Below, piece by piece: positions 1-64,000 of a DNA stretch of 64,000 nt; positions within the stretch are counted from its first letter, which is position 1; each line of letters opens with the position of its first letter. Where the stretch lies: the NCBI RefSeq assembly GCF_014218275.1, contig NZ_AP023213.1:1032001-1096000 (forward strand). Direction: 5' to 3'. A program made the position numbers and the translations under genes. The DNA is from Citrifermentans bremense. Its GTDB lineage: Bacteria > Desulfobacterota > Desulfuromonadia > Geobacterales > Geobacteraceae. The notes beneath the pieces were generated by a model. It had not been told where the DNA came from. It ran no database searches and was given only the letters and a program-made list of their open reading frames with translations.

Positions 1-488
1 CGCCGCTTTCCATCTACGGCGAGTCCAAGCTCGCCGGCGAGATGAACGCCTGGTTCAACCCCGACCACCTGATCGTGAGGACCCAGTGGCTTTACGGCCA
101 CGGCGGGAAGAACTTCGTGGAGACCATGCTTAAGCTTGCGGCAGAGAAGGACGAACTCTCGGTGGTGGACGACCAGGTAGGCTCCCCCACCTGGGCCTAC
201 GATCTCGCCCTCGCCGTCAAGGCGCTCCTGGAGAAGGGATGCTCGGGGACCTACCATGCCGCGAACTCCGGCTCCGTCTCCTGGAACGGCTTCGCCAAGG
301 AGATCTTCCGCCTGGCGGGCCTGGACATCAAGGTGAACCCCATGAGCACGCAGGAGCTTGGGCGCCCCGCGCCGCGTCCGCTCTACTCGACGCTCGATTG
401 CAGCAAACTCGCGCAGGACGCGGGGGTAACGCTACAGCCCTGGCAGCAAGCCCTGGAGCGGTACCTGGAACAGCGGCCGGCACGGTAG
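1..488 (+). CDS. rmlD: dTDP-4-dehydrorhamnose reductase, C-terminal part
   Basis: The gene is cut by the left edge of the window; its reading frame is open from base 3. RmlD reduces dTDP-4-keto-L-rhamnose with NAD(P)H, the last step of dTDP-L-rhamnose synthesis for surface polysaccharide. The first visible residues contain YGESKLAGE, the short-chain dehydrogenase Tyr-x-x-x-Lys catalytic pair, followed by the RTQWLYG and DDQVGSPTW segments typical of RmlD. The protein ends at a TAG 23 bases before the cupin gene, so the two are probably co-transcribed. The N-terminal Rossmann half lies outside the window. The family assignment is strong. Confidence 0.93.
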   Translation, partial: PLSIYGESKLAGEMNAWFNPDHLIVRTQWLYGHGGKNFVETMLKLAAEKDELSVVDDQVGSPTWAYDLALAVKALLEKGCSGTYHAANSGSVSWNGFAKEIFRLAGLDIKVNPMSTQELGRPAPRPLYSTLDCSKLAQDAGVTLQPWQQALERYLEQRPAR

Positions 489-511
489 CAGAAAAAACAT
501 CTGGAGGGAAT

Positions 512-886
512 ATGGAGCGCGGAGAGCGTCCCTGGGGAACATACACGGTATTGGACGAGAACAGCGGCTACAAGATCAAGCGCATCGAAGTTCTGCCGGG
601 CCAGCGCCTGTCGCTGCAAAAGCATCACCACAGAAGCGAGCACTGGATTGTCGTATCAGGCACGGCCAAGGTCACCTGCGGCGACAGCGTCCGTATCGTC
701 AACATCAACGAGTCCACCTTCATCCCCATCGGTGCGAGCCACCGCCTGGAAAACCCGGGGGTGATCCCGCTGATCATCATCGAGGTGCAAAGCGGCGAGT
801 ACCTGGGCGAGGACGATATCGTCCGGTTCCAGGACGACTACCAGCGCGTCGAGGAGAGCGTCGACCCTAACAACCCGGCCCTTTAA
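512..886 (+). CDS. Stand-alone mannose-6-phosphate isomerase, type II cupin
   Basis: A 124-residue cupin matching the C-terminal isomerase domain of bifunctional ManC/AlgA proteins (residues PWGTY near the start, QKHHHRSEHW at 37-45, then PIGASHRLEN). The histidines and glutamate in the second motif are the expected metal ligands. The role would be interconversion of mannose 6-phosphate and fructose 6-phosphate for GDP-mannose supply. The start at ATG 512 is supported by GGAGGG at 503-508; an in-frame extension further upstream would overlap rmlD and is rejected. It abuts nhaA, whose ATG follows the stop codon directly. The guanylyltransferase half is encoded separately at 2184. Confidence 0.88.
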   Translation: MERGERPWGTYTVLDENSGYKIKRIEVLPGQRLSLQKHHHRSEHWIVVSGTAKVTCGDSVRIVNINESTFIPIGASHRLENPGVIPLIIIEVQSGEYLGEDDIVRFQDDYQRVEESVDPNNPAL

Positions 887-2044
887 ATGAGAAAACAGCT
901 GAGCCTGTTGCAGGAATTCTCGTTGCCGCTGGTGGCCGGCGTCGTCCTTGCCCTCGCCTGGGCCAACATCGCGCCGGAGCAGTACCACCACCTCCTGCAC
1001 GACCCCTTCCTGGCAGGTCTTTCCCTCCATTTCATAACCAACGACCTGTTCATGACCTTCTTCTTCGGCATGGCGGCAGTAGAGATCACCCAGAGCTGCC
1101 TTCCCGGAGGGGACCTGCATCCGCTGAAGCGCGCGGTGAATCCGCTTTTGGCCACCGCCGGCGGAGTGCTCGGGCCGGTGGCGGTCTACCTGATCTTGAA
1201 CCTGTGGTTCGGCGCTCCTGAGCTCGCCCGCGGGTGGGGCATTCCCACCGCCACCGACATCGCGCTCGCCTGGCTCGCCGCCCGGTTCATCTTCGGCAAG
1301 GGACACCCCGCCATATCCTTTCTGCTGCTTCTCGCCATAGCCGACGACGCTTTGGGGCTCGCGATCATCGCGGTTTTCTACGGCGATCCGAACACCCCGG
1401 CTGTACCTGCCTGGCTCTTGCTCACCTTGGCGGCTATGGCCGTTTGCTACGGGCTTCGCCTGCGGAGGGTGACCAGCTACTGGCCCTACCTCGTCCTCGG
1501 CGGGGTGCTGAGCTGGTCCGGGCTTTTCCTGGCGCATCTGCACCCGGCCCTGGCGCTGGTCTTCGTCATCCCATTCCTGCCGCATCCCTCCAGCGAAACG
1601 GCGCATATCTTCGAACTGGACCCCGCCGACCACACCCCGCTCTCCCGTTTCGAGCACGACTGGAAACTGTTCGTCGACCTGGGACTCTTCGTCTTCGGGC
1701 TGGTCAACGCCGGCGTATCCTTCGGCTCGGTCGGTACTGCCACCTGGCTTGTCCTCGCTTCGCTCATCGGGGGGAAAGTGGTGGGGATCGTTTCCTTCGC
1801 CCTTTTGGGGCGCGGCATAGGGTTCCCGCTCCCCGCCGGGATGGGGCTGCGCGAGCTTCTCGCCACTGGCTTGTTGGCTGGAATAGGTTTCACCGTGGCG
1901 CTCTTCGTGGCGGGGGAGGCGTTTTCCGACCCCGACCTTAGCGGTGCCGCCAAGATGGGGGCGATGCTGAGCCTCTTCGCCTTCGTGCCGGCCGCCGCGG
2001 TCGAGCGGATCGGCCGCCGGTTTGGCAAGGCCGTCCGGCATTAA
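887..2044 (+). CDS. nhaA: Na+/H+ antiporter NhaA
   Basis: A 385-residue inner-membrane antiporter that exchanges cytoplasmic sodium for external protons for pH and salt homeostasis. It has about twelve hydrophobic segments, the TATDIA motif near residues 131-136 and the adjacent aspartate pair at residues 153-154 (IADDALGL) that corresponds to the ion-binding Asp163/Asp164 of E. coli NhaA. Length is normal for the family. The ATG starts immediately after the stop of the cupin gene, which suggests translational coupling, although the functional link to nucleotide-sugar synthesis is not obvious. Confidence 0.95.
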   Translation: MRKQLSLLQEFSLPLVAGVVLALAWANIAPEQYHHLLHDPFLAGLSLHFITNDLFMTFFFGMAAVEITQSCLPGGDLHPLKRAVNPLLATAGGVLGPVAVYLILNLWFGAPELARGWGIPTATDIALAWLAARFIFGKGHPAISFLLLLAIADDALGLAIIAVFYGDPNTPAVPAWLLLTLAAMAVCYGLRLRRVTSYWPYLVLGGVLSWSGLFLAHLHPALALVFVIPFLPHPSSETAHIFELDPADHTPLSRFEHDWKLFVDLGLFVFGLVNAGVSFGSVGTATWLVLASLIGGKVVGIVSFALLGRGIGFPLPAGMGLRELLATGLLAGIGFTVALFVAGEAFSDPDLSGAAKMGAMLSLFAFVPAAAVERIGRRFGKAVRH

Positions 2045-2057
2045 ATTGAGAGCTTAG

Positions 2058-2107
2058 CCGCCCGCCCAAGCTCCTCCCCCTGGAGGGGGGGGCGAGAGGG
2101 GGGAGGC
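2058..2107. repeat. G/C-homopolymer dispersed repeat
   Basis: A C-rich then G-rich stretch just after nhaA that can fold on itself (CTCCCCC against GGGGG). Similar C-run/G-run blocks recur at 27199-27221, 52620-52675 and 63411-63446. It has no T-tract, so it is a weak terminator candidate at best; a dispersed intergenic repeat is more likely. Confidence 0.4.
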
Positions 2108-2183
2108 CGGTGGTACTCCCTGATTACGCTCATGGCTTAGTTGGAGATCTTTGCAGGTTAAGTAAAAGCCACAGGAGGATACG

Positions 2184-3257
2184 ATGTACATAGTGGTACT
2201 GGCCGGTGGTTCCGGCACCAGGTTCTGGCCCCTTTCCCGCAAGAGCACGCCGAAGCAGCTCATGTCCGTTTTCGGCGGAAAGTCTATGCTGCAAAGGACG
2301 GTGGAGCGGGTCCTGCCGCTCAACCCGAAGCGGATACTGGTGGTGACCAACGCGCTGCAGGCGGCCGAGACCAGGAACCAGCTCGCCTACATCGAAGAGG
2401 TACCGGTCGACGTGATCGAGGAGCCGGTGGGACGCAACACCGCCCCGGCCATCGGCCTTGCCGCCTCCATCATTGCCCGCTTCGATCCAGATGGCGTCAT
2501 GGCCGTGCTTCCCGCCGACCACTACATCCTGGACGAAGATACCTTCCGCGACACGCTGCAACAGGCAAGTGGGGTAGCCCAAACGGGGAGCCTGGTGACG
2601 CTGGGTATCACCCCGACCCGGCCAGAGACCGGCTACGGCTACATAGAGGCGGCGGCCGCAGGCGGCAGTGTGGCGGTAGACGTCAAGCGCTTCGTCGAGA
2701 AGCCGAACATGGAGCGGGCCCTGGAGTTTCTGGAGACCGGCCGTTTCTACTGGAACTCCGGGATGTTCGTCTGGGGGGCCTGCACCATCCTGGACCAGAT
2801 CGCGAGCCACATGCCGGAACTCTCCGGCGCCCTGGCAAAGCTCAGCTTCGACTCGGACGTATGGGAGCTCGCCGACCTGAAGCCGCAGATAGCGGAGATC
2901 TACGGCAGCATCAAGGGTGAGTCCATCGACTTCGGGATCATGGAGAAGGCCGAAAGTGTGCAGGTGATACCCGCCTCCTTCGGCTGGAGCGACGTCGGGT
3001 CCTGGAGCGCGCTCCCCGAGGTGATCGAGCCCGGGGAAGACGGCCATGTCGTCATCGCCGCCAAGGGTTCCATCTCCGTCGGCTCCAATGAGTGTCTTGC
3101 CTACGGCAACGGCAAAATGGTAGCCTTGGTGGGCGTCCAGGACCTGATCGTCGTGGACACGCCCGACGCGCTCCTGGTGTGCGCCAAGTCCGCGGCGCAG
3201 GACGTGAAGAAGGTGGTAGAGGAACTGGAGCGCAGGGGCAAGACGGAATACCTTTAA
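2184..3257 (+). CDS. manC: Mannose-1-phosphate guanylyltransferase (short form)
   Basis: A 357-residue nucleotidyltransferase making GDP-mannose from mannose 1-phosphate and GTP. The N-terminus carries the pyrophosphorylase signature GGSGTRFWPLSRKSTPKQ, then EPVGRNTAPAIG, the LPADHYI segment and the sugar-binding FVEKP near residue 173. Full bifunctional ManC proteins are near 470 residues; this one stops after the transferase domain, and the missing isomerase cupin is the gene at 512. AGGAGG at 2173-2178 precedes the ATG. It supplies activated mannose to the glycan genes nearby. Confidence 0.93.
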   Translation: MYIVVLAGGSGTRFWPLSRKSTPKQLMSVFGGKSMLQRTVERVLPLNPKRILVVTNALQAAETRNQLAYIEEVPVDVIEEPVGRNTAPAIGLAASIIARFDPDGVMAVLPADHYILDEDTFRDTLQQASGVAQTGSLVTLGITPTRPETGYGYIEAAAAGGSVAVDVKRFVEKPNMERALEFLETGRFYWNSGMFVWGACTILDQIASHMPELSGALAKLSFDSDVWELADLKPQIAEIYGSIKGESIDFGIMEKAESVQVIPASFGWSDVGSWSALPEVIEPGEDGHVVIAAKGSISVGSNECLAYGNGKMVALVGVQDLIVVDTPDALLVCAKSAAQDVKKVVEELERRGKTEYL

Positions 3258-3263
3258 GTCTCA

Positions 3264-3345
3264 ACGGCGGATCACAGAGGTCACAGGGGGAAAAGCCAAG
3301 GCGGTCACAGAGAAAACCAACTGTCTTTCCTTGGTTCCCCCGCGC
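3264..3345. repeat. CACAGAG-type intergenic repeat
   Basis: The gap between manC and the aldehyde oxidoreductase contains repeated CACAGAGG/CACAGAG words and a partly complementary right half (CCAAGG against CCTTGG). The same word family occurs at 40378-40493. These look like small non-coding dispersed repeats; no ORF with a ribosome binding site is present. Confidence 0.45.
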
Positions 3346-3375
3346 CCTCCATGGCTACAGGTTTTTGAGGTTCTT

Positions 3376-5115
3376 ATGTTCGGCTGGACGGGAAAATTAC
3401 TGCACGTAGATTTAACCAGCGGCACCTGCGAGCGCAGGGAGATCCCGACCGAGATCCTGCACGCCTACCTCGGCGGGCGCGGGCTCGGGGTAAGGCTGAT
3501 GCGGGAATACTTCCGCCTCGACCCCTTCGATCCCCAGATGCCGCTCATCTTCGCGGTCGGCCCGCTCTGCGGCACCAACTCGCCCACCGCGGCGCGCCTT
3601 GCCTGCGTCTCCCGCTCGCCGCTTACCGGTACCATCTACGACTGCTCCGCCGGCGGGCGCTTCGCCTGGCGCCTCAAGGCCGCTGGGCTTGACGCCGTCT
3701 TCATCACCGGCAAGAGTGTTAAACCTTCGGTGCTCTCCATCGACGGTGACCGCGCCGAGATCGTGGCTGCGGGTGAGCTATGGGGCAAGGGGGTGCGGGA
3801 AACGGTGGCGGCCCTGAAGGAGCGCGGCAGCGTGACCGCCATCGGCCCCGCCGGGGAAAATGGCGTCCTCTTCGCCAACATCATGATGGGGGAGGGGAAC
3901 TCCATCGGTCGGGGAGGGCTCGGCGCCGTCATGGGTGCCAAGCTGCTGAAGGCGATTACGGTGCAGGGGGAAGGTACCACCGGGACAGCCGACCGGGAGC
4001 GCTTCGACGCGGCCCGCGCAGACGTCATGCGCCTGTTCCGCGCCTCCCCGGTCATCTTCGGCGAACTGGGGATCGCGGAGTACGGCACCCCTGCCCTCGT
4101 GGACCTGATGGCCCAGCGGCGCATGGCGCCCACGGAGAACTTCAAGTCGACCTTCTTCGCGCAGTCGGCGAACTACTCCGGCCCCGCCATCCGCAAGGAG
4201 TGCGGCGCCAGGAAAGAAGGTTGCTACGGCTGCCCGATCCAGTGCAAGAAGGCAAGCGCCAAGGGTGAGCCGCTCCCCGAGTACGAGACGGTTAACCACT
4301 TCGGCGCCCTGAACGGCATCTCGGATCTGCACGCCATCGTCAAGGCCAACACGCTTTGCAACGAGCTGGGGCTCGACACCATCTCGGCCGCAGCGACCCT
4401 GTCCGCCTTTGGAGAGGCGAGGGGGCGTTTCCCTGACCCCGCGGAGGTGGACCGGCTCCTCTCTGACATAGCCTTCAGGCGCGGCGACGGCGAGCTCCTC
4501 AGCCTGGGCTCCCGCAGGGCAGCCGAGTCCCTGGGCAAGGCAGGGCTCTCCATGAGCGTGAAATCGCTGGAGCTTCCCGCCTACGACCCACGCGGCGCCT
4601 ACGGCATGGCGCTCGCCTACGTCACCTCCAACCGGGGCGGGTGCCACCTGCGCGCCTACCCCATCTCCCACGAGATACTGAGAAAGCCGGTCCCGACCGA
4701 CCGCTTCTCCTTCTCCGGGAAGGCCCGCATCATCAAGATCGCCGAGGACGTGAACGCAGCGGTCGACTCGCTGGTCGCCTGCAAGTTCGCCTTCTTCGGC
4801 GCGACCCTTGAGGAGTACGGTGAACTCCTCTCCGCGGTCACCGGGGTAGAGTACGGCCCGGAGCAACTGAAAGAGATCGGCGAGCGGATCTACCTCACCG
4901 AGCGGTTCTACAACTGCGCGAACGGCTTCAGCATGAAGGACGACCTCTTGCCCGAGCGGTTCTACACCGAGCCCGGTTCGGCAGGGGAGGGGATCGAGAT
5001 CCCGCCCCTTGACCGCGGGCGTTTCCAGGAAGAGCTGCAGAAGTATTACCGTATCCGCGGGCTCACCCCGGACGGCACCTTTGCCGATGCCTCTTTCCTC
5101 CAAAAGCTCCCCTGA
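3376..5115 (+). CDS. aor: Aldehyde:ferredoxin oxidoreductase (tungsten enzyme)
   Basis: A 579-residue AOR-family enzyme, expected to oxidise aldehydes to carboxylic acids (or reduce acids) with ferredoxin using a tungsten-bispyranopterin cofactor and one [4Fe-4S] cluster. It begins MFGWTGKLLHVDL, typical of AOR, and shows the cysteine cluster ECGARKEGCYGCPIQCKK plus a late cysteine in DSLVACKF, together the expected cluster ligands. An in-frame upstream start exists at 3331 but the family N-terminus fits ATG 3376. The following aldolase-like gene starts 19 bases after the stop, so aldehyde production and oxidation may be coupled. Confidence 0.92.
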   Translation: MFGWTGKLLHVDLTSGTCERREIPTEILHAYLGGRGLGVRLMREYFRLDPFDPQMPLIFAVGPLCGTNSPTAARLACVSRSPLTGTIYDCSAGGRFAWRLKAAGLDAVFITGKSVKPSVLSIDGDRAEIVAAGELWGKGVRETVAALKERGSVTAIGPAGENGVLFANIMMGEGNSIGRGGLGAVMGAKLLKAITVQGEGTTGTADRERFDAARADVMRLFRASPVIFGELGIAEYGTPALVDLMAQRRMAPTENFKSTFFAQSANYSGPAIRKECGARKEGCYGCPIQCKKASAKGEPLPEYETVNHFGALNGISDLHAIVKANTLCNELGLDTISAAATLSAFGEARGRFPDPAEVDRLLSDIAFRRGDGELLSLGSRRAAESLGKAGLSMSVKSLELPAYDPRGAYGMALAYVTSNRGGCHLRAYPISHEILRKPVPTDRFSFSGKARIIKIAEDVNAAVDSLVACKFAFFGATLEEYGELLSAVTGVEYGPEQLKEIGERIYLTERFYNCANGFSMKDDLLPERFYTEPGSAGEGIEIPPLDRGRFQEELQKYYRIRGLTPDGTFADASFLQKLP

Positions 5116-5134
5116 AAAGGCGGGAACCTAAGTC

Positions 5135-6301
5135 ATGAAAGACCAGATCGAGAAATACATCGGGAAGCTCTTGGCGGACCGCTCCGCCGCTCCCGGCGCC
5201 ATCGCCATCGCGGCACAGGACGACGTGCTGATAGCAAGCGGGAACCCGGAATTGGCGAAGCTCGCCGGCAACACGCTGTCGCGCCTGAACTCCCTGGCGC
5301 TCGTTGTAGCGCGCCCCTCGCTTCCCTTCGCGGAGTTCCTGATAAAGCGGGCGGGGAAGGGGGAATCCTTCATCCTGCCGCAGGACACAGAGACCCGCAC
5401 CTTCCTGCACGACATCCCGTTTCTGCGCCGCGAGGAGGTCTCCGGCGACGCAGCGCCTGAGCTCGCCCGCCTTCTGGGAAGCCGCAAGGGGGTCATCGTC
5501 GAGGGGGTGGGGATCGTGGCGGTCGGCGCCATCACGGTGGAGCAGGCTTTCATCAACTATTCCTCGGTGTTCCATTCCACCTTCGTCAAATACCTTCAGG
5601 ACCTTCTCAGCGAAGGGTTCAAGCTCCCCGGGGAGCGCGAGGCGTTCGAGAGTTTCAAAAACGAGTGGCTGAGGCCCCTTTCCGCGGAGGGGCTTCACTT
5701 CCGTGACTCCCTTTCCCTCAATAAGGAAGAGATCCTGGACGAGATCGAGCGGGTGGGGCGCTACACGGTCGAGCGGGGGCTGGTGGATTCCTTCTTCGGC
5801 AACATCTCGGCTCAAGCGGGAGAGCTGATCTACATCTCGCAGACCGCGGCGAGCCTGGACGAGCTCAGGGGATGCATCGACCCGGTGCCAGCCGACAATT
5901 CCTCCACTACCGGCATCACCGCCTCCAGCGAGCTCCTGGCCCACCGGAAGATCTTCGAAGAGACCGGGGCCAGGGTCATCCTGCACGGGCACCCGAAGTT
6001 CGCCGTCATCATGAGCATGCTCTGCGACAGAAAGAAGGAGTGCGCCATCAAGGACTGCTGGAAGGAGTGCCCCCACGTGCGGGACCTCGGCGGCACGCCT
6101 GTGGTGGCGGGGGAGATCGGGGCTGGAGGGCTCGCGAAGCGCGTGCCGCCGGTCATAGGTGCCAGCGGCTCCGCCATCGTCTACGGCCACGGCGTCTTCA
6201 CGCTGGGGCGGACGGGGTTCGCGGAGGCCTTCAAGAGCATGGTCGATGTGGAGAATTTCTGCCGCGAGGAGTACTTTCGGCAGTTGGAAACAAAGGCATA
6301 A
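5135..6301 (+). CDS. Class II aldolase/adducin-family protein with two domain copies
   Basis: A 388-residue protein. The C-terminal half (about residues 195-388) is a class II aldolase/adducin domain: GNISAQ, the zinc-ligand type motif HGHPKF, and GHGVFTLG near the end. The N-terminal half (about 1-175) looks like a degenerate second copy, because EGVGIVAVGAITVEQAF aligns with the late GHGVF segment of the C-terminal half but lacks the histidines. Such enzymes cleave or epimerise phosphorylated sugars such as fuculose or ribulose phosphates; the substrate here cannot be told. It probably forms an operon with the upstream oxidoreductase. Confidence 0.8.
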   Translation: MKDQIEKYIGKLLADRSAAPGAIAIAAQDDVLIASGNPELAKLAGNTLSRLNSLALVVARPSLPFAEFLIKRAGKGESFILPQDTETRTFLHDIPFLRREEVSGDAAPELARLLGSRKGVIVEGVGIVAVGAITVEQAFINYSSVFHSTFVKYLQDLLSEGFKLPGEREAFESFKNEWLRPLSAEGLHFRDSLSLNKEEILDEIERVGRYTVERGLVDSFFGNISAQAGELIYISQTAASLDELRGCIDPVPADNSSTTGITASSELLAHRKIFEETGARVILHGHPKFAVIMSMLCDRKKECAIKDCWKECPHVRDLGGTPVVAGEIGAGGLAKRVPPVIGASGSAIVYGHGVFTLGRTGFAEAFKSMVDVENFCREEYFRQLETKA

Positions 6302-6311
6302 AGCAGGTCAC

Positions 6312-6371
6312 GCAAAGACGCACGATGCAGAGCACGGCTTGAGCCTCTCTGGGTTTTGTCCGCGTCTTTGC
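6312..6371. repeat. Inverted repeat before murJ
   Basis: GCAAAGACGC at 6312-6321 is repeated in inverse orientation at 6362-6371, with 40 bases between. It lies between the aldolase-like gene and the murJ ribosome binding site and has no T-run, so it is more likely a dispersed repeat or leader structure than a terminator. Confidence 0.5.
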
Positions 6372-6390
6372 TTGAGACGTAGGAGGTTGT

Positions 6391-7959
6391 TTGTCAGAAA
6401 AGAAGAACATAGCCCGCGCCGCAGGCGTTTTGGGCGCCGCGACCATGCTCTCCCGCATCATGGGGATGGTGCGCGACATGGTGGTATCCCGTCTTTTCGG
6501 CGCCGGGATGTACACGGACGCCTTCTTCGCCGCGTTCCAGATCCCCAACATGCTGCGCCGCTTCTTCGCCGAGGGGGCGCTTACCTCGGCGTTCGTCCCC
6601 ACCTTCTCCGAGTGGCACGCGACCAAGGGGGAGGAAGAGACCCGCGCTCTCGCCAACGTCTGCTTCACCGCCCTTACCATGGTGATGGCGGCGATCACCA
6701 TCGCCGGGATCGTTTTCTCGCCGCAGCTTGTGCACCTGATGTTCCCCGGCTTCGCCTCGAACCCGGAAAAGATGTCGGTGACCATCCTATTGAACCGGCT
6801 CATGTTCCCCTACATCTTCTTCGTGAGCATGGTCGCCCTCTGCATGGGGATACTGAACACGCTGCGCCACTTCTTCACCCCGGCCATCTCCACCGTCTTC
6901 CTGAACATAGCCATGATCCTGTCGGCGGTGCTTCTGCACGACCAGTTCCGGGTCCCCATCGTGGCGCTCGCCATAGGGGTGCTGATCGGCGGCGTGCTGC
7001 AACTGGTCCTGCAGCTCCCGGTGCTCTACCGGATGGGATTCCCGATCCGCCCAAACTTCGACCTCTCCCACCCGGCGCTGAAGAGGATCACCCTGCTCAT
7101 GGGCCCCTCCATCTTCGGCGTCGGGGTCTACTACCTCAACATAACCGTCGGCTCGATTCTCGCCTCGCTCCTTCCCGAGGGTAGCGTCTCCTATCTCTAT
7201 TACGCGCAAAGGCTCTTCGAGTTCCCCCAGGGGATCTTCACCGTCTCGGTGGCGCAGGCCGTACTTCCCTCCATGAGCAGGCAGGCCGCGGCGGGGGATA
7301 TGGATGCGCTCAAGGAGTCGCTCTCATACGGGGTCAGGCTCACCCTCTTCATCACCATTCCCGCCATGGTCGGGTTGATGATCTGCGCCACCCCGATATT
7401 CTCGCTGCTCTTCATGGGGGGAGCCTTCGACTACGCCAAGGCTGTCAACTGCGGCATCGCGCTTCTTTACTACTCCTTCGGGCTCGCTTTCGTGGCGCTG
7501 GTGCGGGTGCTGGTCCCCGCCTTCTATGCCCTGAAGGACACGAAGACGCCGGTCTACACCGCTTTCTGCGCTTTCCTGCTCAACCTCGTTTTCAGCCTGG
7601 CGCTGATGGGGCCGCTGCAGCACGGGGGGCTCGCTCTCGCTTCGTCCCTCTCCGCCTTGGGGAACATGCTGCTTCTGCTCTGGTTCTTGCGCAAGAAGGT
7701 AGGTCCATTCGGCGGGCGGGCGATCCTGACTGCAGGGGTAAAAGGGGTTGCCGCCTCCATCCCCATGGGGGTCGCGGCCTACTGGATCATGCAGTCAATC
7801 GACTGGTCGCAGACGGGGGGGCGGCTTTTGAAGGGAGGAGTACTTGGCGCGGCCGTCGCGGCTGGGATGGCAATTTTCCTCGTCACAGCGCATCTCTTGC
7901 GCTGCGAGGAGGCAAACGACATCGTGGGACTGATCAGGAAAAAGGTGCTCAGAAAATGA
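6391..7959 (+). CDS. murJ: Lipid II flippase MurJ
   Basis: A 522-residue MurJ/MviN protein that moves lipid II across the inner membrane for peptidoglycan synthesis. The N-terminus contains ATMLSRIMGMVRDMVVSRLF and ADAFFAAFQIPNMLRRFFAEGA-like family hallmarks (seen here with TDAFF), followed by many hydrophobic segments consistent with about fourteen helices. The start is a TTG at 6391, chosen because AGGAGG at 6381-6386 is correctly spaced and the protein begins with the usual Ser-Glu-Lys leader. It overlaps the next gene by four bases (ATGA). Confidence 0.95.
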   Translation: MSEKKNIARAAGVLGAATMLSRIMGMVRDMVVSRLFGAGMYTDAFFAAFQIPNMLRRFFAEGALTSAFVPTFSEWHATKGEEETRALANVCFTALTMVMAAITIAGIVFSPQLVHLMFPGFASNPEKMSVTILLNRLMFPYIFFVSMVALCMGILNTLRHFFTPAISTVFLNIAMILSAVLLHDQFRVPIVALAIGVLIGGVLQLVLQLPVLYRMGFPIRPNFDLSHPALKRITLLMGPSIFGVGVYYLNITVGSILASLLPEGSVSYLYYAQRLFEFPQGIFTVSVAQAVLPSMSRQAAAGDMDALKESLSYGVRLTLFITIPAMVGLMICATPIFSLLFMGGAFDYAKAVNCGIALLYYSFGLAFVALVRVLVPAFYALKDTKTPVYTAFCAFLLNLVFSLALMGPLQHGGLALASSLSALGNMLLLLWFLRKKVGPFGGRAILTAGVKGVAASIPMGVAAYWIMQSIDWSQTGGRLLKGGVLGAAVAAGMAIFLVTAHLLRCEEANDIVGLIRKKVLRK

Positions 7960-8555
7960 AGAAGAACCATGCAGCGGCAACAGCCCGCTCGATCTACCAG
8001 GCTCCTTGCGGCTTCGGGGTACTGGCCGCCAACGACAACGGGCTTGTGGCCCATCACCTCCCCTTCGGCTGCGCCTGCGCCGGCGACGCCCTGGAACTCG
8101 CCGCAGAACTGCATCCTGAGGCGGTGCAAGAGAGCACGCTGACCCGCGCCGCGGCTGAGCTCATGGCACGCTATTTCGCGGGGGAACCAGTATCTTTCGA
8201 CCTCCCACTGGAGCTGCAGGGGTTCACCCCGTTCCAGGTCGCGGTGTACCGGTTCGTCGCCGGGATTCCCTACGGCAAGGTCGCAAGCTATCAGGAGGTC
8301 GCGGCCGCCTGCGGTTCGCCCAGAGGGGCAAGGGCCGTCGGAGGCGCCATGGCGAGCAACGCGCTACCGATACTGATCCCCTGCCACAGGGTAGTGGGAG
8401 CGTCCGGTGTGATGACCGGATTTACCGCGCCCGGCGGGGTCGCTTCGAAGCGGGAACTCCTGGTGATGGAAGGTGTCGTTTTGAGCGGCAGCGGCGTGTT
8501 TAAGGGGCGTTGCGGCGGGGTTTTGCACAGGATTTCCACCGGAGCGCAAGGCTAA
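7956..8555 (+). CDS. ogt: Methylated-DNA--protein-cysteine methyltransferase
   Basis: A 199-residue suicide repair enzyme that transfers alkyl groups from O6-alkylguanine in DNA to its own cysteine. The active site IPCHRVVGASG is present with Cys143; GKVASYQEVA and GARAVGGAM upstream are the DNA-binding helix-turn-helix and arginine finger. The start overlaps the murJ stop (ATGA), implying translational coupling. After the active site the C-terminus is slightly long but within family range. Confidence 0.92.
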   Translation: MKKNHAAATARSIYQAPCGFGVLAANDNGLVAHHLPFGCACAGDALELAAELHPEAVQESTLTRAAAELMARYFAGEPVSFDLPLELQGFTPFQVAVYRFVAGIPYGKVASYQEVAAACGSPRGARAVGGAMASNALPILIPCHRVVGASGVMTGFTAPGGVASKRELLVMEGVVLSGSGVFKGRCGGVLHRISTGAQG

Positions 8556-8709
8556 TTAGCTAGGTTTAATTTTAATTGGCGCGTAAACGCTTGATTCTTC
8601 ATGTGGAAGTCTAAGTGGTTGATCTCACAGGAGATCCGGGTGTGGCCAATATTTATGCAGAACGCGGAAAGTGCTTAAAACGCGCAGGTTTATTTATTTG
8701 TCAACATCG

Positions 8710-8743
8710 TTTTCCACAGCTTATCCACAAAAAGTGTGGATAA
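8710..8743. promoter_or_regulatory. Cluster of three DnaA-box-like 9-mers
   Basis: In the gap between the convergent ogt and mazG genes, TTTTCCACA (8710-8718, plus), TTATCCACA (8721-8729, plus, a perfect consensus box) and TGTGGATAA (8735-8743, the same perfect box on the minus strand) sit within 34 bases. An AT-rich TTTATTTATTTG stretch lies just upstream at about 8690-8701. The position rules out a promoter role for either neighbour. It may be a DnaA-titrating or replication-related site; the inverted pair could also fold into a hairpin. Confidence 0.6.
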
Positions 8744-8773
8744 GAGTTTGGTCCGGAAAAAATATCAACTAGA

Positions 8774-9568
8774 TTAGTGTTTTTCCAGTTTCTTCGCTTC
8801 TTCCCAGAGCTGGTCCATCTCTTCCAGGGTCGAATCCGGCAGCGCCTTGCCCCGGGCGTGCAGCGTCTGCTCCACGTGTTCGAAGCGCTTGGTGAAGCGC
8901 TGGATCGTCTTTCTCAGCGCGTCCTCCGGGTCTATGGATAGGAAGCGCCCCAGATTGACGATGGCGAAGAGCAGATCTCCCAGTTCCGCCTCCATCTCCT
9001 GCTGGTCCCCGGAAAGCATCGCCTCCTCGAATTCGTGCAGTTCCTCCATCACCTTGGCGAACACCTGGTCCGTGTGCTCCCAGTCGAATCCGACCCGCGC
9101 CGCCTTTTCTGTGATCTTGTGTGCCTGCATCAGGGCCGGCAGGTGGGGAGGGATGCCGGAGAGGGCCGATTTTCTCTCCACCTTCTTCTCCTGGCTCTTG
9201 ATCTTCTCCCAGTTCTGCACCTGCGCCTCGCTCGTTTCGATCACCAGGTCCCCGAAGACGTGCGGGTGGCGGCGCACCAGCTTCTCGTTGATGGCGTCGA
9301 GCACTTCGTCCATGGTGAAGTCGCCGTTTTCCTCGGCGATGGCGGCGTGGAAAACCGGCTGCAAAAGAAGATCGCCCAGCTCCTCTTTGAGCAGGGCCTG
9401 GTCCTTGGCGTCTATCGCCTCGATCACCTCGTACGCCTCTTCCAGCAGGTAGCGCTTGAGCGACTCGTGGCTCTGCTCGGCGTCCCAGGGGCAGCCGCCG
9501 GGTGCGCGCAGCTTGCGCATGATCTCCATGAGGCGTTCGAAGCGGCTTTGCAGGTTCGGGTTTTCCAT
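8774..9568 (-). CDS. mazG: Nucleoside triphosphate pyrophosphohydrolase MazG
   Basis: A 264-residue protein with two MazG domains that hydrolyse NTPs to NMP and pyrophosphate, a house-cleaning function. The N-terminal copy has CPWDAEQSHESLKRYLLEEAYEV and a following EELGDLL metal-binding helix; the C-terminal copy has a second ELGDLLFAIVNLGR. ATG 9568 is preferred to an in-frame TTG at 9583 because a GGAG lies nine bases upstream of the ATG. Length matches E. coli MazG. Confidence 0.93.
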   Translation of the reverse strand: MENPNLQSRFERLMEIMRKLRAPGGCPWDAEQSHESLKRYLLEEAYEVIEAIDAKDQALLKEELGDLLLQPVFHAAIAEENGDFTMDEVLDAINEKLVRRHPHVFGDLVIETSEAQVQNWEKIKSQEKKVERKSALSGIPPHLPALMQAHKITEKAARVGFDWEHTDQVFAKVMEELHEFEEAMLSGDQQEMEAELGDLLFAIVNLGRFLSIDPEDALRKTIQRFTKRFEHVEQTLHARGKALPDSTLEEMDQLWEEAKKLEKH

Positions 9569-9590
9569 GTCTCCATTCTCCAATGCAGTT

Positions 9591-9635
9591 AAGGGGACAG
9601 GCTGCTTGTAAGTTGAAAAAGCAGCCTGTCCCCTT
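9591..9635. repeat. REP-like inverted repeat with GGGGACAG core
   Basis: A perfect 17-base inverted repeat, AAGGGGACAGGCTGCTT at 9591-9607 and its complement at 9619-9635, with an 11-base loop. It lies between the cytochrome gene and mazG, upstream of the mazG start. A second element with the same AAGGGGACAG arms occurs at 21992-22027. The GGGGACAG core resembles REP sequences mobilised by IS200-like (RAYT) transposases. Confidence 0.6.
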
Positions 9636-9666
9636 TGTCTGTCTCACGTATTCTTTACGGCGGCTG

Positions 9667-10026
9667 TTATTTCAGGCTCCAGAGGTAGTCGACCAGTGAG
9701 TCGATCTCTTTTTTGGAAAAGCGGTCGAAGGGCGGCATGACGGTGCCGGGGAAAAGGGTCGACGGCTCCCGTATCGCCTGCTCGATAAAGCGTGGGTCGC
9801 GCCTGTCCGCCACGGCGGTGAGGTCGGGTCCCATGCTCCCCCCCTTTCCCCTGACCTTGTGGCAGCTGAGGCAGTACTCGTTGAAAAGCGGCTCCCCGGT
9901 TAACCTCTCCGGAAACGGGATGCTCTTTCTCCCCTGAGGGGCCTTGTCTTGCTCTTCCCCCTTGGAACAGGATGAGGCCCAAAGGGGCAGGAGCAAAAGC
10001 GGTATCAGGTACAGGCTTCGGTTCAT
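9667..10026 (-). CDS. Monohaem c-type cytochrome lipoprotein
   Basis: A 119-residue exported cytochrome. The first 20 residues form a lipoprotein signal (hydrophobic stretch then WASSC, Cys20), so the protein is probably anchored to a membrane on the periplasmic side. It has one haem-binding CLSCH motif, and a methionine in VMPPFDRF that can serve as the distal ligand. It probably shuttles electrons, but no partner gene is adjacent. Its start lies only four bases after the stop of tgt on the same strand, so the two may be co-transcribed. Confidence 0.88.
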   Translation of the reverse strand: MNRSLYLIPLLLLPLWASSCSKGEEQDKAPQGRKSIPFPERLTGEPLFNEYCLSCHKVRGKGGSMGPDLTAVADRRDPRFIEQAIREPSTLFPGTVMPPFDRFSKKEIDSLVDYLWSLK

Positions 10027-10030
10027 GCGG

Positions 10031-11137
10031 CTACTTCCCCTTGAGGTAGGATCCCAGGAACTTTTCCTTGTATTGCTTGAAGCGCCCCTCCTCGATCGAG
10101 GTGCGGATCTCGGACATCATGTTCAGGTAGAAATGCACGTTGTGTATGCTCGCAAGAATGGCAGAGAGTACCTCGTTGGCGGTGAACAGGTGGTGCAGGT
10201 AGGCCCTGGTGAAGTTGCGGCAGGTGTAGCAGCTGCAATTGGGTTCGACCGGGTAGAAGTCACGCCGGTAGTTCTTGTTGGTGAGCCGGATGCGGCCGCG
10301 GTTGGTGAAGAGTGTTGCGCTCCTGGCGTAGCGGGTGGGTATCACGCAGTCGAACATGTCGACCCCTCGCTCGACGCTCTCCAGGATGTCCTCGGGAAGC
10401 CCCACTCCCATCAGGTAGCGCGGCTTGTCCTCCGGCAGGTGCGGAGCGGTGTAACCCACCACCTGCTTCAAAAGCTCGAGTCCCTCGCCGACCGAAACGC
10501 CGCCTATGGCGTAGCCGGGGAAGTCCATCTTCACCAGTTCCTTGGCGCAGCGCTTCCTCAGGTCCTCGAAGACGCTCCCCTGCACGATGCCGAACAGGTA
10601 CTGGTTCTCCCTTTTGTGCGCGTCGCGGCACTGTTTGGCCCAGCGGATGGTCTTCTCGGTGGAGCGCTCGGCGTACGACTTCTCGCAGGGGTAGGGGATG
10701 CACTCGTCGAAGTTCATGATGATGTCGGCGCCAAGCGCCTCCTGGATGGCGACCGCCTTGGCCGGGTCGAGGAAGACCTCTTCACCGGTGTCCTCGTGGC
10801 GGAAGAATACCCCTTCCTCGGTGATCCGCTTTTTGGGAAGGGAGAAGACCTGGAACCCCCCGGAATCGGTGAGGATGGGGCCGTCCCACCCCATGAACTG
10901 GTGCAGCCCTCCCGCCTTTTGCACCAGGGCTTCGCCCGGGTGCAGGTGCAGGTGGTAGGTGTTTGAGAGGATGATCTGCGCGCCGGTGTCGTGCACCTGC
11001 GCGGGGGTCATGGCCTTCATGGCGGCGTGGGTTGCCACCGGCATGAAAATCGGGGTCTGGATCTGGCCGTGGGCGGTGGTAACCACGCCGCGGCGAGCTC
11101 CCGATGTGGGATCCTTCTTGAGCAGTTTGAAAATCAT
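10031..11137 (-). CDS. tgt: Queuine tRNA-ribosyltransferase
   Basis: A 368-residue TGT enzyme that swaps guanine-34 of GUN-anticodon tRNAs for preQ1, the committed step of queuosine modification. Visible features are PIFMPVATHAAMKAM, the active-site loop LTDSGGFQVFSL, DCVIPTR and the C-terminal zinc site CSCYTCRNF with a following His-His. Length is normal for the bacterial enzyme. The gene is transcribed away from sdhCAB, and its promoter must lie in the shared 440-base region. Confidence 0.96.
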   Translation of the reverse strand: MIFKLLKKDPTSGARRGVVTTAHGQIQTPIFMPVATHAAMKAMTPAQVHDTGAQIILSNTYHLHLHPGEALVQKAGGLHQFMGWDGPILTDSGGFQVFSLPKKRITEEGVFFRHEDTGEEVFLDPAKAVAIQEALGADIIMNFDECIPYPCEKSYAERSTEKTIRWAKQCRDAHKRENQYLFGIVQGSVFEDLRKRCAKELVKMDFPGYAIGGVSVGEGLELLKQVVGYTAPHLPEDKPRYLMGVGLPEDILESVERGVDMFDCVIPTRYARSATLFTNRGRIRLTNKNYRRDFYPVEPNCSCYTCRNFTRAYLHHLFTANEVLSAILASIHNVHFYLNMMSEIRTSIEEGRFKQYKEKFLGSYLKGK

Positions 11138-11289
11138 CGACCTTCCGTTCTATTTTACTGAGTTTGTCGTTGCGGTAACTATCTTAATTAGCAGAGCGGG
11201 TGCGAAAAAGCAACAGCAAGGGGGTGTAAGCGGGATTTCAAAACATGGTTACTGCGCTTATGCGGTGGCTAAGGTTGCCGATATATTAA

Positions 11290-11306
11290 TTGTATGCTGT
11301 ATACAA
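11290..11306. promoter_or_regulatory. Palindromic operator candidate upstream of the sdh promoter
   Basis: TTGTATGCTGTATACAA is a near-perfect palindrome (seven of eight base pairs about the central T) that ends seven bases before the -35 box of the sdhCAB promoter. The outer TTGTAT/ATACAA halves resemble GntR-family operators. The position just upstream of -35 would suit an activator, or a repressor acting toward tgt. Confidence 0.45.
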
Positions 11307-11313
11307 AAAACAG

Positions 11314-11342
11314 TTGCATTTTGGTATAACGGCATTTAATAT
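11314..11342 (+). promoter_or_regulatory. Sigma-70 promoter for sdhCAB
   Basis: TTGCAT (11314-11319) and TAATAT (11337-11342) are separated by exactly 17 bases. Transcription would start near 11349, giving a leader of about 230 bases that contains the short ORF at 11425. The rest of the 440-base gap between tgt and sdhC (11138-11289) is AT-richer than its surroundings and shows no gene. Confidence 0.65.
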
Positions 11343-11424
11343 GCGCCTCAACCATCCTCCCATTTATAAGATCTATCTCGCATCCGCTTGCAGATAAACC
11401 TCGATTAATAAAGGAGAGATCCAA

Positions 11425-11460
11425 ATGCAGACACTGAGCCCGTGGCGCGGTCCCCCTTAA
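11425..11460 (+). CDS. Short leader ORF ending Arg-Gly-Pro-Pro-stop, upstream of sdhC
   Basis: An 11-codon ORF reading MQTLSPWRGPP then TAA, preceded by AAGGAGAG at 11411-11418 at good spacing from its ATG. It lies inside the predicted sdhCAB leader, 117 bases before the sdhC ATG. The RGPP ending just before a stop resembles known ribosome-arrest motifs of the RAGP/RAPP type. The sequence between it and sdhC can form several stems (GCGG/CCGC at 11468-11478; AGTCC/GGACT at 11480-11507), as expected of a translation-dependent switch. It is too short for statistics; the case rests on ribosome binding site, motif and position. Confidence 0.55.
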   Translation: MQTLSPWRGPP

Positions 11461-11577
11461 CTTCTCAGCGGAAACCGCGAGTCCATCCCAGTAGGGTTCC
11501 CGGGACTTGTAGCCCCTCCGGCGTACGCAAACTACTCAAACCATCGACATCGAAAAAAACGCAAAGGGACAAAAAAC

Positions 11578-12243
11578 ATGCGAATCTTAACTAGCTCTGT
11601 GGGAAGAAAGATCCTGATGTCCATCACGGGTCAGCTCCTGATCATCTTCGTGCTCATCCACCTGATCGGAAACTCCACCATATTCTTCGGACCCAACGGC
11701 ATCAACGCCTATGCAGAACATCTGCACAGCCTGCCGCCCTTGGTCTGGGGCTTCCGCCTCTTCATGCTGGCCGCCATCGCAGTGCACATCTGCTACGGCG
11801 TGATGCTCACCCTGGAAAACAAGGCCGCCAACCCCGGCGCCTATGCCGTGAAAAAGAACCTGAAGAAGAGCTTCGCTTCCGAGAACATGATCTGGACCGG
11901 CCTGCTTCTGGCCTGCTTCATCGTGTACCACCTGATCCAGTTCACCATCAAGGGGACCCCTGACATAGTGATCGGGCTCGATTCCCTCAACCGTCCCGAC
12001 GTCTTCAGGATGGTGGTGACGAGCTTCGGCCACGCGATGATCGCGCTCGTCTACATGGCCGCCATGGTCATGCTGTTCCTCCACCTCTCCCACGGCATCC
12101 CGAGCTTCCTGCAGACCATGGGGTGGAACAACGAGAAGACCATTCCCACGTTCGCTACCGGTGGGAAGGTTATCTCGACCATTCTCATGCTCGCATACAT
12201 CTCGATTCCTGCCGTCATCTTAGCTGGCTTATTGAAACTTTAG
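11578..12243 (+). CDS. sdhC: Succinate dehydrogenase/fumarate reductase cytochrome b subunit
   Basis: A 221-residue five-helix membrane subunit that binds haem b and quinone and anchors the flavoprotein/iron-sulfur dimer. Histidines in the hydrophobic helices (for example in FVLIHLIGNS, AAIAVHICYG, FIVYHLIQF, FLHLSHG) fit the two-haem type B enzymes with a single anchor subunit. It is the first gene of sdhCAB and is followed nine bases later by sdhA. In Geobacter sulfurreducens the homologous complex works both as succinate dehydrogenase and fumarate reductase; the same is inferred here. Confidence 0.94.
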   Translation: MRILTSSVGRKILMSITGQLLIIFVLIHLIGNSTIFFGPNGINAYAEHLHSLPPLVWGFRLFMLAAIAVHICYGVMLTLENKAANPGAYAVKKNLKKSFASENMIWTGLLLACFIVYHLIQFTIKGTPDIVIGLDSLNRPDVFRMVVTSFGHAMIALVYMAAMVMLFLHLSHGIPSFLQTMGWNNEKTIPTFATGGKVISTILMLAYISIPAVILAGLLKL

Positions 12244-12252
12244 GGGGTTCAA

Positions 12253-14930
<2,678 letters not shown>

Positions 14931-14958
14931 CAGGCATCACTGCCGATAGATAAAAGCA

Positions 14959-14995
14959 GGGGCGGGAGGGTAACCTCTCGCCCCTTTCCCGTTTT
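14959..14995 (+). terminator. Rho-independent terminator of sdhCAB
   Basis: An 11-base G-rich arm (14959-14969) pairs across a four-base loop with 14974-14984 (one mismatch), followed by a pyrimidine stretch ending in TTTT. Confidence 0.8.
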
Positions 14996-15058
14996 AGATG
15001 CGTCGGCTTCGACCATCAGAAGGCTCCGGGAAGCCACCCTGAAAGGAGAGAACTATCC

Positions 15059-15862
15059 ATGAAAAGCATCCTGGCCGCAGTAGCGGTCGTCCTTTGCTCC
15101 TTCCTCAACGCCAACGCAGATACCATCAAGATCGCAGGCTCCGGACAGATGCTTCCGCTGGCGAGCGCTCTTGGCAAGGCGTACATGAAGAAACACCCAG
15201 GCGACGTGGTGGAAGTGAACCCGAAATCGCTGGGACAGAAAAACGGGGTCGAGGCGGTGAGCGAAGGGTACATCGATATCGCCACCTCGGCCCGCAGGCT
15301 GGGAGAGGAAGAGAGAAGGCTTCAGGTAAGGTCCTATGAGGTGGCCACGGTAGCGGGTTTCTTTGCCGTCAACGCCTCCGTCCCGGTGCGCGGCCTCACC
15401 AGCCCGCAGATCTGTGACATCTACGCAGGGAAGATCACCAACTGGAAACAGGTCGGCGGCAAGGACGCCCGCATCGTGGTGCTCACCAGGCCGGAGAAGG
15501 ATTCGACGAAAATTGTGATGCGCCAGCAGGTCCACGGGTTCGCGAAGGTCGAGGAACCCGCGACGGTGCTTTCCAAGCTCCGGGCCAAAGACATGATGAC
15601 CGCCCTTGCCAGCACCCCCGACGCCATCGGCATGGTCGACGCCGTGAACTACGCTGACGCCGGTGGGAAATTCATAGCGCTGAAACTGGACGGCAAAGAC
15701 ATCACCTCCTCCATTACCGGCCCGGTCCAGCACCACTACCAGTTCGTGCTCAACAAGAACCCCGGCGCGGCTGACCTGAGGTTCATCCAGTTCGTCCGCT
15801 CCCCGGAAGGGCAGGCGATCATAAGGCAGGAGAAGGCAAACCCGGTAAAGTTCAACATGTAG
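15059..15862 (+). CDS. PstS-like phosphate-binding periplasmic protein, orphan
   Basis: A 267-residue exported solute-binding protein. The first 20 residues are a signal peptide ending near ANA. The mature part starts TIKIAGSGQMLPLASAL, as PstS-family proteins do, with later DIATSARRL, LTSPQICDIYAGKITNWKQVGG and the phosphate-contact style TRPEKDSTK. Family role: capture of phosphate for an ABC importer. No pstCAB or phoU genes are adjacent and the gene has its own terminator, so it may feed a transporter elsewhere or act as a phosphate sensor. Confidence 0.85.
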   Translation: MKSILAAVAVVLCSFLNANADTIKIAGSGQMLPLASALGKAYMKKHPGDVVEVNPKSLGQKNGVEAVSEGYIDIATSARRLGEEERRLQVRSYEVATVAGFFAVNASVPVRGLTSPQICDIYAGKITNWKQVGGKDARIVVLTRPEKDSTKIVMRQQVHGFAKVEEPATVLSKLRAKDMMTALASTPDAIGMVDAVNYADAGGKFIALKLDGKDITSSITGPVQHHYQFVLNKNPGAADLRFIQFVRSPEGQAIIRQEKANPVKFNM

Positions 15863-15894
15863 CATCCGCAGCATGACGACGCGCCCTTGGCAGT

Positions 15895-15924
15895 GGGCGG
15901 GAGAGAGACTCCCGCCCGTTTTTT
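15895..15924 (+). terminator. Rho-independent terminator after the PstS-like gene
   Basis: GGGCGGGAG (15895-15903) pairs with CTCCCGCCC (15909-15917), followed by G and seven T residues. Confidence 0.88.
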
Positions 15925-16000
15925 TATCGGGACGGCTGCAAGGCCAGCCTGTGGAGGGCCCCGTTGTTTTCTCATCGACTTCGTCTAAAATCTTGCTTGG

Positions 16001-16070
16001 TCCGGCCCGGGGCGTACGCGTAGGGTCCGGGCACTAGGGGGCGCCAGCTGTGTAAGGCCGTACCGGTCAA
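16001..16070 (+). promoter_or_regulatory. Structured leader upstream of terC
   Basis: GCCCGG (16005-16010) pairs with CCGGGC (16027-16032) around a GCGTACGC palindrome (16012-16019), followed by further GC-rich self-complementary bases up to the AAGGAG ribosome binding site. Leaders of TerC/Alx genes are often manganese-responsive riboswitches, but the conserved yybP-ykoY bases are not visible here, so only a structured 5' region is claimed. Confidence 0.3.
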
Positions 16071-16081
16071 GGAGTTGCGAG

Positions 16082-17002
16082 ATGGGGATTTCTGCAGGCA
16101 TGAGCGGCCAGTGGGGCTGGACCCTCTTCGGGATCACCGTGGTGCTTCTTCTCGCCGTCGACCTCGTCATGCACCGGGGGGGACACGGGACCTCGAGGAA
16201 AAGTTCCTACCTCTGGTCCGCGGTCTGGATCGCAGCCGGACTTCTCTTCACCGTCGTGGTGTACCGGTTTTTCGGCGCCGAGCGGGCCGAGGAGTACGTG
16301 GCCGCCTACCTCATGGAAAAAAGCCTTAGCGTCGACAACCTCTTCGTCTTCCTCATCATCTTCCGCTCCCTTGAGGTCGATGCGAAGCAGCAGCACAAGG
16401 TGCTCTTCTGGGGCATCATAGGCGCCCTCGTCTTCCGCGCCATCTTCATCTTCATCGGCATCGCCGCCATCAACCGTTTCCACTGGCTCGCCATCGCCTT
16501 CGGGTTGATGCTCCTTTTCACAGCCTACCGGGCGGCCGTCGAGGACCCTGCCCAGAAAAGCGAAAGCGAGCTGATAAAACGGCTCTCCCGGTACCTCCCG
16601 CTCTCAAAAGACAGCGAAGGGGGACGCTGGTACGTGCGCCGGGAGGGAAAGCTCTACCTCACCCCGCTCGCCGTGGCGCTGATCGCCGTCGAACTCACCG
16701 ACGTCATGTTCGCCATCGACTCAGTCCCAGCCGTATTTGCGGTAAGCCGCGACCCCTTCGTGGTCTACAGCTCCAACATCTTCGCCATCCTCGGGCTGCG
16801 CGCCCTTTACACCGCGCTCGAGCATAACCTGCGCGACTTCCCATACCTGCACTACGGCCTTTCCGGCGTCCTCGCCTTTGCAGGGCTGAAGCTGGTCTTC
16901 GCGCAGTGGCTCAAGCTCCCCCCCCTGCTTTCCGTCGCCATAATCGCTTCCATAATCGGGGCGTCTGTCTGGGCAAGCATCGCCGTGAAGAAGAAGGGTT
17001 GA
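16082..17002 (+). CDS. TerC/Alx-family integral membrane protein
   Basis: A 306-residue polytopic membrane protein of the TerC family, whose members include the Alx and MeeF-type manganese exporters and tellurite-resistance proteins. Conserved acidic motifs in membrane helices are present: EKSLSVDNLFVFLI near residue 78 and VELTDVMFAIDSVPAVFAV near residue 203. AAGGAG lies six to eleven bases before ATG 16082. It stands in front of two small membrane-protein genes, possibly one unit. A role in metal export during membrane protein assembly is inferred from the family only. Confidence 0.88.
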   Translation: MGISAGMSGQWGWTLFGITVVLLLAVDLVMHRGGHGTSRKSSYLWSAVWIAAGLLFTVVVYRFFGAERAEEYVAAYLMEKSLSVDNLFVFLIIFRSLEVDAKQQHKVLFWGIIGALVFRAIFIFIGIAAINRFHWLAIAFGLMLLFTAYRAAVEDPAQKSESELIKRLSRYLPLSKDSEGGRWYVRREGKLYLTPLAVALIAVELTDVMFAIDSVPAVFAVSRDPFVVYSSNIFAILGLRALYTALEHNLRDFPYLHYGLSGVLAFAGLKLVFAQWLKLPPLLSVAIIASIIGASVWASIAVKKKG

Positions 17003-17078
17003 GGCAGACCTTTATTCTCCTTGATTCGGCAGGCGATTTCCTTTAGATTCCGCACTGAACCAACAGGAGCATCAAGGG

Positions 17079-17378
17079 ATGATCTTTACCTTTATCTTCG
17101 TCGCAAACATCTTCCTCATCTTCATCGACGCCACCATCGGTTACCACGCCGCCCCCTCCATCACCATGCTGGCCGGGGCGGATTCCGCCGGCGAGGGGGC
17201 TGTACGCGGCGTGCGCAGGCTCCTCGCCTGGGTGGTGGCCCTGTACATGTTCTTCAACTGCCTTGCCTTCTTCGACCAGCGCTGGTGGCTGCTCTACTTC
17301 ACCACCGCGGTACTGGCAGTTGACGTCACGGCACAACTGGTCATCGTCCGCAAGATGATGAACAAAAGAGGGCGCTGA
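17079..17378 (+). CDS. Small membrane protein of unknown function
   Basis: A 99-residue protein with three probable membrane segments (about residues 2-20, 45-62 and 68-88) and a basic C-terminus. I do not recognise a family. It has CAGGAG and AAGGG upstream of the ATG and lies 16 bases before the formate/nitrite transporter, so it may be co-transcribed with it. Codon usage and GC-rich third positions match neighbouring genes, which supports that it is real. Confidence 0.7.
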   Translation: MIFTFIFVANIFLIFIDATIGYHAAPSITMLAGADSAGEGAVRGVRRLLAWVVALYMFFNCLAFFDQRWWLLYFTTAVLAVDVTAQLVIVRKMMNKRGR

Positions 17379-17394
17379 GCCGCCGGGAGCCTCG

Positions 17395-18234
17395 ATGGAC
17401 AAGCAGTACCTGACCCCAGCAGAGACGGTTAAGTCGATCGTGGAGAACGGCAAAAGGGTGCTGACCCAGTCCCGGCTGCGCACCCTGGTGCTGAGCCTTT
17501 TGGCAGGGTTCTACATCGGCTTCGGCGCAGAGCTCGCCACGGTGGTGAGCCACGACGCGGCGCAGGTCGCCGGCAGGGGTGTGGCCGCCTTCCTCTCCGG
17601 CAGCGTCTTCTCGCTGGGGCTCATGCTGGTGGTGGTCTGCGGGGCGGAACTCTTCACCGGCAACAGCATGCTGGCCAGCTCCGCCCTGCACGGCGAGATC
17701 ACCTGGGGGCACCTTTTGGAGAACTGGGTCATCGTGATCCTGGGGAACCTGGCGGGATCGCTCATCTTCGCGGGCATGATGTTCGCTTCGCAGCTTTGGA
17801 CCGCCCCCGGAGTGGCCGACCACGCCATCAAAATCGCAGCCGTGAAATGCCAGCTCCCCTTCACCGTGGCCCTGGTGCGGGGGATGCTTTGCAACTGGCT
17901 GGTCTGCCTCGCCGTCTTCATGGCCACCGCGGCACGGGACATCCCCGGTAAGCTTTTCGCCTGTTATTTCCCCATCATGGCCTTTGTCGCCAGCGGCTTC
18001 GAGCACTCCATCGCCAACATGTACTTCATACCCACCGGTCTGCTCCTGGCCGCAGCCCAGGGGCGGGAGGTGCCGGGCCTTACCTGGACCGCCTGCTTCC
18101 GCGACAACCTCCTCCCGGTCACCCTGGGCAACATCCTAGGGGGCGTGCTTTTCGTCGCCTTCGCCTACTGGTACGTCCATCTCAAGGTGGACGGGCGGCG
18201 CAGCCGGCAGTCCCGGCCAGGCGACGCATCCTAG
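17395..18234 (+). CDS. Formate/nitrite transporter family channel
   Basis: A 279-residue FNT protein, a pentameric membrane channel for small monovalent anions such as formate, nitrite or hydrosulfide. It has six hydrophobic segments and family signatures GFYIGFGAELATVV near residue 40, CGAELFTGNSM near residue 82, LVRGMLCNWLVCLAVFMA and the late ASGFEHSIANMYFIP. In an anaerobe that uses formate as electron donor, formate uptake is plausible, but the sequence alone does not distinguish FocA from NirC. Confidence 0.92.
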   Translation: MDKQYLTPAETVKSIVENGKRVLTQSRLRTLVLSLLAGFYIGFGAELATVVSHDAAQVAGRGVAAFLSGSVFSLGLMLVVVCGAELFTGNSMLASSALHGEITWGHLLENWVIVILGNLAGSLIFAGMMFASQLWTAPGVADHAIKIAAVKCQLPFTVALVRGMLCNWLVCLAVFMATAARDIPGKLFACYFPIMAFVASGFEHSIANMYFIPTGLLLAAAQGREVPGLTWTACFRDNLLPVTLGNILGGVLFVAFAYWYVHLKVDGRRSRQSRPGDAS

Positions 18235-18319
18235 CCTTAACCGGCGTCCCTTTCTCCCCCCTTCAAGGCCGGATCCTGCCTGACACTTCCCTAGCAAAAC
18301 AGTGCATAGATAAAATCCT

Positions 18320-18346
18320 TAAAGTCAATTGCATAAGCGCCGATAA
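18320..18346 (+). promoter_or_regulatory. Sigma-28 (FliA) promoter
   Basis: TAAA (18320-18323), exactly 15 bases, then GCCGATAA (18339-18346): a full match to the flagellar sigma-28 consensus. Transcription would start near 18353, ahead of the diguanylate cyclase at 18410. Confidence 0.75.
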
Positions 18347-18409
18347 TATTCGTCATGAGCGGCAATATCAAGGCGCTATGCTGGCGCCTGTTCAAGGAGC
18401 GTGTGGCTT

Positions 18410-19303
18410 ATGCTAGGGGTGTCATCCGACAAGTTGCTGAACAGCCTTTTCGACGGTCTTTACTGCGTCGACCTGGACCGGCGCATCTCCTTTTGGAACA
18501 GTGCCGCGCAGAGAATAACCGGATACAGCGCAGAGGAAGTGCTGGGCTCTAAATGCCACGATTCCATCCTGCGTCACATGGAGATAGACGGCTACGACTG
18601 CGAGGTCAGGTCACCGTTGTCGGCGACCATGGAAGACGGCAAGGTCCGGGAAGCCAACGTGCTGGTGCACCACAAGCACGGCTACCGTCTCCCGGTGCAG
18701 GTGCGCACCTCTCCGGTAAGGGACGAAGAGGGCGCCATAGTTGGGGCGGTCCAGATCTTCACCGACAACTCGAACGCGGTGCAGATCCTCGCCGCGCTGG
18801 AGAAGCTTAAGCAGGACGTGCTGGTCGACTCGCTGACCGGGGTGGGGAACCGGAGGCTGGCCGACATGTCGCTCGATTCCAGGCTGCACGACTGGCAGAC
18901 GCATTACAGGTCTTTCGGCGTGCTCTTCATGGACGTGGACCATTTCAAAAGCATCAACGACCGCTACGGGCACAAGACCGGGGACGACGTGCTGCGCATG
19001 GTGGGGAAAACCGTCTCCAGCGTATTCCGGAAGGTAGACACCGTGGCACGCTGGGGGGGGGAGGAGTTTGTGGCCATTCTCCCCTCCATCAGGCTCCCCG
19101 CGCTGGCCACGATAGCGGAAAGGGTCAGGACCGCGGTGGCCCGCTCCTTCTTGATGGAAGGGGGAGAGAGGATCGGCGTGACCCTCTCCATCGGGGGGAC
19201 CATCGCCGAGAGCGGGGACACCGCCGAAAGCATCATCACCAGGGCGGACGCCCAGATGTACCGGAGCAAGGCCTGCGGGCGCAACCTGGTGACCCTGCGT
19301 TAG
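18410..19303 (+). CDS. PAS-GGDEF diguanylate cyclase
   Basis: A 297-residue soluble protein. Residues 1-120 form a PAS sensor domain (DGLYCVDLDRRISFWNSAAQRITGYS). A short helix links to a GGDEF domain from about 135, with VDSLTGVGNRR, FMDVDHFKSINDRYGH and the active-site variant GGEEF at 216-220. RKVD at 207-210 sits exactly five residues before it, the product-inhibition I-site. It should make cyclic di-GMP and be feedback inhibited. ATG 18410 is chosen because AAGGAG at 18394-18399 is well spaced. The sigma-28 promoter upstream ties it to the motility regulon. An AGGCGC/GCGCCT hairpin (18371-18389) precedes the ribosome binding site. Confidence 0.92.
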   Translation: MLGVSSDKLLNSLFDGLYCVDLDRRISFWNSAAQRITGYSAEEVLGSKCHDSILRHMEIDGYDCEVRSPLSATMEDGKVREANVLVHHKHGYRLPVQVRTSPVRDEEGAIVGAVQIFTDNSNAVQILAALEKLKQDVLVDSLTGVGNRRLADMSLDSRLHDWQTHYRSFGVLFMDVDHFKSINDRYGHKTGDDVLRMVGKTVSSVFRKVDTVARWGGEEFVAILPSIRLPALATIAERVRTAVARSFLMEGGERIGVTLSIGGTIAESGDTAESIITRADAQMYRSKACGRNLVTLR

Positions 19304-19454
19304 AGCGCCTGCCGCAAGGGTAACGATGCGGCCACGTCTTGTTGAGGCAGGTCCCATTAAAATTTTTCTTTGTAAATAAGATTTCATGTGTTAGTGTGTC
19401 CCTTTCTCAAGTTCCGCAATCTTGCTGCACTCGAGTGAGGCCATACAAACCACT

Positions 19455-21191
19455 ATGGAATCTCTAGTTGCAAGGCTCAGAAATTGTATCTGGAGGATAG
19501 ACGAACAGGGCATGGAAATGCCCCTCTTCCGGCTGCTCTGCCTTGCTGCGACTGTCATCTCCCTTTTCGTCATCATCCCGACAAACTACCTGCACCACCG
19601 CCCCGGCGAGATCAACGCGGCGCTTTTGTGCTTCGGCCTCAGCTCGTTCTGGCTCTTGCGCCGCGCCTGCAGGGGAACGCATCATGTCAAGGCCTTCTTC
19701 TTCCTGCTGCTCTTTCTGCTGAACCTGGTCTGGTTTCCAGGCGGCGGCACCAGCGGGAGTGTCGGCTATTTCTTTTTCTGCCTCTTTCTCTACGCTCCCA
19801 TCTTTTTCCGGGGCAGGACGCGCTGGCTGCTGCTACTCATAGCGGTCGGCGATGCGGTACTCCTCTTGGCGGCTGAGCTCCAGTTCCCGGGCTCCGTGGT
19901 GCACTATGGGGCGGCGTCCGACAGGACGGCGGATCTGGCCGTCGGGCTGGTATCGAGCGCGCTTTGCTGTTCGATCATGCTGTGGGTGCTGTTGGAGCAG
20001 TACGACCGCGAGCAGCGGCGGTTGCTCGCGCTGAACCAGGAACTGCGCCTGACCATCGACGACCGCGCCTGCGTCGAGAGCTCAATGCTGCAAAACCGCG
20101 AGCTGCTTCACGCGGTGATCGAGGGGACCACCGACGCGGTGTTCGTCAAGAACCTGCAGGGGCAATACCTGCTCTTCAACCGCGCGGCCGAGGTCATGAC
20201 GGGGGTCAGCGCGGGCATGGCACTGGGCAACGACGACTCCGCCATTTTCACCCCGGAGGTGGCGCAAAAGGCAATGGAGAAGGACCGGCTCATCCTCAAG
20301 ACCCGCGAGACTTACACCCATGAGCTCCATATCTTGTCGCCGGACGGGGAGCCGAGGGTCCTCGAGGCGATCAAGGGCCCCCTGCAGGACGGCAAGGGTA
20401 ACGTCGTCGGCGTTTTCGGCGTCTCCAGGGACGTAACCGAGCGCCGCCGAATGGCGCAGGAGCTCAGGAAGCTGAACGAGGAGCTGGAGCTGCGGGTGGC
20501 CGAGCGGACGGTGCGACTGGAGGCTGCCATGCGGGAACAGGAGAGCTTCAGCTACTCGGTCTCCCACGACCTGCGCGGGCCGCTGCGCCACATAAACAGC
20601 TACACGGCCATCATCGAGGAGGAATTCGGCGACGAACTGCCTAAGGAGGCGAAGCAGTACATGGACCGCATCCGCAATTCCAGCCGGATCATGGGGGACC
20701 TGATCGACGATCTGCTGGAACTCTCCCGTATCGGCAGGTCGGAACTTAGGAAGGTCCCGGTCAACCTGAGCGAGTTGGCCCGCGTGATCGGCAACGAACT
20801 GCTGGAGAGCGAGCCGGCGCGCAGGGGCGAACTGGTGGTCGAGCCTGGCCTTCAGGCGCATGGGGACCGGGTGCTTCTGGGGCAGTTGCTGGAGAACCTG
20901 CTCGGCAACGCCTGGAAGTATTCCAGGGGGAGGGACCTTGCCAGGATCGAGGTGGGGAAGTCGAGCTCAGGGGAGCGGGACCTGTTCTTCGTCCGGGACA
21001 ACGGAGTGGGCTTCGACATGGCCTACCAGGACAAGCTCTTCGGGCCCTTTCAACGCCTGCACGGCTCGGAGTTCGAGGGTACCGGCATCGGCCTTGCCAC
21101 GGTGAAGCGGATCGTGGAGCGGCACGGCGGCAGCGTCTGGGCTCAGGGGGAAATAGACGCCGGAGCCACCATCTACTTTACCCTTTCCTGA
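19455..21191 (+). CDS. Membrane-bound PAS histidine kinase, orphan
   Basis: A 578-residue sensor kinase. The first 185 residues hold about six hydrophobic segments, residues 210-330 a PAS domain with its C-terminal motif (FGVSRDVTERRR), a coiled coil follows, then a HisKA domain with SVSHDLRGPLRHI (phospho-acceptor His371) and a HATPase domain with NLLGNAWKYS and the G boxes DNGVGFD and GTGIGLA. No response regulator is adjacent. ATG 19455 is preferred to an in-frame TTG at 19422 that lacks a ribosome binding site. The signal sensed is unknown. Confidence 0.88.
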   Translation: MESLVARLRNCIWRIDEQGMEMPLFRLLCLAATVISLFVIIPTNYLHHRPGEINAALLCFGLSSFWLLRRACRGTHHVKAFFFLLLFLLNLVWFPGGGTSGSVGYFFFCLFLYAPIFFRGRTRWLLLLIAVGDAVLLLAAELQFPGSVVHYGAASDRTADLAVGLVSSALCCSIMLWVLLEQYDREQRRLLALNQELRLTIDDRACVESSMLQNRELLHAVIEGTTDAVFVKNLQGQYLLFNRAAEVMTGVSAGMALGNDDSAIFTPEVAQKAMEKDRLILKTRETYTHELHILSPDGEPRVLEAIKGPLQDGKGNVVGVFGVSRDVTERRRMAQELRKLNEELELRVAERTVRLEAAMREQESFSYSVSHDLRGPLRHINSYTAIIEEEFGDELPKEAKQYMDRIRNSSRIMGDLIDDLLELSRIGRSELRKVPVNLSELARVIGNELLESEPARRGELVVEPGLQAHGDRVLLGQLLENLLGNAWKYSRGRDLARIEVGKSSSGERDLFFVRDNGVGFDMAYQDKLFGPFQRLHGSEFEGTGIGLATVKRIVERHGGSVWAQGEIDAGATIYFTLS

Positions 21192-21224
21192 GAAATTCCG
21201 GCCCGACTGCAAGGAGCGGCACAA

Positions 21225-21962
21225 ATGCTACGCTTGGCGATACTGCTGCTGGTCTGCCTCCTGGCCCTGATTCTCGCCGCGGCCACCTGGCAGAGGCAGC
21301 TCCTTTATTTCCCCACACATAGAAGCGGCAACAACGGCCTCTCCGAATGGCGCCACCGCCAGGAGCTGATCGGTTTCGCCCGCAAGGTCCCCTCTCCGAA
21401 AAACGTCTGGCTCATGCTGCACGGAAACGGCGGCCAGGCCAGCGACCGCGCCTACGCCCTCGCCTCGTTTTCGCCGGACGACTCGGTTTACATCCTGGAA
21501 TATCCCGGGTACGGCACAAGGCCCGGGGCTCCCTCCCGCGCGAGCTTCGACGCCGCCGCGAGACAGGCCTACCACCTGCTCAGGGAGAGCTTCCCGCGCA
21601 TCCCGGTCTGCGTACTTGGTGAGTCGCTTGGAACCGGCTCCGCCTCGGTCCTGGCCGGCGAGCACCCGGCCCCGGACAAGATCGTGCTGGTGGCGCCGTT
21701 CGACCAGTTGCACCGGGTGGCCGCTTACCACTACCCGTTTCTGCCGGTGCGCCTGCTTCTGGCCGACGACTGGGACAACGTCGACTCCTTGCGGGGGTAC
21801 GAAGGGCGGTTGGACATATTCGCCATGCGGGGCGACGAGGTCATCCCGGCAAGGTTCGCCAAGGCTTTGGCCGACAGCAAGCCGGGGGCCATCTACCGCG
21901 AAATCGAGGGGGGGCATAACGACTGGGCCGCCACCGGGCGGGTGGCAGTCAGGAACCCTTGA
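21225..21962 (+). CDS. Alpha/beta-hydrolase, membrane-anchored
   Basis: A 245-residue protein with an N-terminal hydrophobic segment (about residues 3-22) that probably anchors it in the inner membrane. The rest is an alpha/beta-hydrolase fold related to the BEM46/ABHD13 group: oxyanion-region LMLHGNGGQ, nucleophile elbow GESLGTGSA, acid in MRGDEVIP and final His in GGHNDW, a complete Ser-Asp-His triad. Substrate unknown. It follows the kinase gene after 33 bases on the same strand. Confidence 0.8.
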   Translation: MLRLAILLLVCLLALILAAATWQRQLLYFPTHRSGNNGLSEWRHRQELIGFARKVPSPKNVWLMLHGNGGQASDRAYALASFSPDDSVYILEYPGYGTRPGAPSRASFDAAARQAYHLLRESFPRIPVCVLGESLGTGSASVLAGEHPAPDKIVLVAPFDQLHRVAAYHYPFLPVRLLLADDWDNVDSLRGYEGRLDIFAMRGDEVIPARFAKALADSKPGAIYREIEGGHNDWAATGRVAVRNP

Positions 21963-21991
21963 GGGGGGCAAACGACAGGCGGGGAGAGTAA

Positions 21992-22027
21992 AAGGGGACA
22001 GGCCGCCTTGGGGCACTCTGTCCCCTT
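21992..22027. repeat. REP-like inverted repeat, second copy
   Basis: AAGGGGACAG (21992-22001) and CTGTCCCCTT (22018-22027) flank a 16-base centre. The arms are identical to the outer arms of the element at 9591-9635. It lies between the convergent hydrolase and rubrerythrin genes and could also serve as a weak terminator. Confidence 0.55.
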
Positions 22028-22038
22028 ATTGTTTGGAG

Positions 22039-22539
22039 CTAGCCGATCAGCGTGAAGCGCTCCTTAGGCACCAGGCAGACCTCGCACTTATCGGGCGCGG
22101 CGTCGTAGACTGTGTTGCCGCACACCTCGCAGACGTAGACGGGCCGCTCCGCCAGATCGGCTCCCGCCTCGACCGCGGAGAGCGCCTGCTGGTAAAGGCC
22201 GTGGTGCACTTCCTCTACGGCCAGCGCGAATTTGAAGGAGTTTTCCGCGGCGCGGTCTCCCTCGGCCCTTGCCTGCTCCAGGAAGGGGGGATACATCTTC
22301 TGGAATTCGAACCCTTCCCCCTCGACCGCCTCCTTCAGGTTCTCGACGGTGCTCCTGATCCCCCCCATGGCGCGCAGATGGGCGTGGGCGTGGACCGTCT
22401 CGGCGTGGGCCGCGGCGCGGAACAGTTTTGCCACCTGCGGCAGCCCGTCGGCCTCAGCCTTCTTGGCGAAGGCCAGGTACTTGCGGTTGGCCTGGCTTTC
22501 CCCTGCGAACGCCTCGGCAAGATTCTCTTTCGTGGACAT
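22039..22539 (-). CDS. rbr: Rubrerythrin
   Basis: A 166-residue peroxide-reducing di-iron protein of anaerobes. The N-terminal ferritin-like domain has the iron ligands in NLAEAFAGESQANRKY, AAAHAETVHAHAHL and AVEEVHHGLY; the C-terminal rubredoxin-like domain has VCEVCGNTV and DKCEVCLVP, the four cysteines for the FeS4 site. It reduces hydrogen peroxide with electrons from rubredoxin or NADH-linked donors. A good promoter lies upstream on the minus strand, and TAGGAGGAA precedes the ATG. Confidence 0.95.
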   Translation of the reverse strand: MSTKENLAEAFAGESQANRKYLAFAKKAEADGLPQVAKLFRAAAHAETVHAHAHLRAMGGIRSTVENLKEAVEGEGFEFQKMYPPFLEQARAEGDRAAENSFKFALAVEEVHHGLYQQALSAVEAGADLAERPVYVCEVCGNTVYDAAPDKCEVCLVPKERFTLIG

Positions 22540-22573
22540 CTGGTTCCTCCTAAGACGATTTTTGTGATGCTTG

Positions 22574-22601
22574 AATATAGCGGCTGCGTGGAACCAGTCA
22601 A
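22574..22601 (-). promoter_or_regulatory. Sigma-70 promoter for rubrerythrin
   Basis: Read on the minus strand, TTGACT (22601-22596) and TATATT (22579-22574) are 16 bases apart, about 35 bases before the rubrerythrin ATG. Confidence 0.65.
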
Positions 22602-22764
22602 GGGTGCTTTAAGATTATATTTGTCTGATTTGTATACGTTTTTTGCGCTTTGTGAGGGATGCGCGGTAAGGGGATGAGTCTTGACATGCATCGGTTCTAA
22701 TGTAACCTTCGTGGTGCTGAAGGCAGCGAGGCGCTGGAAAGGTAGGATGTCCTAGAGGCCCCAA

Positions 22765-23349
22765 ATGACCCAGGAGATCAACACTCTGGAGGAGATGCTC
22801 GATCGTATCGGTGAATCCTCCGATGAGGAGGGGCGTGTCACCTTGGGTAGCATCGTCGAGTCGGTGGGGGGGAGGTCGTTTGGCCCCTTGCTGCTCCTGG
22901 TGGGGCTCATCATGACCTCTCCCTTGAGCGGCATGCCGGGGCTCCCGACCACGATGGGGATACTGGTGGTGCTGATCGCGGGCCAGATCCTCTTCGGCAA
23001 GGACCATTTCTGGTTGCCGCGCTGGGTGCTCAAGCGCTCTTTTGAGCAGCGCAAGATCTCCAAGGTGATCGGGTGGCTGCGGCCGGCCGCCAGGTTCGTC
23101 GACCGCTGGCTCAGGCCGCGGCTTCCCGCCTTCGTCAAGGGGTGGAGGATCCACCTCATTTCCTTTTTCTGCGTCGCCATCGGGGCGGTAATGCCGGTCA
23201 TGGAACTGGTCCCCTTCTCGGCACACGCAGCGGGCCTGGCGCTCACCGCCTTCGGCCTGGCCCTGATCGCGCGGGACGGGCTGCTTGCCCTGATTGCCTT
23301 CGTGGTGATCGGGGTCAGCATTGGGATGTTCGTCTACAACACGCTCTGA
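22765..23349 (+). CDS. ExoD-family membrane protein
   Basis: A 194-residue membrane protein of the ExoD family (named from an exopolysaccharide-synthesis locus of rhizobia; molecular function unclear). It begins with an acidic helix, then VTLGSIVESVGGRSFGPLLLLVGLI and PLSGMPGLPTTMGILVVLIAGQ, the family core with Pro-Gly rich turns, and ends with two or three further hydrophobic segments. It is transcribed alone between minus-strand genes. Confidence 0.82.
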   Translation: MTQEINTLEEMLDRIGESSDEEGRVTLGSIVESVGGRSFGPLLLLVGLIMTSPLSGMPGLPTTMGILVVLIAGQILFGKDHFWLPRWVLKRSFEQRKISKVIGWLRPAARFVDRWLRPRLPAFVKGWRIHLISFFCVAIGAVMPVMELVPFSAHAAGLALTAFGLALIARDGLLALIAFVVIGVSIGMFVYNTL

Positions 23350-23359
23350 GAGCAGGTCG

Positions 23360-23683
23360 TCAGGGGAGGTAGTCTTCGCGCACCGGTGAGAAGACCTCGA
23401 TGGCCACCGACTCCTCGATAACCTCCGCGCCGTGCTCCACCCCTTTGCCGATGCACCAGCTGTCGCCTGCGCGCAAATCGCGCGCCTTTCCCCCTATGGT
23501 GAGCCTCATCCTGCCGCGCACCAGGTAGCCGGTCTGTTCGTGCGGGTGGGCGTGCTGCGGAAGGCGTGCCCCTTCTTCCAGCAGGAATTCCACCATCAGG
23601 GTCTTTTCGCCGTAAACCAGGGTCTTGCGCCTGATTCCCTCGAGCACCTCCTGGTACCCTTCGGGGTTCCCTTCTGCAAACAT
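23360..23683 (-). CDS. Small cupin protein
   Basis: A 107-residue single-domain cupin. HAHPHEQTGYLVRGRMRLTIGG gives the first metal-binding motif (His, His, Glu) and AGDSWCIGKGVEHGAEV the second (His). Such proteins bind a divalent metal and may be dioxygenases, isomerases or sugar/effector-binding regulators; nothing in the sequence settles which. Its ATG lies just after the stop of trmL on the same strand, so the two probably share a transcript. Confidence 0.78.
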   Translation of the reverse strand: MFAEGNPEGYQEVLEGIRRKTLVYGEKTLMVEFLLEEGARLPQHAHPHEQTGYLVRGRMRLTIGGKARDLRAGDSWCIGKGVEHGAEVIEESVAIEVFSPVREDYLP

Positions 23684-23695
23684 GCTTACTCCTTG

Positions 23696-24172
23696 TCAGG
23701 CGCCTTCGAGCGCTCCGGTTTGGCGCAGGGCCTCGTAAAGGACGATCCCTGCCGAGGTGGAGAGGTTGAGGCTGCGGACCTTGCAGGGGATCGGGATGCG
23801 GACGGCGGTCTGCTGGTTGGCATCGATCAGCTCCTCGGGAAGCCCTTTGGTCTCTTTGCCGAAAACGATGAAGTCGCCGGGGAGAAAGGAGAAGCCCAGG
23901 TAGCTTCTTTCGGCCTTCTTGGAGGTGTAGACGAACCTTCCCCCCGGATAGGCCTGCTGCAGGGCGGGGAGGTCGGGCCAGTAATGGATCTCCACCTCGC
24001 TCCAGTAATCGAGCCCCGCCCTTTTGAGGTAGCGGTCCTCGGTGGAAAAGCCTAGCTTCCCCACCAGGTGCAGTATGGTGCCGGTGGCTCCGCAGAGCCT
24101 GGCGATGTTGCCGGTGTTGGGAGGTATCTCCGGCTCGACGAGGACTATGTGAAAAGGTTTCGTCTGTGGCAT
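23696..24172 (-). CDS. trmL: tRNA (cytidine/uridine-34 2'-O)-methyltransferase
   Basis: A 158-residue SPOUT methyltransferase that methylates the ribose of the wobble base in tRNA-Leu isoacceptors, using S-adenosylmethionine. The N-terminus HIVLVEPEIPPNTGNIARLC, the middle FGKETKGLPEELI and the C-terminal IPIPCKVRSLNLSTSAGIVLYE are the three SPOUT motifs that build the trefoil knot. Length equals that of E. coli TrmL. Confidence 0.93.
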   Translation of the reverse strand: MPQTKPFHIVLVEPEIPPNTGNIARLCGATGTILHLVGKLGFSTEDRYLKRAGLDYWSEVEIHYWPDLPALQQAYPGGRFVYTSKKAERSYLGFSFLPGDFIVFGKETKGLPEELIDANQQTAVRIPIPCKVRSLNLSTSAGIVLYEALRQTGALEGA

Positions 24173-24353
24173 GGGGCGTCCTCTATGACAGTGAGATTCA
24201 CCGCTTTCTCAGCAGGTGGAAGCCGGGCAATGACAGCTTTGAAAATGTCTCTTTTCCATCCCGGAAACAGTGCCTGAAAAGCAACCGATATTTGTATCTC
24301 AAAGCGGAAAATAAGGCAAAGATAAACGGCTAAAAGCCAGTAACCCCGGGGGC

Positions 24354-24380
24354 TTGACAGGGACGCCGGTTCTGTAAGCT
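24354..24380 (+). promoter_or_regulatory. Candidate promoter for trpB
   Basis: A perfect -35 TTGACA at 24354-24359 is followed by TAAGCT at 24375-24380, spacing 15 bases, somewhat short. It lies about 60 bases before the trpB start. Between 24173 and 24438 nothing else stands out. Confidence 0.35.
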
Positions 24381-24438
24381 TGCAATTTATCGACAGATAG
24401 TCTATACTCCCCCCTTCAAACACCTTCTGGAGGCCAAC

Positions 24439-25629
24439 TTGAGCACGCCTGACACTAGTGGACACTTCGGCCGTTTCGGCGGCAGATACGTCTCCGAAAC
24501 CCTGATGCCGGCGCTCCTCGAACTCGAGGAAGCGTACAACCATTACCGCACCGACAAGGGGTTCAAGGAGGAGTACGCCTACTACATGCGCCAGTATGTC
24601 GGGCGGCCTAATCCGCTTTACTTTGCCGAGAAGCTGACCCGCAAGCTCGGGGGCGCAAAGGTCTACCTGAAGCGCGAGGACCTGAACCACACCGGCGCCC
24701 ACAAGGTCAACAACGCCATCGGCCAGGCGTTGCTCGCCAGGAAGATGGGGAAGAAGAAGGTAATCGCCGAGACGGGCGCCGGGCAGCACGGCGTGGCGAC
24801 CGCGACGGTGGCGGCTCTCTTCGGCATGGAGTGTGAGGTCTTCATGGGCGAGGAGGACATCCGGCGCCAGTCCCTCAACGTGTTCAGGATGAAGCTTTTG
24901 GGGGCGAAGGTCACCCCGGTCACCTCCGGCACCGCGACCCTGAAGGACGCCATGAACGAGGCGATGCGCCACTGGGTCACCTACGTCGCCGACACCTTCT
25001 ACATCATCGGCACCGTGGCGGGGCCGCACCCGTACCCGGCGATGGTGCGCGACTTCCAGGCCATCATCGGCAACGAGGCGAGGGCGCAGCACCTGGAGGC
25101 GGAAGGAAGGCTCCCCGACTACCTGGTGGCGGCCGTGGGTGGCGGGAGCAACGCCATAGGCCTTTTCCACGCCTTCAGCGACGACGCGAGCGTCAAGATG
25201 ATCGGAGTCGAGGCCGCAGGCTTCGGCATCGACTCCGGCAAGCACGCAGCTCCCCTTTGCGCCGGGACCGTGGGGGTGCTGCACGGCAACAAGACCTACC
25301 TTTTGCAGGACGATTTCGGTCAGATCGCCCACGCGCATTCCATCTCCGCCGGGCTCGACTACCCCGGCGTGGGACCCGAGCACGCCTTCCTTAAGGAGAG
25401 CGGGCGTGCCAGCTACGTCTCCGTGACCGACCAGGAGGCACTGGACGCGTTCCAGGTACTGACCCGCGAGGAGGGGATCATCCCGGCGCTGGAATCGTCG
25501 CACGCAGTAGCACACGTACTGCGTCTGGCGCCGACACTGTCAGCCAATGAGAGCATCGTCGTCTGCCTTTCAGGCAGGGGCGATAAGGACATCCATACCG
25601 TGGCCGACGTTATGGGGGTACAGCTTTAA
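24439..25629 (+). CDS. trpB: Tryptophan synthase beta chain
   Basis: A 396-residue PLP enzyme that condenses indole with serine to give tryptophan. It begins with [23 protein letters not shown], carries the PLP lysine in [15 protein letters not shown] (Lys89), the catalytic [13 protein letters not shown] loop and the phosphate-binding GGGSNAIG. It starts at TTG 24439, preceded by TGGAGG. No trpA lies on either side: the next gene is a lytic transglycosylase and a terminator separates them, so the alpha subunit must be encoded elsewhere or indole is salvaged. Confidence 0.95.
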
Positions 25630-25655
25630 TATACGAAATCCTGAGGTTTTAGTGG

Positions 25656-25685
25656 GGGAGAGCCGCTGAGCGGGTCTCCCTTTTT
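25656..25685 (+). terminator. Rho-independent terminator of trpB
   Basis: GGGAGA and CCGC arms pair with GCGG and TCTCCC (25656-25680) with one G-G mismatch, followed by five T residues. Confidence 0.85.
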
Positions 25686-25718
25686 ATCGACTATTGTTAC
25701 AAGAATCTAATGTATTTC

Positions 25719-25746
25719 TTGCAATGTTGTCGGTTTTGGCTACACT
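25719..25746 (+). promoter_or_regulatory. Sigma-70 promoter for the lytic transglycosylase
   Basis: TTGCAA (25719-25724), 16 bases, TACACT (25741-25746). The leader to the ATG at 25869 would be about 115 bases. Confidence 0.5.
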
Positions 25747-25868
25747 AGAGCACTCAGGTTGGCGACGAGCCACCTGCATTTTAATGAAAGGAGAGATTGG
25801 CGCAGGCTTCACTACCGACATTTATGTAAAGCTACTTAAAGCCGGCAAAAGCCATTCACAAGCGATCT

Positions 25869-26558
25869 ATGAAAAGAAAATCTTTGTTGTTGGTCGCGAT
25901 GCTCATGTTGACCGCATCGTGCGACCAGTCACACCTGCAACAGGCGCAGGTACCGGTCACTCCGGTTGTTTCGGAGGCGGACCGGGCGCTGCTTGCCTGG
26001 GCGGAAGGAAGCGAGAAACCGGCGCAAAGCGCCGCCGCCTCCACCCCCGCCACGCAGATGGAATTGCCCAAGGAGGCAGTACTGGACGGAAGGAAAAAAC
26101 TGGTTCCCGCCATTTACGCGACCTTCGCACGCAGAACCACCCCCGCCCGGGCCAAATGGCTCGCGGAGATCTGCTACGAGAAGACTGAGGGAACCATATT
26201 CACACCGCTGGACCTGGCTGAGATAGCCCTGGCGGAAACCGGCAGCTACAAGCTGTCATCTAGAGCGGTCTCCGTCAAGGGAGCCTTGGGGGTCTGGCAG
26301 TTGATGCCGGAGAGGGCCGCAAGCCATGGATACACGCCGCAGGACATGTGGGACGACGAGAAGTGCGCTGAGGCTGCGGTGAAAGAGCTCAAGGAGAAGC
26401 TCGGCATGGCAAAGGGAAATATGGCAAGGGCCAAGAGGCTCTATTGCGGAGTGGGGCCCGCGGCCAGGGCCTACGACAAAGTCCGCAAGCGCTTCCGTGC
26501 GGAGATCCTGCACGAGATGGAAAAAGGGATGCTGCAGCAAGTAGCCAGCAACAGCTAG
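25869..26558 (+). CDS. Lytic transglycosylase-like lipoprotein
   Basis: A 229-residue lipoprotein with a lipobox LTASC (Cys18), so probably anchored in the outer membrane. The C-terminal half carries an SLT-like fold: LAEIALAETGSYKLSS holds the candidate catalytic glutamate and VKGALGVWQLMPERAASHGY is the conserved GxxGxWQxMP motif. It would cleave peptidoglycan glycan strands to 1,6-anhydro products. No clear ribosome binding site precedes ATG 25869; an ORF in another frame, opening with AAAGGAGAG at its own ATG near 25785, runs into it and may couple translation. A terminator follows. Confidence 0.82.
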   Translation: MKRKSLLLVAMLMLTASCDQSHLQQAQVPVTPVVSEADRALLAWAEGSEKPAQSAAASTPATQMELPKEAVLDGRKKLVPAIYATFARRTTPARAKWLAEICYEKTEGTIFTPLDLAEIALAETGSYKLSSRAVSVKGALGVWQLMPERAASHGYTPQDMWDDEKCAEAAVKELKEKLGMAKGNMARAKRLYCGVGPAARAYDKVRKRFRAEILHEMEKGMLQQVASNS

Positions 26559-26594
26559 TCCTTTTTGCCGTTTGAAGTTCGGTTGTGCTATAGT

Positions 26595-26626
26595 GGGCGG
26601 GCCCGTTTTTGGGGTCCGCCCTTTTT
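26595..26626 (+). terminator. Rho-independent terminator after the transglycosylase gene
   Basis: Ten-base arms at 26595-26604 and 26612-26621 (one G-T pair) with a seven-base loop, followed by a T-run. Confidence 0.8.
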
Positions 26627-26676
26627 CTTTCCAGCAGCGGGCGTGTCGAGCGCCGTTGAAAAGCAGGAGTCAGATT

Positions 26677-27174
26677 TTGAAAAAGATATTGTTCTTGTTG
26701 TTGGCCGTCGTCGCCCTTTCCGGCTGCACCAGCTTCGTCACCCACCCGGTGGTGACGGTGGAGGATCTGAGCGTGGTCTCGCTGGACCCCACCGGCGCCG
26801 GGATGGAACTCTACCTCAAGGTGAAGAACCCCAACAGCTTCGACGTGAAACTCGAGGGGTACAGCTACGATCTCAGGGTGATGGCGCTCCCTTTGGCCAA
26901 GGGGGGCGCGCGAGAGAAGGTGAATTTCCCGGCAGGTGGGGAGGCCGATTTCCGCATCCCGATCAGGATCAGCTACCAGGACCTGATCGAGATCCTGAAG
27001 CGCAAGCCCGACCCGGACCGGATACCGTACCAACTGGCCGCAGGGCTCGAGATGGAGACCCCGGTGGGGGAGATGACCGTCCCCGTGCAGCGCACCGGCA
27101 CCTACGCGATCCCGAAAGAGTACCGCCCCTCCGCGCTCTTCGGCAGGATCAGCGACTTCTTCAAGGCCCTCTAA
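26677..27174 (+). CDS. LEA type 2 (WHy-domain) lipoprotein
   Basis: A 165-residue lipoprotein. It starts at TTG 26677 (CAGGAG at 26664-26669), which places a signal MKKILFLLLAVVALSGC with lipobox LSGC, Cys17, at the N-terminus. The mature part is a LEA14/WHy fold: PVVTVEDLSVVSLDPTGAGMELYLKVKNPNSF then VKLEGYSYDLRVMALPLAKG. Such domains are linked to stress and desiccation tolerance in bacteria and plants; the binding target is unknown. The stretch upstream to 26572 is in frame but has no start with a ribosome site. Confidence 0.8.
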   Translation: MKKILFLLLAVVALSGCTSFVTHPVVTVEDLSVVSLDPTGAGMELYLKVKNPNSFDVKLEGYSYDLRVMALPLAKGGAREKVNFPAGGEADFRIPIRISYQDLIEILKRKPDPDRIPYQLAAGLEMETPVGEMTVPVQRTGTYAIPKEYRPSALFGRISDFFKAL

Positions 27175-27198
27175 ACGAGGCGCTTCCCCCACCATCAA

Positions 27199-27221
27199 CC
27201 CCCTCCCGCAAGGGGAGGGGG
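27199..27221. repeat. C-run/G-run hairpin
   Basis: CCCCCTCCC (27199-27207) pairs with GGGAGGGGG (27213-27221). It has no T-tract. It belongs to the same class of G/C-homopolymer repeat as 2058-2107. Confidence 0.5.
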
Positions 27222-27456
27222 CGATCTTGTATAAAGACCGCTTTCTTCCGCCCCGTATACTCTTAATCCCGCGCTAGCCCGTCCTTCAGGTTTTCCTGCC
27301 CCCCACTGTCAGGCTCAATGTCCGCCGTTTGTCTTTCTGCACTTTTTCTTCCTGACATAAAAAATTATTTGAAGAGTTTTGAAATAATGTCCGTCAAACC
27401 TGAAAGCACATATCACTGTGAGATGGAGGCGACTGAGAGTAAAACTGTTTTTTAAG

Positions 27457-27485
27457 TTGATAAAAAGACAGCCAGTTGGTATTGT
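27457..27485 (+). promoter_or_regulatory. Sigma-70 promoter of the repeat-protein/CsgG-like operon
   Basis: TTGATA (27457-27462), 17 bases, TATTGT (27480-27485), about 90 bases before the ATG at 27576. The 401-base gap 27175-27575 otherwise contains the hairpin at 27199 and AT-rich sequence with no recognisable gene; the AT richness is itself unusual for this genome. Confidence 0.5.
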
Positions 27486-27575
27486 GCTGCGCTAATAAAG
27501 GCTTCCAGGCGCCGATTCGCCAAAAATTGATATGCAGTAATATTTCTCAGTAATTTAATTAGGGAGGGTAAAAAC

Positions 27576-28610
27576 ATGAAAAAGCTTTTGGTGGTAACGA
27601 CCGCGGTATTGCTGAACGCAGCGGTGACCCATGCCGGGTCCGACGTCAACGGGATCGTCATCAACAATTCCAGCAACCAAGGCTCCGCCAACATAGCCGT
27701 AGGCGGTGGCAATGCCGCGCGGGTCGGCTCTACCACCATCCAGAACAGCCGCGTCAACGGCTACGTGGAGAACTTCTCCAACAACCAGGGCTCCGCCAAT
27801 ATCGCCGTCGGCTCCGGTAACAAGGCCGCGGTCGGCTCCACCACCGTGACCGGTTCCAACGTGAACGGCTCCGTGTTCAACTACTCCAACAACCAGGGTT
27901 CCGCCAATATAGCCGTTGGGGCCGGCAACCGGGCCAGTGTCGGCTCCACCGCCGTCGTCGGTTCCACCGTTCAGGGGGGAGTGAGCAACTACTCCAACAA
28001 CCAGGGGGCGGCCAACGTCGCGGTAGGCGTCGGGAACCAGGCCACCATGGGCTCCAACACCGTCAAGCACTCCAACGTCCAGGGGTGGGTCAGCAACAGC
28101 TCGGACAACCAGGGCGCTGCGAACATCGCCGTCGGCGGCTGGAACAAGGCCAACGTCGGCTCCACCGACATCCAGAACTCCAATGTCCAGGGCGGCGTGA
28201 TGAACGGCTCCAGCAACAGGGGCGCCGCCAACATCTCGGTCGGCTACGGCAACAAGGCGAACATGGGGTCCACCGAGATCCAGAACTCCAACGTGAACGG
28301 CGTGATCTACAACAACTCCAACAACCAGGGGGCAGCGAATATCGCGGTCGGCGTCGGCAACAAGACCACCATGGGCTCCACCAGCGTCGAGAATTCCAAT
28401 GTAAGGGGTGTCGTCTACAACGGCTCCAACAACCAGGGCGCCGCCAACATCGCCGTGGGCTACGGCAACAAGGCCAACATGGGATCGGTCTCCGTGGAGA
28501 ACTCCAACGTGAACGGCGCCATCCTCAACGGCTCCAACAACCAGGGCTCGGCCAACATCGCGGTCGGCGTCGGCAATGAAGCCAACATGGGATCGGTGGT
28601 AGTCAAGTAG
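27576..28610 (+). CDS. Secreted protein of nine 36-residue curlin-like repeats
   Basis: A 344-residue exported protein. Residues 1-20 are a signal peptide (cleavage after THA). Residues 23-344 are nine consecutive repeats of exactly 36 residues, the last two residues short. Each has the frame N-V-N-G-x-V-x-N-x-S-N-N-Q-G-x-A-N-I-A-V-G-x-G-N-x-A-x-x-G-S, then a short V-x-x-S tail. The Q-G-x-x-N-x-A core recalls curlin repeats, and the A-x-G spacing also resembles YadA-head beta-roll repeats; either way a beta-solenoid is likely. It has no cysteine, no anchor and very few charges. AGGGAGGG precedes the ATG. First gene of a five-gene operon with a CsgG-like channel; inferred to be the fibre or surface subunit. 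Confidence 0.82.
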   Translation: MKKLLVVTTAVLLNAAVTHAGSDVNGIVINNSSNQGSANIAVGGGNAARVGSTTIQNSRVNGYVENFSNNQGSANIAVGSGNKAAVGSTTVTGSNVNGSVFNYSNNQGSANIAVGAGNRASVGSTAVVGSTVQGGVSNYSNNQGAANVAVGVGNQATMGSNTVKHSNVQGWVSNSSDNQGAANIAVGGWNKANVGSTDIQNSNVQGGVMNGSSNRGAANISVGYGNKANMGSTEIQNSNVNGVIYNNSNNQGAANIAVGVGNKTTMGSTSVENSNVRGVVYNGSNNQGAANIAVGYGNKANMGSVSVENSNVNGAILNGSNNQGSANIAVGVGNEANMGSVVVK

Positions 28611-28619
28611 GGAAAGCCG

Positions 28620-28657
28620 AAGCGGCACCGGCACCGGGATTGCCGGCGGTGCCGCTT
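28620..28657 (+). other. Intercistronic hairpin after the repeat-protein gene
   Basis: AAGCGGCACC (28620-28629) pairs with GGTGCCGCTT (28648-28657), with an inner GGCA/TGCC stem in the loop. No T-run follows, so it would act as an mRNA-stabilising or partial read-through element giving more of the first gene than of the secretion genes. Confidence 0.6.
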
Positions 28658-28675
28658 ACGCCACAGGAGGAAAAC

Positions 28676-29050
28676 ATGGAAAAGACGGCAAGGATCTTCC
28701 TCGCGCTTTGCCTGCTCGTTCTCTGGTCCTCCAGCTTCGCCTGCGCCTCCGATCTCGACGACGGCATCTCCAAGCCGTACGACGAGTCGATCGAGCGCGA
28801 TGACGAACTGGGACAAAAGGACAGGAACATCAGCTTCATCAGGCGCAACGCTATGAGCCAGGCCGACGTCGCCGCCAAGGCCGCGACCCGCCAGATGCCG
28901 TCGGTGCGCGGCGGCGTGAGCGCACCCCCCAGTGCGCCCGCTACGGGAAACCTGAACAGCGTGGTTTTGGGGATAGGCGGCAGCGTGCGTGGCGACATCG
29001 TCATCATCGACCAAAGCCGCGGCGACAAGACCCAGGTCATCGGGCGCTAG
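28676..29050 (+). CDS. Small exported protein of the CsgG-like operon
   Basis: A 124-residue protein with a signal peptide (hydrophobic residues 7-20, likely cleavage after ACA or CAS near residue 24). The mature part is charged and polar (DDGISKPYDESIERDDELGQ), then an Ala/Pro-rich linker, then a C-terminal hydrophobic beta-type segment NSVVLGIGGSVRGDIVIID. AGGAGG sits five bases before the ATG. I recognise no family. By position it could be an accessory or nucleating subunit comparable to CsgB/CsgF, which is an inference from context only. Confidence 0.65.
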   Translation: MEKTARIFLALCLLVLWSSSFACASDLDDGISKPYDESIERDDELGQKDRNISFIRRNAMSQADVAAKAATRQMPSVRGGVSAPPSAPATGNLNSVVLGIGGSVRGDIVIIDQSRGDKTQVIGR

Positions 29051-29110
29051 AAGTCCATTGCCCCGCAGCATCTGCGGTTGGCACCATCATTTCATTGCCA
29101 AGAGGGACAC

Positions 29111-30682
29111 ATGAAGACAGTGCTTTTCAAAACAACGCGGGCAAGGCTCGCCCTGGTGCTCGTGGCCTCGGGACTCCTCGGGGCGTGCGCTTCGGTCAGC
29201 CCGTCGAAGGTTGACGTGAAGCTGCCCGAGACGGCCCCGGTCCAGAAGATCACCAGCTACACCCAGGCCCTTCGTAACCTGGGGCTCATGACCGAGATCT
29301 ACGATACCGGCGCGCTCAAGATCCAGAGCAACCCCATCGGCGACAACACCGGGACCGCCATGGCGACCGGCGGCGAGATCCCCAAGGACATCACGGAGAT
29401 GATCAAAAGCGCCCTCAACTCCATCGGGGGCAACGTGGTGTTCATCCCCTACGACCCGGCCTTCATCCAGAACCAGATGGCCACCGGGTACTCCAACTTC
29501 GACAAGAAGCTGATCCCTGACGTGGTGGTCTCGGGTGGGATCACCGAGTTCGACCGGGGTTTAGAGACCCGCGGCTCCGGCGTCGACCTCGGCGCGGAAG
29601 GGGAGGTCCCCCTGAAGGTCCCGGTCCCCTCGAACAGGATCGGCCTCGACTACTCCAATCAGACGAAGACCGGCCTGGCGCGGATCACCCTAGATTTCAA
29701 CCTGCTCGACTTCAGGACCATGGCCGGCATCGCCCGGATGAACACGGTGAACTCCATGGAGGTCACCAAGGCGCTGAGCGAGAAGGAGATCGGCGTCACC
29801 CTCTTCGGCCCCACCTTCGGGAGCAAGGGGTCGGTGAAGAAGGTCCAGGGGCGGCACAACGCGGTGAGGCTCCTGGTCGAGGCGAGCATGATCCAGATCG
29901 TGGGCAAGAACCTCGCAATCCCCTACTGGCGCCTGATCGACGACGACGCCCAGTCGGACGAGGTGGTGCTCTCCGCCGTCAAGAAGAGCTACTACCGGAT
30001 GAACGACTTCCAGCGCAACCACAACGTGCAGCAGTGGCTCTACCTGCACGGCTACGACTGCCCGGTGACCGGGAACCTCGACGACGCTACCCGCGCAGCG
30101 ATCAAGCAGTTCCGTCCCGCCGCCGTGGTGGAGAAGTCGGTCGACGTCGACACCTTCGTGCAGCTCTACCTGAGCATCCCGATCGACGAGAAGACGCTCG
30201 GCCGCAGGATGACCCTCACCAGCATCATCCAGGCGCAGGCCGCCCCCGCTCCGGCTCCAGCTCCCCAAGCTGCAGCCCCCCCTGAGGGGCCCTACGCCCA
30301 CCTCTCCGCCGAGGAGCGCCGCATCAAGAGCACCGAGGCGATGATCGAGGCAGGCCGCAACTTCCGCCAGCGCAACTACGGCAAGGCGTCGGAATACTTC
30401 GCCGAAAACCTGAAGATACTTCCTTCCCCGGAAACCTACTTCTACCTCGGGCTTTGCCAGAAGGAGATGAAGGACGAGGCGGGGGCCGCCGCAACGCTCC
30501 TGGAAGGGACCGTCAAGTTCCCGCAGGACCCGCTGCTTTGGAAGTCGCTGGGGCTCCTCGAGTACGAGAAGGGTGATATCGGCAGCGCCAGGAAGTCGCT
30601 TTCGGAGGCGCTCAGGCTCTCCCCTGACGACCGGCAGGCGAAGTTCCTTTTGGACAGGCTCGACACCGGCAACAGGATGTAG
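29111..30682 (+). CDS. CsgG-like channel lipoprotein fused to peptidoglycan-binding and TPR domains
   Basis: A 523-residue lipoprotein (lipobox LGAC, Cys26). Residues about 45-276 follow the order of CsgG: an ALNSIGGNVVFIPYD helix/strand, then VVVSGGITEFDRGLETRGSG matching the CsgG segment that begins the first channel hairpin, then ITLDFNLLDFRTM and a later EASMIQIVGKNLAIPYWRLI. CsgG forms a nonameric outer-membrane pore for curlin. Residues 300-352 match a peptidoglycan-binding type 1 domain (QQWLYLHGYDCPVTGNLDDATRAAIKQF). A Pro/Ala linker (377-393) leads to two or three TPRs (407-520). The fusion suggests a pore tethered to the cell wall with a docking module. The CsgG match is by eye. Confidence 0.75.
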   Translation: MKTVLFKTTRARLALVLVASGLLGACASVSPSKVDVKLPETAPVQKITSYTQALRNLGLMTEIYDTGALKIQSNPIGDNTGTAMATGGEIPKDITEMIKSALNSIGGNVVFIPYDPAFIQNQMATGYSNFDKKLIPDVVVSGGITEFDRGLETRGSGVDLGAEGEVPLKVPVPSNRIGLDYSNQTKTGLARITLDFNLLDFRTMAGIARMNTVNSMEVTKALSEKEIGVTLFGPTFGSKGSVKKVQGRHNAVRLLVEASMIQIVGKNLAIPYWRLIDDDAQSDEVVLSAVKKSYYRMNDFQRNHNVQQWLYLHGYDCPVTGNLDDATRAAIKQFRPAAVVEKSVDVDTFVQLYLSIPIDEKTLGRRMTLTSIIQAQAAPAPAPAPQAAAPPEGPYAHLSAEERRIKSTEAMIEAGRNFRQRNYGKASEYFAENLKILPSPETYFYLGLCQKEMKDEAGAAATLLEGTVKFPQDPLLWKSLGLLEYEKGDIGSARKSLSEALRLSPDDRQAKFLLDRLDTGNRM

Positions 30683-30747
30683 CGCGCCGGTGGCGCTAAC
30701 TACCCCGCGCCCGGTAAGCCGGGTAGCGGGTGACAGAGAGGAAAAGC

Positions 30748-31374
30748 ATGTCGTTGAGAAAATCCAGGATGGTGTTTCTCGTTTCCGTGGCGATGGCGAT
30801 CCCCCTTGTTGCAGGGTGCTCCTCGACCAAGAGGGAGTACAAGGTGGGGGTGGTGGGCTTTCAGCAGTGCAGGCCCGACCTGGTCCTGAAGGAAACCGGT
30901 TATAACGATATCGAGACCAAGAACGAGGCGGGGAGGTGCAACAAGCGCGGGATGCCAGTCATCTTCGCGGCCGAGCTGGCCGGCGGCATCGAAAAGCAGC
31001 TGAAAAAGAAGGTCGTGGTGGTCCCGCTCGACGTCCCGTACAACTACAACATCCGCTCCCAGATCGACATAGCCCGCCGCGAGGGGCTCGACTACCTTGT
31101 GGGCGGAAAGCTCGACAGCTACATCGATCCCGCAGCCGTGGACCGGGCCAAGAGGGCCGGCATCCTGGCGAACACCGCGATCCTCTCCCCGACCCCCTCG
31201 GCCATCCCTGACGACGCCGAGACGGTCCTTAAGACCGACCTGAAGCTTGCGCGGGTCTCCGACGGGAAGATCCTCTCCGAATACCGGGAGGAGGAGCAGG
31301 GGAGCAAGGGGGGCGATTACTACACCAGGGAGTTGGCTGAGAAGATCGCCGACCGGATCGAAGGCTTCGAGTAA
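30748..31374 (+). CDS. LpoB/CsgG-N-like lipoprotein of the same operon
   Basis: A 208-residue lipoprotein (lipobox VAGC, Cys24). The mature part reads like the N-terminal fold shared by CsgG, LpoB and TolB-N-like proteins: YKVGVVGFQQ strand, AAELAGGIEKQLKKKVVVVPLD, then IARREGLDYLVGGKLDSYID and a late DLKLARVSDGKILSEY. It has three cysteines near residues 41-65, not part of a known motif. ATG 30748 follows a GAGAGG site. It is probably a periplasm-facing outer-membrane component of the putative secretion system, but the role is inferred from neighbours. Confidence 0.65.
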   Translation: MSLRKSRMVFLVSVAMAIPLVAGCSSTKREYKVGVVGFQQCRPDLVLKETGYNDIETKNEAGRCNKRGMPVIFAAELAGGIEKQLKKKVVVVPLDVPYNYNIRSQIDIARREGLDYLVGGKLDSYIDPAAVDRAKRAGILANTAILSPTPSAIPDDAETVLKTDLKLARVSDGKILSEYREEEQGSKGGDYYTRELAEKIADRIEGFE

Positions 31375-31446
31375 AGCCGCTTCTCAGGACTAACCGGCGC
31401 ATCGGGGTCCCGCTGCAGCTGCAAAAGATCAACGGAGGACAAAGCG

Positions 31447-32397
31447 ATGCACAAGATAGTAATGGCGGCCCTGCTGCTGGCGCTTCTCGCCGGCACGGCC
31501 TGGGCCGATGAAGAGAGCGCAAACCAGATCGACGACACCTTCGCCAAGGCTAAAGCCTGGCTTAGCACGCAGAAACTCTCGGTGACCGGCGGGGGGGCTG
31601 CCCGCGACGACGGCGCCGCCTTCGAGCAGGACGTGATCCTCTTCTACGGCGAGGCGGTCGGGAACCCTGAGATGAAGAGCCAGGCGCAGCGGGAGATGAT
31701 GGCCAAGCGCGCCGCGGTGGTGGTGGCGCAGCGCTCGCTCGCCGAGTACCTGAACGGGTTCGCCCTGGTCGGGGACACGCTGGTTAAGGACGGCGTGCTG
31801 CAAAGCGACAGCATCCGCTCCGCGGTGCAGGCGATGATCAGCGGCTCCCAGGTCGTGTTCCAGGATTACAGCAAGGAGAAGGACACCGCCATCGCCTTCA
31901 TCAAGATCGGCCTGCACGGACCCAAAGGGTTCGCCTCCAACGTCTACGATAAGCTGTTCAAGGACCCCGAGGCCAAGAAGAGCGTGACCGAGGTGGAAGG
32001 AAAGCCTGCGCCGGTCTACGAGCCGAAGGCCGAGCCGCAGCCGGAGCCCCCAGCTATTCCCTACGACGGGCTCGTCATCGACGCCACGGACCAGAACTTC
32101 AGGGCCGCCCTGATCAACCGCGTCTTCAGCGTGAAGAGCGAGCTCCTCTATGACCCGTCCAAGGTGAGCCAAAAGGTCCTGGTGGAGCAGGGTTGCGGCG
32201 AGTACGTGAACAGCGTCGAGAAGGGAAAGGCGGCGCTCGAGGCTAGGGGGGTGAAGAACCCGCTGGTGGTGAAAGCGGTTGGGACCGTGACCGCCTCCGA
32301 CCTGCAGGTCTCCGACCAGGACGCGGTGGCCATCTTCGCCGCGGCACAGAAATCGGATTTCCTGACCGGCGCGAAGGTCGCGTTCGTGTTGAAGTAG
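31447..32397 (+). CDS. LPP20-like exported protein closing the operon
   Basis: A 316-residue protein with a signal peptide (cleavage near AWA, residue 20) and no lipobox. The central part MMAKRAAVVVAQRSLAEYLNGF is typical of LPP20/FlgT-N-like domains found in lipoproteins of surface-structure loci. A Pro/Glu-rich linker follows at about 180-200, then a second domain containing a single cysteine. CGGAGG precedes ATG 31447. It is the last gene before a strong terminator. The family assignment is tentative; the link to surface fibre export rests on operon structure. Confidence 0.65.
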   Translation: MHKIVMAALLLALLAGTAWADEESANQIDDTFAKAKAWLSTQKLSVTGGGAARDDGAAFEQDVILFYGEAVGNPEMKSQAQREMMAKRAAVVVAQRSLAEYLNGFALVGDTLVKDGVLQSDSIRSAVQAMISGSQVVFQDYSKEKDTAIAFIKIGLHGPKGFASNVYDKLFKDPEAKKSVTEVEGKPAPVYEPKAEPQPEPPAIPYDGLVIDATDQNFRAALINRVFSVKSELLYDPSKVSQKVLVEQGCGEYVNSVEKGKAALEARGVKNPLVVKAVGTVTASDLQVSDQDAVAIFAAAQKSDFLTGAKVAFVLK

Positions 32398-32432
32398 ATA
32401 TCCCGCGGGGATTCACCCGGAGAAGCAGTACT

Positions 32433-32466
32433 GGCAGTGGGCCGAAAGAGCCCACTGCCTTTTTAT
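32433..32466 (+). terminator. Rho-independent terminator of the CsgG-like operon
   Basis: GGCAGTGGGC (32433-32442) pairs perfectly with GCCCACTGCC (32450-32459), followed by five T, A and four T. Confidence 0.9.
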
Positions 32467-32606
32467 TTTCAATTTCGGACTTCCCTCACTGCCAAGGGTC
32501 ATGCGATACTAGGGCGCTTCGCCAGCCAAAGGCTGCGACGCTTTAGCGGTATCGACATTCCCCGAGGGTCGAGTCAGTCACGCCTCCCCCCGGTTTTGGA
32601 GTTTGC

Positions 32607-34508
32607 ATGAACGTAATAGACGTAACAGGGCTTTGCAAAAGTTTCGGCTCCAGGGAGCTTATGGACCAGGTCAGCTTCGCTGTGGGGGAGGAGGAGAGGG
32701 TCGGCCTCATCGGGGCCAACGGCGCCGGGAAATCCACGCTCCTCACCATCTTAGCCGGCATCGAGGACCACGACGGCGGCTCAATCGCCATGAAGCGCGG
32801 GGCGAGCGTAGGCTACCTGAGCCAGGAGCCAGTGCTGGACGAAAACTCCACTGTTGCCGCCGAGATAGAGGGGGGGCTTAGGGAGATTCGCGCAGCGATG
32901 GCCCTCTTCAACGAGCTTTCCGAGCGCATGGCGAAAAACCCTCCCGACATGGACCGGCTCCTCACGCGCCAGGGGGAGCTCTCCGCCTGGATCGAGCACC
33001 ACGGCGGCTGGAACACCGACCACCGGGTCTCCGAGATGATGACCCACCTGCAACTCCCCGACCGCGACCAGAAGATAGGCACCCTTTCGGGAGGGACCAA
33101 GCGCCGGGTGGCGCTCGCGAAGCTCCTGCTGCAGGCCCCGGAACTGTTGCTCCTCGACGAGCCGACGAACCATCTGGACGCCGACACCACCCAATGGCTG
33201 CAGGAGCACCTGAAGGCGTACCCCGGCGCCGTGATGCTGATCACCCACGACCGCTACTTCCTGGACGAGGTGGTGACCCGGATGCTGGAGCTAGAGCGGG
33301 GGGCCGTCATTTCCTACCAGGGGGGATATTCGAGGTACCTGGAGCAGCGGGAGGAGCGGCTCCTGAACGAGGCGACCAGGCGTTCGCGTCTTTTGAACCT
33401 CTTGCGCACCGAGACCGACTGGATCAGGCGCGGCCCCCCGGCGCGCTCCACCAAGCAGAAGGCGCGCATCGACCGCTACTATGCCCTCGAGGAGAGCCTG
33501 GCGGGCCCGGCGCGCAAGGAGCTGAAGATCGGCTTCAACACCGAGGAGGGGCTGGGCGGCACCATCCTGGAGCTTGACGGTGTGGGGAAGGGTTTCGGCG
33601 AGAAGAAGCTGATCAAGAAACTTTCCTTCGGCATGAAGCGCGGCGACCGCGTCGGCGTGATCGGTCCCAACGGCTGCGGCAAGACCACCCTGATCCGGAT
33701 GATCATGGGGGAGGATGATCCGGACCAGGGGAAGGTCGTGGTCGGCAAGAAAACCAAGATCTCCTACTTCGACCAGTTGCGCGAGGTGATCGACCCGAAC
33801 GAGACCGTCTACGACTTCTTCGGCGAGGGGGACTACGTCGCCACGGCGACAGGTGACAAGCGGCATAAGATCGGGTACCTGGAGGAGTTCCTGTTCTCCC
33901 CGGAGGACCGGCGGCGCCCGGTGGGAAGCCTCTCTGGCGGCGAGAAGAGCAGGCTGATCCTCGCAAGGCTCATGCTGCAGGACTCGAACCTTTTGGTGCT
34001 GGACGAGCCGACGAACGACCTCGACATACCCACCCTGCAGCTTCTCGACGCCTCGATAGCGGCGTTTCCGGGATGTGTCCTCATGGTCACCCATGACCGC
34101 TTCTTCCTGGATAAGGTCGCCACCGGCATCCTTGCCTTCGAGGGGGAGGGGGAGGTGACCTTTTACGAGGGGAACTACAGCAACTACAGGGAGCGCAGGG
34201 AAGCCGCGCGCGTGGCGGCAGTGGCGCAGCGGGTCGAGAAGAAGGATGCGGCTCAGGCTGCCAGGGCCGAGAAGCCCAAGAAAGGGCTCACCTACGCCGA
34301 GCGGATCGAACTGGAAAAGCTGGAGCTAAGGATTGCCGAACTGGAGCAGGAGTTCGCCGAGGTCGAGGCGCAGTTGGGAGATCCTTCCTGCTATGGCACC
34401 GTCGAAGGCGGTATCGCCGCCATCACCGCCAACTACGGCAGGCTGGAAACGGAACTGGCGCAGGCGTTCGAGCGCTGGGAAGAGCTGGAGACGAAGAAAG
34501 GCAATTAG
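32607..34508 (+). CDS. uup: ABC-F ATPase, Uup type
   Basis: A 633-residue protein with two ABC ATPase domains and no membrane segments. Domain 1 has Walker A GANGAGKST, signature LSGGTKRRVALAKLL and Walker B LLLLDEPTNHLD; domain 2 has GPNGCGKTT, LSGGEKSRLILARLM and LVLDEPTNDLD. A C-terminal coiled coil (about residues 560-633) distinguishes Uup from other ABC-F members. Uup is associated with ribosome function and with suppression of transposon excision and branched DNA intermediates. It stands alone with a terminator on its 3' side. Confidence 0.92.
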   Translation: MNVIDVTGLCKSFGSRELMDQVSFAVGEEERVGLIGANGAGKSTLLTILAGIEDHDGGSIAMKRGASVGYLSQEPVLDENSTVAAEIEGGLREIRAAMALFNELSERMAKNPPDMDRLLTRQGELSAWIEHHGGWNTDHRVSEMMTHLQLPDRDQKIGTLSGGTKRRVALAKLLLQAPELLLLDEPTNHLDADTTQWLQEHLKAYPGAVMLITHDRYFLDEVVTRMLELERGAVISYQGGYSRYLEQREERLLNEATRRSRLLNLLRTETDWIRRGPPARSTKQKARIDRYYALEESLAGPARKELKIGFNTEEGLGGTILELDGVGKGFGEKKLIKKLSFGMKRGDRVGVIGPNGCGKTTLIRMIMGEDDPDQGKVVVGKKTKISYFDQLREVIDPNETVYDFFGEGDYVATATGDKRHKIGYLEEFLFSPEDRRRPVGSLSGGEKSRLILARLMLQDSNLLVLDEPTNDLDIPTLQLLDASIAAFPGCVLMVTHDRFFLDKVATGILAFEGEGEVTFYEGNYSNYRERREAARVAAVAQRVEKKDAAQAARAEKPKKGLTYAERIELEKLELRIAELEQEFAEVEAQLGDPSCYGTVEGGIAAITANYGRLETELAQAFERWEELETKKGN

Positions 34509-34509
34509 A

Positions 34510-34545
34510 ACCAATTGACGATTGACAATGGACAATTGACAACGT
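34510..34545. repeat. CAATTGAC repeat cluster 1
   Basis: Tandem variants of the 8-9 base words CAATTGAC, GATTGAC and CAATGGAC directly after the uup stop. The complementary orientation occurs at 34640-34706, so the two could pair across the terminator between them. The same words recur at 35424-35476, 35558-35588 and 37331-37392. Confidence 0.7.
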
Positions 34546-34576
34546 AAACCCTCACTAACTCCGGCGCCACACACTA

Positions 34577-34623
34577 AAAAGGCTTCTGAACTTCCTCTAC
34601 AGAGGTTGCTTCAGAAGCCTTTT
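34577..34623. terminator. Bidirectional terminator between uup and the hda-like gene
   Basis: AAAAGGCTTCTGAA (34577-34590) and TTCAGAAGCCTTTT (34610-34623) are perfect complements with a 19-base loop; T-runs occur on both strands, suiting the convergent genes. Confidence 0.85.
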
Positions 34624-34639
34624 CAGTTGTTGTTTCTCG

Positions 34640-34706
34640 TTGTCAATTGTCTTTCGCTTCTCGTCGTCAATTGTCAATCGTCAATTGTCAATCGTCAATT
34701 GTCAAT
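34640..34706. repeat. CAATTGAC repeat cluster 2
   Basis: Six to seven copies of GTCAATTGT/GTCAATCGT words in a row, running into the last codons of the hda-like gene. The gene's terminal Leu-Lys-Thr-Asn is therefore partly made of repeat sequence. Confidence 0.7.
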
Positions 34707-35406
34707 TGGTTTTAAGAGTTTCTTTCGCCAGCCTCACGCTCACCTTTCTCTTGGTCGAGATGGCGTAGCGGTTGATGTTCTCCAGCGCGTACACAAGCGA
34801 CGGGATGTCGCGCCGCACCCTCAAGAGCATCTCGTCGATGACGTCGTCCGGAAGCGCCATCTGCCGGTCCTCGGCAAGCTTCTTCAGGATCATCCTCCTG
34901 GAATCGTCGTCGGAGACGTCCATGCGCGCGACGAGCCCCCAGAGCAGGCGGCTGGTCAGGTGCCCGTCCAGGTGCGGCAGCTCCTTCGGAGGCATCAAGC
35001 CGGAGATGGCGATCTTGCGGCCGGAACTGTAGAAGGCGTTGAACAGTTCCCAAAGCTCGACCCGTACTTCCTGAAGGTTGGGGAGCAGGTGCAGGTCGTC
35101 CAGCACCAGCGCGTTCGCGTCCTGGAAGTGCTCGGCAAGCCGCGAAGGGCCCTCGCTGCCGACGCCGGCGCCGTAGAGTGAGCCGGCATCGCGGAAGGAG
35201 AAGTACCTGCCGTCGATGGCATTTGAGAGGGCGGTCAAGAGGTGGGTTTTGCCCGAGCCTTCCGGGCCGTAGACGTAGAGAAGGTTCTCAGTCGGGTCCT
35301 CGACCAGCTTCTTCGCGAACTGGTAGGCGGTCTTGTTGCCGCCGCAGACCACGAAGTTCTCAAAGCCAAAGCGCGGCACCACTGGGAAGTCGAAGATGAA
35401 CTGCAT
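34702..35406 (-). CDS. Hda-like DnaA-family ATPase
   Basis: A 234-residue AAA+ protein resembling the ATPase domain of DnaA without its C-terminal DNA-binding domain, the Hda architecture. Walker A is GPEGSGKTHLLTALSNAI, Walker B LVLDDLHLL, sensor-type segment MPPKELPHLDGHLTSRLLWGLVARM, and a C-terminal lid LLRVRRDIPSLVYALENINRYA. Hda with the sliding clamp stimulates ATP hydrolysis by DnaA after initiation in E. coli. A canonical clamp-binding motif is not obvious at the N-terminus (MQFIFDFPV is a possible weak one). It lies beside ruvB and the repeat clusters. Confidence 0.8.
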   Translation of the reverse strand: MQFIFDFPVVPRFGFENFVVCGGNKTAYQFAKKLVEDPTENLLYVYGPEGSGKTHLLTALSNAIDGRYFSFRDAGSLYGAGVGSEGPSRLAEHFQDANALVLDDLHLLPNLQEVRVELWELFNAFYSSGRKIAISGLMPPKELPHLDGHLTSRLLWGLVARMDVSDDDSRRMILKKLAEDRQMALPDDVIDEMLLRVRRDIPSLVYALENINRYAISTKRKVSVRLAKETLKTN

Positions 35407-35423
35407 AAAACCTCATAACTTCA

Positions 35424-35590
35424 ATTGACAATTGACGCCCTAAAACCAATTGGCAATGGACAATTGACAATTGACAGTTAAAACCAAAAGTCCTTTCAAC
35501 TGGTGACAGTGACTGCAAAGGTGGCAATGATCACGGAAGGTCGTGAAGCTAGATCCATTGTCAATTGTCAATCGTCAATTATCAATTGGT
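35424..35590. repeat. CAATTGAC repeat clusters 3 and 4
   Basis: Between the hda-like gene and ruvB, two blocks (35424-35476 and 35558-35588) hold CAATTGAC words in opposite orientations around about 80 bases of unrelated sequence. No gene is seen in the gap. Confidence 0.7.
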
Positions 35591-36604
35591 TTAAAACAGT
35601 TTTCCCTGCGGCGGCTCCGGCGCGATCCTGCCGAAGTGGCTGTAGGCAGCGGCGGTGGCGACCCGCCCCCTGGGGGTGCGGTTCAGGAACCCGTTCTGGA
35701 TCAGAAACGGCTCGTAAACGTCCTCGATGGTGTCGCTTTCCTCGCTGATGGCGGCGGCTATGGTGTCGAGCCCCACCGGCCCCCCGCCGAACTTGTCGAT
35801 GATGGTGAGCAGGATGGCGCGATCCATCATGTCGAACCCCATCTCGTCTATCTCCAAAAGCGCCAGCGCCTGGTCGGCCACCTCGCGGGTGATCACGCCG
35901 TCGGCGCGGACCTGGGCGAAGTCGCGTACGCGGCGTAAAAGCCGGTTGGCGATCCTCGGAGTCCCCCGGCTGCGGCGCGCAAGCTCCATGGCGCCGTCGG
36001 GGGCTATGGCCATCCCGAAGATGCGGGCGGAGCGGGTGATGATGAAAGCGAGTTCCTCGTGGGTATAGAATTCCAGGCGCGAGATGACGCCGAAGCGGTC
36101 CCTGAGCGGAGAGGAAAGGAGCCCGGCCCTGGTGGTGGCGCCGACCAGGGTGAACTTCGGTAGGTCCAGCTTGATGGTGCGGGCGCTCGGCCCCTGGCCG
36201 ATGATGATGTCGAGCTGGAAATCCTCCATGGCGGGGTAGAGGATCTCCTCCACCACGTGGGAGAGGCGGTGGATTTCGTCGATGAAGAGGACGTCGTGCG
36301 CTTCCAGGTTGGTGAGGATGGCGGCGAGATCGCCGGGGCGCTCGATGACAGGTCCCGAGGTCGACTTGATGTTGACCCCCATCTCGCAGGCGATGATGTT
36401 GGCCAGCGTGGTCTTGCCGAGTCCCGGCGGGCCGTACAGGAGCACGTGGTCCAGCGCCTCGCCCCTGCCGCGGGCCGCGTCGATGAAAAGCCCCAGGTTT
36501 CCCTTCGCCTTTTCCTGCCCCACGTAGTCGGAGAGCGCCCGCGGGCGCAGCGACGCCTCTAGGAGGTCGTCTTCAGATTTATCTGCGCTGATGAGGCGGG
36601 TCAT
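35591..36604 (-). CDS. ruvB: Holliday junction branch-migration ATPase RuvB
   Basis: A 337-residue hexameric AAA+ motor that drives branch migration with RuvA. It has [19 protein letters not shown], Walker [13 protein letters not shown], Walker [10 protein letters not shown], sensor 1 [20 protein letters not shown], the arginine finger region and the C-terminal winged helix ending [12 protein letters not shown]. Length is typical. It is last in the ruvC-ruvA-ruvB order on the minus strand, with repeats in the gaps. Confidence 0.97.
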
Positions 36605-36709
36605 GGCTCTCCTTGCTGCGGCAATCCTGCAAAATGCAAGGGGCCAAATTATAACAGTTGGAGGTAAAGGTCAAGGGGGATGCCGTAGGCATTTCGCCTG
36701 TTGCAACGC

Positions 36710-37309
36710 CTACTTCATCAATATCTTCAGCGCCTGCTTGAGCACGACCTCGACCGTTGTGTCGTCTGTGACCTTCAGTTCGGCCAGTGCTTTTTGCACC
36801 ACGGCTTCCTTGTATCCCAGGTTGATGAGCGCGGAGAGCACGTCGTCCCTGATCTCCTGCTTGGCCGGGGTGGGGGCGGCGCCTGGCTGAGGCTGCGCGA
36901 GCCCTAGCTTCTTCATCTTTTCTTTCAGTTCGAGCACCAGGCGCTCGGCTGTTTTCTTGCCGATGCCGGGAATGGCGGAGAGCCGGGCCAGGTTGCCGTT
37001 GACCAGCGAATCAGCCAGTTCGGAGGGCTCGCTGTTGGAGAGTATGCCGGTGGCGAGCTTCGGCCCCACGCCAGAGACGCCGATCAAAAGCTGGAACAGT
37101 TCCTTCTCCTGCTGGGTCCGGAAACCGTACAGGTTGATGGCGTCCTCCTTCACCGAGGTGTGGATCTGCAGCGACAGCGGGCCCCCTTCGGCTGGCAGCG
37201 TGTAGTAGGTGGAGAAGGGGATGTGCACCTGGTAGCCGACGCCGTTCACGTCCAGGATGATGAAGTCGGGGGACTTGTAGGCGAGTTTGCCGGTAAGAAG
37301 GGCGATCAT
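36710..37309 (-). CDS. ruvA: Holliday junction DNA-binding protein RuvA
   Basis: A 199-residue tetrameric junction-binding protein. It begins MIALLTGKLAYKSPDFIILDVNGVGYQVHIP, the RuvA OB-fold, followed by helix-hairpin-helix motifs LIGVSGVGPKLATGIL and LSAIPGIGKKTAERLVLEL, an Ala/Pro linker and domain III, which binds RuvB. ATG 37309 is chosen because the protein then starts as all RuvA do; an upstream in-frame start lies within repeat sequence. Confidence 0.96.
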   Translation of the reverse strand: MIALLTGKLAYKSPDFIILDVNGVGYQVHIPFSTYYTLPAEGGPLSLQIHTSVKEDAINLYGFRTQQEKELFQLLIGVSGVGPKLATGILSNSEPSELADSLVNGNLARLSAIPGIGKKTAERLVLELKEKMKKLGLAQPQPGAAPTPAKQEIRDDVLSALINLGYKEAVVQKALAELKVTDDTTVEVVLKQALKILMK

Positions 37310-37330
37310 AGAAACCTCGGAGCCATTTAG

Positions 37331-37392
37331 AACCAATTGACAATGGACGATTGACAATTGACGATGGTGAAGCTGAACAATTGACGATGGTT
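37331..37392. repeat. CAATTGAC repeat cluster 5
   Basis: Repeated CAATTGAC/CGATTGAC/CAATGGAC words fill the gap between ruvC and ruvA. Confidence 0.65.
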
Positions 37393-37404
37393 GAAGATGA
37401 GGGA

Positions 37405-37899
37405 CTACCTGATCTGTTTCAAAAGGGCGCTGACGCCTGCGGAGTGGGCGTGGCAGATGGCGACTGCCAGGGCATCGGAGGCGTCTTCCTGCGCCACCTC
37501 CGGCAGGTTCAGCAGCGCCTTGATCATCTGCTGCACCTGCGTTTTCTCGGCGCGCCCGGTGCCGACCACCGCCTGCTTGACCTGCATCGCCGTGTACTCG
37601 TGGACCGGGAGGCCGACGTTCACCGCGGCGACGATTGCCGCACCCCGCGCCTGCCCGAGCTTCAGGGCGCTCTGGGCGTTTTTCGCCAGGAACACGTCCT
37701 CCACCGCGACCACCTCGGGGCGGTACTGCGCGATGATCTCGGAAAGCCCGGTGAAGATCCTCTCCAGCCTCTCGGGGAAATCTTTCGCGCTTTGGGTGAA
37801 GATGGCGCCGTTGTCGACGTGGATCAGGCGGTTCCCCTGTTGGGAGATGATGCCGTAGCCGGTCTTGCGGGAGCCTGGGTCTATGCCGAGAATGATCAT
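37405..37899 (-). CDS. ruvC: Holliday junction resolvase RuvC
   Basis: A 164-residue endonuclease that cuts Holliday junctions symmetrically. The catalytic acids are visible: Asp7 in [14 protein letters not shown], Glu67 in [11 protein letters not shown], and the C-terminal [14 protein letters not shown] with two aspartates. It is first of the ruvCAB genes on the minus strand and is separated from yebC by a terminator. Confidence 0.96.
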
Positions 37900-37953
37900 T
37901 TCTTTTATGCTTCTCTCAGATTTTCTTTTCTCTGTGGCTAATGGTTTTGACTC

Positions 37954-37982
37954 AAAAAAAAGCGCGGGGAAAACCCCGCGCT
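37954..37982 (-). terminator. Rho-independent terminator of yebC
   Basis: AGCGCGGGG (37961-37969) and CCCCGCGCT (37974-37982) form a perfect stem with a four-base loop; the eight A residues at 37954-37961 are a T-run on the minus strand. It separates yebC from ruvCAB, which many genomes keep in one operon. Confidence 0.88.
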
Positions 37983-38010
37983 CTTAGTAACACAAAAGAC
38001 CCTGCCTTTG

Positions 38011-38754
38011 CTACATCATCTTTTCCATCTCCTCCTCGGAGATGTCGAAGTTGGCGTAGACGTTCTGGACGTCGTCGTTGTCTTCCATACGGTCCATCAG
38101 TTTCAGCATGTTCTCGGCGTTCTTGCCGTCGAGCTTCACCATGGTCTGCGGGATCATGGTGATCTCGGCGGACTCGGCCTTGAAGCCTGCGGCCTCAAGG
38201 GCGGTCTTAACCTGGTGGAACGCGGTCGGGTCGGTCAGGACTTCATACTGCTCTTCTTCGTCGGTCACGTCGTCCGCGCCCGCCTCGATGGAGGCTTCGA
38301 ACAGCTTGTCGAAGTCGATGCTCTTCGGGAAGACCAAAAGCCCCTTCTTGTCGAAAAGCCAGGAAACGCAGCCGGACTCGCCCATGTTGCCGTTGCACTT
38401 GGTGAATATGCTCCTCACCTCGGAGACGGTGCGGTTGCGGTTGTCGGTCATGACTTCGACCAGGACCGCGGTGCCGCCGGGGCCGTAACCCTCGTAGGTG
38501 GTCTCTTCGTAAGTGGTTCCTTCCAGTCCGCCTACGCCCTTCTTGATGGCGCGCTCGACGTTGTCCTTGGGCATGTTCTCGCCTTTGGCCTTATCTATGG
38601 CGGTTCTCAGGCGCGGGTTGCCGTCCGGGTCCCCACCGCCGAGTTTAGCGGCAACGGTGATTTCCTTGATTATCTTGGTGAATATCTTGCCCCGCTTGGC
38701 ATCGGCGGCGCCTTTCTTGTGTTTGATGGTGCTCCATTTATTGTGGCCTGACAT
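38011..38754 (-). CDS. yebC: YebC/TACO1-family protein
   Basis: A 247-residue protein that begins [27 protein letters not shown], the invariant start of the family, and contains [10 protein letters not shown] and [14 protein letters not shown]. Older work describes YebC as a transcriptional regulator (PmpR); more recent work describes a role in translation of proline-rich or otherwise difficult sequences. Length is standard. It probably has its promoter in the gap shared with the lipoprotein gene at 38910. Confidence 0.95.
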
Positions 38755-38835
38755 GAGTTGCTTCCTTTCCGATCAGTTTGGTGATTGAAACGCGAAATAC
38801 TATCACGGGCAAAAGACGGTTGTAAAGTGGGAAAA

Positions 38836-38852
38836 TGACAGTTAAACTGTCA
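38836..38852. promoter_or_regulatory. Perfect 17-base palindrome between divergent genes
   Basis: TGACAGTT, a central A, then AACTGTCA. It lies in the intergenic region between divergent yebC and the lipoprotein gene at 38910, a typical location for an operator. No terminator features accompany it. Confidence 0.5.
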
Positions 38853-38909
38853 CCGGATTTGAGATCTTAGGGGGAGCGTGCCCCCTGACTGTCGAGAGAG
38901 GTGATGAGT

Positions 38910-39269
38910 ATGGGAGGTTGTTTGCAAAAAGTGATGCCGGTGTTGCTGCTTCTGTGCGCCGTATTTTTCGGAGGGTGCACCTCTACCAGACTCAACGTCG
39001 TCAACGCACCGCCGGTGCTCACTCAGGACGAACTGCTTCGCCCGTACTACAAGGTAGGCAACATCCAGGTACGCCGCTCGCGCTACGGCTCCCAGGCCGA
39101 CCTGACCCCCGCCGACTACAGCTGGGCTTACGACGCCCTGCGCGCTGAGGCCCAGAAGATAGGGGCCGACGCCGTCATCCTTCCCGAGGTAAGCGTCGAG
39201 AGGAACACCTACATCTTCTACCCGGTCAGCGAGATGACGGCCAAGGGCGTCGCGGTAAAATTCCGCTGA
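38910..39269 (+). CDS. Small lipoprotein of unknown function
   Basis: A 119-residue lipoprotein with hydrophobic residues 8-20 and lipobox FGGC (Cys23). The mature part, VLTQDELLRPYYKVGNIQVRRSRYG then AQKIGADAVILPEVSVE, resembles small YbjQ/heavy-metal or LPP-type alpha/beta folds, but I cannot name a family with confidence. ATG 38910 is chosen because GAGAGGTGAT, close to the full anti-Shine-Dalgarno complement, lies directly upstream; GTG 38901 and ATG 38904 overlap that site. Confidence 0.7.
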   Translation: MGGCLQKVMPVLLLLCAVFFGGCTSTRLNVVNAPPVLTQDELLRPYYKVGNIQVRRSRYGSQADLTPADYSWAYDALRAEAQKIGADAVILPEVSVERNTYIFYPVSEMTAKGVAVKFR

Positions 39270-39370
39270 TTTTTTCCCTCCATCGACAAAATTCCGTTGA
39301 TCATTGGCGCCTGTTTTTGAGATAGTGTGCGCCTGTATACGCTATCAATTTAATTTTTCGGAGGGAAACC

Positions 39371-40360
39371 ATGAAGGCTGTGCTGATGGAGGGTTTTGGC
39401 GGTGTCGAGGTTCTGAAGCTGGGTGAGGTGGACAGGCCGGTCCCCAAGGAAGGCGAGGTGCTGGTCAAGGTCTATGCAACCTCCATCAACCGCCCTGACC
39501 TGGTGCAGCGCGAAGGGAAATATCCCCCCCCGCCGGGCGACTCCGAAATTCTCGGACTTGAAGTCGCGGGCGTTATCGAGGAGCTTGGTGCGGGCGTCAC
39601 CGGGTGGAAGAAAGGTGACCGGGTGGTGTCCCTTGTGGGCGGCGGCGGTTACGCCGAGTATGCAGTTGCCTACGCCTGCCACCTGATGCCGATCCCCGAG
39701 TCGGTGAGCTTCGAGGAGGCCGCCTGCATCTGCGAGTCCTACATCACCGCTTTCCTGAACGTGTTCATGATCGGCGGGCTGCAGGACGGCGAGACCGCGA
39801 TCCTGCACGGAGGCGGCGGTGGGGTGAACACCGCGGCGATTCAGCTCTGCAAGGCCCTGGCGCCGAAGTCCAAGCTGATCGTCACCGCTTCCCCCGAGAA
39901 GCTTGAGCGCGTGAAGCAGCTGGGGGCGGACCTCGTCGTCAACTTCAAGGAGACCCCGGACTTCTCCGAGGCGGTCAAGGAGTTCACCAACAAGAAGGGC
40001 GTCGACGTCATCCTGGACCACGTGGGCGCCAAGTACCTGGCCCCCAACATGAACTCCCTGGGGTACAAGGGGAGGCTCGTCATCATCGGGGTCATCTCGG
40101 GCATCAAGGCGGAGCTGAACCTGGCCCTCATGATGGTGAAGCGCCAGCAGATCATCGGCAGCGTGCTCCGTTCCCGTCCGGTCTCCGAGAAGGGTGAGAT
40201 CGCGGCCGAGTTCGTGCGCCGCGCCATGCCGAAGTTCGCCGACCGCACCATCGTCCCCATCATCGAGAAGGTGTTCCCCATCGAAGAGGTGGTGGCAGCG
40301 CACCGTATGATGGAAGAAGACAAGCATTTCGGAAAGATAGTTTTGAAAATAGCGCAATAA
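39371..40360 (+). CDS. NAD(P)H:quinone oxidoreductase, zinc-free MDR family
   Basis: A 329-residue medium-chain dehydrogenase/reductase of the quinone oxidoreductase (PIG3/QOR-like) group. It has KVYATSINRPDLVQREGKYP at the N-terminus, the nucleotide-binding HGGGGGVNTAAIQLCKA, and LDHVGAKYLAPNMNSLGYKGR. The catalytic zinc ligands of alcohol dehydrogenases are absent. It would reduce quinones or enone-type carbonyls with NADPH. CGGAGGG lies before ATG 39371. Confidence 0.9.
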   Translation: MKAVLMEGFGGVEVLKLGEVDRPVPKEGEVLVKVYATSINRPDLVQREGKYPPPPGDSEILGLEVAGVIEELGAGVTGWKKGDRVVSLVGGGGYAEYAVAYACHLMPIPESVSFEEAACICESYITAFLNVFMIGGLQDGETAILHGGGGGVNTAAIQLCKALAPKSKLIVTASPEKLERVKQLGADLVVNFKETPDFSEAVKEFTNKKGVDVILDHVGAKYLAPNMNSLGYKGRLVIIGVISGIKAELNLALMMVKRQQIIGSVLRSRPVSEKGEIAAEFVRRAMPKFADRTIVPIIEKVFPIEEVVAAHRMMEEDKHFGKIVLKIAQ

Positions 40361-40371
40361 AACCCGAAGCG

Positions 40372-40493
40372 GAACACAGAGTACGCTGAGGTTCACGAAG
40401 GGCACAGAGAAAGGCGAAGGGAAGGGTAAACCTTCTCTTCGCTTTTTCCTCTGAGACCTCCGTGCTCCTTCGTGACCTCTGTGGTAATGCTTC
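40372..40493. repeat. Long inverted CACAGAG-type repeat
   Basis: The left half has ACACAGAG, GGTTCACGAAGG and GCACAGAG words, the right half CCTCTGAG, CCTTCGTGACC and CTCTGTGG; together they can fold into a long imperfect hairpin. Related words occur at 3264-3345. Confidence 0.6.
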
Positions 40494-40518
40494 TGCCTTT
40501 AAGGAGAGTAGTCTCAGG

Positions 40519-41127
40519 ATGGAAGCATATTCAGAGTTTTTCTTCACCGTGTGGATCAGGTTTTTCTTCCTGCTGACTCCTTTCTTCGTCCTCTCCACCT
40601 TCCTCGCCATGACGCCGGAGCTCTCGGCTTCGGAGCGGCGCGCGACGGCGTTCCGGGTCACCCTCGCCGTGCTCGTTGCCTGCTTCGTCCTCTACTCCTT
40701 TGGCAACACCCTCTTCTCGCTCTTCGGCATCACCCTCGACTCCTTCAGGATCGGCGCGGGGAGCCTCTTGTTCCTGTCGGCGGTGCACATGGTGCACGGC
40801 GACGACAGCGCGCCCCCCAGCGAGAAGCGCGGCGCCATCTCTGTGGTGCCTCTCGCCATACCGGTGACGGTCGGCCCCGGCACCACCGGCGCGCTCCTGG
40901 TCATGGGGGCCGAGGTGCAGCACAACTGGCAGGTGTTCGTCGGCCTCGCAGCGCTCGCCGCGGCGGTCCTTTGCATCGGCATCCTCCTCGTCTGCGCCTC
41001 CTTCATCGAACACATCGTGGGTAAAAAAGGGATCACCATCCTCAGCAAACTCACCGGCCTCTTCGTCGCGGCACTTGCCGCCCAGATCGTCTTCACCGGA
41101 GTCAGGAACTTCCTACTGGTCAAGTAA
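40519..41127 (+). CDS. MarC-family integral membrane protein
   Basis: A 202-residue protein with six hydrophobic segments. Family features are the start FFLLTPFFVLSTFLAMTPELS and the Pro-rich VVPLAIPVTVGPGTTGALLVMG. MarC proteins have no established function; the name came from proximity to the mar locus. AAGGAG at 40501-40506 supports ATG 40519; the frame is open further upstream but only through repeat sequence. Confidence 0.88.
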   Translation: MEAYSEFFFTVWIRFFFLLTPFFVLSTFLAMTPELSASERRATAFRVTLAVLVACFVLYSFGNTLFSLFGITLDSFRIGAGSLLFLSAVHMVHGDDSAPPSEKRGAISVVPLAIPVTVGPGTTGALLVMGAEVQHNWQVFVGLAALAAAVLCIGILLVCASFIEHIVGKKGITILSKLTGLFVAALAAQIVFTGVRNFLLVK

Positions 41128-41178
41128 GCAGCCTTCTCCTCCGCGACCGCCGCTACCATGTACTTGAGCAAATTAATG

Positions 41179-41208
41179 TTGACTTTTCCAGCATTTTTAC
41201 GCTATGTT
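41179..41208 (+). promoter_or_regulatory. Sigma-70 promoter with a 5' hairpin
   Basis: TTGACT (41179-41184), 18 bases, TATGTT (41203-41208). Immediately downstream, GGTCTC (41220-41225) and GAGACC (41229-41234) form a tight stem at the expected 5' end of the transcript. The 739-base stretch 41128-41866 has no confidently recognised gene apart from the weak ORF at 41273. Confidence 0.55.
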
Positions 41209-41272
41209 GCGATCCCTTAGGTCTCCTTGAGACCTCGTAAGGAAAGATGCCCTAGGAGTCGCCCCAACGCTC

Positions 41273-41602
41273 ATGGTCAACAGCAGAATCATAAAAACTG
41301 CGGCGGCAGCCGCAGTGATGCTCTTCCTGGTCTTCGCCGGGATGAGAATCACTCTTCTTGACCCCAACCCCGGCCCCAAGCCGAAGCCCCGGGCCGTCCT
41401 GAACCTGTGCGGCACCAAAGCACCAAGTACAGCCGACCACAGCGGTACCGCTCCTGTCCATTCCTTGGACGCTGAACTCCCCTCCTTAGGATGCTGCAAA
41501 ACGGTCTGGAACACGACCGTAGCCTCCACGCAGTATCTCGCTCCCCATCTCGCAGACCCTGTACGCTATCCGTTTCACGGTCGATCACCCCCATTTTGCT
41601 GA
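41273..41602 (+). CDS. Hypothetical small protein with an N-terminal membrane segment
   Basis: A possible 109-residue protein: basic start, hydrophobic residues 9-23 (AAAAAVMLFLVFAGM), then a proline-rich stretch PNPGPKPKPRA and a compositionally ordinary remainder with four cysteines. It lies downstream of a good promoter, but no convincing ribosome binding site precedes the ATG (AGGAG is 15 bases away) and no family is recognised. It could instead be part of the leader of the glycan operon. Confidence 0.35.
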   Translation: MVNSRIIKTAAAAAVMLFLVFAGMRITLLDPNPGPKPKPRAVLNLCGTKAPSTADHSGTAPVHSLDAELPSLGCCKTVWNTTVASTQYLAPHLADPVRYPFHGRSPPFC

Positions 41603-41866
41603 TCCTCTGACCCCTTGCAACCCGCCAAGGTAGCGTCATCAACTGGCTGCAGCAACGCCGCCTGTACGCCGCAAAGTTGATCCAGCCTCCCAAAAAGCAG
41701 GATGCACCACAGTCACCCCCGCAGTCACGCCCGCAGCCAGTTCGGCGCCCCCCGGCATTAAGCCTCAGCCAGGATGCTCCGCCTACGGTTCGCCCCGGCA
41801 GACCTGCGCCATTTGCCGTTTTGCATAGTCCCCCCAAAGCGCGGGGAAACGCGCCGTTGGAAATCC

Positions 41867-42820
41867 ATGACCCTAATTTCGATCGTTATTCCTGTCTACA
41901 ACGCAGAGAAAACCATCGCGGCGCTCTGCCGTGCCCTGGTCTGCGAACTGTCGAAAAATTACCGGCTCGACATCGTGCTGGTCAACGACTCCAGCCGCGA
42001 CGACACAGCCAGCGTCTGCCGCGGCCTCTGCGAGGAGTTCCCACTTACCGTCACCTACATCTCCCTGTCGCGCAACTTCGGGGAACACAACGCGGTGATG
42101 GCGGGACTAAACCACAGCTGCGGCGAATACGTGGTCGTCATGGACGACGACTTCCAGAATCCTCCAGAAGAGGTGCCCAAGCTTCTGGCCGAGATTGAGA
42201 AGGGATACGACGTCGTGTACTGCCAGTACTCTAAGAAGAGCGACAGCTGGTACCGCAATCTCGGCAGCTACCTGAACGGGACCTTGGCGCGGGTGACGCT
42301 GGACAAGCCCGCCAACCTCTACCTCTCCAGTTTCAAGGCGATGAACCGCTTCCTGGTTGACCATCTCGTCGTGCACAGAAGCCCCAACGTCTACCTCGAC
42401 GCCCTCATCCTGCGCACCACCCGCAACATCGGGACGGTAGAGGTCCGCCACGATCTGCGGCGCGAGGGACGAAGCGGCTATACCATGAAGAAGCTCGTCG
42501 ATCTCTGGGGCAACGTCTTCGTCAGCTACTCCCTCATTCCGCTGCGCTTGGTGGCGGCAGCCGGTGCGCTTTTGACCTGCCTCGGCCTCTATTCCGTCTG
42601 CGACATGCTGGTCCGGGGGTGGCTTCCCATGCTTAACGACCCGAGCGACCTCGAGGAGATGAGCTCCATCACCATGTTTTTCCGCGGGGTGCAGTTGCTG
42701 GCGACCGGCGTAGTAGGGGAGTACGTGGGGCGGATCTATCTGAAACTGAACCAGGAGCCGCAGTTCATCGTGAGGGAGAAGTTGCTGGCAAAAGTAGGGG
42801 AGGAGCGTCATGACGCCTGA
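41867..42820 (+). CDS. GT2 glycosyltransferase, polyprenyl-phosphate sugar type
   Basis: A 317-residue membrane-attached family 2 glycosyltransferase. The start SIVIPVYNAEKTIAAL, VNDSSRDDT, SRNFGEHNAVMAG and the metal-binding VVMDDDFQNPPEE are the hallmarks of the DPM1/ArnC/GtrB group, and two C-terminal hydrophobic segments (about 225-250 and 270-290) match that group's membrane anchor. It would transfer a sugar from a nucleotide donor to polyprenyl phosphate at the inner leaflet. ATG 41867 is chosen from the domain start. It overlaps the next gene by 11 bases. Confidence 0.88.
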   Translation: MTLISIVIPVYNAEKTIAALCRALVCELSKNYRLDIVLVNDSSRDDTASVCRGLCEEFPLTVTYISLSRNFGEHNAVMAGLNHSCGEYVVVMDDDFQNPPEEVPKLLAEIEKGYDVVYCQYSKKSDSWYRNLGSYLNGTLARVTLDKPANLYLSSFKAMNRFLVDHLVVHRSPNVYLDALILRTTRNIGTVEVRHDLRREGRSGYTMKKLVDLWGNVFVSYSLIPLRLVAAAGALLTCLGLYSVCDMLVRGWLPMLNDPSDLEEMSSITMFFRGVQLLATGVVGEYVGRIYLKLNQEPQFIVREKLLAKVGEERHDA

Positions 42821-44201
42821 ATTGAGTTTTCCGCTTCCAGCCTGCCTGGCCATACCCCCGGAGCACGCAATCTGCGTCGCCCGCTCCATCGACGGCTGCC
42901 AGGCCCTGCATGACGACGCCTGTGTCGACGACTGGATCGAGCAGGCGCGCGAGGCCTGTTCCCTGAACAACATGCAGGTCCCGCTCGACGCGGTGCAGGG
43001 ATGGCACCGCGACCCGGCCACCGGCAACATCCGCCACCACACCGGCCGCTTCTTCAGCGTCATAGGTGTGCGGGCAAGGCACAGGGTGGGGCGGCACGAG
43101 CTGGAATGGGACCAGCCCATCATCGAGCAGCCCGAGATCGGTATCCTGGGCATCCTGGCCAGGCCCATTGGCGGCACCCTCCACTTCTGCTTGCAGGCCA
43201 AGGAGGAGCCGGGGAACCTTGGCGGGATCCAGCTCTCCCCGACGGTGCAGGCGACCTACAGCAACTACACCTGCGCCCATGGCGGAGGGTTGCCGCTCTT
43301 TCTAGAGCATTTCATGGAACCGCACCCGTCGCGGCTGCTGTTTTCCCGCCTGCAGACCGAGGACGGCGGCCGGTTTCTTTTCAAGTCCAACCGCAACATG
43401 GTGGTGGTCGCCGGGGACGAATTGCCGGTGGAGCTCCCCAGGGGGTTCATCTGGCTTACCCTGCGCCAGATAGCAGCGCTGATCCGCAGGGACAAACTGG
43501 TGAACGCCTGCACGCGCAGCATCCTCTCCGCCCTGCTCCCGGTCGGGGCTCCCGGCGACGACCCGCAGGTCTTGGAGGGAGTACGGGGGACGCTCCAGTG
43601 GCTCGACGACCGCAGGGCGGATACCCACATCCTCACCAGGCGCATCGGACTCAACGATTTGCAGGAATGGGCGCTGGACGAAAAAGGCTACTTCTCACAC
43701 CTGTCGCACGGTTTTTTCCGCATCGTTGGGTTGCGGGTTTCCTCAGAGACCAGGGAGGTGGGGTCGTGGGGGCAGCCGATCATCGAGAACCGGGCTCCCG
43801 GGATCATCGGCCTTTTGGTCCGCAGGGGGAGCGCCGGGATGGAGCTCCTGATGCAGGCGAAAGCTGAGGTGGGAAATCGCATCACCGTCCAGCTGGGGCC
43901 GACGGCGCAGTTCGCCAGGGAGAACTACGAGGAGAGCGCCAAGCTGAAAAAGCCGTTTCTGTTCGATGAATTCTCGGCCCCGGGGCGCTTTCCCGTGCTC
44001 CACGAGAGCCGGCAGACCGAGGAGGGGGCACGCTTTTACCGCGAGTACAACCTGCACCGGGTCCTTGTGCTCCCCGAGGAAACGGTCCTGGAGCTTCCCC
44101 CCGACTACCGCTGGCTTTCCCTGCGGGAAGTAGCTTTCATGGTGCAGTTGGGGGAACAGGTGAATTCCTGCGCCCGCAGTATCCTCTCCTGTTTGCTCTA
44201 G
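42810..44201 (+). CDS. NDP-hexose 2,3-dehydratase
   Basis: A 463-residue protein of two tandem domains of about 200 residues, as in EvaA, TylX3 and SpnO. Each half has a DP..G...H..G.FFS..G.R core, a WDQPII or WGQPII segment, QAK, QLSPT or QLGPT, and RQTEEG-type (RLQTEDGGRF, SRQTEEGARF) motifs. These enzymes remove the C2 hydroxyl of NDP-4-keto-6-deoxyglucose to give a 3,4-diketo-2,6-dideoxy sugar, the entry to 2-deoxy and 3-amino sugars best known from antibiotics. Finding it beside an aminotransferase and a methyltransferase supports a deoxyaminosugar pathway here. Confidence 0.88.
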   Translation: MTPELSFPLPACLAIPPEHAICVARSIDGCQALHDDACVDDWIEQAREACSLNNMQVPLDAVQGWHRDPATGNIRHHTGRFFSVIGVRARHRVGRHELEWDQPIIEQPEIGILGILARPIGGTLHFCLQAKEEPGNLGGIQLSPTVQATYSNYTCAHGGGLPLFLEHFMEPHPSRLLFSRLQTEDGGRFLFKSNRNMVVVAGDELPVELPRGFIWLTLRQIAALIRRDKLVNACTRSILSALLPVGAPGDDPQVLEGVRGTLQWLDDRRADTHILTRRIGLNDLQEWALDEKGYFSHLSHGFFRIVGLRVSSETREVGSWGQPIIENRAPGIIGLLVRRGSAGMELLMQAKAEVGNRITVQLGPTAQFARENYEESAKLKKPFLFDEFSAPGRFPVLHESRQTEEGARFYREYNLHRVLVLPEETVLELPPDYRWLSLREVAFMVQLGEQVNSCARSILSCLL

Positions 44202-44247
44202 CAGGCTGAGGGGAAGGGAAGCATCGAAGCAGGCGTGGCAGTAGCGT

Positions 44248-44362
44248 TCCCCCCTTTGCGAAGGTTCATCCGGAACTCCGGGGAGTTCGGGGATATTGGC
44301 CCACGAAGTGCTGCCTGTGAACTAACGTTCCCCCCTTTGCGAAGGGGGGACAGGGGGGATTT
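44248..44362. repeat. Paired GTTCCCCCCTTTGCGAAGG repeats
   Basis: GTTCCCCCCTTTGCGAAGG occurs at about 44248 and again at about 44329, the second continuing into GGGGGGACAGGGGGGA. The same unit is found at 63416. Between the copies lies self-complementary TTCATCCGGAACTCCGGG. It interrupts the glycan operon between the dehydratase and the aminotransferase; the 214-base gap holds no gene. Confidence 0.65.
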
Positions 44363-44415
44363 TGACTTTGGATGAACCAGCCGAAACTCTCTCCGCATCC
44401 GTAAAGGAGGAACTC

Positions 44416-45540
44416 ATGTCGAGCGCTGAACCGGTCCGTTACTGGGACTACCTTGCCGCCTATGAGCCGCGGCGCGACGAGTACCTGCGCGTGGTGGACC
44501 GGGTCTTTTCCTCGGGAAGGCTCGTCATGGGGCGGGAGGTGGCGGCATTCGAGGAGGCGCTTGCCGTCTTCTGCGGCACCAGCTTCGCGGTGGGAGTGAA
44601 CTCGGGGACCGATGCCCTGATGCTGGCCCTGAAGGCGCTGGGGGTAGGAGCGGGCGACGAGGTGATCACGGTCTCCAATACCGCCGTCCCCACCGTGGCG
44701 GCGATCCGCGCCGCCGGTGCCACCCCTGTCTTTGTCGACGTCGAAGAGGATACCTTCCTGATCGACGTCTCACTGGTCGAGGGGGCCGTTACCGGGCGCA
44801 CCCGATGCATCCTTCCGGTGCACCTGTGCGGTCAGATGGCGGATATGGTGCCCCTTGCCGAGATTGCCGGGCGGCGTGGGCTTTACCTTGTCGAGGACTG
44901 CGCCCAGGCCTGCGGCGCGAGCTACCGGGGGAGGCGCGCGGGAAGTGTCGGCGACATCGGCGCCTTCTCCTTCTATCCCACCAAGGTGCTGGGGGCTTTC
45001 GGCGACGCCGGCGCGCTGACCACGGATGACCCGGAGCTTGCGGCACGGTTAAGAAGACTGCGCTTCTACGGCATGGAGGGAGGCTACTACGCCGAAGAGG
45101 AGGGGTTCAACTCCCGCCTGGACGAGGTGCAGGCGGCCCTGTTGAGCCTCGCGCTTCCCCGGGTGGAGGAGGCGGTCGAAAAGCGCCGCGAGCTCGCACA
45201 GCTCTACGACCAGGGGCTCTCCGGCGTCGGGGACCTGGCGCTCCCCGCCGTCCGCGAGGGATGCCGGCACCAGTTCTATCTCTACACCGTCAGGACTGGG
45301 CGGCGCGACGAACTGCAGGAATATCTGCGCGGCGAGGGGATAGAGACCCGTATCAACTACCCTCACCCGCTGCACCTGATGCGCGGCTATGCCTTTCTCG
45401 GGTACCGGGAAGGTGACCTGCCGGTGACCGAGCGCCTGGCTGCAAGCATCCTCTCGCTCCCCATGTACCCGGAGCTCCCCAGGCGCCACGCGGAAAGGGT
45501 GATCGAGGCGGTGCGCGCTTTCTTCGGGGGGGGGCGATGA
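44416..45540 (+). CDS. DegT/DnrJ/EryC1-family sugar aminotransferase
   Basis: A 374-residue PLP enzyme that aminates keto groups of nucleotide sugars. It has SGRLVMGREVAAFEEALA, NSGTDALMLALKALG, LVEDCAQACGASYRG, and the PLP lysine in FSFYPTKVLGAFGDAG (Lys190). The related EvaB and FdtB act at C3 of keto sugars, which would fit the product of the upstream 2,3-dehydratase; the C3 assignment is inferred. AAGGAGG at 44404-44410 fixes ATG 44416. It overlaps the methyltransferase by four bases. Confidence 0.92.
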   Translation: MSSAEPVRYWDYLAAYEPRRDEYLRVVDRVFSSGRLVMGREVAAFEEALAVFCGTSFAVGVNSGTDALMLALKALGVGAGDEVITVSNTAVPTVAAIRAAGATPVFVDVEEDTFLIDVSLVEGAVTGRTRCILPVHLCGQMADMVPLAEIAGRRGLYLVEDCAQACGASYRGRRAGSVGDIGAFSFYPTKVLGAFGDAGALTTDDPELAARLRRLRFYGMEGGYYAEEEGFNSRLDEVQAALLSLALPRVEEAVEKRRELAQLYDQGLSGVGDLALPAVREGCRHQFYLYTVRTGRRDELQEYLRGEGIETRINYPHPLHLMRGYAFLGYREGDLPVTERLAASILSLPMYPELPRRHAERVIEAVRAFFGGGR

Positions 45541-46286
45541 ACCCGGAGGAGTACGGCCGGATGTATCAGGCGGAGGACTCCCACTGGTGGTACGTGGGGC
45601 TGCACGAGTTGATCCTCTCCCAGGTGGAGCGGGAGGCGGCGCGCCTTAAGCGACCCCTGCGCATCCTGGATGCGGGCTGCGGCACCGGGAGGCTCTGCCA
45701 GCTGCTTGCCCCTTTCGGTGAGGTGGAGGGAATCGACGCCTCGCGGGAGGCGATCCGTTACTGCCGCCGCCGCGGCGTTGCCGCCATGGTCGGCGACCTG
45801 AACCGGGTCGAGCTGGAACCGGAGCGCTACGACCTGATCACCTCCATCGACGTCCTCTACCACCTGGGGGTCCGGGACGACGTGGAGGTGCTGAAATCTT
45901 TCCTCGGGGCACTGCGCCCGGGGGGGATGCTGATCCTGAATCTGGTCGCCCTGGAATGGCTCAGGAGTTCCCATGACCTCGCGGTTCACACCCGCGAGCG
46001 CTATGACGAGCGCACCCTGCGTGACAGGCTTGCCGCGGCCGGGTTCAGCATCAGCCGGTTGAGCTTTCGGGTGACCCTCCCCTTTCCGCTCGTGGCAGGC
46101 TATCGACTACTGCGTGAAAGGTTACGTGCCGCCCATACTGGCAAAGCTGGAGCCTCGGACGTGGCGCTCCCCTCGCCGCTGGTGAACCGGGCGCTCTTGA
46201 AACTCATCCGGATGGAGAATCACCTGCTGCGGCGCCTGCGGCTGCCGATCGGTTCCTCCCTGTTCGCCGTGGCCAGAAAAGGCTGA
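45537..46286 (+). CDS. SAM-dependent methyltransferase
   Basis: A 249-residue class I methyltransferase. The SAM-binding motif is ILDAGCGTGRLCQLLAPFG, followed by EGIDASREAIRYCRRRG and TSIDVLYHLGVRDD. It begins with a W-rich YQAEDSHWWYVGLHELI segment common in methyltransferases of surface-polysaccharide loci. In context it could N- or O-methylate the aminosugar, but the acceptor is not shown by the sequence. Start ATG overlaps the aminotransferase stop. Confidence 0.88.
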   Translation: MNPEEYGRMYQAEDSHWWYVGLHELILSQVEREAARLKRPLRILDAGCGTGRLCQLLAPFGEVEGIDASREAIRYCRRRGVAAMVGDLNRVELEPERYDLITSIDVLYHLGVRDDVEVLKSFLGALRPGGMLILNLVALEWLRSSHDLAVHTRERYDERTLRDRLAAAGFSISRLSFRVTLPFPLVAGYRLLRERLRAAHTGKAGASDVALPSPLVNRALLKLIRMENHLLRRLRLPIGSSLFAVARKG

Positions 46287-46301
46287 CGGATTGGAGATAA
46301 C

Positions 46302-48266
46302 ATGAAAAAAAGACGCAAGTTATTAAAGCCAGAGCAGCAAGCCGCGCAGCAGGCCCCCCCCGAGGCGGAGGAGTTGAACCTCTGGCGCGACCCCCTGGTT
46401 CATATCCTGCTGGTACTGGCTGTAGGATTCGCCGTCTACTCGAACATCATCAGCGCCCCGTTCGTTTTCGACGACCTTCCTTGCCTGGTCAACAATCCGG
46501 CCATCAAGGACTTCTCCTTCTTCGCCGATCCGAAACAGGTCTTCGCTCTCCCGATCAACCCGGACCTGAAGAACAACTTCGTGCTCCGACCGGTAGCCTA
46601 CTTCACCTTCGCACTGAACCACGCCCTGCACGGGCTGGACGTGCGGGGGTACCACATCGTCAACCTCCTGCTGCACCTGGCCGACGCCCTGCTGGTGTAC
46701 CTCGTGTTGTGGCTTACCCTGAAGACCCCGGCGCTGCAGCCTGAGCGGGGGGAGACCGTCCCGCCTGGGGAGAAGTACTTTTACCTCCCTTTTCTGGCGA
46801 GCCTTTTGTTCGTCTGTCACCCGCTGCAGACGCAGTCGGTCACCTACGTGGTGCAGCGCTTCGTCCCCCTGGTCGCCTTTTTCTACCTGGGCTCCGTTGC
46901 GCTGTACGCCGCGGCGAGGCTCACGGAGGCAAAGGGGGCGCGGCTTGTCTGCTACCTGGGCTCGCTTTTAGCCTGCGTCCTCGCCATGAAGAGCAAGGAG
47001 AACGCCTTCACCCTTCCGGCCGTGATCGTCCTCTACGAGTTCGTCTTCTTCCGGGGTGCCGTAACGTTGCAGCGTCTCGCGCGGCTGGTCCCGTTCCTGC
47101 TCACCATGGCCATCATTCCGCTCAAACTGGCCTCCCTTTCCTCGCCGGCTGTCGGGGGGCAGGAGGGCACCGTCTCCGGGGCGGTTAACCTGGTCAACTT
47201 CAACCACACCTCCCCCTGGGAATACCTGATGACGCAGTTCGGGGTGATCCTGACCTACCTGAGGCTCCTCATCCTGCCGGTCAACCAGAACTTCGACTAC
47301 CAGTACCCGCTACAAACGGTATTTCTTGCCCCGGCTGTGGTCTTGCCGCTTATTTTGCTGCTGTCGCTGGCAGCAGCAGGGACCTGGCTTTTGGCCACGT
47401 CGCGCAGGGGAGATGAGAGGGCAGCTCTGCGCGCCCTCGCCGGCTTCGGCGTCTGGTGGTTTTTCATCACGCTCAGCGTGGAGTCGAGCGTGGTGCCGAT
47501 CGACGACGTCATCTTCGAGCACCGGGCCTACCTCCCCTCGGTCGGTTTTTTCATCGCTTTGCTTGCCGCGGCCTTCTCGCTTCCCGAGCGGTTCATCGGG
47601 ACCCCTCGCTGCACCTCGCGCCCCGCGGTCGCCGCTCTCGCTTTGCTGGTCCTGGCCAGTTCCGCAGCCTGCTATCAGCGAAACGAGGTCTGGACGACCC
47701 AGGTGGCTCTTTGGCGGGACACGGTGCAGAAGAGCCCGGGCAAGGCGAGGGCGCACTTCTCCCTTGGCTTGGCGCTGGCCAATACCCTACCCGCCTGGCA
47801 CACAGACGACATCAACGTGATGCTCCAGCCGATGGACTCCGCCCAAAACCAGGTACTGGCGGAAGCGGTCCGGGAGTTCCGGGCCTCGACCAAGCTCGAC
47901 CCCAAGTCGGCCCCCGGATACGGCTTCCTCGGTGCGGCGCTGATGGTGCAAAGGAACTTCGAGGAAGCGGCTGCCGCATTGGCGACAGCCGTTGCGCTAG
48001 AGCCAAAGGACGCCAGGAACCGTGCGTTCCTGGGGCAGTTGAGCGAGGCCCGGGGAGATCTTGCGGCTGCACGTCTTCACTATCAGCAAGCCCTATCTCT
48101 CAGCCCTCAAGAGCCCTACCCGCATCTGTTCCTGGCGCTGCTTTCCCTGCGCCAAGGGATGCACGCCGAGGCGCTCCAAGAGTACGAGATCGCGAACCAG
48201 CTCGCCCCCCGCCCCGACCTCGGCCCGAAGATATCGCAACTGAGGTTCATGGTGGAGGGGCGATGA
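46302..48266 (+). CDS. TMTC-like polytopic membrane protein with C-terminal TPRs
   Basis: A 654-residue protein. A basic start is followed by about ten membrane segments (roughly residues 30-440), then TPRs (about 455-640). The early motif SAPFVFDDLPCLVNNPAI matches the catalytic Asp-Asp loop of GT-C enzymes of the TMTC/DUF1736 group, whose animal members O-mannosylate cadherins. A lipid-linked-sugar glycosyltransferase is therefore plausible. It lies in the glycan operon, 15 bases after the methyltransferase and overlapping the radical SAM gene by four bases. Confidence 0.82.
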   Translation: MKKRRKLLKPEQQAAQQAPPEAEELNLWRDPLVHILLVLAVGFAVYSNIISAPFVFDDLPCLVNNPAIKDFSFFADPKQVFALPINPDLKNNFVLRPVAYFTFALNHALHGLDVRGYHIVNLLLHLADALLVYLVLWLTLKTPALQPERGETVPPGEKYFYLPFLASLLFVCHPLQTQSVTYVVQRFVPLVAFFYLGSVALYAAARLTEAKGARLVCYLGSLLACVLAMKSKENAFTLPAVIVLYEFVFFRGAVTLQRLARLVPFLLTMAIIPLKLASLSSPAVGGQEGTVSGAVNLVNFNHTSPWEYLMTQFGVILTYLRLLILPVNQNFDYQYPLQTVFLAPAVVLPLILLLSLAAAGTWLLATSRRGDERAALRALAGFGVWWFFITLSVESSVVPIDDVIFEHRAYLPSVGFFIALLAAAFSLPERFIGTPRCTSRPAVAALALLVLASSAACYQRNEVWTTQVALWRDTVQKSPGKARAHFSLGLALANTLPAWHTDDINVMLQPMDSAQNQVLAEAVREFRASTKLDPKSAPGYGFLGAALMVQRNFEEAAAALATAVALEPKDARNRAFLGQLSEARGDLAAARLHYQQALSLSPQEPYPHLFLALLSLRQGMHAEALQEYEIANQLAPRPDLGPKISQLRFMVEGR

Positions 48267-49726
48267 ACTGCACCCCCATAGGAGCGGCCCCGGTTCCCGA
48301 CCCGGGAAGCGTGCTGCTGGTGCGCCCGCCCGATCCTTTCCAGGGCTCGGCGCTCCTCTCCCATACCCGCCCGATGAACCTCGCCTACCTGGCCTCCAGC
48401 CTGCGCCGGGCGGGATTTCGCGTCGCCATTGCCGACTACGAGGCGCTACCCTACAGCGAAGAGCACCTTGCTACGCTTTTGCAGCGGCTTTCTCCGGGGG
48501 TAGTCGGCCTTTCCGCCACCACCCCCACCATAGGGAGCGCGGCCCTTCTGGCCCAGGCGGTGAAGCGGCTGAGCGGCGATACGGTGACCGTCATCGGGGG
48601 GAGCCATGCCAGCGCCCTCCCCAGGGAAACTCTGGAGGAGTTTCCTTTCTTCGATTACCTGGTTCGGGGAGAGGGGGAGCTGACGCTTGCGGAGCTTTGC
48701 CTGAGGCTGCAAGACGGCGGAGCGGACCGGGACATCCGGGGGATCGCCTATCGGTCCGGGGGAGGTGTCATGGTGAACCCGCCCCGCGAGCTGGTCGCCG
48801 ACCTCGACTCGCTACCTTTTCCCGCCCGCGACCTTCTCGACTATTCCCCCCGCGCCGGCCATTCCAGCCGCGGATTCTCCAACGCGCTTCGCTCCGGCGA
48901 GCTCTTCACCTCGCGCGGCTGCCCGGTCGCCTGCTCCTTCTGCGCCATCCAGGCCACCTTCGGCAGGAGCGTCCGTTTCCGCGACCCCGCCTGCATCGCC
49001 GACGAACTGGCGCGGATGGTGCGCGAGCAGCAGGTGAACCACGTGGTCATCGCCGACGACACCTTCACGCTTGACGCCGAGCGCGCTGCAAGCATCTGCG
49101 AAATCCTCTTGAACAGCGGCATCCGTTCCTGGAATTGCGACACCAGGGTGAACACGGTGACGCCGGAACTTTTGCGGCTGATGCGGCGCTGCGGCTGCGA
49201 GAAGGTGGCCTTCGGCGTCGAGAGCGGCAGCCCGCGCCTCTTGGGGGCCATGGGGAAGGGGATCACGGTCGAACAGGTTGAGCGCGCGGTCTGCTGGGCC
49301 AGGGAGGCGGGGATCAGGCATGTCGAGGGGAACTTCATCGTCGGGTGCGATCCTTCGGAGACAAGGGAGGATCTGGAGCAGACGCGGAGGCTGATCCAGG
49401 GGCTTCCCTGGACTTTTGTCTCGGTTTCCGTGGTTGTCCCCTATCCGGGGACGCCGCTTAGGGAGAAGATGCTTGCCGCCGGGTTGATCGAGCCGGGGAT
49501 CCCCTGGGAGGATTACGTCATTTTCGGCAAGAAGCCGCGCTGGCGCACCGCGAACTTCAGCGCGGAAGAGCTTTTGGAGTACCAGAGGTCGTTCACCCGC
49601 TCCTTTTACCTCCGTCCGCGCTACGTCCTGGGGCAGCTGGCCGCGATCCGTTCCCGCGAGGAGCTCGGGTACTGGACCCGGGCAGGGTTCTCCTACCTGA
49701 AGTGGTACGCGACGGGGAAGATGTAG
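48263..49726 (+). CDS. B12-binding radical SAM protein
   Basis: A 487-residue enzyme. The N-terminal third is a cobalamin-binding-like domain (LLVRPPDP, NLAYLASSLRRAGFRV, VGLSATTPTI, VIGGSHASALPRETLEEF), followed by a radical SAM domain with FTSRGCPVACSFCA, giving Cys220, Cys224 and Cys227 for the [4Fe-4S] cluster, and FGVESGSPRLL. Family members perform C-methylations and rearrangements at unactivated carbons. As the last gene of the glycan operon it may modify the sugar or its lipid carrier; substrate unknown. The true start is ATG 48263; a much longer open frame upstream is antisense-like shadow of the TPR gene. Confidence 0.88.
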   Translation: MNCTPIGAAPVPDPGSVLLVRPPDPFQGSALLSHTRPMNLAYLASSLRRAGFRVAIADYEALPYSEEHLATLLQRLSPGVVGLSATTPTIGSAALLAQAVKRLSGDTVTVIGGSHASALPRETLEEFPFFDYLVRGEGELTLAELCLRLQDGGADRDIRGIAYRSGGGVMVNPPRELVADLDSLPFPARDLLDYSPRAGHSSRGFSNALRSGELFTSRGCPVACSFCAIQATFGRSVRFRDPACIADELARMVREQQVNHVVIADDTFTLDAERAASICEILLNSGIRSWNCDTRVNTVTPELLRLMRRCGCEKVAFGVESGSPRLLGAMGKGITVEQVERAVCWAREAGIRHVEGNFIVGCDPSETREDLEQTRRLIQGLPWTFVSVSVVVPYPGTPLREKMLAAGLIEPGIPWEDYVIFGKKPRWRTANFSAEELLEYQRSFTRSFYLRPRYVLGQLAAIRSREELGYWTRAGFSYLKWYATGKM

Positions 49727-49750
49727 GAGGAGAGGGATTGCAAAGAAAAA

Positions 49751-49781
49751 GGGCCTTCCCCCTATGGGGAAGGCCCTTCCG
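49751..49781. terminator. Terminator between the glycan operon and the ABC-F gene
   Basis: GGGCCTTCCCC (49751-49761) and GGGGAAGGCCC (49766-49776) form a perfect stem. The A-run to its left is a T-run for the minus-strand ABC-F transcript; on the plus strand the U-tract is weaker. Confidence 0.75.
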
Positions 49782-49810
49782 TTTGTGCCTGGCGGGTGCT
49801 CCCTGCGGTA

Positions 49811-51445
<1,635 letters not shown>

Positions 51446-51721
51446 GTGAACTGCTCCCTTTGGAAAAATGAAAAAAACCACAAGGAGCGTCCCTGTGGTC
51501 ATGAACCTTGCATATATATCATTACCATGGTCAGCCAGGCAACGTATTTTTGCATTTCACAGTCTGTGGCGTTGCGCTCCCTGTCTCAGCGAGGCCCCCT
51601 CTTATAAAAAAGAGTTAAAGTTGCTGTCGCTCCCTGTCGACATGACAAAAAAGTTTATTTTCATCGACCGATATGGCAAGGTGTGGCCTTTGGGAGCCCA
51701 ATAGAAGCGTCGGAGATTGAA

Positions 51722-52597
51722 GTGAAAATAGTGGAAAAGATGAACCAGGCGCAGCAGTTCGTGTCGCTTGAGTTCTTTCCCCCCAAAGACAAGAACGAAT
51801 GGCCCGCCTTTTTCAAGACTGTCGACCGGTTGTCTCAGATAAACCCGCTTTTCGCCTCGGTCACCTATGGGGCCGGCGGCAGCACCAAGGGCGATACGCT
51901 GGAGATAGTAAAGACGCTTCAAAGCGGCAACGGCCTTGACACCATGGCGCACTTAACCTGCGTCGGCGCCTATCGCGGAGACCTGCAGCGCTTTTTAGAC
52001 GACCTGGCGCTCGCCGGGGTCAAGAACGTCCTGGCGCTGCGCGGCGACCTCCCCAGCGACGAGCCCCCGGAGTTCTCCGCCTGCCGGACTCTTTTGCATG
52101 CCTCCGACCTCGCCGCTTTCATCAGGGAATCGCATCCCGAGATGGGGGTCGGGGTGGCGGGTTACCCGGAAACGCACCCCGAGGCGACGGACACCGAATG
52201 CGACCTGGGATACCTCAAGCTCAAGCTGGACCAAGGTGGCGATTTCGTCATCACCCAGCTGTTTTTCGACAACCGGCTCTACTTCGATTTCGTCGCGAAG
52301 GCACGTGCAGCTGGGATTGACAAGCCTATCATCCCCGGTATCATCCCCGTGGTCAGCCTCAAGGTGATCCAGCGCATCATCTCCATGTGCGGCGCGACGC
52401 TCCCCCCCGCCTACCTTGCCGAATTGGAAGCTGCCGACCGCAGCGGCGGGGCGGCCGCGGTCCAGAAAGTCGGCATCGCCTATGCCAGGCGGCAGGCTCA
52501 AGAGCTTCTGGGCGCTGGAGTTCCAGGTGTCCACATCTACACCCTGAACCGCGATCAGGCCGTGCTGGAGCTTGTGGACGGCCTGCTCCCCTCGTAG
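51722..52597 (+). CDS. metF: Methylenetetrahydrofolate reductase
   Basis: A 291-residue flavoprotein that reduces 5,10-methylene-THF to 5-methyl-THF for methionine synthesis. It shows FVSLEFFPPKDKNEW, SVTYGAGGSTKGDTLEIV, AHLTCVGAYRGDL, LALRGDLPSDEP, and FITQLFFDNRLYFDF-like (VITQLFFDN) segments of the MTHFR barrel. The start is GTG 51722, six bases after GGAG; a GTG at 51731 and an ATG at 51740 are alternatives. The 276-base gap upstream shows no recognised SAM or B12 riboswitch. Confidence 0.93.
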   Translation: MKIVEKMNQAQQFVSLEFFPPKDKNEWPAFFKTVDRLSQINPLFASVTYGAGGSTKGDTLEIVKTLQSGNGLDTMAHLTCVGAYRGDLQRFLDDLALAGVKNVLALRGDLPSDEPPEFSACRTLLHASDLAAFIRESHPEMGVGVAGYPETHPEATDTECDLGYLKLKLDQGGDFVITQLFFDNRLYFDFVAKARAAGIDKPIIPGIIPVVSLKVIQRIISMCGATLPPAYLAELEAADRSGGAAAVQKVGIAYARRQAQELLGAGVPGVHIYTLNRDQAVLELVDGLLPS

Positions 52598-52631
52598 TAC
52601 CACGATGAATCTCTAAATTCCCGCCCCCGGA

Positions 52632-52674
52632 GGGGGAGGGGGAAGGACGGGGGAAGGACGGGGGAGGGACGGGG
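52632..52674 (+). repeat. G-run repeat with G-quadruplex potential
   Basis: Runs of five, five, five, five, three and four G occur at 52632-36, 52638-42, 52649-53, 52660-64, 52666-68 and 52671-74, separated by A or AAGGAC. It is an 11-base G-rich tandem repeat between metF and the next gene. Confidence 0.6.
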
Positions 52675-52738
52675 AGACAAGGCGACTCACGGCGACGTCG
52701 TTGGCTAAATCTCGTTTTTTGAGGAAGGGGATTTTTCG

Positions 52739-53329
52739 ATGCAATGCTTTCTGCTTTATTTTATGCTCCTTGCCGTCGTCGGACTGACCTGGCTCACGCC
52801 AGCTCTTTCGAGCGCCGATTACTACAAGTACACCGACAACCGCGGCACCGTTAACATAACCAACAAGCTGGAATCGGTTCCCTCAAGGTACCGCTCCACG
52901 ATGAAGGTGGTGCGCGAGGAAAAAAAGAAGGCTCCCGCGGCCGAGCTGCAAAGCACGGCCGGGGCGGAACAGCAGGCGGCTCCCGCACTGGAACAGCAGG
53001 CGGTCCCTGAGCCGGAGCAGAAACCGGAAAGTTCATTCTCAAGGCTTTGCGGACGCTTTGTCTGGCTCAAGCCGCTTCTGTACGTCATGGGTGGCGTCGC
53101 TTTGTTCGTCGTAGTCATCAAGGTGGCCTCCCAGCTTGGCCCCATGCTCTCTAAAGTCATCTACCTCTCGTTTTTCCTGGGCGTCTTCGTCTTCCTGTAC
53201 AAGGCTTACGCCGAATACGTGGTGACCAGTTCCGCCAGGATCAAGGAAAACGCGGTGAACATCATGAAGAACTCATCGAACCGGGAGCTTCCCGAGCCCG
53301 ATGAGGGACGGATCCCCACGCAGCGCTGA
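52739..53329 (+). CDS. Exported DUF4124-like protein with membrane segments
   Basis: A 196-residue protein. An N-terminal signal or anchor (residues 1-25) is followed by YYKYTDNRGTVNITNKLESVP, which resembles DUF4124 domains (a Tyr/Trp-x-Asp-x-x-Gly-x-x motif in periplasmic proteins), a Gln/Ala/Glu/Pro-rich linker (about 65-100), then two hydrophobic segments (about 110-130 and 140-160) and a polar tail. The function is unknown. A GAGGAAGGGG site precedes ATG 52739. Confidence 0.7.
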   Translation: MQCFLLYFMLLAVVGLTWLTPALSSADYYKYTDNRGTVNITNKLESVPSRYRSTMKVVREEKKKAPAAELQSTAGAEQQAAPALEQQAVPEPEQKPESSFSRLCGRFVWLKPLLYVMGGVALFVVVIKVASQLGPMLSKVIYLSFFLGVFVFLYKAYAEYVVTSSARIKENAVNIMKNSSNRELPEPDEGRIPTQR

Positions 53330-53419
53330 CCTGAGCGTCGAGTCCGGGGTAATAGATCGTGCAATGAAACCGGCTTTGGCCGGATGCGGCAGGACAACAA
53401 AACAACAGGAGGGTGCACC

Positions 53420-54070
<651 letters not shown>

Positions 54071-54083
54071 AATGGAAGGCCAC

Positions 54084-54392
54084 ATGTACCTGATCCAGAT
54101 CCTTTTGCCGCTCTACGACAACGAAGGAATCCCGTTCACCCAGGACGAGTTCCTAAAGGTGCGCGACTCGCTTTCGGAGCGTTTCGGCGGCATCACCACC
54201 TACATGCGCTCGCCGGCGCGCGGCCTTTGGAAGGAGACCAGGGAAACCACGGTGCACGACGACATCGTGATCTACGAGGTGATGGCGGCAGAACTGGACC
54301 GCGCCTGGTGGAAAAGGTACCGGCAGCAGCTGGCCGCCGACTTCCGCCAGGACATCCTGATCGTTAGAAGCAGCGAAATCGAGCTGTTGTAA
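54084..54392 (+). CDS. Small conserved-type protein of unknown function
   Basis: A 102-residue protein, MYLIQILLPLYDNEGIPF at the start and ITTYMRSPARGLWKETRETTVHDDIVIYEVMA in the middle, with the look of a ferredoxin-like alpha/beta fold. I recall similar small proteins in many bacteria but cannot assign a function. GGAAGG four bases before ATG 54084 favours that start over ATG 54072. It lies 13 bases after the CBS/ACT gene and is followed by a terminator. Confidence 0.75.
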   Translation: MYLIQILLPLYDNEGIPFTQDEFLKVRDSLSERFGGITTYMRSPARGLWKETRETTVHDDIVIYEVMAAELDRAWWKRYRQQLAADFRQDILIVRSSEIELL

Positions 54393-54410
54393 ATTTAGTT
54401 TCCAGCAAAC

Positions 54411-54462
54411 AAAAAAAGCCGGGTTCCGCCGGACCGTTAGGTCCAGGCGGAATCCGGCTTTT
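54411..54462. terminator. Bidirectional terminator between the small gene and the chemoreceptor
   Basis: AGCCGG, TTCCGCC and GACC blocks (54417-54435) pair with GGTC, GGCGGAA and CCGGCT (54440-54459); seven A on the left and TTTT on the right give U-tracts on both strands. Confidence 0.85.
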
Positions 54463-54483
54463 GCCGTTTAGAAGCGGTGGCTC

Positions 54484-56142
54484 CTAGAAGTGCTCGAACT
54501 GGTCGTCGTCCAAGTGGAGGTCTGTCCCCACTGCGTTCGTGACCGCTGCGCCGGATTTTACCGGTTGCCGGCTGAAGCTCATCGGCTTCACTCCCGACTT
54601 GGCGCGCCTTGCCTGGGGCTTCGAGCTTGCCTCTTCGCCAATCTTGAAGAAGGCGATGGAGCTTGCCAAAAGCTCCGCCTGCGAGGCGAGCTCTTCCGCG
54701 GTCGAGGACATCTCCTCCGACGCGCCAGCGTTCTGCTGGATGACGGTGTCGAGCTGCTGGATCGCCTTGTTGATCTGCTCCGCACCGGTGTCCTGCTCGC
54801 GGCTGGAGGCGCTGATTTCCTGGACCAGTTCGGCCGTCTTCTGGATATCGGGCACCATCTTGGACAGCAGCTCTCCGGCTTTCTCCGCTATGTCGACGCT
54901 ATTGCTGGATAGTTGCGAGATCTCCGCCGCCGCCTTCTGGCTGCGCTCGGCCAGTTTCCTCACTTCGCTCGCGACTACGGCGAATCCCTTGCCGTGCTCG
55001 CCGGCCCGGGCCGCCTCGATGGCCGCGTTCAGCGCCAAAAGGTTGGTCTGGCGCGCGATCTCCTCGATGATGTTGATCTTGCCGGCGATGTCCTTCATGG
55101 CCTGCACCGTTTCCTGGACAGCCTGGCCACCTTCCTTGGCATTCTCCGCGGACTTGACCGCTATCTTCTCGGTCTGCAGCGCGTTGTCCGCGTTCTGGCG
55201 GATGTTGGAGGTCATCTGCTCCATGCTGGCGGAAGCTTCTTCCGCGGCGGCGGCCTGCTCGCTGGCGCCCTGCGACATCTCCTCCGAGCCGGAGGAGAGC
55301 TCCTGGCTTCCCGAGGCGACGTTCTTGGTTGCGGCCTGCACCTCGGCCACGATCTCCCTCAGCTTGTAGACCATGTTTTTCATCGCCGCCAACAGCATTC
55401 CCGTTTCGTCCTTGCTGGTCTCGCTGATTTCGACGGTGAGATCTCCTGCCGCCAGCCGGTCTGCCGTTTCCACCCCGATCTGGAGCGGACGCTTGATGCT
55501 GCGGGTCACCAGGAGGCTTAAGCCTATAGCTACGAGGACCGCCACCAGGGAGATAGCTACCAGCATCATAACCACGTCATGGGTCGCCCTCATTATGACC
55601 GCTTTTGCCCCCTGCATGCTCTTGTTGGCGTCCGTCGCCAGCTTGGTGGCGGCATCCTCCATCTTGTGGGTCTCGTCCTTGTATGCTCCTACGGCGGCGT
55701 TTGCCTCGGCAGGCGTCTTGAGTTTGCCTTCCTTGATGGCGGCGAACACCTTGTCCACGCCGGCCTTGTAGAGGACCAGGTTCTCCTTAACCGCCTTCAC
55801 CTTCTCCACGTCGTCCGGTTGAGTTGCCACTTTTTCCAGGTCGGTTACACGCTCGTGGACTTTTTCAGTTTCCTCCTGCCATTTCTGGTAATACCCGTCC
55901 ACCTTCTTCATGTCCTCGATGTTGAGGAACATGTCTTTCTCGTAACGTCGCAGGCCGAGCACGTTGGCCCGCGCCCTTGCCGAGTGCTCTGCCAGGCGCC
56001 CTTCGCTATCGAGGAGCGTCACAATCGTCTTTTCGCCCGACTGGACACCCCAATAGCCGGTTCCTGCTACCACCATCAGGAGCAGCAATACCAGTCCAAA
56101 ACTCAGCAGTAACCGCGTCCCTATCTTCATGTTGTTTAACAT
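54484..56142 (-). CDS. Methyl-accepting chemotaxis protein
   Basis: A 552-residue transmembrane chemoreceptor. Membrane helix 1 is at about 8-30, a periplasmic helical-bundle sensor domain (residues 31-187, containing many Lys/Glu heptads) follows, then helix 2 (about 188-212), a HAMP domain and the cytoplasmic signalling rod with the conserved tip [23 protein letters not shown]. The ligand is unknown. GGAGGA precedes the ATG. A sigma-28-like promoter lies upstream on the same strand, tying it to motility gene expression. Confidence 0.93.
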
Positions 56143-56223
56143 CTTGCTCCTCCATGATTTGGTGTTGCTCTAGTTAAGGGTATCTAGGCCGCTGACTCTA
56201 AAGCGGTTTGATCACATTAAGAT

Positions 56224-56250
56224 CTATCGACCATATTCTTCATGGGTTTA
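56224..56250 (-). promoter_or_regulatory. Sigma-28-like promoter of the chemoreceptor
   Basis: On the minus strand TAAA (56250-56247), 15 bases, GTCGATAG (56231-56224): six of eight -10 positions match GCCGATAA and the -35 is perfect. It lies about 80 bases before the ATG. The remainder of the 374-base gap (56143-56516) shows no gene. Confidence 0.5.
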
Positions 56251-56516
56251 GGGGAAATTTCGTAAACGTCGAATGTTTTCCCCTAGGAGAGCGGGAGGGG
56301 CACCCTGCACATTCCTCTTCAGGGAACCGGAGAGGGCCAATCGCTCAGGCTCCTCATAAAGTTTGAGGGGGTAAGAGGGGCTGGGATCCTGATCTATTTG
56401 CTGACGCTTTTGGGGGAAGGAGTTGGTGCGGCACTGCCTTTAAGCGGGCCTTGACGGGGAAGGTGAGATGTCGCAGGAAAAGAGGCTTGAAGCCGGATGA
56501 GCCGCGTGTTTTGCGG

Positions 56517-57188
56517 TCACGCCGGCTCGTATTTGTAACCTGCACCGTAGATCGAGTGGATGATCTCCTGGTCGGGGGCTACTGCGGCGATCTTCTTCCT
56601 GAGTTTCTTGATGTGGCTGTCTATGGTCCGGTCGCTGACGATGCGCTGGTCCGAGTAGATGCGGTCCATCAGCTGGCTGCGGGAGTAGATCCGGCCGGGG
56701 TTCTGGTAGAGAAAGTGCAGGAGTTTGAACTCGACCACGGTGAGCTCCAGGTCGCGCCCTTCGAAGCGCGCCGAGTAGCGCTCGGCGTCGAGGGTGAGGC
56801 CTGGCGTCTGCACCGGGGCCTGCTCCCCGGCCCGCCGCAGCACCGTCTTAACCCTCGCCACTACCTCGCGGGGGCTGAAGGGCTTGCAGATGTAGTCGTC
56901 GGCCCCAAGCTCCAGGCCGAGCAGGCGGTCTATCTCTTCGACCCGCGCCGTGATCATGATGATGGGGAGCTGTGAAAAGGTTCTGATCTCCTTGCATATT
57001 TCGAGACCGTCGCGCCCCGGGAGCATCAGGTCCAAGAGCACCAGGTCCGGCTGCTGCTCCCTGACCCGCGGCAGCACCTCGGCTCCGTCCGCAATCCACG
57101 AAGTCTCGAATCCCGACTGCTTCAGGTAGTCCGCCAGAAGGCTCGCCAGCTTCTCCTCATCCTCTACGATCAATATTCTCTGTGTCAT
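56517..57188 (-). CDS. BaeR-like response regulator
   Basis: A 223-residue OmpR/PhoB-type regulator. The receiver has the acidic pair in ILIVEDEEKLASLL, phospho-acceptor Asp53 in LVLLDLMLPGRDGL, and the BaeR-like stretch EIDRLLGLELGADDYICKPFSPREVVARVK. The winged-helix domain ends SDRTIDSHIKKLRKKI and YGAGYKYEP. The sequence is strikingly close to E. coli BaeR, which controls envelope-stress and drug-efflux genes. It overlaps the kinase gene by four bases. ATG 57188 is the only sensible start; the long open frame beyond it is a shadow of the kinase. Confidence 0.92.
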   Translation of the reverse strand: MTQRILIVEDEEKLASLLADYLKQSGFETSWIADGAEVLPRVREQQPDLVLLDLMLPGRDGLEICKEIRTFSQLPIIMITARVEEIDRLLGLELGADDYICKPFSPREVVARVKTVLRRAGEQAPVQTPGLTLDAERYSARFEGRDLELTVVEFKLLHFLYQNPGRIYSRSQLMDRIYSDQRIVSDRTIDSHIKKLRKKIAAVAPDQEIIHSIYGAGYKYEPA

Positions 57189-58630
57189 GTCCTGCTCCCG
57201 GTAAGCGGCAGTTCCACCCTGATCAGCACCCCGCCGTGCGGGGAGGGAAGGGCGTCTATGGTTCCTTCGTGGGCCTCGACGATGTTCTTGCAGATGGCAA
57301 GGCCGAGCCCCGCCCCCCCCTTGGCGCGGTTGCGCGAGCTTTCCACCCGGTACAGCCGGTCGAAAAGGCGCTCCAGTTGGTCCGGCGCCACTCCCGGCGC
57401 GCTGTCGGCGAACTCCACCTGCGCGAGGTTTTGCCCGCAGTGAAGCTTCACCGAGAGTTGGCCGCCGGCGTCGGTGTACTTGAGCGAGTTGTCCAAAAGG
57501 TTGGAGAAAAGCTGGTGCAGACGATCCGGGTCGGCGAAGACGGTGCAGCCGTCGGCCCGGGGGAGCTCGATGGAGAGGCTGATCCCCTTTTGCATGAATT
57601 CCTGCCCCAGGGAACTCAGCGCATCCTCTAGCACTTCCTTCAGCTCGATCTTCTCCTTGCGGTAGGTCAGCGCCCCGATGTCGTAGAGGGAGATCTGGTA
57701 GAGGTCGTCGACCAGGCGGCTTAGGTGCATCACCTCGCCGTGCAGGGAGCGCATCGACTCCGGGCCCGCCTGGCGCACCCCGTCCTGGATCGCCTCGATC
57801 TCGCCGCGCAGGATGGCAAGCGGCGTGCGCAGCTCGTGCGAGACGTCGGCCACCCAGCGCCGGCGCGCCCGCTCGTTGTTCTCCAGGCTGAGTGCGAGCG
57901 TGTTGAAGTCGCGGGCCAGTTGTCCCAGCTCGTCCTCGGGGCCGACAGGCACCCTCGTCCCGTACTCGCCGGAGGCCAGGCGGTGCATGGAGGCGGCGAG
58001 CCTCTTTATGGGGAGCACCAGACGGTGGGCCAGGGGGAGCGAGATGGCCGCGGAAACGAGGAACATGACCACGGCGACCAGGCCCATGGTGAGTTTCTGC
58101 TGCTTGACGAAGAGGAGCTGGTAGGTGTCGGTGAGGTGCTGCCTGGGGCGCAGCCCCACGTACCCTACGATGCGGCCGGAGATCGTGATCTTGTGCAGTT
58201 GCACCGCCTCTTGGACGCTCGGAAGCCCTGCCAGTTTCGCCTTCTGCGCGTCGAGCAGCAGCACCCTCCCCTCGAACCGGTACTGGAAGCGCGGTGGCCG
58301 GCTGTGCCCGGAGAAGTTGGGAAACGGCGGGGGCGGCTGCATTCTCCGCTCGCCGCGCTCGGCCCGGTCCAGGTCGCTTGACTCCCTGCTTGCGGCGACG
58401 AGCCTGAACCAGGCTTCGTCGCTCCTGGCGAACTCCCAGTTCCCGTTCGCCTGGTAGGCCCGCTCCAGCACCTGAGCCAGCCGTTCTAGCCGGTCTTTTT
58501 CCATGGTGTTGACGTAGGCTAAAAAGCCGTGCCCGATGCTCCACTGCATGATGAGGAACATCGAGATCACCACGGCGCCGGTCGCGGCAAGCATGGCGAT
58601 CAGCAGCCTGTATTTGATCATTATCTTCAT
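57185..58630 (-). CDS. BaeS-like sensor histidine kinase
   Basis: A 481-residue membrane kinase. Membrane helix 1 at about 8-28, a periplasmic sensor region of about 135 residues (with the BaeS-like NGNWEFARSDEAWF), membrane helix 2 at about 165-190, HAMP, then HisKA with ADVSHELRTPLAILRGE and a HATPase domain with NLLDNSLKYTD and GGAGLGLAICKNIVEAH. It is first in a two-gene operon with the regulator. ATG 58630 is chosen because it gives a normal N-terminus; the frame is open further upstream. Confidence 0.92.
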   Translation of the reverse strand: MKIMIKYRLLIAMLAATGAVVISMFLIMQWSIGHGFLAYVNTMEKDRLERLAQVLERAYQANGNWEFARSDEAWFRLVAASRESSDLDRAERGERRMQPPPPFPNFSGHSRPPRFQYRFEGRVLLLDAQKAKLAGLPSVQEAVQLHKITISGRIVGYVGLRPRQHLTDTYQLLFVKQQKLTMGLVAVVMFLVSAAISLPLAHRLVLPIKRLAASMHRLASGEYGTRVPVGPEDELGQLARDFNTLALSLENNERARRRWVADVSHELRTPLAILRGEIEAIQDGVRQAGPESMRSLHGEVMHLSRLVDDLYQISLYDIGALTYRKEKIELKEVLEDALSSLGQEFMQKGISLSIELPRADGCTVFADPDRLHQLFSNLLDNSLKYTDAGGQLSVKLHCGQNLAQVEFADSAPGVAPDQLERLFDRLYRVESSRNRAKGGAGLGLAICKNIVEAHEGTIDALPSPHGGVLIRVELPLTGSRT

Positions 58631-58844
58631 GGGTGAACCCGCTATTAGAATTGGTAACGCTGCCTTTTTATTAACACAGATGCCGGCAATGCGCCATCGC
58701 ATCTTCCGGTGCAGGATAAATTCCACAATTGCTGCATATTTTCTCCACATTGCGCGGCTAATGTGAAAACCATGGAAGGAGCGGAGGCTCCAAAAGACAA
58801 ACTACCGCAAAGGCAGCGCGGCTTCGGCCGCCAAGGAGAAGATC

Positions 58845-59417
58845 ATGAAAAAGTATCTTGCAGCAGCAATTCTCATCGTGCTTGCCGGTGCGGCGAGTGC
58901 GCAGGCGAGGATGGATGTAAGCGTGAACATCGGGGTGCCGGTGGTGGTGGCGCCGCCACCCGCAGCTACGGTGGTTACCTATCCGACTTATGCCGAGCCG
59001 GTCGCCTATGCCGAGCCTGGCGGCTTCATCTATTCTCCCAACCTCGGCTTCTACGTTTCGGTCGGGGCGCCTTACGACGTGATCTACCTGGACAACTGCT
59101 ACTACCAGAACCGGGGCGGCCGCTGGTTCATGTCCCGCAGCTACGGCGGACCCTGGGCCTATGTCACGCAGGAGAGGCTCCCCTACCGGTTGCACCGCCA
59201 CGACTACAACCAGATAGGTTATTACCGGGACCGGGAGTACAGAGCCTACCTGAACGACCGCGATCATTACCGGGGCCGTTGGTATCGCCCGGTGGCCATG
59301 CATGACAACGACCGCCGCGATGGCCGCTGGGGCGAGCACCGGGGCCGCGATGGCAACAGGGACTACGTGCGGAACGAGGGAAGGGACGAGCGCCGGGAGG
59401 GGAGGGAGCGTCGCTAG
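58845..59417 (+). CDS. Exported Tyr/Arg-rich protein divergent from the BaeSR-like genes
   Basis: A 190-residue protein with a signal peptide (cleavage after AQA near residue 21). The mature part starts DVSVNIGVPVVVAPPP, continues with Tyr/Pro-rich sequence, then SVGAPYDVIYLDNCYYQNRGGRWFMSRSYGGPW and ends in a long Arg/Asp/Tyr/Gly-rich tail (from about residue 125). Proteins with the same Gly-Arg-Trp-Tyr and Pro-Trp motifs occur in several Geobacter-type genomes, but I know no function. GGAGAAG precedes the ATG. Its divergent position suggests control by the neighbouring two-component system. Confidence 0.75.
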   Translation: MKKYLAAAILIVLAGAASAQARMDVSVNIGVPVVVAPPPAATVVTYPTYAEPVAYAEPGGFIYSPNLGFYVSVGAPYDVIYLDNCYYQNRGGRWFMSRSYGGPWAYVTQERLPYRLHRHDYNQIGYYRDREYRAYLNDRDHYRGRWYRPVAMHDNDRRDGRWGEHRGRDGNRDYVRNEGRDERREGRERR

Positions 59418-59494
59418 TCTGAAGAGGCATCAGGCGCAAGAGATGAAATCTCACTGACGAAGAAAATAAAATCTCCCTACTTTCGATACTTTCA

Positions 59495-59503
59495 TGCTAT
59501 AGT
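59495..59503 (+). promoter_or_regulatory. Extended -10 promoter for the DEAD-box helicase
   Basis: TGC-TATAGT (59495-59503) is an extended -10 element without a clear -35. Transcription would start near 59510. Confidence 0.4.
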
Positions 59504-59524
59504 TCATACTCTAATTAGCAAAGA

Positions 59525-59555
59525 CCCCAAGGCCTTCTAAGCTTCTGGGGTTTTT
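59525..59555 (+). promoter_or_regulatory. Hairpin plus T-run in the helicase leader
   Basis: CCCCA and neighbouring bases pair with TGGGG, followed directly by six T residues and then, 30 bases on, by the helicase start. This is the layout of a transcription attenuator. Confidence 0.45.
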
Positions 59556-59587
59556 TGTGGCATGCACATCGAATGACAGGAGTAATA

Positions 59588-61054
59588 GTGGATTTCAAAC
59601 AGTTTAATTTGCACCCCAAGGTCCAGGCAGGCATCGAGGCCATGGGGTACGTCACCCCGACCCCCATCCAGTTGCAGGCGATCCCGTCGGTCATCACCGG
59701 CCAGGACGTACTCGGCCTGGCGCAGACCGGGACCGGAAAGACCGCCGCTTTCGGCCTTCCCATGCTGCACCGCCTGGTGCAGGAAGAGCGCGGGCATGTC
59801 CGCGGCCTGGTCTTGGCCCCCACCCGTGAGCTCGCCGAGCAGATCAACGAGGCCTTGAACGGCATGGGGAAGCAGACGCGCCTGAGAAGCGTCACCGTCT
59901 ATGGCGGGGTCAACATCAACACCCAGATCAAGAAACTAAAGGAAGGGGCCGAAATCGTGGTCGCCTGCCCGGGTCGCCTTCTGGACCACATCTCCCAGGG
60001 GACCATCGACCTCTCCAGGGTCGAGATCCTGGTGCTGGATGAGGCCGACCAGATGTTCGACATGGGCTTTCTCCCCGACGTGAGGAAGATCCTCAGGGCG
60101 CTCCCCGGCAAGAGGCAGAACCTGATGTTCTCCGCCACCATGCCCGACGACATCCGCAGGCTGGCCCACGAGATCCTGCGCAACCCGGTCACGGTGCAGG
60201 TGAGCCGCACCGCTCCGGCAGCGACCGTTTCCCATGCGCTCTACCCCGTGGGACAGCACCTGAAGACCCCGCTTCTCTTCGAGATGCTGAAGCATACCGA
60301 CACCGAGAGCGTGCTCATCTTCACCAAGACCAAGCACCGCGCGAAAAGGGTAGGAGAGCAGCTGGAGAAGGCGGGGTACAAGGCGACCTCACTGCAGGGG
60401 AACCTTTCCCAGAACAGGAGACAGGCGGCGCTCGACGGCTTCAGGGACGGCACCTTCCAGATCATGGTGGCAACGGACATCGCCGCCCGCGGCATCGACG
60501 TCTCGCTCATCTCCCACGTCATCAACTACGACATCCCCGACACCCCGGAAGCCTACACCCACAGGATCGGCCGGACCGGCCGCGCCGCGAAGACCGGCGA
60601 CGCCTTCACCATGGTGACATCGGAAGACGACTATATGGTGCGCAGCATCGAAAAGGTGCTGGGTACGAAGATCGAGCGCCGGCGCATCGAGGGGTTCGAC
60701 TACGCGGTCCCCGCGCCGCAAAAGGACACCGAGTTCGCCCGGCCGCCCCGCGAACCTCAGCGCCGCAAAGACGGCGCCAAGCCGGGTGCCGGGAAACCCG
60801 CCGCAACCAAGGTGGGCGCAAAGCCAGGCTCCGCCAAGCCGGCGACAGCCCCAGGCGGCAGGAGGAGCGTTCCCATGCCGGTAATCGGCGCTAAAGCGAC
60901 GGAGCCCGGTGGTCGCAGCGCCACCGGCCGCCCTGCCGAGGGGAATGGTGCTTCGGCTGGCGGACGTGAGGGCGTGGGCGGGAGCGGGAAAAGGCATCAG
61001 CATCCCGGCGGCAACCGCCCCGCCAACCACGCCGCCCGCCGCAGCGGCAGGTAG
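59588..61054 (+). CDS. DEAD-box RNA helicase, RhlE-like
   Basis: A 488-residue ATP-dependent RNA helicase. Motifs in order: Q motif (YVTPTPIQLQAIP), I (AQTGTGKT), Ia (PTRELAEQI), II (VLDEADQM), III (FSATMP), V (VATDIAARGIDV) and VI (HRIGRTGRA). A C-terminal extension of about 110 residues is rich in Ala, Gly, Pro, Lys and Arg and probably binds RNA. It should remodel structured RNA, for example in ribosome assembly or cold adaptation. GTG 59588 is chosen because CAGGAG lies five bases upstream; ATG 59573 is an alternative. Confidence 0.93.
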   Translation: MDFKQFNLHPKVQAGIEAMGYVTPTPIQLQAIPSVITGQDVLGLAQTGTGKTAAFGLPMLHRLVQEERGHVRGLVLAPTRELAEQINEALNGMGKQTRLRSVTVYGGVNINTQIKKLKEGAEIVVACPGRLLDHISQGTIDLSRVEILVLDEADQMFDMGFLPDVRKILRALPGKRQNLMFSATMPDDIRRLAHEILRNPVTVQVSRTAPAATVSHALYPVGQHLKTPLLFEMLKHTDTESVLIFTKTKHRAKRVGEQLEKAGYKATSLQGNLSQNRRQAALDGFRDGTFQIMVATDIAARGIDVSLISHVINYDIPDTPEAYTHRIGRTGRAAKTGDAFTMVTSEDDYMVRSIEKVLGTKIERRRIEGFDYAVPAPQKDTEFARPPREPQRRKDGAKPGAGKPAATKVGAKPGSAKPATAPGGRRSVPMPVIGAKATEPGGRSATGRPAEGNGASAGGREGVGGSGKRHQHPGGNRPANHAARRSGR

Positions 61055-61070
61055 CCAGGTTACTTAAGCA

Positions 61071-61112
61071 AAAAAAGAGGGGGATGGGCACAACGGCCCA
61101 TCCCCCTCTTTT
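61071..61112. terminator. Bidirectional terminator between helicase and desulfoferrodoxin genes
   Basis: GAGGGGGATGGG (61077-61088) and CCCATCCCCCTC (61097-61108) form a perfect stem, with A-run left and T-run right. Confidence 0.9.
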
Positions 61113-61134
61113 CGTTTTCGTCAGGTGCCTTTTG

Positions 61135-61509
61135 TTATGCCGACCACTGCCCGTGCAGGTTGCAGTACTCGCGCACCTTGATCTCTTTGGCGGTCACCGG
61201 GAAGGTCGCCTCGGGAGCCTGCCCCGGCTGCAACTGGGCGCGGTAAACCTTGCCGTCGGCTATCACCTCGATCCACTCGATGTAGTGGGCGCTCTCCATC
61301 GGGTGCGGGACGCTCCCGACCTTCACGGTGATGCTTCCCTCTCCCCGCTCGACAACCGGCACGTGCTTCTCCTTGGAAGCGTCGACGGTGTTCTCCTTCT
61401 GCAGCGTCATCGGCGCCCCGCAGCAGACCAGTTCGCCCGCACCCGGATGAAATACCTCCACGATGTTCCCGCAGCTCCCGCACTTGTAGATTTCCAATGC
61501 CTCTGCCAT
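61135..61509 (-). CDS. dfx: Desulfoferrodoxin (superoxide reductase, two-iron type)
   Basis: A 124-residue protein that reduces superoxide to hydrogen peroxide without making oxygen. The N-terminal desulforedoxin domain binds centre I through Cys10, Cys13, Cys29 and Cys30 (CGSCG, VCCG). The C-terminal domain holds centre II ligands in [16 protein letters not shown] and EYCNLHG. The peroxide product would be removed by rubrerythrin (gene at 22039). It follows the DUF4350 gene after 23 bases on the same strand. Confidence 0.95.
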
Positions 61510-61532
61510 GTCATTCCCTCCTTTTGGGTTGA

Positions 61533-62288
61533 TTAATTATTCAGCCAGCCGGCCAGGCTTCTGGCCAGGTACCTGTTGTCATCATCAAGAAACTTGTTCT
61601 GGAACAGCGCATCGTCGCCGAAGGCGATGAAGCCTCCCTTCCCCACGTCGCCGGCAACGGCCACGCCGAAGCTTGCCGTCTCCTTCTTCTCCTGGACCTT
61701 GTCCATGTTGAGGTCCACCCAGGCCTGCGGCCCCGTAGCCGCGACCACGCGGGCGGTGTGGGCCAGGTTCATAAGCCCCCAGGCACCGTGCACGCTGAAC
61801 CGGGTGACCCCGGAGAGGGCCGGATGGGGCTCTATCTGCTGCACGTAAAACCTGATTGGGTCGTTGTCGATCACGTTCTGCCGCTCCTGGACCACGCCGT
61901 TGGTGTAGGTCACATGAAGGCTTTCGAGGAGCGTTGCCATGGGAGGGGCTATGTGCAGCATCACGGCCAGCTTGCCCCCCCCCTGCATGAAACGTTGCAG
62001 CGCTTCGATCTCAGCCGGGTGCAGCGCGTTGAAGGCGCCGCTGATCACGACGGCATGGGCACCGGCAAGCGTCGCGTCGCTGAAGGGCTGGTCAATGGTC
62101 GCGACCTCGGCACCCGCCGACTTCAGTATCTCGGCCAGCCCCGAAAGCTGCAAAGGCCCCGGGTTGTTGACCAGGAAACGCTCCCCGTGCCCGGTGTCGA
62201 AGAGGACCTTCTGGGCCGCTTCTCCCGGGGTGGTCCAGATTAAGGAGGCCAGTACAAGTATACTCATTAATTTCAAAATGCCAGTCAT
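61533..62288 (-). CDS. DUF4350-type exported protein
   Basis: A 251-residue exported protein with an N-terminal signal (about residues 1-25, cleavage near GEA). The mature sequence [15 protein letters not shown], then [54 protein letters not shown] is the class I glutamine-amidotransferase-like fold of DUF4350 and GldG/IFT52-type domains, here without an obvious catalytic cysteine. A late [22 protein letters not shown] is also typical. It would bind a ligand or partner in the periplasm. AGGGGG supports ATG 62288. Operon partner of desulfoferrodoxin. Confidence 0.75.
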
Positions 62289-62399
62289 CACATCCCCCTT
62301 GAAGGAAATTTTAAATAGGACTATTCCGGTCTTGTTGGTCCTTATAACAGCATTGCCCCCGGCATGCAACTCTTTTTTTCCGTCAGGGGATTACCGGCG

Positions 62400-62429
62400 T
62401 TGACAGGGAGGCTGGCGCCGATGTATTAC
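62400..62429 (+). promoter_or_regulatory. Sigma-70 promoter for the Dabb/YchJ genes
   Basis: Perfect TTGACA (62400-62405), 18 bases, TATTAC (62424-62429), about 40 bases before the ATG at 62471. Confidence 0.55.
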
Positions 62430-62470
62430 ATGGTATCCGAGGCAACAACATCAAGTCAGGGGAGATAGAG

Positions 62471-62761
62471 ATGATTGCGCACATAGTGTTGTTCACGTTG
62501 AAGGAGTCGACTCCTGAGGGGATCGAGAAGGCAAAGGAGCTCCTTTTGAGCATGGAGGGGAAGGTCGAGATGCTGCGCCAGCTTGAAGTGGGGGTGGACG
62601 TGATCCGCTCTCCCAGGTCCGCGGACATCGCCCTTTATACAAGGTTCGACTCCCTGGAAGATCTCCAGGCCTACCAGGTGCACCCCTACCACGCCGACAC
62701 GGTCGCCGCCTACATGAGGAGCGTCTGCTCTTCCGTGGTCGCCGCCGATTACCACTGCTAG
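62471..62761 (+). CDS. Dabb-family (stress-responsive alpha/beta barrel) protein
   Basis: A 96-residue protein with the Dabb layout: [12 protein letters not shown] strand with the conserved His, a long helix, [40 protein letters not shown]-type second half (HPxH motif). Dabb proteins form dimeric beta barrels; a few are enzymes, most have no known role. GGGGAGA precedes the ATG. It lies 37 bases before the YchJ gene and probably shares its transcript. Confidence 0.88.
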
Positions 62762-62798
62762 AAAGCAAAAACAAATAGAAACGAGGAGGAGTACCAGA

Positions 62799-63293
62799 AT
62801 GGAGCAATGTGCCTGTGGAACCGGTCTTGCCTACGCTGAATGCTGCCAGCCCATCATCAAGGGCCAGCGCCCCGCGGAGACGGCAGAGGCACTGATGCGC
62901 GCGCGTTACGCGGCGTATGTCAACGTGGAGACCGATTTTATCTTTGAATCCACCCACGCGAAGCACCGCGAGGGTTACGACCATGACGGGACCCGGGCCT
63001 GGGCCGCGAACTCGGAGTGGCTGGGGCTGCAGATCATCTCGACCAAGGACGGCGGCAAGGACGACAACGCCGGCGAGGTGGAGTTCGTCGCCCGCTGGAA
63101 GGAGAAGGGGGAGGAAAAGGTGCACCACGAGCGCGCCCTTTTCAAGAAGGAGAAGTCGCGCTGGTTCTTCACCGACGGCCTCCCGGTGACCGCGGCGCCG
63201 CAGCAGCCGATCGTGAAGGGCCCGAAGATCGGTCGCAACGACCCCTGCACCTGCGGCAGCGGCCAGAAGTACAAGAAGTGCTGCGGCAAGTAG
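62799..63293 (+). CDS. YchJ-family SEC-C zinc protein
   Basis: A 164-residue protein of the YchJ/UPF0225 group. It has a SEC-C zinc motif at each end: [16 protein letters not shown] at the N-terminus and [17 protein letters not shown] at the C-terminus, with an NTF2-like middle domain ([19 protein letters not shown]). SEC-C motifs bind zinc and often contact SecB or the ribosome; the function of YchJ is unknown. A strong terminator follows. Confidence 0.92.
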
Positions 63294-63321
63294 CGTAGCT
63301 GGAACATTATCAAAATGAAAA

Positions 63322-63353
63322 GGGGCGAGTGGAAACCACTCGCCCCTTTTTTT
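63322..63353 (+). terminator. Rho-independent terminator after ychJ
   Basis: GGGGCGAGTGG (63322-63332) and CCACTCGCCCC (63336-63346) form a perfect stem with a three-base loop, followed by seven T. Confidence 0.92.
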
Positions 63354-63410
63354 CTTCCAGGCTTACCGGGCAGCTTGGATATCCTGGCCCGCGAAGCCCT
63401 GCTACGACAA

Positions 63411-63446
63411 CCCGCGTTCCCCCCTTTGCGAAGGGGGGAACGCGGG
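63411..63446. repeat. Perfect inverted GTTCCCCCC repeat
   Basis: CCCGCGTTCCCCCC (63411-63424) and its complement (63433-63446) flank TTTGCGAA. It is the third copy of the unit seen at 44248 and 44329. Confidence 0.65.
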
Positions 63447-63461
63447 GGGATTCCTCTCCGT

Positions 63462-64000
63462 CTATTTCTGGCTTTCCAAAAGCGCCTGGTTCACGTCCTC
63501 GATCAGGTCGTCGATGTGCTCGATGCCGACCGAGAGCCTGATCAGGTCGGGGGAGACACCGGAGGCTATCTGCTGCTCCTCGTTCAGCTGGCGATGGGTG
63601 GTGCTCGCCGGGTGCAAGACGCAGCTCCTCGCGTCGCCCACGTGCACCACCAGCGCCACGAGCTGACAGCTCTCCATGAATTTCTTTCCTGCCGCGGCCC
63701 CTCCCTTGATGCCGAAGGTAAGGACGCCGCTAGCCCCCTTGGGAAGGTACTTCTTGCTGCGGGCGTAGCTTTTGTGGCTCTCGAGCCCCGGGTAGGTCAC
63801 CCAGCTCACCGCGGGGTGCTTTTCCAGGTACTTGGCCATGGCAAGCGCGTTCTCGCTGTGGCGCTGCATGCGCAAAGGCAGGGTCTCAAGCCCCAGGTTG
63901 AACAAAAAGGCGTTCATCGGCGCCGGGCAGGAGCCCAGGTCGCGCATGAGCTGCACCCGCGCCTTGACGATGTAGGCCAGCTTGCCGAAAGTCTCCAGGT
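63462..64000 (-). CDS. metY: O-acetylhomoserine sulfhydrylase, C-terminal part
   Basis: The right edge cuts this gene; its frame is open to the end of the window. About 178 C-terminal residues are visible and match the Cys/Met-metabolism PLP family: MRDLGSCPAPMNAFLFNLGLETLPLRMQRH, VTYPGLESH, VLTFGIKGG, SCVLHPASTTHRQL and the final LIRLSVGIEHIDDLIEDVNQAL. O-acetylhomoserine sulfhydrylases make homocysteine from O-acetylhomoserine and sulfide. The PLP lysine lies outside the window. The name is favoured over cystathionine gamma-synthase by the GLETLPLRMQRH stretch. Confidence 0.9.
   Translation of the reverse strand, partial: LETFGKLAYIVKARVQLMRDLGSCPAPMNAFLFNLGLETLPLRMQRHSENALAMAKYLEKHPAVSWVTYPGLESHKSYARSKKYLPKGASGVLTFGIKGGAAAGKKFMESCQLVALVVHVGDARSCVLHPASTTHRQLNEEQQIASGVSPDLIRLSVGIEHIDDLIEDVNQALLESQK

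Follow-up and report, generated by a model that had tools for sequence, protein, structure and literature searches.

The succinate dehydrogenase operon sdhCAB in the 64 kb stretch of DNA analysed here (the window) is preceded by a very short upstream open reading frame (uORF) ending in Trp-Arg-Gly-Pro-Pro, and this motif recurs, with constant residues and drifting codons, in the sdhC leaders of its relatives. From its sequence, the uORF is best read as a minimal leader of the RxPP (Arg-x-Pro-Pro) arrest type for sdhCAB, a variant of the RxPP arrest peptides. We put at roughly 80% the probability that it is a functional leader peptide that stalls the ribosome at Arg-x-Pro-Pro. Arrest at the WRxPP of the uORF is proposed with high confidence, and a ribosome stalled there is probably one of the factors that determine how much succinate dehydrogenase is made. 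If this is true, a widespread family in which little more than a start codon and WRxPP, with some unconstrained residues between them, is left indicates how small an arrest device can be, raises the question of how arrest is tuned without force reaching the chain, and places a translation-arrest switch on an enzyme that the relatives of Geobacter use in the TCA cycle as well as in fumarate respiration. If the peptide acts in addition as a sensor, it would be, to our knowledge, the first known arrest peptide governing a central respiratory enzyme and one of the RxPP type without a force sensor.

Judged by titles and abstract openings, none of the open-access papers listed in our searches concerns a leader peptide of this type for sdhC, and the combination of 'Geobacter' with 'arrest peptide' retrieved no paper; the main text of a published arrest-peptide survey (PMC12992588) makes no mention of sdhC, Geobacter or succinate. 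As its main text describes, that survey used predicted proteomes. ORFs this small would normally be missing from these, so more of them may exist.

The uORF and the sdhCAB operon

The uORF, MQTLSPWRGPP-stop, lies on the forward strand at 11425-11460, with its ATG at 11425 and its TAA at 11458-11460. Its own Shine-Dalgarno (SD) site, AAAGGAGAGA, occupies 11410-11419 of the same strand, and the GGAG of this site ends 8 nt 5' of the ATG. An 11-codon ORF in the sdhC leader with its own SD site and the ending Trp-Arg-Gly-Pro-Pro-stop had been claimed in a preliminary description of the window, and it is indeed present. The codons for W-R-G-P-P extend over 11443-11457; by analogy with the assignment in PMC12992588, arrest is predicted to occur with the Pro encoded at 11452-11454 in the P site and that encoded at 11455-11457 in the A site.

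The end of the uORF is separated by 117 nt from sdhC, which is on the same strand. By profile match, the genes downstream were assigned as sdhC for the cytochrome b558 subunit of succinate dehydrogenase/fumarate reductase (11578-12243; TIGR02046, E 1.5e-50), sdhA for the flavoprotein subunit (12253-14166; NF005749, 1189 bits) and sdhB for the iron-sulfur subunit (14166-14930; NF005746, E 1.5e-124), all on the forward strand and in the operon order sdhC-sdhA-sdhB, with tgt upstream and divergent. The SD site of sdhC, AAAGGGA, is at 11563-11569.

On the forward strand of the window, the uORF is the sole SD-led mini-ORF with RxPP; the reverse strand contains a single frame with SRPPP, which starts with TTG and is 49 residues long. 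For specificity on a larger scale, the pattern GGAG-ATG-WR[GA]PP was searched in 58 genomes; it needs GGAG, ATG, CGN and G or A at x, so that other uORFs can escape it. Among the 93 matches listed, 38 were assigned to sdhC solely from their position and 55 (48 + 7) were checked for frame, six of the latter being in frame and five of these six being at sdhC (genomes G041, G027, G032, G030 and G025). The sole in-frame match away from sdhC among the matches listed from the 58 genomes is MRHPSRPPAPPRPWRAPP (G017:C1:185761). The window's own genome has three matches to the pattern, in frame only at sdhC.

Conservation of the uORF in sdhC leaders

A first set of leaders was drawn from 58 genomes of relatives, 55 of which have SdhC, giving 30 loci, and from a genome collection giving 79 more. 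An SD-led short ORF with W-R-[G/A]-P-P precedes sdhC at 106 of these 109 loci, among which some species are counted more than once; carriers include Geomonas species, Citrifermentans bremense, Geotalea, Geomesophilobacter, Oryzomonas and Trichlorobacter thiogenes. A class-wide search (SdhC in 255 of 277 genomes) and a phylum-wide search (87 of 394) together added 79 leaders, and from the resulting 188 the removal of four that were too short (L094, L128, L183, L184) and of 17 duplicates left 167 distinct leaders. An SD-led uORF with WRxPP is present in 127 of the 167, or in 126 of 147 when 20 leaders from other classes are set aside. Sorted by motif, the 167 leaders comprise 118 with WR[GA]PP, nine with WRPPP or WRDPP, three with RxPP lacking the Trp and 37 with none of these. 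For the uORF statistics and the codon-change analyses given below, L094 was kept together with the 127 WRxPP leaders, making a set of 128 uORFs.

In 16,700 trials with dinucleotide-shuffled leaders, in which a hit had to lie in an SD-led ORF at the right distance, WR[GA]PP was never obtained, WRxPP with any x was obtained five times and RxPP without the demand for Trp 179 times. A chance ORF is excluded by these shuffles and by the conservation.

Forty of the 167 leaders are without an SD-led WRxPP, and 19 of the 147 class-level leaders are without RxPP as well. Among the 37 leaders lacking an RxPP uORF, 18 come from other classes and the remaining 19 were inspected by eye. Some retain an altered or a disconnected motif: L096 reads WRGPS and L118 CGRAPP; L119, L141 and L179 have WRAPP with no SD-led start; WCGPP is confined to L126, L129 and L136, all of which failed the uORF test; and L127 and L187 have lost WRxPP and keep RRAGP only. 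The uORF frame of L123 (genome G120, family f12) reads MSRRK-TGA-SWRGPP, the TGA being replaced by Ile or Val in its relatives L120 and L121; decay, a sequencing error and read-through are possible readings of it. L150 belongs to a divergent SdhC, L108 to a contig that does not reach the leader, and nothing was seen by eye in L061, L122, L125 and L181. Second copies of sdhC can be without the uORF: this is so for L152 (G198:C57) and for the second copy in genome G033 (L192, G033:C34), the other copy of which (L022) has it. Outside the class, family f48 with 15 leaders includes one with WRGPP (L154), one with RAPP and no Trp before the Arg (L153) and 13 with neither, and the motif occurs in none of five more distant SdhC leaders of the phylum.

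Selection on the encoded peptide

The five motif codons are spelled by 66 different 15-mers in 115 leaders, among which all six Arg codons and, at each Pro, four codons are used, with exchanges between CGN and AGR and with third-position changes. Minimum numbers of changes were counted on a tree that FastTree built from 127 SdhC proteins. The Trp, which has a single codon, underwent no change of codon or residue; the x position underwent 42 codon changes and 11 residue changes; and the first and the second Pro underwent 28 and 41 codon changes, respectively, with no residue change. Arg codons changed at least 34 times against no replacement of the Arg among the retained uORFs. The rows of the tree were picked by motif, so that residue losses show as misses rather than as changes. 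At the flanks, the codon before the motif underwent 46 codon changes and 37 residue changes and the codon after it 78 and 66. Thus, the Arg and Pro codons change without a change of residue whereas the next codon changes its residue, which indicates that selection acts on the peptide. The preliminary description had pointed to constant residues with drifting codons in orthologous leaders as the feature to look for, and this pattern is borne out by the 106 of 109 and 127 of 167 leaders and by the behaviour of the motif codons.

The architecture of the uORF is fixed on one side of the motif and loose on the other. In 125 of the 128 uORFs, the Trp follows the start at a distance of 5-8 codons, and the tail behind the motif ranges from 0 to 36 codons. 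The search being open to any x, this residue is G in 88, A in 31, P in seven and D in two of the 128. The Trp is nearly invariant, leaders L146, L149, L153 and L118 having RxPP without a Trp before the Arg. The frame of the uORF relative to that of sdhC varies (39/41/48). The stop codon directly follows PP in seven of the 128, and in six there is no stop before sdhC. On sequence grounds, then, the conserved unit consists of an SD site and a start codon followed, after a small number of unconstrained residues, by W-R-x-P-P, while the flanking residues, the position of the stop and the reading frame with respect to sdhC are free to drift; the stop, which had been counted as part of the element ('RGPP-stop'), drops out of it.

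Relation to known arrest peptides

The preliminary description had likened the peptide to SecM (RAGP) and to ApdA/ApdP, which comes close to the fitting class, that of the RxPP peptides ApdA, ApdP and CruR. Of its proposal of an arrest-peptide leader for sdhCAB, the conserved RxPP peptide with drifting codons has stood, and the stop codon and the alternative stems have not. The RAPP-like peptides ApdA, ApdP and ApcA have been treated in several studies (PMC7897499; PMC10951233; PMC10987492; PMC12992588). As the main text of PMC12992588 describes, mutagenesis of RxPP found the Arg to be irreplaceable; in the x position Gly does as well as Ala or better, and arrest is at least partly retained with Ser, Asp or Pro; the G, A, P and D found at x in the 128 uORFs fall within this permissive set published for ApdA/ApdP. 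According to the same text, RGPP is the most robust core and RAPP and RGPP depend little on contacts with the tunnel, although a RAPP-like core by itself is insufficient and N-terminal contacts are required. The latter counts against arrest by the sdhC uORFs, the N-terminal part of which is very short. A screen by other authors, cited in the Discussion of PMC10951233, found a minimal RxPP to suffice.

Like ApdA, ApdP and ApcA, the sdhC uORF has an Arg-[Ala/Gly]-Pro-Pro core with the same x residues tolerated, encoded upstream of a gene that it putatively controls. The RxPP arrest peptides described in the cited papers are longer than 100 residues and use their N-terminal part to sense a pulling force or a metal. 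ApdA, ApdP and ApcA have a signal sequence or a transmembrane segment and precede sec/yidC genes, their Arg being at position 120, 131 and 102, respectively (PMC12992588, main text). In contrast, the sdhC uORF has 5-8 codons before the conserved Trp, no localisation signal and a variable tail. RAPP peptides of the Sec/YidC type need, as far as PMC10987492 describes them, an export or membrane signal at the N-terminus together with a spacer of more than 30 residues; neither is found in the 125 of 128 uORFs in which 5-8 codons precede the Trp.

CruR of Bordetella pertussis is a RAPP-type uORF that, like the present one, precedes an operon outside protein export, and its arrest is reported to keep Rho from terminating transcription in a region with more C than G, a proposal made in PMC9426467. 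Unlike the sdhC uORF, which is too short for a sensor domain, CruR belongs to the DUF2946 proteins, uses CXXC to sense copper and has its Arg at position 139; the uORF of the window, with 11 residues and no Cys, contains neither a DUF2946 domain nor a CXXC metal site. SecM shares with it an Arg-containing core before Pro (PMC10951299; PMC12992588, in the parts dealing with this core). The SecM sequence FxxxxWIxxxxGIRAGP, its export signal and its release by force are absent from MQTLSPWRGPP.

TnaC, which depends on a ligand and regulates Rho, and other tiny metabolite-responsive leaders resemble the sdhC uORF in being very short uORFs with a stall inside the tunnel; PMC8429421 and PMC12121999 relate to this group. 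They differ in that their sequences are unrelated and in that the sdhC uORF would stall at RxPP during elongation, not at the stop codon.

In family f12, the frame of the uORF continues to QEERRAGP and thus includes a second motif, a SecM-like RAGP core, in the same uORF. RRAGP is present in L124, L142, L176, L177, L187 and L188 and, by eye, in L127, with RRSGP in L186 and RRVGP, after a TGA, in L126. The f12 nucleotides CAGGAGG persist in leaders without RRAGP, so a role at the RNA level is possible.

How sdhC expression might respond

The spacer between the uORF and the SD site of sdhC (11461-11562, forward strand) is rich in C over G, contains a block conserved at the genus level and is a candidate site of the regulatory output. 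The block, AGCGGAARCCGCGAGUCC...CCUCCGGYGUACGCA, was aligned in 11 close relatives (the window at 11461-11562, L031-L039 and L056). By analogy with what has been reported for CruR, a ribosome stalled on the leader would keep Rho off this C-rich spacer so that the operon stays on. Such antitermination is our first choice for the output, tentatively and at a little under even odds, with translational control second. Among the 95 order-level leaders, C exceeds G in 87 of the spacers, yet it does so in 67 of the stretches of 100 nt before the uORF SD site as well; of the 33 other leaders, only seven have the excess in the spacer; the excess was on these counts rejected as evidence for Rho. In the window, much of the coding stretch of sdhC has likewise more C than G, and this, together with the lack of the excess in 26 of the 33 leaders outside the order-level set, makes the Rho step weak.

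Alternatively, the stall may make the start site of sdhC more or less accessible, or ribosomes may read through the motif, terminate near sdhC and reinitiate there. Such a translational output is conceivable, though less likely than not. It would fit the six of 128 leaders in which the uORF stays open up to sdhC, and the seven of 113 in which the SD site of sdhC pairs with the motif codons at a probability above 0.3. However, the mean probability of this pairing over the 113 leaders is 0.045, masking the footprint of the stalled ribosome shifts the mean accessibility of the SD site from 0.41 to just 0.43, no stem is conserved, and both the distance and the frame from the end of the uORF to sdhC are free. 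The idea that the Pro codons act as an anti-Shine-Dalgarno sequence, suggested by the GTCCC/GGGAC complementarity in the window, was dropped as not general on the same seven of 113 leaders.

What might tune the arrest

A chain of 9-12 residues, as is present when the P-site Pro is encoded by codon 9-12, lies wholly inside the ribosomal tunnel. Such a chain does not emerge from the ribosome and is therefore unlikely to be freed by a pulling force in the way that SecM is. If the arrest is tuned at all, the input would be a ligand bound within the tunnel or at the peptidyl-transferase centre, a translation factor, or the state of the translation machinery; on this geometry, a small molecule or the translation state is a likelier input than a pulling force. 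The Trp may be the tuning residue. It is possible, though short of even odds, that WRxPP is a minimal metabolic nascent-chain sensor: the peptide would arrest at the peptidyl-transferase centre without ever leaving the tunnel, a small molecule linked to respiration or to the TCA cycle would tune this arrest, and across the Geobacter lineage the amount of succinate dehydrogenase/fumarate reductase would be set in this way.

The stall might instead be constitutive and free of any signal, giving a fixed low or a stable output through a block of the uORF's own start site or through protection of the 5' end of the mRNA. The short and nearly fixed distance from the start to the motif, which would put the stalled ribosome near its own start site, speaks for this reading; the deep conservation of one motif is more easily explained by regulation, and we regard constitutive stalling as unlikely. 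Still less probable is a diproline pause that reports the activity of EF-P or the general state of translation and ties sdh to translation capacity with no dedicated ligand. WRPPP and WRDPP, the variants in nine leaders, are strong EF-P-dependent diproline contexts, and a chain too short to sense force is in line with this reading as well. On the other hand, x is G or A in 119 of the 128 uORFs, and arrest at RAPP and RGPP is refractory to EF-P according to PMC12992588.

RNA structure and the upstream block

The preliminary description had further placed several alternative stems between the uORF and sdhC. They find no counterpart in the analysis: the leader folds no better than its shuffled versions (z = 0.57, 141 of 200 shuffles being at least as stable), and none of 30 predicted pairs in the spacer block covaries among the 11 close relatives. 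No terminator-like site is found in the leader, including the interval from the uORF to sdhC, and no Rfam family matches the leader at its gathering score, a single chance-level match (E 4.4) being on the other strand. A riboswitch, an intrinsic terminator and the competing stems of a classical attenuator were rejected on the Rfam, terminator, folding and covariation results. That a conserved RNA or DNA element is under selection with the coding motif as a mere by-product is very improbable: a start-less WCGPP-coding remnant in L129, an SD-less frame in L136 and the prevalence of GGT as the third motif codon (the commonest, in 53 of 115) would agree with it, but the 66 spellings with their third-position changes and CGN/AGR exchange, the retention of the uORF start and SD site, and the lack of an Rfam family at gathering score all stand against it.

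A further conserved block, a putative promoter/operator, precedes the uORF at 11298-11342 of the forward strand and contains TGTATACA (11298-11305). A promoter consensus scan of the leader returned no site. By eye, the block has a -35-like TTGCAT (11314-11319) and, after 17 nt, a -10-like TAATAT (11337-11342); these form a candidate promoter, from which the transcript would be expected to start near 11349. The block, with the consensus ctGTATACA.AAaa..gTTGCA.TTT.tTAtAACG..gTTTA, is unique in the window; 95 of 128 leaders share at least 20 identities with it over 35 positions, and its distance to the start of the uORF is mostly 118-137 nt. With its promoter-like block, TGTATACA is probably also a binding site for a putative transcription regulator.
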